Below, piece by piece: positions 1-64,000 of a stretch of 64,000 bases of DNA. The stretch comes from Paramacrobiotus metropolitanus (taxonomy: Eukaryota > Tardigrada > Eutardigrada > Parachela > Macrobiotidae). Both the position numbers and the translations under genes were made by a program. The notes below the pieces were generated by a model that saw only the letters and a program-made list of their open reading frames with translations, did not search any database and had not been told where the DNA came from. Every line of letters begins with the position of its first letter. The first letter of the stretch is position 1. The DNA is taken from contig NW_026570419.1 of NCBI RefSeq assembly GCF_019649055.1, positions 62,001-126,000 of the forward strand, given 5' to 3'.

Positions 1-262
1 ATTATTAAATCAAAAGGTGCACGCACATTGTTTGGAGCGGTGAATGACTTCTGTTCGTAATGAATACATGCGTAATTACCATATTTAAAATGATACAGAT
101 ATTGGTTAAAAAAGCGACGACAAAAATCTTACTGGAGAATGTACTAATTTTCATTCTCGTACTCGTTCTATGGCGTGGCTTTCATATCTGGGATTCCACA
201 TCACTTTAATACGTTTGCAGTATATATAGTGCATGCCCGCTGTTTGAAATTTTGTTGTCAGC

Positions 263-703
263 CTATATAATATATAGGCTGACAATACAAATATTATTTC
301 TATTGGCACTTAACACTGTAAGACAGGAAGAAGGCGCAACCAAACTGAATGCTGCAAAACAGCAACCATGTCCGCTCTTTACTGCTGGATTACGAGCGGA
401 TTTCATGTACGTACTATTAGTAAAATGACCACCCTGTACTGCTACTACTTGGGGCGTTACGCTTTCGGTACATTTTACAATGTCAAATGTTGCTTTTAGG
501 ACTGGTTTTCCGCTTTTGGTGCCCTTTGTGTGGCCATTCAAGTGGTCACAAAAGGTATGCACTGGAAGCGGAACGCTTGTCAGAAGTTCAGATCCGTCAA
601 GTGTTGACATGCCAGATCTATCAAAAAATTTCATGCAGTTCGGGTTACAGCGCAAGTAAGCGCATGAACTAATTTTTGGTAGTGCCGTTGCAGATTGACA
701 TGA
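263..703 (-). CDS. Cysteine-rich exon, unrecognised protein (partial)
   Basis: An open reading frame runs on the minus strand from a good acceptor (pyrimidine-rich tract ending TTTGCAG, positions 720-704) to a TAG stop at about 263. It encodes roughly 146 residues with ten or so cysteines, including a CC pair near the end, and one N-glycosylation sequon (NST). There is no start codon, so at least one upstream exon should lie above 704; I did not find it. The cysteine content recalls the secreted Ly6-type proteins elsewhere in the window, but the closing C-x-C...C-N signature of that family is absent, so I do not assign it. The last 30 residues may be read-through past an unrecognised donor. 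It could also be a chance open frame. Confidence 0.3.
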   Translation of the reverse strand, partial: SCQSATALPKISSCAYLRCNPNCMKFFDRSGMSTLDGSELLTSVPLPVHTFCDHLNGHTKGTKSGKPVLKATFDIVKCTESVTPQVVAVQGGHFTNSTYMKSARNPAVKSGHGCCFAAFSLVAPSSCLTVLSANRNNICIVSLYII

Positions 704-1532
704 CTGCAAATCAGGAATAGAATGGGGCACGTTATAATACTCACTTGCGAAAGTTTAAGTTTTCGTACATGAGAAGTTGGGATGTTCCTTTCGGCAAAAT
801 TATGGTAGTACTTATATTATGGTCTATGCGTGTTCAATGTTAATGCACGTAAGTTTTTTAAAGTAACGCATTTTCGATCCTGCACTTAATAGTAGCGTAT
901 GGCATGTGTCAAAACTTCCGAAGACATATTAATAATATTTTTATCTCGAAACCGTTGTCGGTATACCGTATAAATTTATAATTATACGCGCCCTATTATA
1001 ATTATACGCGCCCTATTATAATAACCAACACTTAACAACAATCAACAATCAACACTGTAGCAATAGAAGCTATCAGTAGTACCTTAGCAACGCATTAGCC
1101 TCGGGACCGATGAGCATGCCTTCTGGCAGCAGACTGAATAACGCATGCTGAGTACTGTAATATGGAAGTACTTGGAACTTGACGAACTTCAAGTACTAGT
1201 TCATACTTGGAACTTGACGCATGGGTAAAAAGTAATAAGGGTGTATGTGTCTTTATAAAATGTGAACAAGGCAAATTTTTCAGAAAAGCGAAGGAAATGG
1301 ATTTCGACTATTATGGCTTAAATCATTTTTCTGGAATTTATTTATGGTCATCGGTTCCTTTTGAATAACAAAGAATTTTGAAAGGTTTAACTTATCTAAG
1401 GAATAAATTAGACATGTTTCGTTGATCTTTCAAACCAGAGCACGCCATGAACTACAGAATACGCTCCAGCTAGTTACGCCATCTAAATACGAATAAGCTG
1501 TGCCCGTGTTATGCTGCTTTATCATAACCGGA
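704..1532. other. Intergenic stretch with short direct repeats
   Basis: No coding exon is supported here. The stretch is AT-rich and holds the 20-bp duplication at 981-1020 and repeated copies of a TACTTGGAACTTGACG-type motif at about 1168-1218. Its right part should contain the promoter of the coiled-coil gene that follows; I see no clear TATA box. Confidence 0.5.
981..1020. repeat. Two perfect 20-bp tandem copies
   Basis: The unit ATTATACGCGCCCTATTATA occurs twice back to back (981-1000, 1001-1020) with no mismatch. It lies about 510 bp upstream of the coiled-coil gene start. The unit is nearly self-complementary at its ends. Confidence 0.95.
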
Positions 1533-4500
1533 ATGAAAGACCAAACAGATCTTACCACGCAGTCCCTCGCTGTGGAAGTTGCTGTACTACCTGCCGAACC
1601 TGTTCTCTATCCGCCTAGCGGACTCCGCGAACGATACGAATCGCGTCGCCATGCACAACACGACAGCTTGCTACAAACGCTGCAATCCGAGATGCGGTCG
1701 ATTGCCCGTATGACGGAGCAGTCCCACTCCTCGCTCTTGGCATCGCTTCGAGAGGTTCTCACTGCCAGCCATTCCCAGATGCGTGAGATGTTGAATTCCC
1801 TCGATCCGCAAAAGGTCACCGCTCCCCAGCTATCGTTGGAGCAATATCGCAATGCAGAAAATGCGATATCCGCGCAAGCTGCTTTCAGAAGAGAGAGAAT
1901 AGAGAAAGCCATGGAGGACGTAGACGCTTTGGAATCGGTGCGGGTGGCGAAAGTCGCGGATGTGTTTGATCGGATAAAGATTAACTTGATCGCCAAATCC
2001 CATCTGAACCCCGATGATGTAGGCGACCTTATGGAGCAAGAGTTGGTGATTGTTAACGATGTCCTGCTCCGAAATCGCACAGTATTTGTGGAAGTCTTCA
2101 AGCGGATGCTGACGGAGAACGTTTATAGCGAAAAACGGGATTGTGCCAGACTGGGTTTGTTTAGGAAGGAATGGACGGAAGCCCTGGCTGCGCATTATGT
2201 GGAAGACGGTTTGCAGGTACTGGAGAAAGCTATCAGCAAAGTCATTGGCTCATCCAGGTCCTCATTAGCTAATTGGGAGAGAAGATTGAAAGGTCAGCAA
2301 GTCGAATTTGTGCAAAGTTTGGAAGATGTAATGCGACTGATCCCTCCGGATCTATCAATGGAAAAATGCAAAGAATGGCTCAACAAAGCCCTCGGTGCGC
2401 TGGAGACGTTCTACGAAGATTTTGCGCAAGGTATGCAGCACTGATTCTTTAACGTGAATACTGAAACAGAGCGCAGTAGTGATACCATATAAGTTTTTTA
2501 ATATATTGCGAGTTTTTGTCAAATTCTATTCGTAGGTGTAGATTCCATCCGCAAGCAGTGCTTCGACGCAGCTACCAGCACGAGTCGCTCCATCTTGAAG
2601 CGCTCTAAACCGCTTCCTGATTCTCTATCCGTGTCCCATGATTTTATCCGTGTGAACTTAATCGACGTGTATCTTCATCGCTCCGCCCGTTATTTATCGC
2701 GTGTTAACAACGATCTCCAGTTTTATGTTCACGCGATTATGCTGAAGAAGAACGACCAGATCACCGCAATGCGTGACCTTTTCGCGTTCGTTCACGGCAT
2801 CGCCTGGCACTGGGAGCTGCACTGTAGCGGTGTCGCCAAGGCGGAGGACCTGCTGGATACGCAACTGCAGAAACAGCGTATGGCACTGAATACTGCTGTG
2901 GATGCGAAGATTAACCCGAAGATCCAGAGCACGCTGGATAGTCTGCGGTATGTGAATGTGATGACCGCGGCAACGGCATTGACGAATGCACTGCAGGCTT
3001 CGTATAACGAAACGGATAAAGCTGTTAGCGAGGCCGGGAAGAAGATGGCGAAGCTTGTGGGAGGCTACGAGACAATAATGACCATTCTCCTGCGCGTAAG
3101 TGATTCAAATGCTACGCATAAGGGATAAGGGAGCTTTTATTTACCGTAATAGTGCAGCCCGTTCGGAAACAAGAGCCAAAGTGTATACAGGGAACATACG
3201 CAGACACACATGCATGTCTCGACTGCATGTGCATGTACGTACATGTGCGCTTCGTAAAATTTTCCCCGTTTATACTTTAGCTCTTGTCTCTGGATGAGCT
3301 TGTCAGTTCTCGAGCTTCTTTACCGGCTTTAGCGCATATAATCAATTTTGTTGACACGTCCAAGCAACGCGTCTTTCCTGCCAATTACAGTAATCACACG
3401 TTTGAATATGTTATGGTGATGCTCTTCTCTTATTTAGCGGTCTCAGATCTTAATGTACCAAAACTATCAATAGAAAAATCACTAAACAAACTTCGCTCAT
3501 TGTTTAGGGATACCAGAAACGCGTGTATGCATATATGCAAGTCAGTGCAAAGCCAGTCGAAAGTGATGTCATTATTGCCGAAGACGGCACTCAAAGTCTG
3601 CCCCAAACGGTAAAAGACACGGCACTCACCGAAGAAAAATCCTAACTCCTGTTTTACTGATGCACCTTTTTACAGGATCCACTGGCTGACCTGTCGTCCG
3701 GAAATCGCCGGCTCCCGGATATCCCTGTTTCCGCTAATGAGCGACGTCTGCTGAAAGAACTAGGACTGACGCTGGCTGACGAAGAAAACATTGGCCTGCG
3801 GCTGAAACTGCTTCCACCGTTCCAGGACGATCCACGCGGCAACCCGCCGACAGACGACATCGTCACGCGGAAAGGAATTACCTTCGTTCCTGCTCCGGTA
3901 TCATTACAACAGAGCCAGCGCTTCCCTAAGGAAAAGGATACCGGGAAGAAGGAGCCTGATCCCAGGATGACCGAATCTCAGTTAGAGATTCTGAATGAGG
4001 TTGTCGATCTACCGGTACACTCCGGACTCATTTCCTTGGATGAGTACATGGCGAATGCACCGGAAGAGCAAGTGAATAAGATATTTGAAGATGTTCGTGA
4101 GCGAATGAGGGTAGCTGTGCTGACGCATGCCTCTGATAATTGGTCAGATGAATTTCGCCAACGAAGCATGGGTTGGCTGGATGCTAAGCGAGAGCTCTGC
4201 GAAGCGGAAATGAAGATGCGAATGCAAGCCGCCAGTTTGCGATGGCATACTCTTCAGGATACCATTGTGGCGACACGGGAAAAAGAGTTGACGGAACACG
4301 ATGCATCCTATAAACAGCGAGAAGCCGAGTTGGCTAAGATTGTCGCGTGGGCAAAGGAGGAGATAGCAGTAGTTGGTAACGAATCCACGGAGAAGTGCGC
4401 GCCAATGAAAGATAGAATGTCGAGTTTGGAGAAGACATTCTTCACGGCTTCCCGTGCTGACCAAATTGTTCAAATACAAGGACAGATTAAGGTAAACAAC

Positions 4501-7500
4501 CAGTTCGGTCTCTTTCATTAGATTTTGATATTCACTCCAAATGTTCTGTCGCACCTGGGTAGGGAAACAATTATCTTTACAAGCTATACAGCTATTCTTT
4601 ACGCTATACAGCTCTTCTTTACGCTGTTATTTATAAGCTGTTCTTTACGCTATTTCTTCGCGTTTTTTGGCTGAGCAGTTATTAGAGGAGCAAAATACAG
4701 TGGTTTGTATTATTGTGCTTTCGTGTTGCCAATATTTTTACCCAAAACATTGGACATCATGGTAAAATAACAATCGTGTTGGACTAATTTGTTGTTCTAG
4801 GATGACGCAGTACCGTTTTACGCCTTGCTCAGCGGCGTATACAGCACCCTTAAAGCAAAGATAACCGAAAGAATACAGCTACTTCTGGTCGACTGCAAAA
4901 GCGTATTGTCCACGGTCCAGGTAAAAACATGGGCCGTTTATTGTCACGATCATTGCGACGACTCTCGTGACCTTTAGAACAGAAATTTCCCGATGGTGGG
5001 ACTTACACGCCGGAAGAACACAAACAATACACGCAGCTCTACCAAAAGCTAATGGAGAAATGTGCCGCCACCGAGAAATCGCTGCTGGACGAATGCCGCA
5101 ACACCGAATCCAAACGACGCCAAGCGTTGGAAGCACTGGCGGCTAAAACATTGGAGATTGTACCGCAGCATTTGATGGATGTCAACATCATTACGGTCTT
5201 GGCCGAGAGACTGGAGAAAACGCAAACAGCTATCAAAGCGCGAGCGGCTGTTGTTAATACTGCGTTTGGGTCGTGCCACAATGGATACGAGGTTCTACGG
5301 AAATTAGCAGAAACGGATGCGGCACGGTGTCCCGAAGAAGAGATATGGCACCAGATTGGACGGATGCTTGAAGACGTAAGTCGAACGATATTCCGTGGCA
5401 CGCACCAGTGACCAGTCTGTACCAGTATGACTAAAAGTAATCCTATCAGCTTCTGTAATCTTTGATAAACGTATCCGTTGGTATCTGATCCATTGATATC
5501 ATTACTTGTCTTTTTATTGAGGAACATTTGCGCTCTGAATTAAGCATACCGCCACTTTATTTACGTAAATTTAACCAACCGTCAAAAGAACAATTAAATT
5601 GGGATATTTATTCGGCAACCGCCAGTACAGCCAGATTTAAATTAATAGTTCTGCTTGTTTGTTGATCCTAGTTTGAAACAGCTGCTACATCACTCGGTTG
5701 CCTCCGCCCAGACCAGCCTATCCCAGTCCCTCTTCCAGTGCATCTTGAACCGGAGCCTCCGAAAACTCCGATTCCAGCCGGAAAAGCCAAATCGTCAAAC
5801 CGAAAATCTAGTCCCATGCCGCCCGCCCCGCCTCCACCTCCTCCTAAGCCGCCTGATCCACCCACCGATTTCCAGCTGACCACAATTGACGGACCGCTCC
5901 CGCTAGTGAACCCCGGAATTATTGTCCTACCCGATCCAAAAAGCGTCAGAGCAGGCAAGCCCGAAGCTGCCTCGACCAGCGATATGGGGGAAGAAGCCCC
6001 GCGGATCCGTTACTGGACCACGGGGATCCATCACCGGAAACAAGAAGAACCTCAAGAAACTGGAACGGTTTTTTGTTTTTGGTGATGCACCGACTGATCA
6101 TCCCGTCACCTTTTTAGAGGTAGTTTGTTGTGATTCTATGGAAGTTTTGTAACTTTATTATTTTTTGGGATTTTTACAGGTGGTTCATAAGGAATGTTGG
6201 ATGGCGCTGAACGATGTACTGGCAGCAGCAGAAGAGTACTATCGGCTGAAAGGAAATCGACCGGTTACACGACCGCAGCTTTTGCCGCCGACTGCAGAGC
6301 TCCTGGCAGAGCGGCTGTGCAAGAAGTTACTGAACTACCAAACACAGTCGGAAAACTTTGCTCATTATGTTATGGAGAAGATGCGAGACCTGTCGAAGAA
6401 GATTATCGAGATGGTGCCTCGGTTAGCTGCAAAGCTATTCAGGGAAATCTTTACACCGTACAAACTGGAGATGTTGATTGTGCAACGGCTAACGGTGGAG
6501 AAATTCAATGCCAACTCCGCTTCTGTCAGAGACAGTCGTAGAGATGTGGATGTTCTGCAGCTTCCGGAGGAACTGGTGCGGAATAATGCCATTATACCAA
6601 TGCTCGAGGTAAGATTATTCTGTCCATAGCCGCGCTTGCACCTTGCATGTTAAATGCCAAAAATATCAGGTTACGTTAATTGTAATACGTTTTTTGTGCA
6701 TTTCTCTAATAAACGAAAGCTGGAAGCAGCTTGATCCAGATACGGGAACTGATTACAACTGCTTCTAACACTGACGGTGTCACATTTTGCACTACAGTAA
6801 AACCCCTCGTTACATACACCCTTATATAACATTCACCCCTTTATTATATACATGCGGCTGGGAACCAGACAGTCCGCTGGATTATAACATAGGGGCAGTT
6901 CTCTATATAACATTCACCCCTCTAAAAGTATAACATACACCTTTCGTGGAACGGCTGACAGTATTTTAACATACAGCCAACCCTGCGTAACATACAGCTG
7001 GCTGAATAAGCGTCTTAAAATTTCATAGAAAGTTCCGGTTTTTGTTTCCGATCTGTTCAGTACCGAACCTGACAGCACGCAACAGCAAAACGGCGTCAAA
7101 AATTAAAAACCGTCAATTTATTCTAAAATACAAAGCGCCATTAACACGGTAGCTTTTTGAAAATGTATGCAATTCAGAAGCGCCAGAGTCTATTTTGAAG
7201 AAATAATATGAATTTATAAGCAAAACATCAACGTCGCCGTTCTTAGTAACTATTGATTATTATACGGCCCACCCCCCGGGGGTATGTTAACAACCGCCCC
7301 TGGGGGCAGTGCCCCTATGTAACATACACCTCTTTACAACATTCGGAGAGCTTTGAACGGAGGGTGTATGTAGTAGAAAGGTTTTACTGTACTTTTAGCA
7401 AATTCTGGAGAATTTCTTTATGTAATAGAACACAGTAAAGGACTGGCGAAAGGGCATGTTTGCGGTTAATACATTGGCCACCAACATCAAACCCACAGTT

Positions 7501-8442
7501 CATCGTTCATTTATTTGTAGGTCATCGCCGATCGCATGAAAAGCTACTGGGACGGCACTCTCTCACAGGTGACGCTGACCTTCCTGTCCAAATTTATCCG
7601 GTGCACCGATGCTTTTTTCCGCGAATGTGATAGGATTATTCCGCCGCGCGACGTTAAACGACCGCTCCTGCCGCACGCCATCGTAGCGCGACCGCCCTCG
7701 CCGCCCGTGGACACGCCCGAACTCGACCCCGGACCGAAGACGTGGAAAGCGCTGGACACCAGCGATATGGCAACGGCAGACACGCTCCCAACTGGTGTTG
7801 ATATTGCCTGTGAGAAGACAACTTTAGCGCATGTGGAGCTGAACGAGACGCGGCATGCCGTGTTCAGAGAGTTCCTGGAGTTATACCGCCAAATGCAATC
7901 AACCCGGGATTATTTTGCCGTGGAAAAGGAGAACGTGCAACGCAGTATGGAAATAAGAGCATTTCAGCAACTACAACTACGTAAACTGGAAGCAGTAGGC
8001 TTGATGCGAACTGTGTGATAGCTCTTGAAGCCTGGGTGTTTGGTATGTAAAGACTTTCAGTCTGTTACGGAAACTACGTCATTATTTTGTCTTAAGGTCG
8101 CAATAACTGATAGAACATCTCTGCTCATGAACAAAAATAAATGTCAGGAGCAAAAGATTGGCTTTTTCGTGAGAGGAATGTCGAACAAATGTGCTTTCCC
8201 GCGCGTTTATTACGTTATACTCGTATAAAAAACAATCGATTTGGCATACAACAATGATGTGGCGTCTTCTTAAAGTAAAACAGTTAACCACCATTTCAGT
8301 CGTTTAATTAAAATCGCCACAGAACTGTTTAGTTTACTGATTAGCCCACTTTCTGCATGAAACAGCATTACTCCAAGATCTCAGCAAAAGCCTCGCGCAA
8401 AATTTACACGATATCACTTTGAAGCCCACTCAGATTGGCTGA
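1533..8442 (+). CDS. CCDC180-like coiled-coil protein (tentative name), ten exons
   Basis: Phase-consistent exons: 1533-2430, 2536-3095, 3676-4491, 4801-4920, 4983-5375, 5672-5905, 5955-6119, 6180-6608, 7521-7980 and 8345-8442, giving about 1,390 residues. Exons 1-5 are Lys/Glu-rich and mostly helical or coiled coil (DUF4455-like region). Exon 6 carries a proline-rich linker with a run of six prolines, followed by a basic stretch and the motif FFVFGD. Exons 7-9 are helical again (DUF4456-like region). Order, length and the central proline linker resemble CCDC180, a poorly studied protein expressed in ciliated tissue and testis; the name is tentative. The start is the first in-frame ATG of the exon, but an upstream exon is possible. 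The 49-nt intron 5906-5954 is the weakest junction and is needed to restore frame. Ignoring the donor at 7981 would instead end the protein at 8018. The stop lies only 92 bp from the convergent thioredoxin-gene stop. Confidence 0.75.
4581..4646. repeat. Degenerate 20-bp tandem repeat in an intron
   Basis: Units AAGCTATACAGCTATTCTTT (4581-4600) and ACGCTATACAGCTCTTCTTT (4601-4620) are followed by a longer variant ending 4646. All lie in the intron between exons 3 and 4 of the CCDC180-like gene. Confidence 0.85.
6795..7389. mobile_element. Non-autonomous Tc1/mariner- or pogo-type element (MITE)
   Basis: A 595-bp element begins CAGTAAAACC and ends GGTTTTACTG, flanked on both sides by TA (6793-6794, 7390-7391), the target duplication expected for Tc1/mariner/pogo transposons. 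Inverted ends match over about 27 bp with a few differences. The interior has several copies of a (T)AACATACACCT motif in both orientations and no transposase reading frame. It sits in the large intron (6609-7520) of the CCDC180-like gene. Confidence 0.75.
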
Positions 8443-8467
8443 CAACTTTGGTAAGTGTACTGCTTTT

Positions 8468-8473
8468 AATAAA
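8468..8473 (+). terminator. AATAAA poly(A) signal candidate
   Basis: AATAAA lies 26 bp after the CCDC180-like stop (8442). The surrounding TTTAATAAA also gives a TTTATT-like signal on the other strand, where the convergent thioredoxin gene ends at 8535. Confidence 0.4.
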
Positions 8474-8534
8474 CTGGGCAAAAGCTTGGCAAGCGGAGGT
8501 GGAGAGTTACACGCAGACCCAGACTTTTAGTTCA

Positions 8535-10710
8535 TCAACTTCCGGTTGTATCGCCAGTTAGTGGTTCGTTGAGCGGTGCTTCCGAAGCACCTGCGAAACA
8601 GTAGGGTTTACAGAAACGATTGAAACTTTGTAATATGCATCGCATCTTCTCTAATTCGGCATTCTCAAAAATTGCTAACATTCAGTTTACAACAACTGCT
8701 CACCCACGCTATGTGAGCTGTAATGCTGTCTCGAGCACCAGTTGCTCATTTACATTACTGGTAACCTACCAAGTGGCGGGCCCTCGATCGCCATGCGCTA
8801 TGCGCGATCACGGCTATGCTTCCACCTACGCTACGCTATGCGATGACAATGCTGTCACTCTGATTTCACCTATGCTCACTATGGGCTACTCGCAGCTCAC
8901 ACAGCGTGGGTCAGCACTGAGCAGTTGTTTAAAAGTTGTTGCAAACTTGCAAGTAAGCAGTTGTTAAGAATGTAGAAATTTACCTTGTGCTCCGTCAGCC
9001 GCACCTGCTGTGGGCTCAGCCGTCGCCGTTTGCTCCAGGGGTACAGCCGGAGGTGGACTTTCTTCTACCGCGTTTTCTGATAGTAATAATTGATATTCAT
9101 TCATCAGTCATGACTGTAGCGTATCGTACGAGATCGGTCTTACCCGCTGTCGCGACGGGAGCCGGTGTAGATTCTGACGGTTCTGGTAAGGATGCCGTAG
9201 CATTGCCCGGGCTGCTTTCCGCGTTCGGCTCCGGTTGGTTAATTCCTGGAACTTGTGTGAGAGGCTCACCGGTATGCACGGTTTGAAGATCTGCTGGGAC
9301 CACCGTCGGGGTGTCAGTCTCGACAGTCGGGGTTTCTGATCGAAAACAAATCAACATATTAATCCTTATTAGCAAACCAACAACAACGTGCTACACCATA
9401 TTGCTGTACGCATGAAAAGAGCGGAGTGCCTGCCTTAACTTTTTACAGCTTTTATAAGAGAGTTTTTTAAGCGGTATTCCCACACCTCCAACGGCTAACT
9501 GCGCAGTCCTCTTTTCCGGGTTCTGTAGTTCTGTAATTTCCGCCTCAGGAGCAGTTGAGGGTGCTACAAGGAAGAACCGATCTATTCCACGAGCATTTAC
9601 ATGCATCAACAGGCCATACAGACCTGTAGGAGCTTCGGCGCCGCTTTCAGTCGTGACCTCATCTGGCTGGCTCTCCGGATAATGGCTTCGCTTCTGATGA
9701 CTGGCCAACGTTAGCAGCATTTCATCCGACACAGTTGACCGCTTAGCTTCCTTCTCGGATGTTTTCTCTAAAACAGGTTTATCAATACTTGTACTGAGCA
9801 CCGCCTATTTTTACACGGTATTCTTACCTTCGAGCTCTGCAGCTGCTGGCTCTTCTAACAACGCAGGCGTCTCATCTTCCGCAGCTACAAAAGTATATTA
9901 TCAATAGAATTATCAAGTAGGATGCAATAATATACTGTACAACGTCTTCACTACAATATTAAATTAATATGTGCACTGCAGGTCAATTCTGTTTAAGTTA
10001 TATTTTCCGACTTACTCGGAGCAACCGGGGTTTCCAATATTTCCAATTCGGCTAGCGGTGGATCCTCTTCCGGAATCAAATAAGGAACGACGTCCGATAC
10101 GAGGTTGCGTTTAGCCTCTCCCGCCATGCACAGCTTTTCCCGCATCAGCATTTCCTTAATCAGGGGCATCAACAGCGATGGTTGATAGCCACGAAATAAG
10201 TGAATAAACTTCTTCCCCTAAAGGTCATGCACAATTTCAACGGGCTGTCGCGTACATGCGCTGAAAAGAAACGTACGCCAAAAAACAGATATGTTGGAAT
10301 GCAGTGCCCACGGAGGTTCTTGAAGGCGGGGACCGCCTCCACTTTGATCTGCAAACTGTGAACATGTACATGAATTTCAATAGTTTCTGTGGCTTCTAGC
10401 TAAAGTTAGTGCATGTTCTTACGGAACAGTAGTGAACCAGGTCTAAATCCTCTCCTTCGAAGAACTCGAACTTAGCCTTCTTCAGGAATCGTTTCATAAC
10501 GACACACGGACCAGCCCAGTCTTGGTAGCATTCACACACTGAATTACACAGAAAGTTATAAAGATCCAGGCGATGCGCTTTACGCTAACGGATAACCAGT
10601 GTCAGTGTCTGCTAACCTATTAAGCCTGGTTTGGATGTCAAGAATTGTGTGAAACTCTGCACATTTTCCAGCTCAATGACAATTTCCACATCTTTGCCTC
10701 CTTTTGCCAT
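8535..10710 (-). CDS. NME8/NME9-type axonemal thioredoxin protein, ten exons
   Basis: Exons on the minus strand, all in phase: 10710-10617, 10538-10423, 10348-10277, 10217-10016, 9884-9828, 9767-9624, 9563-9486, 9335-9144, 9076-8984 and 8590-8535, giving 367 residues. Exons 1-4 encode an N-terminal thioredoxin fold of the NME8/NME9 (TXNDC3/TXNDC6) kind: MAKGGKDVEI start, a GLIVCECYQDWAGPC active-site region, the C-x-P-TYLFF strand with its cis-proline, and the closing FRGYQPSLL helix region. The usual W-C-G-P-C is W-A-G-P-C, so the first catalytic cysteine is missing. The rest is an acidic Pro/Glu/Thr-rich tail in short exons, nearly all phase 1-1. I see no nucleoside diphosphate kinase domain, so the shape is closer to single-thioredoxin outer-arm dynein light chains than to full NME8. 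The likely role is axonemal; this is inferred from family. Confidence 0.82.
8689..8928. repeat. Inverted-repeat element in last intron of thioredoxin gene
   Basis: The left arm (about 8689-8720) and right arm (about 8892-8928) are reverse complements around AACAACTGCTC and ACCCACGCTATGTGAGCTG, with a 9-nt extra segment in the right arm. The interior is rich in short GCTATGCG-like repeats. It lies inside the intron 8591-8983 and has no coding content. A short fold-back or MITE-like element is the simplest reading. Confidence 0.65.
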
Positions 10711-13354
10711 ATTCGATGAAGGAACTAATCACAGAGATTTCAAGGAAAAAGATTTTGAGATTCCATATAAGTACGAGGAACAACTCGAACAACATGAAAC
10801 AACCCGCATACTAACAACAGGAAACTGAACCAATATTGTTGCTTGGAGAGCCTACAAGCGCTTATACACTGACACTATAATAAATAAACAAAATTTAAAA
10901 ATTAATAAGTACTGAATATTTTGGTCTATGGATGTGGTGTCGATTCGAGCCCAAAGACTGAATGGAGGTTTTACATAAGTCCCCGGTCAGCAAACTTGAT
11001 CATTTCCTCCATTTTAGTTGTTTACATTTTTAAATAAACCATTTTGAGTTACACTGCGCACGATTAACGATTCCAGGTGGTGAAAATGTGCAGGTGCATC
11101 ACTGCATGCATGGTGCGACATTCGCGCTCGTTCGACGGAGAACTGTGGTGTCGTCTTCATCATTCGAAACGGTGCTCAAACATGTGCTTTCGTAGCTGAG
11201 TTACTCTAGATGCTCTCAATCTGTGGCATATATCATGATTAAATAACCATTCTCTGATTACCTCAAGGCATAATTTGGTTTGTGTTCAGGCGATAATACT
11301 GTGCATCAGATAAAACTGGCATCATTATTTAGTGCTCATGAATGCGCGAGCTTTTCAGAGATCAACGGATATTTATACTTTATGGCGGCGTCTTTATGCA
11401 TACTATTTTCCACGCCGTAACTGAGATGCACTCTGCGATGGTGCATGCCACATCTTGATTGGGGCCTTGCGCGCCTTTCCAGTGCGAAATTTGCTGGAGT
11501 ACAGTGGCATAGACAGTCGTTTGATAAGATCCTGTGCGGAGCATGTGGAAAAAACAATGCGCGGAGAAAGGCGGAGTATTCCGTATTCCGTAGCGGGGCG
11601 CTTAAAGAAAGTCTAAGCACCTTAGCGCAAGCAGCATTCTGATTGATGACAAAGCAGTGTTACTATGTCCCAGTGGCACCAGAAAAGAGCGGGCACGCCC
11701 GGAGGATGTTGACTGCAACGACTTTCTCACGTGAATTACAACGCCATTTAAAAAGGTCAAGCGTTTTGTTCTTCAGCACCGTTACGCATTGTGCCAAGTG
11801 GTTTGACTGCAAGATACGGCCACTGGATCGGTTGGAACTATCGCTGATCCAGCGCAACCATACAGCCTCCATGCCCGGTAGGGTCAGACATTGATTATTA
11901 CTATAAAACGTTTTGAAGATTTCTACAGCATTTAAACTGATAAGGGGTATGTTTCTGTTTTGGCTGTGGGTGTGTTAACTGTTAAGCTATTTTAACATTA
12001 ACTTGATGCGCTTGCAGAGTTTGGATGCCAAGCCGTGTATGCAATTTAAGCTTAATAAATCGTGTATGCCTGTGGATCGAAATGAATGGTATTGAGTATC
12101 GACGACTCCTTCAGTAACAGTGTTGCCGATGACTGAAGCAAGTGACCGACATTTAGTATGCAGGATGAAAATACTAAATCACATTAAATTCTCATCGTCA
12201 CAAGGTCCCGCACACTGCCGAAGTACAACCCGTATAAGTCCCGTACAGTGCCGACACCGCATACTGCCGAAGTACAACCGATATTCCAAGCGGCTGACTT
12301 CAACCTACACTTTAGGCGCGAGAACCGCCTACAGCTTTGCCGGTGGACTGTCGGACAGGACGGTGATGTTTACCCGCCGGGATGTTTATCTGTACGGGGT
12401 CCCTCCTTGTAAGTAGTTACTAGTTAGTCGGTTTTCATTCCTTTGCATCCTTTTACGCTCTGCTGAATTTATCTCCTTTACTAATTAACGGCTTCCTGCC
12501 TTCTTCGTGATTGGTACGGTCTGAAGTACGAGGTGTTTGGCATTTTGCAGCGTGCATGTTATGCGATCGATCGGCGGTGTGCAGCAGAGATGATCTTCTT
12601 GAAATTAGAGACCAGTGGAATAAATAGGGGAAAGTGGCGGAATCAGAGAAGAAGAAACCGTCAGTGACGCGAACCGTTCTCCATGCAGATTGATCAAAAG
12701 CCGCACTGGTCATGTGTGTCGGCTGTGATGAACATGAACTTATAAAGATGACGCTGGAAATTATAAAGATGACAAACCAGGCCACCAGCTTAGTTAAAGT
12801 GTTAGCCTATTAGTGCTCTTATGCTACAGTATGTAGCGGACTTTTATTTCTCGGTCTTGCTTTCTGTATTGGTGGTGGTTCTCGAAAAAGAGCTGACTGC
12901 GATTAGGAAATATTACATGGCTGATTTTCAGTCGTAAGATATTAATCAGTTTGCGTTGCCCAATAAGTGGAATAAAAAATAAGTAAACACGAAATCCTAG
13001 ATGTGCGAGCACCACGAAATAAGAATGCATATAGGCTCACCAACAGCAGTAAGCTGATTGGGAGCATATTGACATATTCACTGTTCGGCATGTCGGTGCA
13101 GAAAAAACTGACTAGCTGAAACGACCGCAAGAGCTGATGCATAATGAGCACGATTCCCGGGCAAGATATTGCTTATAAAAGAAGTACGAGTAGAAGTATC
13201 CTTTTTCTAATTGAATGCTTGCTTAAGATTGCGTGTGAATCGGATGTGTTTTATAGTGTTCTATTATTTATCAAGAATTGTTCTGAACTCGTTACTGCAT
13301 AAAAACGGCTGCAAGTAAAAAAACGGGAAGAGCGTCCACTTTATTGCTTTTGCG

Positions 13355-13414
13355 TTGTAGTATTAGCGCACTGCGAAGGCTTTGCAAAGCCTTCGCAGTG
13401 CGCTAATACTACAA
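13355..13414. repeat. Perfect 60-nt palindrome
   Basis: Thirty bases starting TTGTAGTATTAGCGCACTGC are followed at once, with no spacer, by their exact reverse complement. The centre lies between 13384 and 13385 (TTTG|CAAA). Confidence 0.97.
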
Positions 13415-13456
13415 TGTTTAACGTTATAGTTATAGACTATAACGTTATATAACGTT

Positions 13457-13494
13457 TAACGTTATAGACCGGCAATTGCCGGTCTATAACGTTA
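13457..13494. repeat. Perfect 38-nt palindrome
   Basis: It is centred on CAATTG between 13475 and 13476, with 19-nt arms containing CGTTATAGACCGG. Between this and the 60-nt palindrome are further nested copies of AACGTTATA (about 13419-13462), so the whole 140-bp block is built from inverted repeats. Confidence 0.95.
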
Positions 13495-14109
13495 TGAATG
13501 AAATGCACAAATGCGTATGGTACCGATATCCTACGAATAGCTTTCCGGTAGCTACTACAGACAATCTCAATCTCCAATTAAAAACCGCATCCCGGCTAGC
13601 CGCTCAGCAAGACGCAGATATTAAAATAAGTAATAAATTATTTAGTACGAAGTGCAGAGCGCAGACTATAGTAAGTGCATAAAAATCGAACGCATTGCAT
13701 TGATTGCAAACTGCGCGGAAGTACAGCCTGCAGTATCGTCCAATCAGTCTGCAGCGACGCCCTTGCAAATGCACTCACAGAGCACACACAGACTCCGCCC
13801 CGTCTGATAGCCTTGACGTGTCAGTCCTGTGTACGCGTGTCTGCCACTTAACCGCGCTACAACCGAAACGTAGCCGTATTAGTGGCACACTGGCAGTAGT
13901 AAACAAACCGTATAAGCGTTTGTGAGTGTCTACAACCGATTCTACGACAGTCTACTCGCTGACTGTCTAGTGTGTGTGATTGATTGTAGCTACACTTTTC
14001 TTTGACGTGGCCCGTTTGTGTCGTTTTGTGAATTGGATTTAAGCTATCGTTGTTACGGGGACACATCCGCGTCCGTCTCATGTTCTTCCTGATTAATTTT
14101 GCCGGCATT

Positions 14110-17100
14110 ATGCGCCATGAACGTCCTGCGGTTGAGCCAGTGTGTGTCCCGGCTGATATTTTAGATGCGGAGAATGATGCGGTGGTGTTGGTACGGCGGA
14201 AGAAGAATGTAGTGCACGGGAAAAGTGGTGTGCGATGGACGGGATTGGATCTGTCGCAATCGCCGTTGTATCTGCCTGAACCTCGCTGGATACCCGATGA
14301 AGCGGTAAAGAATTGCTTGCTTCGATGGTGCTTCTCCTAAACTGAACGTTTAATAAAGATATGCAATGCAAATCTAATGCGCACTTAAAATTAAAATGCA
14401 GGCGTTAATTTCGAAAAAAAAGGATAAAGTAAGGAGAACTTTGTTGCAGAGAAGCAAGTGCACTTTTAAGAAGATTTTTCGAAAACCTGAGCTACTGAAA
14501 AAATAATATAAATAAAATATGAATTAAGCGAAAAAAATTTACGAATTAGAGGTGGAGAAAACAGCATGATTAGCGGATTTTAATCGGAACCAGATCATTT
14601 CCTATGGCTGAAACTTTATTGATATAATTAACAGGTAGCGCATTGCCGCGGATGTGGGCGACGTTTTGATTTCCTTCGGCGCAAGGTATGGTTAATAATT
14701 GGCGTAGACAGTTTTATGTTTCCCATACATCTTATTTGCTTGAAGCGTTTTACAATTTAGATTAATAATTGAGGCATTTAATTGCAGCATCACTGCCGGC
14801 GATGTGGAGAGATTTTCTGTAAGTGACATTTTTTTCTGGAGAATTATATCATACACCTTGTTTATTTTGGGATTTATGTAATATTAGGCGGTACATGTTG
14901 CGGTGTGAAGGCCGGACTGCGACGTATGGGTTTTGTGGACAATGTCCGTCAGTGTCAACGCTGTGCTGACATCAGCCGAAAGGAGAACGTGTTCTTCGAC
15001 ACGCACCTGCTGCCACTCGAACAAGGTCAGTCTTCTTCGCTGTACCACTTTCATTATTACGCTGATTTCACCACGAAACGGCGGTGTAATCAATTTATTT
15101 GCACGTTTACCGAAAAAACTGTTGGTGCTAGCGGAGTTATAGCCGCACTTCGCCTAATTGCAGGATTTTTTGCAACACCATGTAAAAACACCATATCTGA
15201 CACAATTAATAAAAACACCATGTCTGACACAACATGTCTGACACAATTAAGGAGCTTGATTTTTTTTACAGTAATCAGGTGTATACGGCTCGCATCTTTT
15301 CGTAATATTCCTAGTCGCGTGAAATCGTTAGGCGCATTTATATAAAACAGCGAAAACTTTCGCTTAGATTTAAAAATAAATTCGCTTCTCTTTGTGATAA
15401 AATTTCAATGAAATTTATTTTTAATGTTGACTTGAAGGCCCGATGATCAGTTTATCACCATAAAATATATTGAAAATGAGGCATCGATTTAATGTTGTTT
15501 CGTAACATCGCTTGTTTGTTATTGAAATCTGCTTATTTATTTTCATTTCACAATGACGCACTGTATCATGTGCAACCACCAGCAATCAGTTCAATTTATC
15601 GATTACGTGTTTTTGTAACAACGGCACAAGGATGCCATTAAATATTATGATCAGACTGTAGCCGGTGCATTTCCGGTCATTTCACCGACAAGAGTCGTCG
15701 GATGCATCTGCTAATAATGATTACGTCGTAACTGCTCTGCCTTTACCGACAATCAAGCAGGCGGATGAAAGCGCTTTTTGAATACTCCCGACGCTCGATT
15801 GTTGTTGACATCCGGGCGCATCACATGCCGGCATGTGCCGGCGATGCCGTACTACGATGCGACGGCTCAAGCGGCTAGATTGATTATTAGGCCTTGTTAT
15901 GTCTAGTGTAGAACCACATTCGTCAGTGGTTAATAAAATGGTAAATGCATAAATGTATAAATGCCCCGGCAGACTCGTTACGCGCTAAACGTCGGCGCGC
16001 GCTCGCGCCAACCGGTTCGTTTACTTTATCGCTGAGGATTCTCTTGACAATTCCATTTTCGGGGTGAGCGACCGTACCGGTCATGTCGCAGACCTACTGG
16101 TCTCTTTTCAACCGTTTAATTTACCGGATTTTGTTGTGATCCGCGGTAATTGCTTAATTGCATGGTGACGCCGGCAGAATTTCCTTTAATTTGCTGTTGA
16201 TTTGTAAAATGTCGGCACGTGACTGGTGGGCTGCTCGCGGCGCCCGTGGTGTTAAAAATTGGCCGGAAAAAATACCATTAATTGTAAAACCTTAGTCTGC
16301 AAGGCAGTCTGACCATAATCAGTTTTAATTTCCGTCAAAAAAAAGTTGGATACTTAGAGCATTACCAGTTTACTGATTTCCCAGAATGTGGCGTTTCTCT
16401 CTAAAAATTTTGAAAATCTTTCATGAAAACTCGTCGAAATAAAATGGGCGTAATATTTAAACTAAGCTCGGAAACAACCAACAAAACTAATTTTGCGCTT
16501 GATTATTAAACTTCCATCCAAAATTCGCAAAAAAAAAACTTCATTGTAAAAATTCAAAAATTAAATGTGCTTTATTATTACAGCATTAAAATTAGGCAAC
16601 AAACATTGCTGTCCGTCGTACTTTATAAAATATTTATCGATACAATTTTTTGAAATCGATTTTCTGGCACGCATCTGCATGGCAAACAACAAATGTTTCT
16701 GGTCGCTCCTCTGTTTACCGAACAGATTTATGAATTCTTTAGCAGTTGGCCGTAAAATATGCTGATCACACGATGCTACAATACACTTACCATCGTAAAA
16801 GATGCATACTTGTGTAAACTATGTACCTACCAGCACCTGCTCCAATGGGGTGTGTCATGTGAACACTGAAAACACACTCTGTTGCAACATTTTTGATAAT
16901 TGTTGTCCATTCCATGGTAATTCTTATACATCGATTGTGAACTGTGAGAGCGCGTGCTGGAGACGGCAAATGCGAACGACCTTGAGGCGCCAGCACACAC
17001 ACAGCCTGTATACATACGGCGCCAGGCGATTAGCGCGCGCTCTCTCTCTTGTCCATTGTCAACAGAGGTGCCGGCACGCTGCTGCGCGTTATCACGGTTT

Positions 17101-18498
17101 TTCGGTTTATGGCCGACACGGGCAACAATGTCATGGTGATTAGCATTCTGCTTCCACCGTTGTTGGCCCTGCCATGTCGTCTTGGCATGTAAATGATGCA
17201 TTCATGGGAATAATGCCATATAATGCATAAACGGATTCGTTTATCAATGCACGGCAATAAAAATTGTGACTGTTTGTGATTGTTTACATTATCAGCGTAT
17301 CTTGTGTAAAAGTAAATAAATATCGCGAGGGACATGTGCGTTGCGAAAATCGCAGCCACACGGATTTAGTGGAAATTATAGGCAGAAAGATAAACAGGAA
17401 AATATGCAAGCAAAACAGATGAGGCATCCCGGACAACAAATGAATCATAATTTCGCGTGCTAAACTTGTCATATCTCGCTTTTTAAAATTCTAGGATTAA
17501 AATTTCCGCTGCGTTATCCCTTTTTGTTTGTGTTTACCGTGTGTGTAAAATCATTGATGTCAATAATGAAGAATCCTGAATTTTTTTTATGTCAGGATGC
17601 AACTGCACAAAATTGTAATGATGTTTTTTTTTCAGGTGGTCATTTTTATGTACAGCATTGTGGATCGAACCATGATCCGTCATTAAGTAAAACGACATTT
17701 CGCGTGAGAATGTCTTGCAACCATCGGTAAGCTCTAGATAGTAAAACCTCTTAAAATAAAAATTAATAATTCTACTATATGTTGAACCACACTTTTCTTT
17801 TTTTTAAAGCGGTGAATTTACTGAAAACTGCAGCCTATTTTTTTATAAGCGTTTCATCCCAAATTACGAAGCTTAATATTACGTTTCTCCTGTAATAGCT
17901 GGATCTCCTTTGACGCCTATGGCTCATTGCCGGCAGCTTATACTCGTGACGTTACCCACTTGGAACCGTTGCGTACCAGTGACATTGTGGAAACCCGCTT
18001 CCTTCATTTCCGCCTGGAATACTGTATGCAAGAAAATTTCAATAAAAAGCACTTCTCCTAACTGATTAACATTCCGATTCCATAGATGCCGGGACGGTAC
18101 TCGTTCCCGGAATGCTCATCACGTATCGTCAGGATGAGCGTCTCATGCAGCTGTGTCTGCAAGCCTCCCTCCTCCCAGATCTCGATGAATCCCGCAACTG
18201 GCTGCTCGCTATGCAGCAGGTACGAGTATATTGATTTATCTGATTTTTCACAAAAAATCACTCATGGCTACTGCGATTTAACTGTGTTAATTACGTTGGT
18301 CGAAGATTTGATTTGCTGAAGTAGTTGATGTCATGCGGCTGTTGTATTGGAACAAGTCAATAGTTTTTACGTGTTCATTGATTTTGGCCGGCTTGTTTTA
18401 TCGCCTCTTCCGTGAATCGCCGGTATACTCTAGTCGCAATTTTTTTTCAGGCGGATTTAATGCTGGCTGAACCCACAACCCCGGCAAATCCTGCCTGA
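14110..18498 (+). CDS. ZFYVE21: ZFYVE21, FYVE zinc-finger endosomal protein, eight exons
   Basis: Exons in phase: 14110-14304, 14635-14685, 14788-14818, 14888-15025, 17636-17726, 17899-18023, 18086-18219 and 18451-18498, about 270 residues. Exon 1 ends with the FYVE WxxD motif (WIPDEA). Exons 2-4 supply the zinc-binding pattern C-x2-C...RRKHHCRRCG...C-x2-C...C-x2-C, with the basic R(R)KHHCRxCG patch that binds phosphatidylinositol 3-phosphate. Exons 5-7 match the C-terminal PH-like part of ZFYVE21, and the last exon adds a 15-residue tail. Family role: an endosomal and focal-adhesion protein that promotes adhesion turnover and signalling. The fourth intron is 2.6 kb with no other gene seen in it. 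An in-frame ATG at 14080 would add ten residues; I prefer 14110 because the vertebrate N-terminus is short. All eight known segments of the family are present and intact. Confidence 0.9.
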
Positions 18499-19360
18499 CT
18501 TCCTGCTGCTCGGTTTTTACCGGTTATATTCTGCTCACTTTCGATCGACTTGTAACTGTGATGGATCTGCGCGCTGTTGTACATACAATACGGGATGCTT
18601 TCCTTTTGTGAATAGTGATTTATGAGTAATTTATTTGAATGCAGAACGGAAAAGCTGTCTTTATGCTTGTACATACCCGCGGAGCTGCATCGGCTGATAC
18701 TGATATGCTGAACAAGAATATCGCACGTACAATAAATGCTAATAAATGTACAATAATCTAATACTGTATACAAAAACACGAAAGCCGAATTCTGTGTGTG
18801 TTGATTAGATTAAGAGCTATATCATGATATACTGTGCATAAATAAAACGAAAGATAAAAAACTGCGACACCAAGCGCCATACAAATTGGCTATTGGCATC
18901 GTTACATAGCATACAAGATTACTTACTGAAATAAAAATTTTAGTAAAGCTGACGTGTGTACAGATTGTGAACAGCCTCTGACATTATGAACAGGGCGTTT
19001 ACAGCCTCTGACAATAAGAAGATTATGAATTTCTTGGGACATGAACGCTCAGCGTGTGCTTTGGGTGAATGTCGACATAGCTGCTTTCCAGTGTAAAATA
19101 AATTTTCGCTGTTTTTAAAAGCGCACAATCAAGAAAAACATGATTCCAACAAAACCTGAAATCGAAACAACAAAAAACAGATAATTTGAGCCGCTAGTAC
19201 CGGGCAAGCGGGCACTAACTGTCTATATCGCAAACAATCCAATTACATAAAAAAATAGAACGCAAGAACAAACTTCACCTAGAGCCAGAGTAACAAAATT
19301 AAAGTAAGTATAATTTGATAAAGATGAGGTAAAGCTGCCCGGGCGGTACTAGTCACGGAA
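18499..19360. other. Intergenic stretch between convergent genes
   Basis: No supported gene. Both ZFYVE21 (+) and the Ly6 gene (-) end here, so it should hold two 3' UTRs. AATAAA-like strings occur (for example about 18735 and 18840). Confidence 0.45.
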
Positions 19361-21461
19361 TCAACGGCGTGATTGAGAGCGCTGTGATGCAGCGTCCCCA
19401 CCTTGAGCTGCTGCTCGTTGGCGTCTTCGGGTACAATACACATAACTGCCCACACCCGCAGCGATGGCCACCACCTGCAGACAAACACGACCTCACAATC
19501 AGAACTTCGCGATGCTTTCTAACAAAGAATTTTCGGGCACTTCAGTGCACAGCAACACAGGCTTGCAGTTGCGGCTAAGTCGATGGAGATGACACGTACC
19601 ACGACCACTCCCACCGAGATTCCGATAATCATCCATATGTTTGACGAATCTTCCGCATCTATAATACATACAATGTTGCTGCTATAGAACACTGCGGTTG
19701 TTCACCCAAACACATGTGTTGTTGAGATTAGCAAAAAGGTCACGATACAACGACAAAACTACCTGCGTTTGGGTTCCCTTCTGCAAATTAGACCATTTTG
19801 ATTAAACTATATTTAAATGCATGCATAGCGACATATCTTGGTTAGACTTCCAGTAACAATTAATTTACCTGCATCAGGTCCTACAACTCCTGCTGTTGTC
19901 GTGGTGGCTTCGGGAACGGCAAGTTTGCGCACGGCACTGTTAACTAGAGAACAAACAATAAAAACTTAGTTCCTTGACGTTTTTGCATATTGTTGTTATT
20001 GTACATACCACCGGATCCGCTGCCTCCCTGGGAATTATCCGGCAGCAATCCGAAGAAGTCGCTTTCCCCGTCGTAATCATAATTTCCTGTACCCTCGGCG
20101 TCGGGCGGAAGATCTGCGTCTCTGCCGCTGCGCTGGAGTCCGCTGGCGTTGGTGGGCTGCACTCTGCCGGCATTGTCGATCACCTGCACCAAAGAATCGT
20201 ATACAGAACTTACACCCTGCTTGTTGTACAGGTGATTCTTTATTCCCATTAGAGCGAAGATATCACCGTGCTAAGGGAAACAGAGCGCATTACCCCCACC
20301 AATGAAAAAGAAAATATTTCAGCAAACCTAAAACCCTGTCTAAAACTGTGCGAGATAGCACAGTTTCCTGACCTGCTTATATTCGTTTCCCCAGTATATC
20401 ATAAATGGGTTGAATTCTTCATTAGCAATAAACTTCAAACCCAGGTGTTTGGCTATGAACTAATTTTTCAAGAATTCACTTCAGGTGTACGTAGGCTTTG
20501 AGTGATATTATACATGCAGACATTAAGGTGTTCATGTCACACATATCAGACTGTCATCCTAATGATTAGGAAGACAGACTGATTTGTTCGACATCTGCAA
20601 AAATAGTTTTGCTTGTCGCAACCGCTCTGTAACGTTGCGAGTTCTTGTCTTCGTCACTCGGTTTTCATCACCCACATATCTTGCGTTCGGTTTTACTCAG
20701 CAACCTCGCATTCTCATACAAGAGTGTCTAAATAGAAAAAAAACAATCCATAATATCTTTTTGCCCAAGCAGAAGACCAACAAGCACGCTATGGTGAGTA
20801 TCAGGTCATCGTCGAAAGTGCGTATAGTCTGCATGTGCACCGCGGCAGGTACGTTTGCCCACCTACCCCCTGACCTTTCTGCCATACGGACGTAAAGCTG
20901 TCCGGCATGAAGTCATTGCACTTGTTCACCGGACAAATGCAGGCTTTCTTGCCACCATCACGGTCGCTGACGCACGCCGCTGTTGCATTGGTTGGGAATT
21001 TCCCACCGAACCTGCTCAGTACGAAACTGAACAGCCTCCATTCCAGTTTTGGAGGTCGCCCTATCCTTAACCACGGTGATTCTGCAAGACGAGCAACAAA
21101 TCCAGTAAAAATAACGTTTCCGCTACCCACTGGAACATTGCTTTCTTTTTACAAACGACATGAGAAACAGCAGGCTAGCATTAATGCGCATATTATTATT
21201 ATGATTTCGGGGCATTTTAAAATCTCATACGTGGAGTTTCTTGCAGCATTGCACAGTAGGGAAATTCTTCAGTACAGGTCCAGGTCCCTGGATAAGAATA
21301 AGAAAGTTTGTTTATCTCGGAGCTTGGCATGATTAACAAGATACGTGGTATTTACTGTTATCCGATGCTGACGGATCGCAGCGTGTGCCCATCACGCAGT
21401 GATAACATTCCAAAGCCGCAACACCTGAGAATGCAAATAAGACGAGCTGTTGTACAGTCAT
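19361..21461 (-). CDS. Ly6/three-finger single-pass membrane protein, seven exons
   Basis: Phase-consistent exons: 21461-21356, 21287-21231, 21081-20867, 20183-20009, 19943-19869, 19658-19600 and 19474-19361, 266 residues. Exon 1 encodes a short signal peptide followed by LECYHC, the classic Ly6/LU entry. Exons 2-3 carry the remaining cysteines and close with CICPVNKCND, the C-x-C...C-N signature. Exon 4 (VIDNAG...) has a YDYD acidic patch and GSGSG, a possible glycosaminoglycan attachment stretch. Exon 5 is Thr-rich (TTTT). Exons 6-7 form one membrane helix split by an intron, then a basic RRRQR stop-transfer and a tail ending in Ser/Arg. It has the same exon plan as the gene at 23484-25599, so the two are paralogues. 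Most Ly6 proteins are GPI-anchored; a true cytoplasmic tail is less usual. Surface receptor or modulator role is inferred only. Confidence 0.8.
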
Positions 21462-22273
21462 TGTTTAATTGTTATTCCAGATTCAGTATGACCACAAAGA
21501 AAACCTTGAATGAGCGGTGCTATCCACAAGTATATCAGCGGCCAAATGTTTGCACGTAAGGACACTGCGCTGTGCATGTAGCCTCCAGTTCCTGATCATC
21601 ATACTCATAGATTCACCAGAGTTTACGATCGTGTTTCTCTGTTCTTTCCAAACAGCAGGTGTCTAAAACTTAGAAGCAAACTTCGCGATACTTTTTTAAG
21701 CATGCTGCATTTACATACTCGTACCAGTGTAAACACACGAGGACATGACCATGCTCGTACTTATCAAAATACTTCAGTGTTTTTGAGGCGTTCCATAGTT
21801 CCATAGTTACCCTTACACACCTACGTATCTGTACATACGCTGCGATAAAGTGTGTACTTGTACCGTACGAGTCCGTATAAACGGCTCAGCATGGATAGAG
21901 TAATAATACCAGTTCAGTTTGCCATGATAATACTGTACTGCACTTAATTATAATGAATAAAATAGAATAAAATTATTATAAGAGGCACACCAAGCATGAC
22001 AGTTTCACATTAAACAAAACGGAGATACCATATTTAAAACCTTCAAAAGTGCCTCGTCCTACCATGCTTTGAATTTTGAATTGGAATTTTTTCTTCAACA
22101 ACCGCGGAATTTGACCATTCCTTAATATTACTGTATGTGGACTAAACGTCACCTGATTATCTGTTAATGGCTGTTACATCAATTTTGTCTTGGCATAGTC
22201 AGCAGAGAGTACTTAAATTAAACGTACGTGTATAAGAACACAATCTTCGAAATGCAAAAATTTTTTCTACTAT

Positions 22274-22774
22274 TTGCAATTTGCATACGCTGTAATAAAA
22301 CATTTTGAGCTGGTTTGTGCATTGTCTTGCTATTTTTGTGAAAAACGAGATTATTATTATGGCCAGCCAACAAAACAGCACCCCTGTGGTGGTTTCAACG
22401 AGCCAACGAATATTTCATACTGGTACAAGCAAACATGCCCTGGGAACTGCATGGAGTACGCCCATGATCCCAACTTCCCTGCGAAAAAGAAGCGCGATGA
22501 AAGTGTGCTATATGGGAAAGGCTGTCAAGGAAAAGCCAGACCGGAGGATATCCATTATGAAGGGCTAGGCCATCCAGAGTACACAGTAGGATGCCATCAA
22601 GCGGGCAATGGACATCAGTATTGCGTTTGCGATACTGATTTCTGCAACACTAGGAACGCAACGGAAATAACACTGGTATCGAATAATGTCCGCCCTTGGC
22701 TACCAGTTCTTTATGTGACATGGATTATTATTTTGACGCTGGGGCAATCAGGGAAGTGCCCGACATGTATTTAG
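22274..22774 (+). CDS. Ly6/three-finger protein with hydrophobic C-terminus (5' end open)
   Basis: The reading frame encodes an extended Ly6 domain: SCYFCEKR entry, a CGG turn, C-PGNC, then CVCDTDFCNTRNAT, the closing C-x-C...C-N signature followed by an N-glycosylation sequon. The last 30 residues contain a hydrophobic stretch (LPVLYVTWIIILTL) suited to a GPI signal or membrane anchor. Most of the mature domain lies in this single exon, unlike its neighbours. There is no in-frame ATG. A signal-peptide-like ORF begins with the ATG at about 22252 (MQKFFLLFAIC), but the splice joining it is not resolved. The stop is TAG at 22774. The gene lies head-away between the two minus-strand paralogues. 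Confidence 0.65.
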   Translation: MQFAYAVIKHFELVCALSCYFCEKRDYYYGQPTKQHPCGGFNEPTNISYWYKQTCPGNCMEYAHDPNFPAKKKRDESVLYGKGCQGKARPEDIHYEGLGHPEYTVGCHQAGNGHQYCVCDTDFCNTRNATEITLVSNNVRPWLPVLYVTWIIILTLGQSGKCPTCI

Positions 22775-23483
22775 ATAGGTTTTAATTACTGTTGTAAATC
22801 TAGCGGTTTTACTTCATTCAACATAATAAAATCCGCCACCCCTGGCAGAGGCAGACGGGTGTCTAGGCAGAGATGTTCGACAAAGAACAGCGAAGCCAAG
22901 GTAGTACCGCAGCCACCTCGATCTGTGAAAGCCTTGTTGAGCAAAACGGCCATCACGGTCCAGATTGTTGTCTCTCATTTTCAAAAAGTACAGGAAGATG
23001 CTCGCATCTACCTTCTGACGGTCGAGGCGCTAAGTTCGTTTGGAGTGGCTTTTGCTGAGCTGATTGATTTTGCCAACCGAAAGATCCGTGAAATTACAGA
23101 GAAACCTTGATCTATGACGTTGTTAATACATCGCTAAAGGCTTGCTGTAGTGAGAGGAAATGCAGGTACATGTTTTGGGTATGCTAAATGCACGTCCCTA
23201 GACCACGAATGACACCAATTTAATCAAAGCACTCTGAACAACGCCAAGTGATCGGAAGTGTCATAAAATAATTCCGTTCGAATGCACCGAAACTGCTTCT
23301 GGCTGTCCTTAATTAATATGGCTATGGTTGCTGTCGATTAACAGCAGGAGAAAAAAATTAAAACATTGGTTTAAAAGTAATAACAAACCGTCATCCCCAC
23401 AATTCCACAAAACAGAATAGAAGTTAGAGTACCCGGTCGCACAATTTCTAAAGTTTTATTTATACTCAACGAAAATGGCTGTA
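22775..23483. other. Intergenic stretch holding a retroelement fragment
   Basis: Apart from the retroelement-derived piece near 22860-23110, I see no gene. The stretch separates the 3' ends of the plus-strand Ly6 gene and the minus-strand Ly6 gene. Confidence 0.45.
22860..23110 (+). mobile_element. Fragment of the same retroelement-like protein as 60850-61393
   Basis: The frame ending at 23110 encodes LLTVEALSSFGVAFAELIDF followed by ANRKIREITEKP. It aligns without gaps to the VIETLGVFGPAFSELLHF-MGRKIRDLT part of the longer copy at 60850-61393. Upstream of 23009 the similarity is lost or out of frame. It is a decayed 5'-truncated piece, not a gene. Confidence 0.6.
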
Positions 23484-25599
23484 TTAGTCTTCCTCCTCCT
23501 CTTCTTCATCTTCCTCTTCCTCCTTCTTTTTTTTCTGCTGATTGCGGTAATACATATAACCGCCCACCGCTCCTCCAATCTGCAGCCCAGTAGATTGCTT
23601 TAATACATTCTTGATGGCAGTGCGTAACGATTTTGTGCTGTTGCGAGAACATAAGAGCAGTACATACTGAAATTTTTTCGCGCTATAATAGCGCTGTATC
23701 CTGTTGTCCAGTTGTATATACCGTATTATGTAACTGTAATAAACTCACCACAAGCAACCCAGCTGCGATTCCCACGATCATCATTGTGTTGGAAGAGCCT
23801 CCACCTGCAGTTCATATGAACCGTCAATGTCTACAGAATATAAGCAACACTCAAATTTTTTTACTGTCAATACAGAACGACGTACCATCGCCAGCCGTTC
23901 CGTCGCCCGTGCCATCGCCAGATCCTAAAAACATTTAGCAGTTGAAGCAACTTTGATAGACAATTCGATAAAACAAACCAGGTGCTTTACCGCTTCCGCC
24001 CGCGCTACCACTACCTCCGGTGCCCTTAGAGCCGGCCCCCTGCCCGCCACTGCCAGTTCCATCTACAATTGCAGTATGATCAATAAAGTAATGTTATAAG
24101 CGAAGTTATAGATTTGCACTAATAAAATAATAAAGACACAGGCAAAAATTTAAGCAGTTTAACAATTAACAAGTCACTGTGTCAAATTACATTGCGTGTG
24201 TCTGATTGTGTGTACACACAGAAATGGCTGCCCAACTGGAACTACTGTACCTCGTCTCCCATTTAGCAAGCTCTCGTGCATCCAGAATTCGAAATAGCCA
24301 GATGCATTAAAAGCTGTACCTAAACTAAGCTAAAGATGGATTTTATGTAAGCGTCTTCGGTAGACGCCTACAGTATCCCGTGACGATGGCAGTTTGCCGC
24401 ATTATACATCGAAGTGGAAAATGCATCTATCGAGCGCGAACGAGACTCGACTGGTAAAACCAAGCTATGTTTTCCGCGGCAACAACCGTACACGACCTTT
24501 ATATGGCCTACGTGTGCTTTGCAGTAGACACGCTCTCGCCATTACTGCCATTGAAGCAGCATGTACATGCAGCCGCGCTGGGGAGCTAATTAAGTATGAA
24601 GCTTAGTATGGGTTGAGTAGGGAGCAGTCATGGAGAAAAGTTTTCTCATGCAAAACACATCGACGTGACAGCAGTATTCAGATACCTGAGCTGCCATCCG
24701 CGCCACCGCCGGTGCCATCCCCACCACCACCGCCCGTCCCACTTTCACCAACAGCGCTACCGGCTCCACCACTCCCACTGCCACCACCGGCAGCACCGCC
24801 ACCCGACGTACCTGCGCCACTTCCAGCTGCACCGCTTCCACTACTGCCGCTGGAACCTCCACCACTGCCGCTGCCACTCCCACCGCCTCCGCTAGCGCCG
24901 GGAATTATCGGGCCCCAATTCGGAGCATCCGTCGGCTTGTTATTGGGGTCGTAATAAACCGGCTTACCGGCATTATTAATAAACTGCAAAAACAGATGGT
25001 GCTATCAGCATTAATGGGGCTGTACTATAGAGATCCTTATACAGTATATCTATATTTCACAGATACCTCCTTCTGTATAGAGAAACCGTAATGTTTGACA
25101 ATCAGTGTGGCTTAGCGTTTCTTCATGCAGACTTTGAAATTCCAATAATTATTGGTCGTCAAGTGCTAAACTTTACCTGTTTTTAAGTTGCTATCGTACG
25201 CGGGCTTGTATTCGCTGCTTACCCCATAACCTTTACCGCTGAACAATGTTGATACATCGGGATCAGTTCCAAGGAAGCTGTTACACAAATCAGTCCGGCA
25301 GAAACATATCTTGCCATGATTATACGGTGAGATTCCGCATACGGAACTGGCACCGGTTGGCCATTTGCGATCGAAGAGATCCAGCAACGGCGAGATAATG
25401 TTAGCGCCCCCAGAAACGCATTCTCGTCCCCACTTTCCACCTGTCACGCAGTATAAGGTTTTGTTACAGTCAGACCTCAGCGAGATAGTTTTAGTTGAGA
25501 CTGGCTGGTCACTGGCTTGCTTGCCTGCCACGTCCGGATCGGAACGGACGGTGCAAAAGCTGCTCGGTGGGCAGTCCACTTTTTGAATACTGGGAGAGG
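23484..25599 (-). CDS. Ly6/three-finger single-pass protein with Gly-Ser stalk (5' exon not found)
   Basis: Exons 25599-25223, 24983-24686, 24062-23991, 23924-23886, 23804-23749 and 23579-23484 are in phase. The first encodes a Ly6 domain closing with CFCRTDLCNS and ending GKGYG at a GTAAGC donor. The next starts FINNAGKP (compare VIDNAGRV in the paralogue) and runs into a stalk of almost pure Gly/Ser with Ala, which continues through two mini-exons of 72 and 39 nt. Then come GGSSNT, a membrane helix (MMIVGIAAGLLVIGGAVGGYMYY) split by an intron, KKKK and a tail of Glu/Asp (EEEED...). Cysteine layout and intron phases match the gene at 19361-21461. The Ly6 exon starts in phase 1, so a signal-peptide exon must lie above 25600; I could not identify it. 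The repeated SG dipeptides could carry glycosaminoglycans. Confidence 0.75.
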
Positions 25600-26194
25600 C
25601 TGTAAAAGTTACAATACATACGGTCACGGTAAAAGAACTTGTGGATTCACCGGATAAAAAAAAACTACCCTAGACTATTTCACATATTCCACTGTTCCGC
25701 ATTGCACTAACAATTTGAGAAGGAATGAATTGATTAAAAGAACAATGATTTCCTGCGATTCAAGATGGAAGGACACGTGAAGTTGCCGAAATCGTTGGGG
25801 TGTTTTAGTTAATTCGTCCTACAAGAGAACTGAAAAGGAATTACCCGTCCGGATTTTAAAAGAACCTGTGTTCTGATTGGCGTTAGCGCGTGCGTGATCC
25901 TGTAAGGTACCTGGTACATGACGGAGTTGCTGAAAATTCAAGACTGTCGATAAACCTGTACAGAGATTTCCGGCGACGCAACGGCATCATAAGTCTTGGC
26001 TAAATTGGCTTTATCGAATCAAGGAAGCGGAGGACTGTAGTCTGTATGTAAGCTGTCTATATTCGAACGCATCTGCAGTTTCCTACAAAAGCTATTTGGG
26101 AATTTCTCCCATGTTGTCTAGTGTTGATGAGCAGCAACAACCGTTGTATTTCTTCCTTCCCAAATTGTAACCCATTGCTGAACGCTGTGACACC

Positions 26195-26229
26195 AGCCAG
26201 AAATAACTTCAGTGAAGTTATTTCTGGCT
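26195..26229. repeat. Perfect 35-nt palindrome
   Basis: The 17-nt arm AGCCAGAAATAACTTCA is followed by one central base and its exact reverse complement. Confidence 0.95.
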
Positions 26230-26540
26230 CTGTTATTTTCTGGCTTTCAAGTTTTGTTGCTTTCAAGTCCAACAAAACTTGCAGACACACTGGTTTCCAT
26301 CAACTCAATTATACTTAGCCACTCACATGACAATTTGTCGTTATCGTCGCAGCCCGGTTCACGACCGAAAAGGCAGGAGTAACACTTCTTATTCTGCGCT
26401 CTCGCACCTGTTCATTCAACCGAAAATATTTAGTAGATTTCCAGATGCAGAAGGTGTATTAATAACCCTCAGGCCATATACTCGACCACGCATACGTTTG
26501 GATTTTGGTTTGATCCTGGTCGGGTCCGTTCCTCCCCCGC

Positions 26541-26705
26541 CGTAAATTTAAGCGTAAATGATTTTCTACTCTGTGGTCGGGGAAGATCGGATGCTCAAAA
26601 CATACAGAGCGTAAGCTAAACACACACTATGTACAGATACGTTATAGCGTCCCAATCTCCCCGACCAACTATCAGAAAATCATTTACGCCTGCTTTACGG
26701 TAAAT
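26541..26705. repeat. Imperfect inverted repeat, arms about 50 nt
   Basis: The left arm (about 26541-26590) contains GCGTAAATGATTTTCT then GTGGTCGGGGA. The right arm (about 26650-26705) carries their reverse complements, TCCCCGACCA and AGAAAATCATTTACGC. The loop is about 60 nt. No coding content; fold-back or MITE-like. Confidence 0.7.
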
Positions 26706-27739
26706 CTGTCCACCTCGGGGACGTATTATAATTATGAACAGACCATGATCCTGGTATGCAGGCCAACAGTCATTAGTAAGTACAAAATAATGATAACATT
26801 ATACTGACCTCTACGATATACTAGCAAAACAAGAAGCAGACATGACGTTTGCACCAAACAATCATGGAGTGCGCAGAGCATAGAGATAGACCATCCTTAA
26901 CACCATAAATACTTCAAAGGATTGCGGAAGGTTTTGGCTGACTACGATTTTAAACTACATCCACCATGATCGCGTCTTGGGGATGTAAACAACCGACTCA
27001 CAGAATTCAAAACGATCCTCGTAATAAGGTGATATGTTAAATGAAATAAAACTTGATCCAGATAATTCGAATGCGGTACACATCATAATGAAATGTAATA
27101 AAAATTACACCAGATACCGTCAGAGCGTAGCTCAAAAACGAGCAATTAACAGTAACTTCATCACAATTTTCAGCAGTGTAACACTAAGAATGACGCTTAA
27201 AATCGGAAGATGTTCAATAATTATAAAGCGCTGCATACGTGTACACATACTAATAATGACGGTAAAATTGAGGATGATGGGAAAAAACTCACATTTCGAT
27301 GCGCTGGGTCTTGCATGCGTGAGTATTCGAATTTACAAATAAATACAAATTTACAAAACTTCAATAAAGCACAATGTCTTTTTAACAATACAGTACGTGC
27401 GCTTCATGAACCATAAGATGTTATAATATATGAATCGTAATAAGCGGGTGAAACCCATGCATGTGCTTGGCTACCAGAAAACGTTGGTTGCTATGCACGT
27501 GTTCCATTTCCAATTTCGACGTACAACCAGTATCCGATTTGTCGTTCAATACTTATTATAATGATTTACAGAGACCTTTTTCGAACTGAAATTTGTATAA
27601 TCAGAGTTTTTGTTTCAAAACTTTCTTCGAAAGCCATCAAATAGATCCGGTCCAGTTATACACTCACCGGTCACTAAGGATCATTTTAAATAACTGAATC
27701 CACGCAGTTCTTACCCCCGAGCTTGTCTAACTCGCTACC

Positions 27740-29064
27740 ATGTCTAGCGCCAAACTTTCACATATTACCACCCATGCGTTGAACCCCAACGAACCTTTTT
27801 ACGCTTCCCTTTCCGCAGCAGAGCAGCCATATCTGGCAAACCCGCTTGGGACACTTTCTCTGCACATCATCCACACCAAAAGCCTCGACGCACCCACGAT
27901 CCACCGTCTGTTCCCCGCATCCAGCACTCTGCATTATTACGTGCGCGTTGATTTCTTAGATAAATCTTTCTTCACCAAACTCATGCTGGATGTCCCGGCG
28001 GACAGCGCCCGCATCGTTGTGGATCATTTAATAACCTTCCAAATCGAGGATATCGCCGCTCACGACGGCGCGGAGAATCAGATTGTCACCTTTCATTTGA
28101 TTGCCGTAGACGACGCGGATCCACAGCGTCACATTGTCATCGGATCTGTGGAGAAGGAACTGCTGGCTTTTATTCGGGGCATGATTGAGAGTGAGATGGT
28201 GCTGTTGACTCGGCCGGCGCGAATGGATCCCGTGAAGGGTGGATACGAGGGACAGCGTACCATGGGCATTTTGCTGATCAAGTCAGCGTTTAGCTATGGC
28301 CGGTTTGGATACGGGTTCTCGAATCAGATTGCGGACGAGCGGATGGCGCCGTCGGATGCAGTAAAGCACTGCATGTTCCCGAGGTATGATTTCGTGGTAA
28401 TTGGGGCGTATTCGTTTCGCTTGTCGCACTTCTTTCCCTTCAGAAATGCACCGTTTTCGTACTAGTGCTATCATAATTCGCTTCTACAACTATTTAGAAG
28501 ATTTTGAGATTCTCCCAAAACCATGTAAACTTGTCAAGATAGTTTATAGTTAACATCGTTGACCTTTACATTTCCAAGAAAATCTTGGTTCAGTAACGTA
28601 CTTAATGGACGTTTTGGGAAAAACTCTCGTCGGTTGCTTATGTTTTCTTCTTAATAACATTAGTGTGCTGTTTACCGGCGAAGAATTCATAACCTGGTTC
28701 GAAAAGTGCTCTTCCAAAATGTTAGAATGCTTGCAGATTTGCTCCGCCTAGTGATCGGAAGCAAGAATGCGGAAACGTACTGCGATTTGCAGCGCTTCCG
28801 CCACCCGCTGATTTGGCCACTGTAACGGATTGCGTCGAAGTCGGGCATCCAGCATTACGTGCGTTTAGCTCATCGTCTGATCACAATGAAGAGGAGAGCG
28901 CCATTCGCGAAGCCGTACCCTGGTTAAATCCTAGTTTGGAGCGAACAATCGCAGTATCGAAAGACTTCTTGGCTGACAAGATCAAGAAGCTGGGTTCCAT
29001 GAAAAGCGCCACCAGACAGATGATGTTCCTGCGGGAAATGTGTGCGCCTAGCCCAACGGTTTGA
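27740..29064 (+). CDS. C2-domain protein, C2CD6/CATSPERT-like (tentative), two exons
   Basis: Exons 27740-28383 and 28738-29064 join in phase (phase 2) to give about 323 residues. The ATG at 27740 follows a TACC context. Residues from about 33 to 190 form a C2-like beta sandwich: LGTLSLHIIHTKSL opening strand, VRVDFLDKSFFT, a loop with DDADPQRHIVIG, and a final GILLIKSAFSYG strand. The segment after it (GYGFSNQ...KHCMFPR|FAPP.DR) resembles what I recall of C2CD6, the sperm CatSper-targeting subunit, but I cannot verify this. The C-terminus is helical and basic. The Ca-binding aspartate pattern is not obvious. A decayed copy of the C2 core lies at 34085-34343 on the other strand. If the name is right, it acts in the sperm flagellar membrane. 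Confidence 0.7.
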
Positions 29065-29841
29065 AACGTAAGACTTAGTATACATGTGCGGTTCTGTGAG
29101 CCCTTCAAGTACCGCGATGCGCAAGTGCATGTTGCACAGGAAAATTTAGGAAGATTTCCATTTTCTCACAACTTAAACAACTAAACTGAATTTGTACTCG
29201 TACGCAAACAAAGCGCGTCCATGTGACAGCCAATGCGACACATATACAGTAAATGGCGTCAAAACCGAATTTTTGGGTGAAGACAGCAAAATCGGTTCTT
29301 TCGTATGATTAGAGAGCAGGCATTGGCCTGCATAAAGGAGTACATGTCTTTCGTATGATTAAAGAGTATACAAGCTTGTCGAGAAATTATGGGCGCATAT
29401 AAACAGGAAAAAATTCAAATTTGTGGGTTGCGCACTGTATTGTAGTGGCCGTTGCTTTCTGTGCTAACATTGCGCTTTACCTGTACCTTTACGCCCATAG
29501 TTTCTCGACTAGCTTTTACATTGGCCTTGTCTTTTAAAATTCTGCCCGTCTCTTCCACGAGAAGAGCGAGGAAATGCCTACTGGGGAGGAGTAGTGAATA
29601 CCACAAGGGTGAATACGATCAGTAGTTCATTTGCAACTGTCCGCGACGTCCACTATTATTTCAGAAACCGGTGTTACTTATTATTCAAATAATTTTCGCG
29701 TTCTTAAAAGCAAATTTTAAAAGAGCGTTTTTATTTCTTAGGGCGAGCAGTATTTTGCTGCACTTTATCAAATTTCCCCATGCATAACGCAGGACTTCCA
29801 AACTGCGTCTGCGTTCTTCTTCTGCGTTCACTATCCTGGAC
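29065..29841. other. Intergenic stretch with short repeats
   Basis: No gene supported. TCTTTCGTATGATTAGAGAG is repeated with one change at about 29299 and 29348. AAGCTTGTCGAGAAATTATG (about 29371) has a near-exact reverse complement at about 29492-29515. Confidence 0.5.
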
Positions 29842-30690
29842 ACGTTAGAAATGAATGGCCCCTTACCACGCGCAGCATCTTCCTCGTTCACCTCCACAGC
29901 ATTTTATTCCCGCCTTCGGAAGGAAGACTCGCGCCATTTTCCTGGCCCTGTTTTCCGGCATGATGATGATTATCAGACAGCACGCTGGCGCCGTCCGCCA
30001 CCACTTTCATTTCATAAAGTTCCCGAGTAGCGTAGTGTAGAATCAATGGATTGTGCTGCTAATCTCGGATCCGCTACGGCGTGTTTCGGTTAACGGTTTA
30101 TTACTGCTTTGTCAATCCAGTATCCGTCATGTGTTGGTGTGCTGGCAAAGGTAAATTCGGCGTTGATTAAGATTTCCCACTAGGCGGATGACGGAACGTC
30201 ATCCGGTGAAATGGCGTGACTATATTCTGTATTTTGTGCAAAAAGCGGATCAACTTCTACCTGCTTGGCACTGTCCGGCGCTGATTTGATTTTCAGCCCT
30301 TCCCAGCACCGCAGTCGATGGATTCAGCAGATTCCATGGATGGTGTTGGTGATCAGCTACTGGGCCATCTGCTACTCGGCTTGTTACGGATTCACTAATC
30401 TAATCTTCGGCAATCGAGCGGTAGTTCGCTCGTACTGCTGGCAAATGGAAGCCCTGGTACAGTCCTGGTAGGTAATGGAAGTTCGCTGAAACAGCTTTCG
30501 CAGCCGGTGACCAAGGATCATCATCCCGTAAAATGTGGTTGTATTCAGCATCTTTTATAAAAAGCGGATCAACATTACGTTTTTGGCATTTAATTAAATT
30601 TAAAAGTCTTATCTTTGAAGAAAATTACCGGCTTCTTGCTCTCGATTGTCTGTAACTGTAAACACGAAACTATTATTTGCCAGACTTCTG
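29842..30690 (-). pseudogene. Two tandem decayed copies of the 3' part of the gene at 38057-40047
   Basis: Copy 1 (about 29842-30260) follows 38093-38530 nearly base for base: AGAAATGAATGGC then a CATCTTC..TC-CACTTCCAC-like run, a TGATGAT-rich stretch, GGTTTATTACTGC, GTCAATCCA, CCGGTGAAATG and GCGGATCAAC. Copy 2 (about 30275-30690) matches 38270-38610, including GGTGTTGATAATCGGCTAC-like and AGCGGATCAAC segments and the intron end before exon C (TGTAACTGTAAACAC versus TGCAACTATAAACAC). Both keep the parent's orientation. On the minus strand the remnant still reads EVNEEDAARGKGPFISNVS, matching EVEDEDVERNEVPFISMVS in the parent, but frameshifts and stops break the rest. Because intron sequence is copied, this was duplication at the DNA level and not retroposition. 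Confidence 0.75.
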
Positions 30691-32187
30691 CAGTGTCAGT
30701 GCAGCGACAGTTCTGCAGTGTCGTTTTGGAAGTGCTTGTAAAATTAAATTAAATTTCATGGAATAAGGGAAATATGGACAGTAAGACCTATAAAAAAATT
30801 TAAACTGACATGGATAGGTATGCGTTCTTCACGGTATCTGCTACAGGTATCCCTGTAGCATAATGTATGTATAGGACTGTGGCTGCAGTACATACTCTCG
30901 CGCTAAAATTTTCAATGCTTTATGTGCAAAAACTACCACCGTTTGGCTTTTTACACTTTGACCTTACTGGCTTGCTTCCATAACTCAGAAGTAACCTTAT
31001 CCTTTTAATTCTCGCACACCTAACAAACCATCTGCTAATCGTGGCATCCCAGGAAGTAAAACATCTTCGAGTCGTATCATACAACAGTCAACTAAAAACA
31101 TTAGTCAACTAAAAATACCTCAACAGGTAAGCAGGCAGAAAGCGAGCGCCGGAATAACTGCCATATACTGTAATTAGTGAATTTACTGGATTATACTATG
31201 TCTGCGATTTTGTGATGAGCTCCATGAGAGCACACCGGTTCCCTACACCGCATTAGTTATTGCTTTCCTATTTTTCTTGCAGCTGAACCAATTTGCAAAT
31301 CATTGTACACGAAATGCGCGTTAGGAATCGCTTACTTACAATTAAGGCAATTTTACATACAGTTAGGCGTGTAGGTACGAATAATGAGCCTACACAAAGT
31401 TAACTGGTGCCTGCTTTAGTCAATTCAACAGCCGACGTGAGTTTCAACAAAAAGCCATGTTGGCGTTCACAAAAATGTTTCTCTCTTTCTTTATCTATTT
31501 TACGCAACGGCTACTGCATTTAAAGACCAGATTATTAATTGACATTTGTTACGAGATACAAATAAATAGCAATTACCTAACGGGGATATCTTTGTAAGAA
31601 GCAGCGCACATGCTTATAAGTAATTAAGTGACGGTTTACCGTACGTTAACATTCACAGACGGCTGCCGCAGCATTAACATATCCTAAATGAAAAATCCAT
31701 TCCAGTTAACATGGACAGCAGCAGTACCCAAAGATAGTCTGAGCAATTGTAGCAATTAAGTAAGTACAGCAATTTCGAGCTATTACTAGTGTCTCGTAAT
31801 TCATTACCCGCGGCAAAAATCTGTATATACTTATTTGTAATTAACCGGAATTATACAGACTGTACACATGTAATTCTCCGGAAATAATTTAACCAAAGCA
31901 AAAAAATCTGTGTCCGGTACGTAGCTGCTATAGGAGCTGACATTAAAAAAGTGGCCGAGTGTTCGTTCCTGATCCTTGTTTGCTCAGAATAATTTCTGTC
32001 TGCTTCGAACGCTTTGCGACGAAAGCGGAAACACTACCACCCTCCAGCGCAACTATCTGCGTTGACGGAAGAAGTGTCACACCGCTACAGTTATTGAATG
32101 CATTGTCGGCAGTAGCGCTACATGTTTACAACAGCTTTCCGTTTCTTGGTTAATCCGCTGATAGCGTCGTGATAAAACCTGATTAAA
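30691..32187. other. Gene-poor intergenic stretch
   Basis: AT-rich, with no exon that I can support on either strand. The open frame at 31959-32153 has no splice context or family similarity. The promoter of the small membrane protein gene should lie near the right end. Confidence 0.45.
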
Positions 32188-32722
32188 ATGGGGCATCTTC
32201 CAGGCCAGGCTTTGGGAAGTGCCGATTTAACAGGCACCGAAACATTTGGTGAAAGTATTCTGAACGGGATTTACTCGTTTTGTTTTAAAAGCATTGGCAG
32301 TGTGACCCCATTAGGGACTATATTGTTGATACTCTTTTTCATGCAGGCAGTGTGGGTTTTTATTCTGCTGCAAGAGGCTCGTGAAGGTCAGTATTGTTAT
32401 TGTCTAATTCCTACTAAGTTACTGACCATGAGTTCAGATTTGCCTAATGACGCTCATCTTAACGCAATCGGGATTGAACGAACCTTAAACATGATTAACA
32501 GTTGAATAGTACTAACAAATTCTATTTAATTTTCCAGAGGTGCATAAGCTTAAGGTCATGAATCGGGAGTTGGAAGATAAGCTACGAAAAGCATTGGATT
32601 TTAACGGTCAAGTGGACAGGGTCTACGACCATTGCACCACAACGGGTCCTTCCGTGGTTGCTAACCGTTCCATTTCCTCCGCGGATTCCTTCCCCTCATC
32701 GGCTGAGTCGACCGCCCTCTAA
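32188..32722 (+). CDS. Small membrane-anchored coiled-coil protein, two exons
   Basis: Exons 32188-32386 and 32538-32722 join in phase 1 to give 127 residues. Residues about 25-40 contain NGIYSFCFKS. Residues about 41-62 are one strong membrane helix (LGTILLILFFMQAVWVFILL). The helix runs directly into a charged helical stretch (QEAREEVHKLKVMNRELEDK) with heptad spacing, then a Ser-rich tail (SSADSFPSSAES). There is no signal peptide, so it is probably a type II or tail-exposed small membrane protein. I do not recognise the family. The clean donor (GAAG|GTCAGT), acceptor (TTTTCCAG) and conserved-looking composition make a real gene likely. Confidence 0.65.
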
Positions 32723-34084
32723 TACCATCATGGAAGTTTGTTCCTGATTTTTCTGCCGCGACCTATCCTGGTACAACTACGGATGATATCTACTGACGCA
32801 GCGGCAACAGTTAAACCATGCCAATAAGGCAGTAACTACCTTTACAATGCCGATATCCGACTGTACCGTCGGCTCATGAGTTTATGATCCATGTTCACCA
32901 CAACGCCATAGCACGCGCTATTCTTTAGTAAGGTCATGCATGCTTATTGATTTACTGTGAGTAACTTATCAAAATTGATAGCAACTGATTGTAGAATTAA
33001 ATTTCGAAATTGTGTCTTTTCGTAGCGCAGCAAACTGCGTGAAAATTAGTTCTCCTGAAACGTCATAGCGTATTGATGCGCCGCGCAGTCAATGGGGTAG
33101 TCTTATACAGTTGCAGTGCATAGTTATATCACACCCATACGTGTATCGGTTCCAGACAAACTTTGTCATGGAAGTAAAAAAATCTCGTCCAAACCGCCGC
33201 AGCTTGTTCTTTTTGCCCTTGTAGTGGCTTGCCGGTCGATAACATGTACGATAATTGGAACTTAATGTGATCGGGATATTTCAAAAAATTGTTGCAAGCA
33301 GCTGTCCCTTTTGTAACAACTGATCTTTATTATTTGTCCACAACCTCGTGCACCTTATTCCTGACTGTTGTAAACGTTAAGCCCGTTACCTTCCTGCACA
33401 AACAAACAAGCCGTTCCTTCCAAAACTGAAGGGTTTTGGTTCAAATCTTGTAGATTTGTATGTTACCTCAATGCCACTGGCCGAAGTGGACCATCTGCGC
33501 AAATCTCTTATCGCTTAGTAGTAGCGCTATGCCGATATAACTCTGGTAAAACCGGAATCGGTCTCTAATCAGAATGGTGGAATCCGGTTGACGCCCCACA
33601 TAATTAGACATACAACGCCGTCCACAGCCATGACTCCCGCTTATAAACTGAGTTGCATACTTCGAGATCAGCTGGCAGAGCCGGTTCAAAGAAAATCAAT
33701 ATCAGCACTAATGCTTTTAATCGAACTGCAGCTCGGTTGGAAAGAATATTGTAAGCAAAGGTTGACAATTCACTGCCACTGGAGAATGCCTGCAGCAACC
33801 AATGAGTAACGGAAACCGGAGACAAACAAACCGTCAGCTGGAGAATCGCAATGCAGCTCTCGCGAAACGATCAGCCCATATAACACTGCAGCTGACCGCA
33901 GCGTCGCAGCCGCACTTTAGCATGCCGACCGTCTGACCCATCTAACAATTGTAAAGTTGTATTTCTTTCGGTTGTTAAATACGAAGCTGTCATCAGTCAG
34001 TACACCAGTGAAGTACACCAGTCAGAAGGTCACAACAACGGTGTCCAATCGACAGCGGGAAGTACAGTAATTTTTGCCCGGTTG
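32723..34084. other. Gene-poor intergenic stretch
   Basis: No supported gene or clear repeat. Open frames of about 70 codons on both strands at 33468-33825 overlap one another and lack splice or codon support. Confidence 0.45.
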
Positions 34085-34343
34085 CACGATGGGCACAATA
34101 ACGCCGGAACAAGCTGATAATATACGGGCCCATGGTGCGCTGCCTCTCGTATCCATCCTTGAGATTTAATCGCGTCGACCGGGTTAATAGCACTACCGTA
34201 CCACTCTCGATAATGCCGCGGATCAGCGCCAACAATGCCTGCTCCACCGCTCCGATAACAATATGCCGCTGCGGATCAGCCTTGTCCACGGCAGTCAGAT
34301 AAAAGCTAGCCACCAAAGTTTTCTGGCAGTTGTGGGGTTGCAC
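34085..34343 (-). pseudogene. Decayed, inverted copy of the C2 domain of the gene at 27740
   Basis: On the minus strand the frame reads VASFYLTAVDKADPQRHIVI then GAVEQALLALIRGIIESG...TVVLLTR...DGYERQRTMG. This matches VTFHLIAVDDADPQRHIVIG...SVEKELLAFIRGMIESEMVLLTR...GGYEGQRTMG in the intact gene. Similarity stops on both sides, there is no start codon or flanking exon, and the frame after the match is unrelated. I call it a truncated pseudogene. Confidence 0.8.
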
Positions 34344-34786
34344 CTGGTAATTCTGCTAGCGTCTGAATTTCCTTACAGAGTAAACCAAGTCAAAAACCAT
34401 CTTGCTGATTTCATGATCCTGACCTTATAACATTTTACTGGAAGAAGAAAGTTTTTCTCATCGTCCTACGTTCTTAACATTGCCGTCTGCCGATTTCGCC
34501 ATTCATTGTGCACACAGTACAACTCTTTACGTTGAATTAAACGTTTACGCCAGGCTTCCATAAGTATGCACATGTGAAAACGTCGGCAGTGCAAACATAT
34601 ATATTTTTGTACATATATTTACTGTACTTCGCGGAAAAAATAGTAGTATTAGATTCTAATTAACAATAAGAAAATAACGCACCTGGGGAAGGCAGAACAT
34701 CACATTTTGCAAGAGTGTACGCGTACTGCACTTGGATGTTATTCGGCTTCTGGAGGTGCCCGTAATGCATGTGCCCGTAATGCATG

Positions 34787-34822
34787 CAAAATCTCTACTT
34801 ATGCGCATAAGTAGAGATTTTG
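34787..34822. repeat. Perfect 36-nt palindrome beside a 15-bp direct repeat
   Basis: The arm CAAAATCTCTACTTATGC is followed with no spacer by its reverse complement. Just to the left, GTGCCCGTAATGCAT occurs twice (about 34756-34770 and 34771-34785). Confidence 0.93.
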
Positions 34823-35128
34823 TGCGAGTGTCCCAGTAAGTACACCTGTTTCGGTAGGTAAGAAGGTGCATCAATAACAAACCGCACGACGCTTAAAGAA
34901 ACAGTAACATAAAATATATTTTCCTAATCCTTCTGTGTGAAACCATTAGATAAACGCAGGCAAGTACCGGTAAGCATTATAAGCAGCAATTGTATTAAAA
35001 GGATACGGTAAATACATCCCATAAAAAAACCCTTTGCGGCACATGTGAAGTTACATTCAGATTTACGCAGAACTTACAAAATGAATACAATACTGAAACT
35101 GCATGCGACTGAAATTCACTCATGTGAG

Positions 35129-37608
35129 TTAGTGCTTTAAAATTAAATATGCCGATTGCCTTAGCCATTCGTCTAAAAAAGAGTCAATCTGAAACCAGCA
35201 TTCAATTTGCCCCGCCCACTGAGCTGCTGCCCGGGAAATTACTAGGGATGAATAGCAAGAGCAGCTGTCGCTAGTCTGCGTTACGTTGAAACTAAAGGTG
35301 GCATTGCTGCCAGGAACGCCGCTTTCGGTTAGTGCGATTGCTTTCACAGGGTGGTCATCAGGAGCATACAAAATGCCGCGTTTGTGATGATACCAAATGA
35401 ACCGCTGCATAAACTCCCTCATAGGGCCTTTGGTCCAGTTAAACTGCGTGTAGCATCGAAACTCAACACTATCATCGGTGCACGCTGTTGTATTGCGCAT
35501 TGGAGGTTGGAAGACATGTTCTGGTTTATAAACTGGACTGACAAGGTACTTGGTGCTCGTCTGGATTCCTTTTTCCATCTGTATGCAGTCATACTCTCCA
35601 GCGTACAGCTGGATAGCACGCCGTATTGTTAGAGTGAAAAGTGTCATTGGGGGGTTTGGAAGTTGCAGTAAGCGGGTAACATCCTGGGAAAATTCAAGAC
35701 TACCAGAATGCGCACTCGCTGTCGAGCAACTGCATAAAAAACAGAGTGGAAATGCGCATGATTTATTAATAAGATCTTCTGCACTGGACGAAAAGTTTAG
35801 GTTCATGTAATGCATCCACGTTGGTAACCCACTTGTCATGTTTTGATTAAGAATATCCGAGTCAATGATTAAACACGAAAGCATGAACGAGGTTCCGAAC
35901 GCCGGTCGAATGACGGTACTGAATTTCTTTAGACGTGTTTCGAGAGGGAGTTTGTGTAAGGAACTCAAGCTGATTATTTCCTGGTTGCTGTTCTTCAGTG
36001 CCACTTTGAATTTCTCCCAGACTAAAAACATGACAGGAAAATTGATCCTCTGCAAACAAATACTTAAACTTTTTTAGTAACCAGCTCAGCACAAAATTGC
36101 GCATATGTGCTTGAAATCAGTACTTAACCCTTCTTACCGCTTACAGTTGTAAGTCTGCATTTTACTTTCTGTTGTTCATTACATGCCTTACTGTTCGTTA
36201 ACACAATGTAATACGTATTATTGTTTCATTGCACTTATGTCCATACGACCCTCATGATTATCTATAACGTAAACCAAAGGGGTTTATGGAAAGGCAGACG
36301 GATAAAGACAGCAGCACCGCAGATCCTGTGCGGACTTGTGCGTATTCGTATTGGTTATCAATCAGCTTAGCGCAAAAAGAAAAACAACACGCACATGATG
36401 CTCACGCTATTAGTCTACAAAAAAATCGAAAACGCACACACTGCTTAATTTGTGGTGGCTATAGCTTCTATTATGAGAAGGCATCAGATAATATCTTCAC
36501 TCTGGAAGAACTCTTGAAAAACGAAAAGTTCTTATACAGTATTTCTCTTTCCCCCGCGGCTCAAGTACTCAGCTTACTGTAAGTTTTTGTTCTGAGACCA
36601 CAGTTACGAATTTAGCTTGTTTGATCATCCTGCTCGTGGACATTGCGCAGGCATAGGTCCAAAATTCCGCCGAAAAACTAAAGATTTGCAAAGCATTGGT
36701 TGTACCCGCAGCAATGGATACTGTGCTCATTCTAATGGCCATTTTAACAACGAGAAAAACCGCGCATTTTCATTACACGCCGGCAATTATAACATTAGTG
36801 AAATCGATTTTCTGTCCGCAGATTGCAGATGGAATGTGCTCAAGAATAAACTGAGTTCCAGAATAAGGTGTTCCGAAATTCAGTAAGGGTCAAAGTTATT
36901 GTTAGCTTTGTCAACGGTAGCCTATCATTTAATTTGGTTTGCACGCGAGTCGGAACTGAAAACATTCTGTGACTGACAATTTTTCACTGTAGCGTTATTT
37001 CCGGAAACAACCCGCATTGGCGCATTCCAACTTTAAGCATTTTACTCTGCTTAAAAGTCTGCTTCATTATGATTAGTCTGTGTAAAGTTTAAGTGCAGAC
37101 CTCACTCCTGCAGCTCACCCAAGGAAGCGCACTGGATGGAAGCCACATTCACCCTGGCCATGAATGGGGATTCATCACCTCGGCCACGAGCCAGGGATTC
37201 CGAAGAATCGGTTGAATCCCTAATACACTGTATCAGGGAGTCAGTTGGCTACGAATCAAGTTTCGCACTGCACGTTTGCGCACTTTCGCGTGGTTGAACA
37301 TGTTCTGACGTTTTCCACGAGACTTCGCGGCCGGCCTGAAGCTGGGCCCATGACCCAGTTGTAGATGTTTCTCAAGTGAAGTTACTAATCACGTAATAAT
37401 ACTTGTTGTTTGCAGTTTTTGGCAGCTTACGGGTCTTGTAGTCCACACCAGGCGGATTCCTGTTAACCGAACAAGCTGAACCACTTAAGCTATGGAATAC
37501 AGTAACCCACATAAACAATCCACAAAATACCCTGGCTAAGACAATTTTCCACCGAAGATTACAAAATTTAATGGCAATGTTAAAGAAAATGGGCGAACAC
37601 CGCTCCAT
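35129..37608 (-). CDS. Secreted protein with two Ig-like domains
   Basis: The large exon 36049-35129 (307 codons) starts at an acceptor TTTGTTTGCAG. Exon 37608-37393 (72 codons) starts with ATG, carries a hydrophobic signal segment (VLARVFCGLFMWVTVFHSLS) and ends at a GTGATT donor in matching phase 0; the join is an inference and would give 378 residues. The first Ig-like domain has SFMLSC...PTWMHYMN...LYAGEYDC. The second has VEFRC...FIWYHHK...AAQWAGQIECWF. Both show the Cys, Trp and (D/A)xGxYxC-type pattern, with the second modified to WAGQIEC. Several NxS/T sequons are present. There is no membrane helix or GPI-like tail, so it is probably secreted. Role unknown. Confidence 0.6.
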
Positions 37609-37793
37609 ATTAAGAAAATAATCAATAATAATGAATCAGTTATAATTCTGCAAACAGACAAAGCAAAAACGACATTACGCAGCAACGAAAAGCAGGTATT
37701 TTATTTTATTGCATAACAAGAACAACAACAAAAGTTCAAGTTACATGAAATATGTTTTCGATACTTTACAATCAACTTCACATAAGTATATCA

Positions 37794-37943
37794 TGTACTG
37801 TATTTACACGATATTAAGGGACAGAGAAATCCCCAGGACCGCCCGCACTAGGCGTCGGTTTCTTTGACATCAATGGAGCCGACGCCTAGTGCGGGCGGTC
37901 CTGGGGATTTCTCTGTCCCTTAGTATCGTGTAAATACAGTACA
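37794..37943. repeat. Near-perfect hairpin, 65-bp arms and 20-nt loop
   Basis: The left arm 37794-37858 and right arm 37879-37943 are reverse complements with one mismatch (GATATTAAG versus GATACTAAG). The loop (37859-37878) is TTTCTTTGACATCAATGGAG. The arms include GGGACAGAGAAATCCCCAGG and CGCCCGCACTAGGCGTCGG. It lies 113 bp from the stop of the gene at 38057-40047, probably in or just past its 3' UTR. There are no coding features. Confidence 0.95.
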
Positions 37944-38056
37944 CCTGTACAGGCTGTACTGAGTACCACACAGAAAACCATTAGCAATAAGGTAATTTTG
38001 CATAACCATCATTTTATTGTGCTGTTAAACTTTTGTACGTTTTCTACTGCCGGTAT

Positions 38057-40047
38057 TCAAATTTCCGGCTCCTTCGCTTTGTCCACTGCACCGGAAACCA
38101 TAGAAATGAATGGCACCTCATTACGCTCAACATCTTCGTCCTCCACTTCCACGGCGTTTAACCCTAACTGTCGGAAGGCTCGCACCAGTTTCCTGGCGTT
38201 TTTGTCTGACATTACATGATGATCATCAAACATGGAATACAGCACGTTAGCACTTTCCGCCACCGCTTTAATTTTCAAGCGCTTTCCAGTTGCGCAGTGC
38301 AGATTTGGTGGATGGTGTTGATAATCGGCTACGGGGTCATCTGCTAAGCGGTTTATTACTGCCTCGTCAATCCAATCTCCGTCAATTAGGCCGTCATTCG
38401 TTGGAGTGTTGGCAAATAGAAGTTCTGTCCTGCTTGAGTTTCCGCAGGCGACTGGTGGCAGATCACCCGGTGAAATGACGTGGTTAGATGCTGCGCTGTT
38501 TGTGAGGAGCGGATCAACGTTCACACTGTCAGCGTTTTCCTGTAACAGTGTTTTCGGAACCGAAGATTTCCGACTTCGTGTAGTCGATTCTGTCTGCAAC
38601 TATAAACACATGATTGTTAATTTTCCATTTAGTGTACCTGTTTTATACTGCACTGCTGATAGGTTTGGAGTGTTCCTTCGGAAAACGCTTGTAGACTGAG
38701 CGAAATTATCAAATGTTATTTTAAACTAAAGATGAAAAAATAGGCTGTAAAGGTTGAAAGACTAATGGGCAATGAGTTAGTAATAGCGATAATTACGCGC
38801 ACCTGGTACAGATACCGCTGCAGTATATTTCGCTCGCGTTTGAATCTCCAGTGCTTCTTGGCTAAACATCTCCACCGCTTGGCTTTGAACACTTCGTCTG
38901 GGCCGGCTTCTTTAAACATCAACTGTTTCGCAGCTGCACGGCGCTCTTCTCCCTTTAATTCACGCAAACCCAGAAAATCGTTTGCTAGTTCCAGTGGCGT
39001 CCCAGGTGAGCCAAACCACACCTGATCGGGAGTCTCTTCCTTCAGTAACGCCTGTCGTTGCGCGCGTTTCTCCTCGGACAGTGACCTTTCTACCAGCTTT
39101 TCCTTTTTTACAAGTTTCTTTTTTTTCGTTCCTTTTTTCCTTCTTTTGATTGCCGCTTTTTTGGAGTTGGCTTTTTTCGTGACCTTTTCGTCGGGTCCAT
39201 GGATTTTGCTGGTATCCTTCCCTTTTGGCGGGATAACGGTAAAATCATCCTTCGGCAATAACGTATTGCATTTCGCCAGCGTTTCTTCAAGTAGCTTGAA
39301 GACGGTATCGGATGTTTGGCTGCATTTTGGACTGGCTGGGCATGTAACGAAGGCGGCTACCTGACCGTCCAACATCAGCGCTTTGACCGTTACAGGTTGG
39401 GCTGCAGATTTGGAAGCGTTCAAATTGGTATCCAAATCGATATATTTGGGCCGCTACGCATAAAAAGGTCCGCTACAAACTAACGTTGAAACCGTTTTAA
39501 TTCATCTGCATTTGCAGTAACGTTGAGTCAAAGTTGACCTTCGGTAACACTAACCATACCTTATACGCTTTCCGAGCTTCTCCTATCGTTGATTTTCCGT
39601 GTACGGGCGCATGGAACGTATTATAATCGTACACCGGGTCCGTCAGCACCTCGTTGACCTCATTCGTGGCGTCGAATTTAAACAAGCTCGGATCGTCGAA
39701 CTCCTTTACATTGACGAACCGTCTCTTCTCGACATCGCCCAGGCCCAACTCCACATTGGTTCTCGCCTCCAAATCGTCCATTATATCTGTGGCTCTCCAC
39801 GACTCGCGCATGCCCAGGGCCTGCCAGGGACGCTGGGTGCGCGTCTTCTTCCTCCGGACATACCAGTTGGGATGGACGAAGGAATCCCCGACGATCCATG
39901 TGCGTTTCGGTAAGAGCTCGCAAAGACCAAAATCTGTCGATGATGAAGTGGTTGAGTCCGCGCTAAGACCATCCAATTTAAAGCGGTGCTGCTGACTTTC
40001 TCGGGATGCCAATGCGGACGTGGGAGGCGAGGCGGGCAACTCGTTTC
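38057..40047 (-). CDS. Unrecognised Lys-rich protein, at least three exons (5' end open)
   Basis: Exons 40047-39539, 39453-38803 and 38593-38057 join in phase 0 to give about 565 residues. Exon A has a Ser-rich start, then KRTWIVGDSFVHPNWYVRR and WRATDIMDDLEA. Exon B opens RPKYIDLDTN, continues VTVKALMLDGQVAAFVTC, then has a basic stretch (KRRKKGTKKKKLVKKEK) that could be a nuclear signal, and ends with a Trp/Arg-rich helix (KRWRCLAKKHWRFKRERN). Exon C is acidic with DDHHVMSDKNARKLVRAF and EVEDEDVERNEVPFISMVSG. There is no signal peptide or membrane helix. An upstream exon is needed because exon A enters in phase 1; I did not find it. The 3' portion has two decayed copies at 29842-30690. I do not recognise the family. 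Confidence 0.65.
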
Positions 40048-41164
40048 CTGATGCATAAGCAATGCAACGTTTAATCTAACAGTACAGCGGATGCAAACTT
40101 CGAAAACGCTACACATTGCTTTTCTTTGCTCTGATGGTTAGGGTGTGGCTGTGAACCCTAATGAGTATTCGGTACTGTTAGAAGACTCATCCCGAACAGT
40201 AGGAAAAACCCTTTAAGACTCAAGTAAGTAACCATTCATCGCTATTCAACACGATAAAAAGCTTGCCACTGCTCGAAATTACAGATTTGCGTCTCGAGTT
40301 ATCCGAATTGTGATTAATGTGCTCTTACGACAATCGCACTTCTGTTGAGGTTGAAAACAAAAACTTATCTGCACCGATACCTTGTGAAATTTGGCGTAGT
40401 TTGTCTGGAGCACTTCCGTTACTGCCGAATCTGCGAGACATTTTATTGCGACCAGAATTTTGTAAAAAATTTTGCAACCTGAAACCGTTAACTGCTGAAA
40501 ATAGTTTACATTACATTTAATAACGGTGCACGCATTCGCCACATTACTGTAATATTCGTATCAAATGACGATATTCTTCTGGTGTTTTCTTGATGTACAA
40601 AGCAGCCACCCTATGTGCTTGCTGGCGGTGAATACTTATTTTCATGCAGTAGTTATACCGATGGACTTATATCGCGTTTGAGATTTTCTTGTTCTTGTTT
40701 GCCGCGTTCGTGCCTCTTCTTTTATTCGAGTCCAGATTCTTTTCATTTCGGATACAGTACTCATAATCATTTTTGACTCCCACAAAACATTTAAAGCAGC
40801 AGACAGGTTATGGTTTTTTCTTTTTAGTACTAAACTAAAAAACCTTGTACATATAAAACAAACCTTTTACAATGGTGTTAGTTCACATTAAACATAAAAA
40901 ATTAAAAACTGCGAGAAACAGTTGCAACATAACACGTTATTAACACGAGGATATCAGTGCCGATGCATAATCTTACAAATTATAAGGTCACGGGTGCCGG
41001 TCGGTCTCGCTATCAATCCGGTGGCCGAGAATAATTGGTCAATATCGGCCATGATGACACGGATGCTCCGAAGAACAAGATGGCTAATATACTATTTTTG
41101 TTCTTCTTTTCGACAGTCGGTCCGAGGCGAAAGCTTTTCGTATCCTTTGTAATGCAGATTGCTG
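40048..41164. other. Intergenic stretch
   Basis: No supported exon. The missing first exon of the gene at 38057-40047 should lie here, and the 3' UTR of the Ly6 gene ending at 41165. Confidence 0.4.
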
Positions 41165-42664
41165 TCAGGTGACATCCATAATCCACCACATTGTTGTTAG
41201 CAGGACTGATAAGTCCCACCTCCAGTCTGAAAGGAAAATTAAAATTTCCGAAAAGTACTTGCAATAATTCCATATCGGCTCTTAAATTTGTAAGACCTTT
41301 CTACGTATATATTATGGTGTTACACATCGACACAATTTTATTAAATAAAATTTAGTGACGGTATGTAAGCTATAATATGTCATTACCTCTTTTGGAGGCA
41401 CACCTTTCTTCCCCAGAAACACGAGCATCAGGACCCGTAACGCCCAAGGCGAGATCTTCAGCACTGCCGTCGTCAGGATCTCCATCATTGTCCGCCGCTT
41501 CTTCGCCTCCAGCTTGGTCCTCTTCTTTTTAAAAAAATTGGCTTTCAGCGTTAGCTTCTTGCCTGATGCGTTCAGCAGCACAAATACTTCATACCTGCAT
41601 CAGGACTGACAGCCTCATACGTAGTGGTCTCTGGTCCGCCAATCACCTTGAAATCTGTAACAACACCAATTTCGCAGGAAGGACAAATATTAACACGACC
41701 GCAAAACTAGCACAAACAGTAAACTGCCCTGTATAGCGGTTCACTTCCATTGAATATAACTGTAGGTACTGACTTTCGACCAAATGAGTGCGTGACCATC
41801 ACTATACTTACGCCAGGGAAACATTTGCAATTTGTTACAGAGGTCCTTTTCACAAAAGCACTTCCATAAACCTTCCTCTTTTTCACAGTAAGGTACAGAA
41901 TACACTTTATAGCCAGGGGGCACACCACACGAAGAATTCAGGAACATTTCTATATGGGAGAACGCATCTCTTATGGTTAGGCCGGTGTAATATTATGCAA
42001 TATGGACATTACGACAATCTACGGTATTACTAATACCGTATTAGTGCCTCATTCTAATGTCTAATTATGCCTGTATCCATAAATGCTTGGAATACGCACG
42101 GCGTTCGTCCGCTATGAAGAGGCAGTAAAAGCACGATGATTTCTCCTGGTCGCAGTTGCCTCCAACATGTTTGTGGTAATCGCACTCAGCACAAGTTATC
42201 AATGGCTGAACTGGAGCTGCAAAGATAAAAGCCGTCACATAATTACTGAGATCAAGAAATTAGGTACCGTTTTAACTGCTTATGATTCGAATCTATTTTT
42301 TACGAAAACTTCTCAACAGGCACATGTGCCATCACTTGGGACGTCATAAGACATAACTTATCGTTCATCAGCTTCATCGGAAAGCTCATCTTTGAGCTAG
42401 TACATAGAAACTTTTTTGACAAAACCCAAAAAAGTTTCTTTCTGCGGAAACGTTTAATATCGAATAAATCATACAACGGTAGTTTTCATTGGTTGTACAT
42501 ATTGAGGGTGAGGGAAACAGCTAGGCATTTTATTCGTGCAGTTTCATGAAAAAGCTACCTCGAGCGGCGTTATGAAAATACAGTATTTACCATGCGGTGT
42601 TATAAAAATATTTACCAAACAGCAGCGGCAAAACTATCACAGCCCGTATTCCGCTTGCGCCCAT
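41165..42664 (-). CDS. Ly6/three-finger protein with acidic stalk and GPI-like tail, six exons
   Basis: All exons join in phase: 42664-42616, 42216-42096, 41969-41812, 41654-41595, 41524-41387 and 41226-41165, giving 195 residues. Exon 1 is only a signal peptide (MGASGIRAVIVLPLLF). Exon 2 opens the Ly6 domain (LITCAECDYHKHVGGNC...CFYC). Exon 3 closes it with WKCFCEKDLCNKL. Exon 4 (GGPETTTYEAVSPDA) resembles the Thr-rich mini-exon of the transmembrane paralogue at 19361 (VPEATTTTAGVVGPDA). Exon 5 is an Asp/Glu stalk (GGEEAADNDGDPDDG). Exon 6 ends with a hydrophobic stretch (DLSVLLTTMWWIM) two residues from the stop region, as expected for a GPI signal. It is an extracellular, membrane-anchored protein; its partner is unknown. 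Confidence 0.78.
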
Positions 42665-43550
42665 CACAATGGCTTTGTTTCGACAATAATCAGTTAGCAC
42701 AATAAACAACTGCCATCGGATTGAAAGCGAAGCTTCTCCAAAGACGCCCGGAATATTACAGTAACAGCTTCAAATAACACATACCACGAGCACATTACAG
42801 TTTGCAGCCTTTAGAGCGTGCAAACTTATACACAATAAATCGCACTGTGAAAGTATCGATACCAAGATGATGGATAGGACGTATCAAAAGGCCACATAAT
42901 CAAAAATTTAATAATTATTTACCTTAGTACAGCTTCGTTCGTGGCCGGAGGCTGTACAAAAGAAATACATTTGTATTGTCCAGTTTTGAGTAAGTACTAG
43001 TAATTTGGGTAATCAAGCGCAAACGGAAATTGCAAATACAATACCAAAAAAACTTTCTTGTTTTACTACATAATCAGGAAAACCTGGCTGCACAAACACT
43101 GCTATTTACTACAGGCTGACAAGGCCGCACCCAGAATCACTACTTACCATTCAGTAGTATGCTTTAAAAGCACACCAGTTCGATTAAATACTACGGTTTA
43201 CATTAGCAATATATTAAAATTTCAGCCTTCGAATTAAAATTTAAGCCTTCGAATGCAGTCCGTGTATCGGCATTCTGTTTTGCTAGGCAACCCTAATACA
43301 GCGACCCTGGTGAACATCTCTTAAGTAAATATGTACTTAGTATTATGCTGCGGGTTCGCATAATAACCGCTGTATTTCGATTATCCAAAGTCCGTATTTT
43401 TAAATTGAATATCCTTGATCTAGATAAAATAACTGCAGTAATCTGGAAACAAACTAGTTCCGCTAAGGAGTTTTTTTTGAAAGCAGATCAAGTCTGGATT
43501 GTTTAGCTAAGGCGTGCCAGATCTCGGTATGCATCCGATAACTGTATTCT
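42665..43550. other. Intergenic region between divergent genes
   Basis: It separates the start of the minus-strand Ly6 gene (42664) from that of the plus-strand Sec15 gene (43551), so it should hold both promoters. A short tandem repeat (AATTTCAGCCTTCGAATTAA / AATTTAAGCCTTCGAATG) lies at about 43218-43256. I see no certain TATA box. Confidence 0.5.
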
Positions 43551-46500
43551 ATGGAATCTCGTCCTAATCCCAAGATCTCCATCCAAACCCCATCGGGAAC
43601 CGAAAGTGTTGCCAACAAAGCTCCCAGCACAGTTCAGTCCTCTCACAACAGCTTAAGCCGCAGCGTCCAGTCGCACGAGAGACTGTCGTACGTCTTATCT
43701 AATATCTGGTCCCGCGAACTATCCGGTGTATCGGGCAACTCCAGCATCCAATCCACCAGCAAGAACAGCGTGGATAGTGTGGCGAAAACGCGCAGCCAGT
43801 TATCAAAAGCTTCGGTTAAGTCAATAACTTCCGATAAACAGCCACCGTTAACCGCTTCCCAGAATCGCTTATCCGTTATCAGGGAAACCCAGATCGACGA
43901 ACTGTATTCGGAGAAACTCCGGCTTGAGTTAAAGGAGTCGCAGTCGTACCAGTTTACAAACAACCCGCATCCGCAATTCAGCCGGGAAACCGCGAACTCT
44001 GCATTGGAAGAAAGCGCATCCGCGGCGGAATCAGTCTCCGCTGCACGCACCCGTGAACGGCTTCTCAAACTCCACCAAGCGGAGGTTCAGCATTCGGCTT
44101 CGGAGCAGAGCGTTCAATCCGCGACCTCCAGTCCATCAGCGCCCATGGCGCAGAAATCCTTTCTGCATGGTTTGTTCGGCAAATGGACGAAGCAGAATAA
44201 TCCCCATTCCGTCAATAGTCTGGAAGCCACGTCCACGTATTCGTTGTTGTCGTCCGGCAGTGACACACTCCCGATGTACAGATCAGCCGCATCGGAGCGC
44301 TCCGATGTTACGCTGGCGGAGTACCGCGCCATAAAGGTCAAGAATCTGGATGAGATCTTCGCCAAAGCGGCGCTGTCGTCGGCCAATTTGGCGGCGGGGG
44401 ATCGGCGCGATAGTGATGCGGCTTTGGCTTTTCCGTCGGATATGCCACCGATCTACAATGTTCTGTTGGGGCATTTGGAGAATGATATGGCGCATGACAA
44501 ATTGGTGCCATTTATATTGAGACGGGTAAGAAAAAGTTGATCCTGTGGCTTACCTGACGGAACTTCTGTTACCCTTACACCTACTGTGGCATGGCATATT
44601 ATGTCCAGTGCATGGAATGTTTTCTATATGTAAAGCATAGGTATTTGGATTCGTTGAATGGGCTGTACTAAGGGTAAAGCCGTTACATGCAGGTCCACCT
44701 GCGAAAGGTTTTGTAATTTCGCAGTTTTTTTAGAACCTTTTAAATTTTATAAATTCATTCATCAATTCCAACAAGCAACGCCATAACTTCTATCCTGTGT
44801 GAAAGCACGTTTATATTGTAAGCATCTTCAATTAGATAGAGAACATTGATTTATAAGGTCACTTTTTGTATATATGTAGCCGTTTGCATTTGGACCTTCT
44901 GCAACCTTGTTCCACCCTTAACTCGCGACCGGATGTTGCGTACACAATCTGTGATTTCACCAAGGTGCACGCATCATTTGGCTACGTAATGCAGCAACTT
45001 GCTCTGTAAAAGGAGATACGAACGAACCTTTGTGAGGGCTATACCGGGTCACTTCCTAAAGTTTTATTCGCCAGTAATGGCCACCAATTAAAGCTGACTG
45101 AGTGCTAGTGTAGCGTGTGGTCATGCAGTAAACAACAGATTGCTTACAGGTGCTAACAATTCTGTGCAACATGTGCCATCAGTTCCACGGCTCCGTCAGG
45201 TAAGGCCACCAACGGGAACGCGTCTTCCACGGTGTACTTTCAAGCTGTGCGTTATTCTCCCTAGTTTATGGAATTCGGGCATGAGCGGCAATTTCTGGAT
45301 CACTTGATGACCCGCATCCGCTCCGACGAAGAAACCATCCAGCATCTGTGCACCGCTAACGCGTTTGTCTTGACCGAGGCCAGTCGGGACTTTGTCGATC
45401 TTAACGACCGCATCGACCAGCTGCGGGAGGACGTGGTGACCCTCGATGATCGGGACGTGTATGCCGCGCAGCTGAAGGAGATCCGCTATGCCGAGAAGGA
45501 AACCCGGCTGACCAGCTGCGTACTGAGCAATCTGGCCATTTTGATGGAGCGCATCAATGCGCTACGGCCGGCATTGCGATCCTTCAGCAAAGCGTTGGAA
45601 CTCAGCGCCACACCGGTGAAGGCATTGCGGTGCTTATGCAAAGCCCAGGAGGACACGGTACATCTGTCGCCGCAAATGGGATTTGTGGCGTGGCTGGCAA
45701 CGACCATTCCGGAGATAAAGTATTCGTTATTGGAGACGTGCACAAGAGGTAAGCCAGCAGTTTCGCATGCTGTTTCCTTGGCGTATAGGTAGATGTAATA
45801 CGCGTCAGCACTCGCACTATTCTTTCTGCCTGGGAGTTGCAATGCTGATGCCGAAGAGCCGTTTAAGTACGTGTATCTGGAAACATGTATGACTAATATC
45901 TTTCCGACAGATCTGTGTTCGTGCGAAAATCTCTTCTCACGTACAGAAGAGTGAGAAGACTCAGCCTGAATCAGTAATGTACAATTACTCGAAATTGTGC
46001 GAGTTTTTAAATCATTGCACAACCCGCTTAATAACAATTTCTTCGCAATTGAGTATTCAAAGTGCTTAGCCATTTGCGTAAGTACCGGGCCAATCGAATT
46101 AAAAATGTCGTTTTCATAGTTATTATTATGTCGGCTAACGATGTGCAAGTCTTACCCAGCACCATGAGTTGAATTAACATTCTCTTTCTACAGGAGTGAT
46201 TTACACGTTGGAAGCGATCAGTCCGAGCAAACCACAAGCGGGATTGGCCATGTTCCACACCGTATCGCTCTACAGTGGAATCACCGTGGAGCCAGCGGCG
46301 TCAGAACTGCCGAAACTACTCAGTGCGCTAAATGGAGCGAATGCTAAAGAGAGCCTGGAAAAAATGTTGAACTTGCGCCTTCTGAACAACTTCCGTCATA
46401 TAGTCAAGACACTGGTGGATTATCCCGGGGGAGTGGATAGCGAATACTTGTTCCACTGTTACGTCACGTACATGGCGGAACGACATGTGCAGATTTTCAA

Positions 46501-48493
46501 AAACCTAGACGAACACGATGTGACCACCTTGCAGCAGTTGCGGTCGTTTGTGCAGAAGGTAAGCTGCATAATCCGGTAATGATCAGCTTGTGCTCAGCAT
46601 AACAAGCGATACATCGCACTGCAACGGTAGGAATCTAACCAATCAGAAACAGCAGTGTTTTTTGCTTTTCGCTTTAACCATTTTTTTAATAATCACAAGG
46701 CTAAATCAGAATAGGCATACAAAACAACTGAAATCACAGGCAGTTATGAAATTGAGGAGCCACAATACGTTCTGAACGTTATTAGCTGAAATTTCTGGAA
46801 TGATTTTGTTGAAAAAAACTCTGTCCAATCTAACTAAGTTACCGTTTCAGATTGTAGGGATTTTTGGGATGGAGATGTTCATTGCTTACTACGTAACCGG
46901 TATCACTGCCGAGGACTACTACAACGACCTTTGGAAAGACGTCTTCCCCAAAGTCCGCACCATTACCGAAGACGCCATCAAGCTAGTCTGCACGGAAAAC
47001 GATTATAAGGACACCAGGATCCTTTTGCGCATATTTCTGTCGGCGATGGCCATGCTGCGCTGTGACACCAGCGGGATCTTCTGTCTCCTGGAATCTCTCG
47101 CCGGACACTACTGCAAAATCCTCGACCAGACGCTGGGCGCGGCAATGCACTTATCCCTATCCCGTGACCTTTTCAGCGCCCATATTCTGAGCAGTGTGGA
47201 AGCAGAGAAATCCTTCCTCCACGTTTTTGATCCATGGGAAAAGCATCCCGGCTGCACGAGTAAGGAATTCCCCAAGAAACTCCCGTTCTCCCAGAGCGTT
47301 CCGGAGATCTACGGCTTGCTGACCAATTACATTTCCTCGAACATTGACGTGGATAAAGATCTCGGGTTAAGTGTGGAAGAGTCGTTGGAGCGCGCGGTGG
47401 AGATTACCAAGACGGCGTTGACAACGCAGTTGTACGATCACCTGCAGGATATCTTCACCAGCGGGTATCTGCTGGTTAAGCAGTACGTGCAAGTATACCA
47501 GAACATGACGCAATTGCAGTATTGTTTGCCGCGGCTGGAACGGTTTATCGCCAAAGAGTTGTGCGTGCATTTGGAGACCAATCATCCGCTGTTATCGCTA
47601 CGTTCGGCGAATGTGACCTTTGAAGCGCTTAGACTGGGAACCGAGCAGCAGCTGATTGGAGAACTCACGGTAAGCAATTAATCCGATTTAGATAAGCAAA
47701 ATTTACTTTTCGGTAAAACTTTGAACCTGTTGGAGAGCAACGAATTTTTATTTGCGCTTTGCACGCGTCAGATTAACAGTTGTAAGTGTGGTTCCTTGCG
47801 TTGTTTCCGCAGGGATACATCCAAGCAGTTTTGCATGATAGCGTCACCGATTTAACGATTATACCGGAAGCTCCATCTGAAGAAGCTAACAAGGTTCTCG
47901 GTTTCATCAAAGAGTTCTTTGACGACATTAGCCGACTGCGACCAGAGTTCGCCGAAAAAGCCTTCGCAACGCTGTGGGCCACCATCCCCACGGAACTGGA
48001 GACCTTCTGGGTGTACGAGTCAACGGTCGTCAGTCGCGAGGGACTGCACCAACTGCGCATCGATATCGAGTACTATGAAAAAGTCCTGGGCATGTTTGGG
48101 TTCCGAACGGTGAAAGAGAGCGGAGAAAACAAGGAATTCGACTACCTATTGCAGTTGATCAGTCTGGTCCTGGACGATGACTGGACGAATTACATCAGCA
48201 ACTTTGGCACGAAGGAGTCCAAGTACACGGTGGTGCCGCCGGGATCGGCCGTGCGGGTTCTGGCGAAACTAAACGATATCCATCTGGAGGCGTCCAAGTC
48301 GAATACGTATATCAGTGTGCGCGGGGAGAAAGAGAAGAAGCAACGCCGAGAATTAATCTTAATTCAGCTGGATGATTTGGCTACCGTAGGGAAGATTGTA
48401 CATTTTAAAGTGCCGAAGTCGAAATCGAATTTGTTGTTATTGAAGTCAAATACGTCTTTTGATCCTACTGCAAAGGATTCGAAGATAAAATGA
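43551..48493 (+). CDS. EXOC6: Exocyst complex subunit Sec15 (EXOC6) with long N-terminal extension
   Basis: Exons 43551-44525, 45265-45748, 46194-46558, 46851-47669 and 47813-48493 are all in phase, giving 1,107 residues. From exon 2 on, about 780 residues follow Sec15: the N-terminal helical stretch (FMEFGHERQFLDHLMTRIR, compare the EFMEKLETRI region of animal Sec15), the central helical rods, and the C-terminal domain ending with DDDWTNYISNFGTKESKYT. That is where the family has DWETYLADYG...KY. Sec15 links the Rab on secretory vesicles to the exocyst, which tethers vesicles at the plasma membrane. Exon 1 adds about 325 Ser/Thr/Gln-rich, probably disordered residues, ending in a short ordered piece (PPIYNVLLGHLENDMAHDKL) that joins the conserved LVP region. 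Family members are usually near 800 residues, so this extension is unusual. A poly(A) signal lies 23 bp after the stop. Confidence 0.88.
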
Positions 48494-48515
48494 TTACAAG
48501 CGTTTTAACCGAAAA

Positions 48516-48521
48516 AATAAA
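48516..48521 (+). terminator. AATAAA poly(A) signal of the Sec15 gene
   Basis: AATAAA begins 23 bp after the stop codon at 48493, the usual spacing for a short 3' UTR. Confidence 0.6.
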
Positions 48522-49065
48522 CTGCGTTTGCGCTTATGATTATGTTCGCACTGTTCGCACATGAACCTCGTCCGCCAAAGTTAATCGAAACTACTTCCTA
48601 ATGTTTCATGACACTATGAAAACAATAAGAGACTCAAATTAATAATGCTTGCAATACGGTTCAGTTAAGATAAGCCATCAGTTCAAAATTTACTCCGAAT
48701 GTAACAGATTCTATATCGAACGAGAATAACAGCCGGCACAACAGCCGAAGCTGAACCGTTTTTTCAGTTTTCCATGAGACACAGCTTTAAACATTTAAAA
48801 GAAACTAAATCAAACTTTCAAAAGCCAAATGACTAAATTGGTATTAAAAGTTAAAGTAAATTAATTTTGATTAAAGTGTTAAAAAATTAAATAAGCCGAG
48901 ATTTAATTACACTGTGAATATTTGTTAACCACACTGTACAATAGTCTAATTTACGTATTATGAACAATATTTTTCAATTTTCGTCTTTACGTTTCCGTTC
49001 TTTGTGCGCATGCGTAAATGGCTTTAACTTGCAAGATTTGCCCGAAATTCCAGCAATCCAACCGC
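48522..49065. other. AT-rich stretch between convergent genes
   Basis: No gene. It lies between the 3' ends of the Sec15 gene (+) and the GPCR gene (-). Confidence 0.5.
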
Positions 49066-52000
49066 TCATCCCACCGGATCAGGGTGATGCTCATAAGTTC
49101 TCAAATTCGATCCCATTCTCTTAATATTCAATTCCTTAGCCAGCATGCCGGGCAGCCCGACCCGGTTCGCCTTAGCGCGCCTGATCAGTCGCCGGTACCC
49201 TTCCTTCGTCGTCCGCAACAGATCCGTCATCCAAAAATAAATCACCGAATTCGTCGCACTACTCCCGTGCGCCAGAATCAGCCCCATGAAGTTGTACCAC
49301 TTCGGAAAGGTCACCGAGCTCCGCAGTATAAAAAACAACCCCAACGGCATCCACGACAGCAGGAATAGTATGAACACCTTAAACAGCGCCTTGGCCAGTT
49401 GGATCTCATCGCGAATGGCCCGCAACTGCATGGGCGGGATGATGCCGGGCGCCGTGGGATCGGCGCTGGAGTTCGTGGACGCCCGGCTATGGGACACGAG
49501 GATACGGCGCCCGGCGCGGCTGATGCGGATGCGACGGTAAATCTGCATGTAGGCATAGAAACTGATGTTAATGGGGATGATGACCGCCAGGATGCCGAAG
49601 AAGATGGAGTAGGATTGGAGATGCAGTTCGGAGGTGCAGAGGTTAAGGTCCGCGGTGTAGCCGGTGCGGCCCCAGCCCAGGTAGTTCGGGGCGTGGATGG
49701 CGTTGGCGACGATCCACAGGAGAATGATTAGACCGGCCGTGCGGAGGGGTGTGAAGAGTTTGCTGTGCAGGTTGTGGTGACAGATGCAGATGTACCTACA
49801 GTCGAAACAACGTACGGTATACAAAGTGTTTCAAAGTGGAATTCTTCCTTATATAATGTGGTAGCACGAAAACAAGCATTTTTAATTCACATACAAAACA
49901 AATTTTTAACTTGTCGGCCCAATGCGCCATAATTGGGACTTGATTATGAATGGTCCATAAACTTATGCCTTTGTAATTGAAAAGCTGTTAGTAGTGTACG
50001 TATATGAAAATCAGGAAGCACTGTTATGACATTGTTAGCTTCGGTTTATGAATGTACCGCTTGTAGGTGCAGCATGCAATTTTTCGTGAATCAATAATTT
50101 TCAGTGACCGCCAATTTATTAAGTGTCACCCTGCAACCATTGATTTGAATGCACTAACTGTAAGCAGGACACCTTGGGCATCCCCCTTCATAAAGCATGT
50201 CATCTGCCGCATCGGTATGATGCCGGTTGCACCACGTTTGTTATTACTTTTGCCCTTTTCAACATCTCTACATAGAACTTCCCGGCCATTCTCAGCCTTT
50301 AATTTTACTTACCGGGACAGTCTCACCGAAGCTGCGCGAGTAATTAGTGACCAACTAGCCACACTTGGTTAATGAACCGGAATTAAACTTTAATCACATG
50401 TCTGCCCTGCTGTACAGAATTAATGACTTGGAAGAGAATACTACTGTATAGAAATTTAGGCTAGTTTTGCATCACAGACGCTATGTGGATGACGCGTCGA
50501 CCGTCATAAAAGCGAGGCCTAGAAAATTAAGAAAAACTAAGATACCTAAGAAAACTAATTCGTTTTCATGGGTTTTAGGGCGAATCTATGAAAGTGCGAA
50601 CCCAAGAAAACTAATTGGTTTTCTTAGACGTCTTAAGACAAAACTGAGAAACAAAATCCTGAAGAAAACCAAGACTGTTTAGGAAAACCAAGACGGTTTA
50701 GGAAAAAGCTATCTCGACTTTGTCACGGGTCGACCTAACGATCGACGAAATAGCGGGTTACCAAAAAGCAGGCTCGCAAAAATGTGAAAGATGACCGTTG
50801 TCCCGATAACTCCCGTTCGGCGTATGTGTAACGACCCCGGAAGTAAGCACACAATCACAAATTTAAGGATGACACATTGACGTGTTTATACTGTACCCCG
50901 CTCATCAAATCTGTTGCAAGTTTAAAGTGCCTTTTTATTGCCAAAATAGCTTGGATTTCAGTAATCTTCTGCCCGCCCCAGATTGTTTTTCGAGCAGTCA
51001 GATTTCAAAAGCTATCAATGGCATACCGTCACATATAAAATTTTGATCCAACAGATTACCGTATTACGCTGCATGCTAATCTGTTGCATACCGCTGTTGC
51101 GATCGCTCCGCGCAAATTGGTTCACGGAAACGCAACCGGTCATAAGTCTGCCCTGGAGAGTTAAGCAGGAAGAAGGGATTGACATGCACGTAATGATCAG
51201 AGGACGTCTTTACCGCTATCTTGATCTGTGCGCGATTCACATGCAAGGGCATGTGCTACTGCGAACGAATCCGCACGAGTACAGCAAATTATTAATGCGA
51301 ATTACGATGTTTGTCGGCAGGACACTGACAATCAACGCCATTAAGCCTCCTCAAGAGACGCACTTTGAGTCGTGGTAAATACTATTTACTACGTTTGTAG
51401 TAAGCGAGGATAGCACTAATTTCGAAAGGTAAACATTAATACTGATCAAAGCAGTATCTACGCAAGTGTTACGTTACGTAAGTGTGAATCAGACGTGATA
51501 CTTCGACTTAGTATATAGCTACTTTATGGAAAATCCTGGATTTAGCAAACACTGATTGTAAGTACACAATAAATAAGAATAATATTTCATAATAACTATT
51601 TTTGAATTACTGCCACGATGTTTGATTCGTATGCACAGTAAATGCGCGCTGTTTTACCAATTTTTAAAAATAATTTCCAAGATAACTGGGTTTATCTCTT
51701 CTCTGGAATATATTGATAAAGTTTTGCATGAGACTAAAATAATGTAAGGAAAAAAAATGTTGACCGATCAAAGGAACGGTAAAAAGGAAGACTGAAATAA
51801 TTAGGAATAAGATTAAGTTGCTTTATTTTCGATAGCACTGTACCTTTCCACACTGATGGCCATGATACACCAGATGGATCCGGCACACGCGGAGGCACAG
51901 ATACTCCCTTCCAGTTCGCAGAACCACGGGTGCCGCCGGAACATATCCGGTCCCTTTAGCAATACTGCAAAATGGGTGGGATGACGCTATAGCAATATGT

Positions 52001-52754
52001 TTGTACGCGATAACGACGCTTTTCGGATGGAAATGACGACATGTGGCTTACCGGCTACGATGACCGGCAGCACGATGGCCGTAATGAGGATGTCGGCAAA
52101 GGCCAAATTGCCCACAAAGGCATACTGACAGTGGTGTAATTCCAACACCAGGACCAGCGAGATTAACACCTACACACAACGACAACAAGCTGTGCTAAAT
52201 GAAATGTTATATTTTGCACAAACAACACTTGGACTATCTGGGTTACAAGATTGCAGTCCAATTTCTTTAAATAAAACGTAGCTGCACGGTTACATTTAAT
52301 GCACAGTAGTGTGCACGATACGTGAGCAGGGCTTCTGCCGTCTTGTACTAACTTTAATGAATACCGGAATTTAATTTAGATGGACCTCTTATCAAAAACT
52401 ACCAGGAGAAATAATTACGCGTTTTAGAATGCAAGAAATAATTACTTAAAAACGTTCTAGCTGCAAAGGATGAAGATAAGCGGTTTTATATTGATATCGA
52501 TAATTAAATCAAAAAATAATATCACCCCAGTAGATTATAGCGGACAACGTTTTTTCACTTACGAATAAATTCGTTAGAGTGCCAAACGCCGCCAAACTGC
52601 TCATAATGCCGATGAAAATCCAGTTAAGTGTGTAGTGTTCTTCCCATTGACGGTCAAACTGCGCAACATAGACGTCCCAGTTGGTCGCATTGCCCGGTAC
52701 GGACATGTCCATCGGTACCTTCGCCAACGCCATCAACACACTGGAATTTTCCAT
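49066..52754 (-). CDS. Rhodopsin-like (class A) GPCR, melatonin/Tre1-moody-like, four exons
   Basis: Exons 52754-52563, 52169-52052, 51964-51844 and 49795-49066 join in phase, 386 residues. Exon 1: extracellular N-terminus with NSS and NAT sequons, then helix 1 (NWIFIGIMSSLAAFGTLTNL). Exon 2: helix 2 with LAFADILITAIVLP. Exon 3: the Cys before helix 3 (WFCELEG), then ending MAISVE. Exon 4 begins with the R of an E-R-Y motif (ERYICICHHNLH in place of DRY), then helices 4-7. The second disulphide Cys is in LNLCTSE. Helix 6 has FLLSWMPLG in place of CWxP, and helix 7 has NSVIY in place of NPxxY. The ERYxxICH region and NSVIY resemble melatonin-receptor and arthropod Tre1/moody receptors. Ligand unknown. 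The last intron is 2 kb and holds no convincing gene. Confidence 0.85.
50467..50710. repeat. Degenerate short repeats, A/G-rich, in GPCR intron
   Basis: GAAAACTAA- and GAAAACCAAGAC-like units recur, the last two (CTGAAGAAAACCAAGACTGT and a following GGAAAACCAAGACGGTTTAG) in tandem at about 50659-50700. The open frame across it encodes only Lys/Arg/Thr-rich repeats, and I regard it as non-coding. Confidence 0.55.
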
Positions 52755-55424
52755 CGCATCACTTGTTTTGACCGGACTCTATGAGAAATGTTATCCACTG
52801 GAAAACAAGTGACAAGGATTCTCAGGGAACACAAAGCAGGTTTCTCAATCCCGCAGTCTTTGCTCTGTAAGCTGGCGTGTCGATTATATATCCAGAATAT
52901 ACCAGGCTAATACCGGCTTACTGTATTACAAGACGAGCACGGATTTGTACACGGCACTGACGCATTTGATTCTTACACAGCACAACCAGCTTATTTGGCG
53001 AGTCTGACTACGCTGCGGGCTGACGTATTGAGGCTCTTCCCTTATGCTGCTGGGAAGTACAATGATACGAAACTTAATAATATAGCGGTAGTATTTATAT
53101 CATCCACAAAACCATCAACTTACGCTAAACCTTTCGTGTTATTTATCGGTCTCCTAAAAATTTCCGCCTGGAGCGTATCTTATACAGTTCCCCCTAGCGC
53201 AAAACCTTGCTCCATCTTTGAGTGACCAGACCTTGTGCTCAGACATACCGTGTGTAAGTAGGAGGTTTCGGCACCATCGCATGCGCTTGGGATGAACGGT
53301 CCTAAATGGAAGCTCACCGAGCCAAATTATAATTATTGCTAACAGCTTTCACGGCCGCACCTTTGCCGACCATAGCAATCTTACATTACCCAGCAGCCGG
53401 ATGATTGCAGCAAAGGTCGATCGCCACTATATTATAACAACAACCAGATTGGCTGTTGTTGTAATATAAGTACAACATGCATAACCGAGCCAGTCACTGG
53501 AATAATTAGCAAGGCGGAAATGATAGACGATTATTTCTCGTTGTGCATGCACGAAAGTTTGATCTGAATTGCTAGTGTCAGGGGTCACCTTGTACTGCTA
53601 CGGTTTTAATTATCGTATATGAACTTCACTGCCGACTGCCGCATGGGTGGCGCCATGTATACACATTGCCGTAAATTTATTGTGTAATTTAATATTCCGT
53701 TACTTGTACTCGCCGGTATCGTTTTTTTTCGCGGTTAAAACAAATCTCTGTGTTGCACCATTGGTTGGGCATACTAAATAACAAGTAAATACTGGAAATT
53801 ACGTGTATGTCTAAACTGCGCATTTTATTAGGTATAAAAATTGTAGTAAATTGGCGCGGATCGAAATGGTTAATTGATATGAAAAGAAAGACTGTTTTTG
53901 TATTAAAATAATGATTTAAGGGACATTACACAAATACCGTTTCTGAATTGTGTATGAACTCTTGTTTCTTTAAAATATGTTTTTAAGACGTGTACAAGTA
54001 AAGTTTTGAATAAAAATTATACATCTGTATTGTACTTCCGTTGTCCGAGCATTTACTGGCCCACGGCAATAGAAATTTTGGTAGAAATAAGAAAGTACCT
54101 GTTTTTCATGACAAACAAAACTCTTTTGCGTCAAGAAATATAAATCCATCTGCAGAGTATCAAAACTGCTACTGTCATTCCACGAAATCGGAAAGCAAGC
54201 AACGAAACAAATGCATTATTAGTTTATTACGCATAACGTATTACTTCGACAGTACACAAATGTACACAAATGAATAAAAATAAAAGTTTAAAAATACATA
54301 TAACATGTTTTATATGGTCTATAAACTCGATGTAAGGTCAATTATATCGGTCTTCCGCATTAGCTTCTTTAGTATATGCATTAGCAAATATATGGATCAA
54401 AATCATCAAATAGAGGTGCATATAAATAATTTAGGAGGTACCTTGAACGTTTACCTTGTACCTGTGCGACTATCTGCTTGAACCGTCGATCAGATGCGTG
54501 ATAATTAGCAATAGAAACAATTTTCGTGAAATAACTGCTAATCTACAGACCTGTACAGTGAAAAAATATGAAGATATTCTGTCTCAGGATTATGAGATGG
54601 CCCCAGCGTATACAACTGCGGATTCCGCAAATCGAGCTGATTTAATTCGAAAATTGCTTTGCTTTCAAAGTAGTAGCAGATAAGTCAACCGGTTCCAACA
54701 AATATTATGGAGTAAATGCTCAGGAAACAGTTGATCGAAATCATTGAATCGTATTCTAGTCGTGGGAGCGGTCTTTGCACCGGAAAAGTGTTGTAAAACA
54801 GTCTAAACGAGTTACATTCAAATACATGAATGGACCATGATCCATCATACAGGCATTCTAGATGCAGGTATTAAAACTTTTCCGTAAATACGAGGTATTA
54901 ACTAATTATACTTCAAACTAATTATACATAACTTATTAAAATTGGATTTTTACGTGTGCGTGTTTCATAAACTGTACTATATTTGATGCCATCGCGCTAA
55001 ATTTTCCAATAACGCATGGATAAATTTCTCTAATCAAGGTCACGGATAAATTTTTCGTACATAAGGGAAGGGGTGAATTCGATAAATTAATTAGATCAAT
55101 TCAGTTATGTTGAGCACGCCATGATCTGGGAGGTCTGTTGAGCAGGTCAGGTCATGGAGTGCATGCATTATATAATGGAGCAATGATAACTCTTTGTGCT
55201 ATGGATTTTTGTTTCTCATACGGCGCACTAAACTAAGCCACATTGCTTAAAAAACACCGCAAACAGTAAGTAAGATCGATGAATTACGGTTCATAAATTG
55301 GCTATTCTGCCGGAAAGCTGTAACTGTTTCAAGCACCGGAAGTCCCTGAGTGCCATTTATTTGAAATTCTCGGCCTAAAGGTTTTCATGAAACAAAGATT
55401 GTGTTAGAAAGGAGGGTGGTTTTA
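52755..55424. other. Gene-poor intergenic region
   Basis: No exon is supported over about 2.7 kb. The part next to 52755 should hold the GPCR promoter. A short hairpin (ATTATAACAACAACCAGATT with its near reverse complement) lies at about 53431-53472. The rest is AT-rich without clear repeats. Confidence 0.45.
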
Positions 55425-56030
55425 GCACCCTTGCACCCCCTTTCGACTATTGTCACCCCTTTTTTAACAAAATAAACTATTGACCCTCGCTACCACACGT
55501 TCATTTGACTATTGCCACCCCCTTCCGATTTGTTGCTTATAATTTTTGCCACCAGGGGCTCTTTTCTAACTTTATTCCTGCCACCACCGGTAAGGAAAGG
55601 CGCTAAGCGAAGCTCATAGACACTATGTTGCATCACTTATTGTAAGATGCGGCCTCAGGTTTTTGAAATTAAACTTAGCATCTTCAGGGGTTTTTTTTTG
55701 CTAATTATAATACGTTCCGCAGCGAATGCGATCGCGAAAAGTTCAAAATCATGACAATCTCTTTGCTGCTGCACGCGCGGAAAGAAAATTCCAGTGTACT
55801 TGCTTCCGGTTGATCTTAAAACTTTCTTTCTCAGTGCTGCCGACAAACTTTGTCGGCAGCACTGAGAAAGAAACGGACAAAGGTTGTACCGACGGTTTTG
55901 CCGGCAGCTCCGAGATATATAATAATGGTTGCCCCTCTTTCCGCACTAACAGCACCCAATGGTCAGAGAGGATGCTTATTTTAATTAAAAAAAAATGGCG
56001 ACAATAGTCCAAAGGGGGTGCGCACGGGTG
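55425..56030. mobile_element. Putative MITE with 40-bp inverted ends and central palindrome
   Basis: The left end (about 55425-55466) reads GCACCCTTGCACCCCCTTTCGACTATTGTCACC in the middle. The right end (about 55988-56030) carries its reverse complement with a few changes (GACAATAGTCCAAAGGGGGTGC). A second ACTATTGCCACCCCC-like copy lies inside at about 55507. The middle contains a perfect 51-nt palindrome (55823-55873) around GTGCTGCCGACAAA. There is no transposase frame. The open frames on both strands across the palindrome are mirror images of one another and are not genes. Confidence 0.65.
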
Positions 56031-56265
56031 ACAATGGTCGGGCCCACTAATTTAGCGACTCTACATTCCATGTTCCCTCTGCCAGTTTTCTACTGTACGT
56101 TCTTCTCGAATTCTTCCGTTAAATTGTCTAAATGTGTTTTCGTTTACTGCTTTTTTTTAATTCATACCTACATCCCGCGTTACAATCAAATGAATTTTCA
56201 AAAACGGTTGAAAAACGATAAGTAAAATGAAAAGTTTGGAAAAAGTAAGATATTCCTAATTTTTA

Positions 56266-56517
56266 TTAAACAACAGCCCTAATTTTGGTAATAATACAAG
56301 AATACATATAGCACTTGGCTTCACACACGTGTAATGCCAATTCATGACCATTTGCGAACGTTTCACTTGTTGGAATCCCAAACACGTAGCACGTAAAATA
56401 GCATAAGGCCACGCCGATCCATTGAGCCGGGAAAAGCGCGGGCTGTAACTGTGTCGTAAAAGAGCCTGCACCCACAAGGTTCGGTCGCGACGGCGCGGGA
56501 GCAGCCGTGTTGTGCAT
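56266..56517 (-). CDS. Small hypothetical membrane protein, 83 residues
   Basis: ATG at 56517 to a TAA stop, one exon. The N-terminus is Ala/Pro-rich (MHNTAAPAPSRPNL). Residues about 27-48 form a hydrophobic segment (LFPAQWIGVALCYFTCYVFG). The C-terminus has four more cysteines. The start is 186 bp from the start of the plus-strand receptor gene at 56703, so the two could share a divergent promoter; a TATATA string lies at about 56562. I do not recognise it, and a chance open frame cannot be excluded. Confidence 0.35.
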   Translation of the reverse strand: MHNTAAPAPSRPNLVGAGSFTTQLQPALFPAQWIGVALCYFTCYVFGIPTSETFANGHELALHVCEAKCYMYSCIITKIRAVV

Positions 56518-56702
56518 TTCCAGCTTCCTTCTTGTGTTACGATTTACTGCGGGATGTTGAGCGTATATAGTGTCCGGGCGCAGTCAGTCCCGACCGGTGA
56601 GTTCCAGTACAAATTGTCCACTATCAGCTTTTTCTCGTAATAACGATTGCCCCCTTACGTTAAGCCCGTTACAATAGCCCACATTCTGCCCTGACCTTTA
56701 TC

Positions 56703-59700
56703 ATGTCTGTCAGTCGTATTATATTCTCTATGCTAGTGGCCAGTGCGCACGCCCTGATTACCGGTGTCGACTGGGCGGATTTCGTTCTTAACGGCACGGT
56801 TGATGATGCCCAGTACTGTAGGCAGTATAAATACAATCCGGTGCTGTTTGTCGTCACCAAGACGTTCTCCCAAACGACGTTGACCATGGCCTTATTTTCT
56901 GTTCTGGTATTGCTGTATTTCTGGGGACAGCAGAGGTCAGTGTACATATATAGGCGTAACCGGGTATTTATTTCGATACACACTAAGCCTTCTATGTCAG
57001 ATATCTATACTCGTGCTCGTAGTTATATTTTCGACAATTTTTTTATTATTGTTATGATTTCAAAAACCTTAGATCAGTGTACCGCGCCATACGACGTGAT
57101 CTGCGTGGTGACAACGCAGCCGACTTCCCATCCGTTGTGTCACAGCGCCGCCGCCACCCCTGGCTTATGCTGGCGGCGACATTCATTCCCACGGCGATCC
57201 TGCTGTTGGCTATGATCCTGCTGGCCATTAGACCGGTCCTGGTCAATATGACTAACTTCACCGTTCAGCGGTACTTTATTTTCGACATACCCGCCGTGGC
57301 GATGGAAACCTGGGCCGCGGTCACGTTACTCATCAATTGTGCCATTGTCTGTGCCACCTTCACCGCCGTAGCAACGATCTTCTGTCATTTCAACCAGGCA
57401 GCACAGGGAATACTGGACGGTCTGCACAGGCTGTCCCCGCGTCTACCACGCATGTCGGCCGCCGACTTATTACCCGTGGTTAGCCGGTATGAAATGGACC
57501 TGCAAGCATTAGGTAGGGTACTCGTAGTAATCGTAAGTGCACTAAGTTTTCTCATATTTCGACCAGTTTGCGTATATATATACGTACTCGTACATAAGCG
57601 TTTAATAAATTGGTTGCCGGTAACTAGTACTACCAATATGCGCGCTACTGTAGTAACCGCCCATTGCGTACGACAATACACTTGTAAGTACACAAATTAT
57701 TATTATAGTCTGGTCTGTCTAGAGTACGTACGGTTTTTCTCTGGTTTAGTTTGATAACCTATAAAATCTGTGAAAGATCTAGAGAGCTTGCAAGTTGAAT
57801 TTCGTTAACGATGTCTTTCACTAATAATTTACAGAAACGATATTTTCTGGACACTTCTTTACACATAGATGTTTAGAATTTAGAATACGTGGGGGACCCA
57901 TTGGTGAAAACGTACTAATACGCAATGACCAAAATATCAGAAAACTGAAGCATCAAGATTTTAACATGAACAATAACTTGCAACAAAAAAATCAAACCTT
58001 TTCAAAAAATATAACCGATTATAATTTTAATGATTCAATCGCCAACTGAACTGGAAATCTTTTATTCAAAACCTTAAGCTTGAAACGCTTGAAACCAAAC
58101 GAATGCCGCGAAATGTTTTTTTAATTTTTAGTTTTATTTCCAGTTAAATCAAAAATGATTTAACATTGTTTCATTGTGGACATTAATATTAGGCGCCTTA
58201 GAGGGAGAAATGGAGTCCTGTGTCGGCCTTCCGCTGTTGTCAATCTGCGCAGCCACCTTCTACTCGTTGGCGTCCACGGTGGCCCAGTTGATGATGGAGA
58301 GTGAAACAGCTCGCGAATCATTCTTCTGGGCGCATTTAGCCGTGCATAATTTATTACACCTGATAATGACCATTACCCTCATCATACTCGTGGATAGAGC
58401 GACTTCAAAGGTATGTGTGATTTTTAAAGCAGGAATGATCGCAATCACAATAGCCATTTCTTTTATCAACTTGTATGTGGACGCTGTACAGTAGGCACTT
58501 ACTGCCAGAGGCGTGCGTAATTGTGTACAATAAATAATAATTATTATTTTCCCGCTTGCTTGTACGGCTAGCAAGTCGTCAGAAAGTAGGTACGTCATGG
58601 AAGTTAAACGGGAGAACAGGCTGTCACCAAGCCACGCCCCTCTGATCAGCTTAACATTATCATCCACGCGAGCCAAAACGGCGTGCCCGCTGTACGTACG
58701 GTCCACTGTAGTCATAGGCCATCTGGCGGGCCTGAGCGTACTGCTGGTAGGCCGAATGGGGCTGGTCGTACATCCATTCCGGGGCGCCGTTTTCCTCTCC
58801 GTAATAGTTTCCCATTACCCCGTTGTTATAGACCATGAGCATGACGCACACGGCTAACGAGGCCATCCGCAGCAGCATTGCCATTGCTACGACTAAAAGG
58901 GTATCAACTACTGATAAATGATGATTTATTAAACGCAGTACTATCCACTCAACTATCTGTATTAAGAAAAAGATCAATATTACGCGCGGCCTCCCCACAG
59001 TCTGGAGATCTCTCTAACCAAAAACTTTTAAAAAATTTGCGTATTTAATAATTTATGTTGCGTGTTGTATCCAGGCAAAATTTTTCAAAGTTTCAAGGTC
59101 ATCTTGAAACTGGGTTGGATCGTTTGCGGCATCGTGCCGGCAGGATTCTGATCGGACGTATTCAAAAACAAAAGTCATGTGACGCAGTTCTGGACCACGG
59201 CCGATCTAACTGTGGTATCAGAATTTTTTAAAAGTTTTTGGTTAGAGAGATCTCGACTGTGGGGAGGCCGCGCGTAATCCTGATCATTTTCGTAATAAGA
59301 TATTTAATAATATAATTATATTAGTCCAACATCATAATCCACCCGGCTGACGGCAGTAAGGGCTCATTACATACAGGCATCGCCTAGATCTGCTTCCGGC
59401 ATTCCCCTTCCGACAGCTTCCGACATCCCCCTACATATATGTGCGCATGTTTGTGTGTATGTAGGTGGTTGCCGCTTTTGTCTTGTAAAGTACAGTGATG
59501 TCATCGCTGGGATATCTTGACCTAATGCTTTTTTTCACAATATTAATGTAATCAACCGACAATAACCGCACAGTCTAAACCATTGCCACCACTCCTTTAT
59601 TCCACTTCCACAGAATGGAAACATTGTGAAGATATCCCGGCAAATGCTGGCAGATTCGATCCGGCTACGCCACGATGAGATGTACGGACCGGGCCAGCCA

Positions 59701-60228
59701 ACGGATGACGAACAGGTGGCTATCAGACAGGTGTGTACTGATTTTTTCAATGTACCGGACATATTTATGTACTTGTTTTCACCGTAGCAGCCGCTGCTTT
59801 ACTGGCACAAACTCACTACTAGTACGCGCCATAACAGATCTAGAATGTCACAATGTAGGAGTCAAAAAGTTAACAATAAATCAGCTACGTAAAGCAATAA
59901 TTACGCATTTTGCGCAGTACAAGCGCTTCTCTGTTCGAAGTGAGTCCTGGCAATGCGTGCGCACTGGACGTATACCTCTTGTACACTGTTTATTGATTTC
60001 ACAAGTCTTTGATTCACTTTGATTGTGTTACAGAGAAGCAGCCCGGCAAAGAACAGCAGTGTCGCCGCCACCGGAGTGCCGTCGCGGCGTGGTACCGTCT
60101 CGGTCATGGAACGGGTAATGACGGCTGCCAAGTGGTATTGTCCTCAGCAGTTCTACGCGTTTCGGATGGTCACGGTCAAGCGCGTCATGATCTTCACTGT
60201 AAAACCAGACCAGCATGGATGCCAGTAA
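56703..60228 (+). CDS. Candidate insect-type gustatory receptor-like 7TM protein, five or more exons
   Basis: Exons 56703-56935, 57073-57512, 58193-58410, 59614-59730 and 60034-60228 join in phase, about 400 residues. Predicted membrane helices: around residues 2-18, 58-74 (LTMALFSVLVLLYFWG), then LMLAATFIPTAILLLAMILL, AAVTLLINCAIVCATFTAVA, LPLLSICAATFYSLASTVAQ and HNLLHLIMTITLIILV. The last exon has AAKWYCPQQFYAFRMVTVKR. The order RYEMDLQALG...ESCVGLPLLS before a helix, then a late loop and an F-x-AF-x-M-x-TVKR segment, is typical of the gustatory receptor (7tm_7) superfamily. It lacks the DRY and NPxxY motifs of GPCRs. Helix 7 is not clear: the stop at 60228 may be read-through past a donor at about 60200 (GTAAAA), with a later exon unresolved. 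Expected role: a ligand-gated chemosensory channel. Confidence 0.55.
58660..58884 (-). CDS. Small secreted protein or peptide precursor nested in a receptor intron
   Basis: ATG at 58884 (a second ATG at 58878) to a TGA stop, 74 residues. Residues 1-25 are a signal peptide (MAMLLRMASLAVCVMLMVYN region). The mature part is Tyr/Gln/Gly-rich (NYYGEEN, SAYQQYAQARQMAYDYSG) and ends YVQRARRFGSRG with basic pairs (RARR), as in prohormone cleavage sites. It lies antisense in the intron 58411-59613 of the receptor gene. An acceptor-like TTTTAG sits just before the ATG, so a 5' UTR exon is possible. It could be a neuropeptide precursor or a secreted structural peptide; I do not recognise a known peptide family. 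Confidence 0.5.
   Translation of the reverse strand: MAMLLRMASLAVCVMLMVYNNGVMGNYYGEENGAPEWMYDQPHSAYQQYAQARQMAYDYSGPYVQRARRFGSRG
58979..59278. repeat. Fold-back element, 58-nt arms
   Basis: The left arm 58979-59037 and right arm 59222-59278 are reverse complements except for a two-base difference (GTCTGGAGATC versus GTCGAGATC). The arms start ATTACGCGCGGCCTCCCCAC and end in AACTTTTAAAAAATT. The spacer of about 184 nt has no coding content. Its left edge is 95 bp upstream of the nested gene's ATG. It is a MITE-like element or long inverted repeat. Confidence 0.9.
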
Positions 60229-60849
60229 AGCAGTGTGTCATTCCAGTGACAAATTGTTAATTATCGTTAATATGATATGTAGTATAAAGTCCGTCATGCA
60301 TGGTGCGTATAGTAGTGACAGAATGACAGTATAGATACATAACATAATATCTATAGACATTATTTTTTGACGCATATTGTGTAATCTACGATTCTCAGTA
60401 GTTAGTGATTTTGCAGATTCTCGATCAGCCTAGTCGTGCTAGCTGCTTTATTCTTTTGGGACCGGAGGGAGGGTTTCGCGGGAGGCGGCTGCCCGGGCCA
60501 GACCGGGAACCGGACAGCAGTCCAGTCTAGCAACACGACAGCCACGGAATTATAATTTAATTCAACAAAGCATTTTATACCGCATACCCTTCGCGTTATA
60601 TTAATCATACCTGTATATGTCACATTAACCACAGCTTTTTACAGTAGAAATGAAAATTAATATGATTGTTACTGGATTTTTTATTTGTGTCGGTTGACTG
60701 CAGAAAAACGTTTTATCATTTTTAGACGTTACAATAATTAAGGATGTTATAATATTTAATAAATAGCGAGCTTTTACAAGATGAAACTCGTAAAATCGGT
60801 TGACTCAGCCGACTGTACAGTCTGTACAGTCTGTACTTTTCGTAATATC

Positions 60850-61393
60850 CTGCAATAAGTCAACCAAAGGACGATGGGCGCGGCACCAAGAAATGAACAG
60901 TATTGCTAAAAATTGTTGCGAAAGCGCCGGTTTTCCCTGTCAACTAGAACCGACCGGCTTATCGAGCAAGGACGGAAAAAGACCCGACGGGATGACGCTG
61001 ATTCCAGTCCGCCATGGCAAACCACTGGTGTGGGATGTAACCAGTTGGTGCACGGTCGCAGACTCTCTTGTCACCGGCAGCTCGAGGAAAGCTGGATACG
61101 TGGCTCAGCTCGCAGAAAATGCCAAGCGCCGGACATATTCATTTGTGGAAAATGGAAACTTTTTTTATCCTTTAGTGATTGAGACGTTGGGAGTATTTGG
61201 CCCCGCTTTCAGTGAATTGTTGCATTTCATGGGCCGTAAAATTCGAGACTTAACTGGAGAAGCGCGTTCTACTGCTTTCATTAAGCAACGTTTTAGTCTC
61301 GCCGTTGTAAAAGGAAATGCTACGGCTGTTTTGAGCACGTTACCTTTTAACCCACGAGAAGATCGAGATTTTGGTTGCTTTTTTAATGTTTAA
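60850..61393 (+). mobile_element. Remnant of a retroelement protein with PD-(D/E)XK-like motif
   Basis: A frame of about 180 residues ends at 61393. It contains KRPDGMTLIPVRHGKPLVWDVTSWCTV-type sequence, i.e. R-P-D-G followed 14 residues later by W-D-V-T. This is the pattern I associate with the restriction-like endonuclease or C-terminal region of many invertebrate non-LTR retrotransposon proteins. It continues AENAKRRTYS...FGPAFSELLHFMGRKIRDLT. There is no reverse transcriptase, zinc knuckle or start codon upstream, so it is 5'-truncated. A shorter copy of its C-terminal part is at 22860-23110. Confidence 0.6.
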
Positions 61394-61899
61394 ATTTTAA
61401 CTATTAAGTAGTGTACCGGCGCTTGCAGTTATTGTTTTCGTAATATAGTTCGAACATGCATACCATCTAGCTCTGCGCAAGTTCTTTACGAGGCTTAATT
61501 GCAGCACATCGCGCTTCGCGCTCGGTACAAATTATATGCGACTGAGAGATTGCTAAAATGCGGTATTAAATGAGATAGAAATCATTCTCATCTCGACAGT
61601 TAAAATTCTACAACCTGTTGCTGTAATCCACAGTTTTGCGCAATGATACTTGCGGTCGCAACCTAATTTTCCGGTCATTGTGGGTTTCTTTCGTTTACTA
61701 AGTTCAGTATGTTTACGTGAGATTTCTCCTTAATCATTTGCTCTTCCGCGGGGCTATGCTTCCCAATACAACTGTTGGAACTTCAGCTTGTGAAATATTA
61801 TGAGCTACTGTTCTGGCTTGAAACCTTGCTCAGCATAGCAATAAATCATTCAAGCGTGCTTCTCAGAAAATAATGGAGTATGTCATTAGTTTTACTTAC
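61394..61899. other. Intergenic stretch, nothing seen
   Basis: AT-rich, with no exon, long repeat or palindrome that I can support. Confidence 0.4.
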
Positions 61900-62627
61900 A
61901 TGTAAAGCTTGTTCACGGACATCACCACCATCCAATGGATTCCCTTACAGCGGAAGGGAAATGTTGGATCTTGATTTTGGTGCCGTAATGAATCAAGCAG
62001 AAAACCAGCTGAAAAAAATAAAAACATTTTAGAATTATGATCAATTATCTAACTACAGAAAAACTTGATAATCTCTGTATTTGTTGTATCAGATTTCTGG
62101 AGTACGCCGCTGCGGCATCATGGTGATAGCACTTAGGTACGAGTACCACGATCGCGCGGAATGTAACCGTAATATGTAGGGGCAATTCAGTGAAAACGTG
62201 ACATGACGCAAATTATTGTGACTGTTTAGCTTCATGGTTTTCTGCCCTTTTTTTGGATCGGCTCCTTAATTCGTCTTGTAATTATAATACTGATGAAATT
62301 GCCGTGCACGACGGCTTATCGGCAAGATAGGGAAAAGCTTACCGCCCACATGAGATTCAGCTTAGATACAGCAGCTGAGCTCGTCTTCTGTGCTCCGGTT
62401 ACGTTCACTGAAAATTCAATAAGCGGGGAGATTTAAATCTGAAGGCATAGTTCGGCCTTACTTCTGGATTCTCGAAAATTATAATACTAGAAGACTGAAA
62501 CTAAAGCCTTTTAAACCGTCACTCTATATTTATATACCCACCTTATGGATCACTTTACGTGTAGTGTCAAAATCGCCATTTAATAAAATCTGAGAATTAC
62601 CCGCATTTGGATTTCCGGTACCTGTGG
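61900..62627 (-). CDS. Possible exons of an unresolved gene
   Basis: Three minus-strand segments have good splice borders: 62627-62542 (ILLNGDFDTTRKVIHK), about 62407-62345 (NVTGAQKTSSAAVSKLNLMW ending at GTAAGC) and 62008-61900 (acceptor TTTTTTTCAG, donor GTAAGT). The segment KLNLMWALVFCLIHYG, formed by joining the last two in phase 0, faintly recalls a calponin-homology domain helix. The phases of the first two do not join, and the third has competing frames, so I cannot give a gene model. A pseudogene or part of a longer gene that continues elsewhere is equally possible. Confidence 0.2.
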
Positions 62628-62902
62628 CTGCAATACGAAGTTATTATAAGCACAAATAATTTATTAATATGCGTTCGAACAGCTATTTTGAGGGCATAAT
62701 TCAGCAAGGCATTATTTTCAGTTATTTATCACTGACGCAATAGTGCGTGCCCTGCGGCCGTAGGGGACGTAACTATTGTACCTGAAAAAAATTAAATGTT
62801 TGAGTTTTCAAGAACAGTTCTCAAATTTGTGAAAGCCCTAGCAGTAACAAAACGGCTAAAAATGAAAATTTACAGCATTAAGTAAAATGTCACCCAATTG
62901 GC

Positions 62903-63351
62903 TAAAGGGAAGTGACCCGGTACATGGTACCAAATTCGTGTACATGCACGAAAACTTTTACTTGCGCGGAGTCCCAAACACTTTTCTGTTTCGGTTTATG
63001 ACATTCTGTAGCCAGAAGATTTGTATACACTGCCGTGAAAGCAGTTGGTGCGCGCAACATCCGGTTCGGGAGTTATGGCTGTTAGAAAATTCCAAAAACT
63101 TTGAATGCGTTCACTAGGTTTACCAAAAGTCTCATTATGTACCGATCTCCCTCAAATTTTGCACGTAAATCATAAATGCACATAACCATGAAGATCATTT
63201 TTACACCGATCGAGATTTCCATGATTTTTTTCAAATTTTAAAATGAATTTTAAAATTTTTGAAATTCATTTTAAAATTTGAAAAACATGCTAGAACTGTG
63301 GGTCGGTACATGTACACAAATTTGGCACCATGTACCGGGCCACTTCCCTTA
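62903..63351. mobile_element. MITE with 48-bp terminal inverted repeats
   Basis: The left end (62903-62950) reads TAAAGGGAAGTGACCCGGTA, then CATGGTACCAAATTCGTGTACATG. The right end (63305-63351) is its reverse complement with a few changes (CATGTACACAAATTTGGCAC, CATGTACCGGGCCACTTCCC, TTA). The interior has an AT-rich inverted repeat around TTTTCAAATTTTAAAATGAA (about 63220-63285). The open frame at its left end is the inverted repeat read through, not a gene. A fragment of the end sequence (ACCGGGTCACTTCCT) is at about 45043. Confidence 0.75.
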
Positions 63352-63659
63352 AGTTGTTAAGCTTCCCTGTACATTACTTCCCCCACTTTTAAGGGTTGTG
63401 TTCTTTCGTCCCTAATCCCGTTTAGCACTGGCTTTAGGTAAGATACAACCTTCCTCTTAACCAAGGTTGTAGTGACTAACGGGAGGCAAAAACTTTGGCT
63501 GCGGTTGGGGACCTCATTAATTTTATCTGGGTATTTGTAGACGTTACCCCCGGGAGAATTGGGGGCGTGCGCCAATGCGCCTCTCTCGGGGCCTACTCTG
63601 CTTTAACCGCAATCAAAGCTGTGTGCAACAGCGGAGAGCAACAGCTTTTTAGCTCTATA

Positions 63660-63735
63660 GGTAATATTACGACGTTTAGGTAACATTAGGTAACATTATT
63701 AGCTAACGTTTAGGTAACAATAGGTTTAGGTTTAT
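63660..63735. repeat. Short tandem repeat (TTAGGTAACA)
   Basis: TTTAGGTAACATTAGGTAAC and related units recur four to five times (about 63675-63735). Beyond it to the end of the window I see no gene. Confidence 0.7.
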
Positions 63736-64000
63736 TAGAAGCGGCTATTTTCATCACGTGACATTACCCTGATCATCATTAGAGCGATATTACAGTTAAG
63801 CGTCGGCAACCATTAGAAGCCGGTACTACATATGTACCTGCCAGTGTTAATAAGTGCTAGCAGATAATACACCGTATTCATGCAAGTCCATGGTGCGGTC
63901 CCGGTTGAATATCTCCTTCGATCACGACGAAGTCTAGTGCAATTGTCCAAACAAGCAGTGACGACACGATTATCTACGTACCAGAAGAGACCGAAATGCC

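What the first reader, a model, noticed from the sequence alone, without database searches (positions are those of the whole stretch)
19361..25599. Tandem pair of transmembrane Ly6 genes with one shared, unusual plan
Seen in sequence: both minus-strand genes have a Ly6 domain ending in a G-rich GKGYG/QKGQG segment, then an exon starting (V/F)I(D/N)NAG, a Gly/Ser stalk, small phase 1-1 exons, a membrane helix split by an intron at the same place and a charged tail. Established: most Ly6/three-finger proteins are soluble or GPI-anchored. Inference: this is a local duplicate family of receptor-like Ly6 proteins with cytoplasmic tails, one basic/Ser-Arg and one Lys then Glu/Asp. That makes it a candidate undescribed surface-protein family.
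Basis: partly seen in the sequence, partly recalled or inferred. Interest (0 to 1): 0.75.

Follow-up and report, generated by a model that had tools for sequence, protein, structure and literature searches.

The report
Tardigrade family of membrane-spanning Ly6 receptors
Two neighbouring genes, in what is most likely a tardigrade genome, encode small three-finger (Ly6) heads on a flexible stalk, fixed in the membrane by a helix with a charged tail; at least 24 further loci in the same genome carry the same membrane segment, so this is a large and apparently undescribed family of receptor-like Ly6 proteins rather than a local pair.

Summary
Both minus-strand genes splice into a Ly6-like head, an (I)(D/N)NAG segment, a Gly/Ser-rich or mixed stalk with phase 1-1 mini-exons, a membrane helix split by a phase-0 intron, and a charged tail. 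A profile built only from 22 paralogues on other contigs ranks the two helix exons 1st and 2nd of 60,993 frame positions in the window, so chance is excluded. The 'local pair' reading is too narrow: at least 24 other loci in this 170-Mb genome carry the same split helix, in 23 with the intron at one codon position. The tails are variations on one basic-then-acidic or basic-then-Ser/acidic plan; the Lys-then-Glu tail is common and the Ser/Arg tail is the odd one out. Heads resemble the Quiver branch of Ly6 weakly, below Pfam's cut-off. Size and G+C match the tardigrade Paramacrobiotus sp. TYO. The helix carries small residues every fourth position (glycine zipper), resembling APP and Toxoplasma AMA1 by convergence, so dimerisation and intramembrane shedding are the testable mechanisms. 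Function, expression and occurrence in other species were not tested. New variant of a known kind: transmembrane Ly6 without a kinase.

The parts
26809..26881 (-). Gene A candidate exon 1 (signal peptide MLCALHDCLVQTSCLLLVLLVYRRG, phase-1 donor)
   Evidence: Best-scoring ATG exon with a phase-1 donor and hydrophobic core; not proven
26327..26407 (-). Gene A Ly6 exon 1 (CYSC...C)
   Evidence: GT-AG, phase 1-1
25223..25599 (-). Gene A main Ly6 exon, ending CFCRTDLCN...GKGYG
   Evidence: QVR is best Pfam match, E=0.052, below cut-off
24686..24983 (-). Gene A FINNAG exon and Gly/Ser stalk
   Evidence: 53% Gly, 21% Ser in the stalk
23991..24062 (-). Gene A stalk mini-exon, phase 1-1
23886..23924 (-). 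Gene A stalk mini-exon, phase 1-1
23749..23804 (-). Gene A first half of membrane helix (SSNTMMIVGIAAGLLV)
   Evidence: rank 2 of 60,993 with a profile from 22 other loci
23484..23579 (-). Gene A second half of helix and tail KKKKEEEEDEEEEEED
   Evidence: rank 1 of 43,247 for the tail profile
21505..21577 (-). Gene B exon 1 (signal peptide MHSAVSLRANIWPLIYLWIAPLIQG)
21356..21424 (-). Gene B Ly6 exon (CYHC...C)
21231..21287 (-). Gene B Ly6 exon
20867..21081 (-). Gene B Ly6 exon, ending CICPVNKCN...QKGQG
20009..20183 (-). Gene B VIDNAG exon and stalk
19869..19943 (-). Gene B stalk exon, phase 1-1 (Thr-rich)
19763..19780 (-). Gene B 18-base mini-exon, phase 1-1
19600..19658 (-). Gene B first half of membrane helix (SSNIWMIIGISVGVVV)
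   Evidence: rank 1 of 60,993
19361..19474 (-). Gene B second half of helix and basic Ser/Arg tail

Best explanation
Genes A and B are two members of a large paralogous family of type I single-pass membrane proteins. Each has a Quiver-like Ly6 head, a flexible stalk of variable length, a helix with a glycine zipper and a short basic cytosolic tail that is usually then acidic or Ser-rich. Shown by sequence: the exon chain, the split helix, and its recurrence at 24 or more other loci. Inferred: the head binds a partner at the cell surface, as other Ly6 proteins do; the helix pairs with itself or with a sister protein through its small-residue face; the basic tail sets the topology and, with the acidic or Ser-rich end, offers a weak docking site inside the cell. 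Anchoring by a helix instead of GPI would let head binding be felt in the cytosol. Anatomy and family: about 0.9. Receptor or co-receptor role: about 0.4.
For: Exon chain with consistent phases. QVR is the best Pfam match for all 8 heads scanned, best E=0.0002. TM-exon profile from 22 other loci ranks B and A 1st and 2nd of 60,993. Same split helix at 24 off-window loci, 23 with an intact GT donor directly after the same codon. Small residues at helix positions -14, -10, -6, -2 in 21, 17, 22 and 18 of 22 members against about 7 of 22 elsewhere; A and B keep Gly at -6 and -2 (and sequence). Helix hydropathy 2.0 to 3.1 over 19 residues in complete members. Purifying selection: L032 against L060 dN/dS about 0.34 in the head and 0.20 in helix plus tail. 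Charged tails of 23 to 31 residues after the helix rule out a GPI signal.
Against: No transcript, protein, partner or phenotype. The head fold is not shown: AlphaFold2 on single exons failed (mean pLDDT 40 and 34), no PDB sequence match, and QVR scores of A and B are below Pfam's cut-off. B has an odd number of head cysteines (9). A 'variable head, constant tail' receptor pattern was tested and not found (helix more alike than head in 10 of 21 pairs).
Confidence: 0.5

Rival explanations
1. Sheddable Ly6: the helix is cut by an intramembrane protease (rhomboid, or gamma-secretase after a first cut), so that the Ly6 head and stalk are released as a soluble ligand. This could act with or instead of receptor function.
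For: The family helix GSNxGLIAGxAVGG best matches the Toxoplasma AMA1 helix GSNTALIAGLAVGG (E=0.0016 and 0.015) and, weakly, APP GSNKGAIIGLMVGG (Pfam Beta-APP E=0.06 to 0.13). AMA1 is cut within the helix by rhomboids, with AG and GG as the mutated sites (PMC5021801; PMC4684317). Small residues near the outer face favour rhomboid cutting (PMC4684317). 9 of 22 members have IAG there. The genome encodes several rhomboids.
Against: A (VGIAAG) and B (IGISVG) match this less well; A's helix has no PDB match at E<=1. Gly-rich helices are common, and short hydrophobic matches have weak statistics. Rhomboids are in nearly all animals.
Confidence: 0.22
2. Transmembrane prototoxin: a Quiver/Lynx-like modulator of ion channels or nicotinic receptors in which the GPI anchor was replaced by a helix, with no signalling of its own.
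For: QVR is the only consistent Pfam match; Quiver acts on Shaker and on a nicotinic receptor (PMC6600238). In the same genome most other QVR-like genes end in GPI-like tails, and L025 next to helix-bearing members lacks the helix pair.
Against: Conserved helix face and charged tails suggest more than a plain anchor; no partner known.
Confidence: 0.15
3. The main products are GPI-anchored or secreted, and the helix exons are minor or decayed.
For: No transcript data; decayed copies exist (A exons on C131, B on C352; L045 with lost donor).
Against: Helix and tail exons are open, correctly bounded and under constraint in many members.
Confidence: 0.07
4. BAMBI-like decoy receptors of the TGF-beta type.
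For: Three-finger ectodomain, one helix, no kinase; one of eight heads weakly hits Activin_recp (E=0.23).
Against: QVR is the better match for all eight; the long Gly/Ser stalk is absent from TGF-beta receptors (general knowledge).
Confidence: 0.04

Closest known systems
Quiver/Sleepless (QVR, PF17064) branch of Ly6/uPAR
   Same: Head pattern with CYxC at the start and CxCxxDxCN at the end; best Pfam match for every head scanned
   Different: Quiver is GPI-anchored (PMC6600238); these have a stalk, a split helix and a cytosolic tail; A and B score below the Pfam cut-off
TGF-beta/activin receptors and BAMBI (transmembrane LU proteins)
   Same: LU-type ectodomain on a type I helix
   Different: No kinase, no Activin_recp match for A or B, long stalk, 20-60 residue charged tail
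APP and Toxoplasma AMA1 membrane helices
   Same: GSN cap followed by Gly at every fourth residue; best sequence matches of the helix
   Different: No relation outside the helix; taken as convergence
GPI-anchored Ly6 proteins of the same genome (for example gene C, window 22253-22774)
   Same: QVR-like head
   Different: End in a short hydrophobic tail with no charged tail

Membership tests
Ly6/uPAR (LU) superfamily | Cysteine pattern starting CxxC and ending CxCxxxxCN | tested here: met
   Both genes; A has 12 head cysteines, B 9
Ly6/uPAR (LU) superfamily | Three-finger fold | tested here: inconclusive
   AlphaFold2 on single exons failed, pLDDT 40 and 34; PDB sequence search empty
Quiver (PF17064) | Score above Pfam's curated cut-off (27.3 bits) | tested here: not met
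   A 15.0, B 12.7, L036 20.6; other loci in the genome do pass
Quiver (PF17064) | GPI anchor at the C-terminus | tested here: not met
   Helix is followed by charged tails of 23 residues or more
TGF-beta receptor / BAMBI | Activin_recp-type ectodomain | tested here: not met
   No match for A or B; one weak match, E=0.23, among 8 heads
New transmembrane Ly6 family (this report) | Helix split by a phase-0 intron at one codon position, matching the family profile | tested here: met
   A and B rank 2nd and 1st of 60,993; their intron sits two codons downstream of the other 23
New transmembrane Ly6 family (this report) | Basic then acidic cytosolic tail | tested here: inconclusive
   A yes; B only the basic part, with one acidic residue
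New transmembrane Ly6 family (this report) | Present in related species | not testable with these tools
   No other animal genome is held

The most novel reading that the evidence does not exclude
A lineage expansion of more than two dozen Ly6 receptors whose helix has converged on the APP/AMA1 type and is cut in the membrane, so that one gene family supplies both membrane-bound and shed three-finger ligands.
Probability: 0.18. Interest if true: 0.75.

Novelty: new variant of a known kind. Interest (0 to 1): 0.58.

Why it matters
Transmembrane LU proteins are described only as TGF-beta receptors in the LU review (PMC6600238). A family of more than two dozen loci with a Quiver-like head on a conserved helix and tail would show that Ly6 proteins can become receptors by changing their anchor, and gives a set of natural variants with which to test glycine-zipper pairing and intramembrane shedding. 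It would also be a large surface-protein family of a tardigrade with no literature.

Tried and rejected
UPAR_LY6 (PF00021) in the own genome: nothing, and the control was silent, so uninformative. PDB searches with heads: empty. AlphaFold2 on exon 2 of A and on gene C: unusable. Spliced proteins were not sent to the fold tool because its rule asks for sequence read straight from the DNA. 'Variable head, constant tail' was tested and rejected. A stalk proteoglycan reading (Ser-Gly sites) was considered: SG pairs are somewhat above composition in some stalks, but GS pairs are too in most and few have acidic neighbours, so simple Gly/Ser repeats explain it. Homology to APP or AMA1 was rejected: only the helix is alike. 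A missed exon in B that would restore an even cysteine count was looked for between 21230 and 21082 by eye and not found.

Full report
What is there. Both genes lie on the minus strand and were rebuilt exon by exon from splice sites and phases. Gene A (26407 to 23484, plus a candidate signal-peptide exon at 26881-26809) and gene B (21577 to 19361) share the order signal peptide, Ly6-like head, (F/V)I(N/D)NAG after a phase-0 junction, stalk, phase 1-1 mini-exons, helix split by a phase-0 intron, charged tail. The stated range omits A's first Ly6 exon. B's stalk is mainly acidic and Thr-rich rather than Gly/Ser-rich.

Is it more than chance. A position profile was built from 22 helix exons found on other contigs, with A and B left out. 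Scored over every stop-free frame position of the window, B's helix exon ranks 1st and A's 2nd of 60,993 (18.1 and 17.8; the next is 12.9). A's tail ranks 1st of 43,247 with the tail profile; B's tail scores lower but is the top candidate that follows an AG acceptor.

How far the family reaches. A protein search of the own genome found decayed copies of A's stalk exons on contig C131 and of B's Ly6 exons on C352, inside longer stretches about 66 to 82% identical to the window. The Quiver profile PF17064 gave 55 exon matches genome-wide. Most of those genes end shortly after the CxCxxxxCN motif in a GPI-like hydrophobic tail, but a cluster on C27 and genes on C15, C36 and C77 continue into the (D/N)N segment, a Gly/Ser stalk and a helix with a charged tail. 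Searching with the helix of the C316 and C36 members brought in C197, C8, C21, C53, C134, C234 and more. A uniform scan then found the helix exon at 24 off-window loci; in 23 it is followed at once by a GT donor, in the 24th (L045) the donor reads AT and the Ly6 exon has a frame slip, so that one looks like a pseudogene. In A and B the intron lies two codons further on than in all others (LV and VV added), a shared derived mark that ties the two together as a tandem pair.

Sequence plan of the helix and tail. Consensus GGSNxGLI(I/A)GIAxGV | VILAAxAGGLxWWFKxRKRK. Small residues stand at -14, -10, -6 and -2 in 21, 17, 22 and 18 of 22 members; A and B keep Gly at -6 and -2. This is the spacing of the Gly-xxx-Gly-xxx-Gly zipper described for the amyloid-beta segment (PMC3178497). 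The helix's best PDB match is Toxoplasma AMA1, E=0.0016 and 0.015, with APP weaker, and Pfam's Beta-APP appears at E 0.06 to 0.13. Nothing outside the helix is alike, so convergence is the sober reading. Tails begin with a Lys/Arg cluster; after it come Glu/Asp runs (A, C15, C27, C36, C77) or Ser/Gly with scattered acids (C8, C21, C53, C197). B keeps only the basic and Ser part.

Selection. In the closest pairs the exons are conserved: L032 against L060 gives dN 0.34 and dS 1.00 in the head, dN 0.13 and dS 0.63 in the exon with the second half of the helix and the tail; L032 against L037 gives dN 0.24 and dS 0.73 in the head. So both ends are kept by selection. A claim that tails are more constant than heads in general does not hold (10 of 21 pairs).

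What the head is. All 8 heads scanned match the Quiver model best, up to E=0.0002, while A and B score 15.0 and 12.7 bits against a cut-off of 27.3. They are therefore called Quiver-like, not Quiver. The three-finger fold was not shown. B's nine head cysteines leave one unpaired, which could mean an intermolecular bond or an imperfect model.

Whose genome. G000 has 169.8 Mb in 533 contigs, and the window's G+C is about 43 to 44%. Paramacrobiotus sp. TYO (P. metropolitanus) is reported at 170.48 Mb in 684 scaffolds, G+C 43.46%, longest scaffold 4.48 Mb (PMC8277472; PMC11191345). This is strong circumstantial evidence for a tardigrade, not proof. Among held papers only three contain both 'tardigrade' and 'Ly6', and their titles and abstracts show none is about this.

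How it most likely works. Shown: anatomy and family. Inferred: surface display, head binding to a partner, helix pairing through the glycine face, weak electrostatic or Ser-based contacts of the tail. A second possibility, compatible with the first, is release of the head by an intramembrane protease: AMA1 is cut by rhomboids within such a helix (PMC5021801), small residues near the outer face favour it (PMC4684317), 9 of 22 members have IAG there, and the genome encodes several rhomboids. A and B match that motif less well than their relatives do.

Verdict. Known LU proteins are secreted, GPI-anchored or TGF-beta receptors (PMC6600238); a Quiver-like head on a conserved helix with no kinase is a new variant. 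Whether it occurs outside this genome is open.

Noticed in passing
22253-22774 (+): Single-exon Ly6 gene on the opposite strand between A and B, Quiver-like (E=0.009) with a GPI-like hydrophobic end; close relative at L047 (C85).
   Followed up: partly
42660-41180 (-): Fourth Ly6 gene of the window with small phase-1 stalk exons (PETTTYEAVSPDAG, like B's PEATTTTAGVVGPDAG) but ending in a short hydrophobic stretch (LSVLLTTMWWIMDVT) with no charged tail: a possible change of anchor type within the local cluster.
   Followed up: partly
L016 (C131:241000-250500) and L017 (C352:16500-25500): Decayed copies of scattered pieces of this window (around 24-25 and 42.5-45.7 kb; and 2.4, 21 and 27.5-29 kb) at roughly 66-82% identity: old segmental duplications with gene loss.
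   Followed up: partly
L025 (C27:577434-579663): Member of the C27 head cluster without the helix exon pair; its last open exon ends in a GPI-like hydrophobic stretch after a DYYYYDDDED segment resembling B's YDYDGESDFF.
   Followed up: partly
L045/L064 (C77): Copy with an expanded short repeat that shifts the frame (AAIGIGIGIGIGI) and a lost donor after the helix exon: probable pseudogene with an open tail exon.
   Followed up: partly
27731-28465 (+) and 33993-34355 (-): Open frames sharing the stretch ADPQRHIVIG...LLTR, with another copy on C352: a small repeated gene with no Pfam match for the first.
   Followed up: no
19361-21424 (-): Gene B has nine head cysteines and one cysteine just inside the membrane (YVYCTRRR): possible intermolecular disulfide or lipid attachment.
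   Followed up: no
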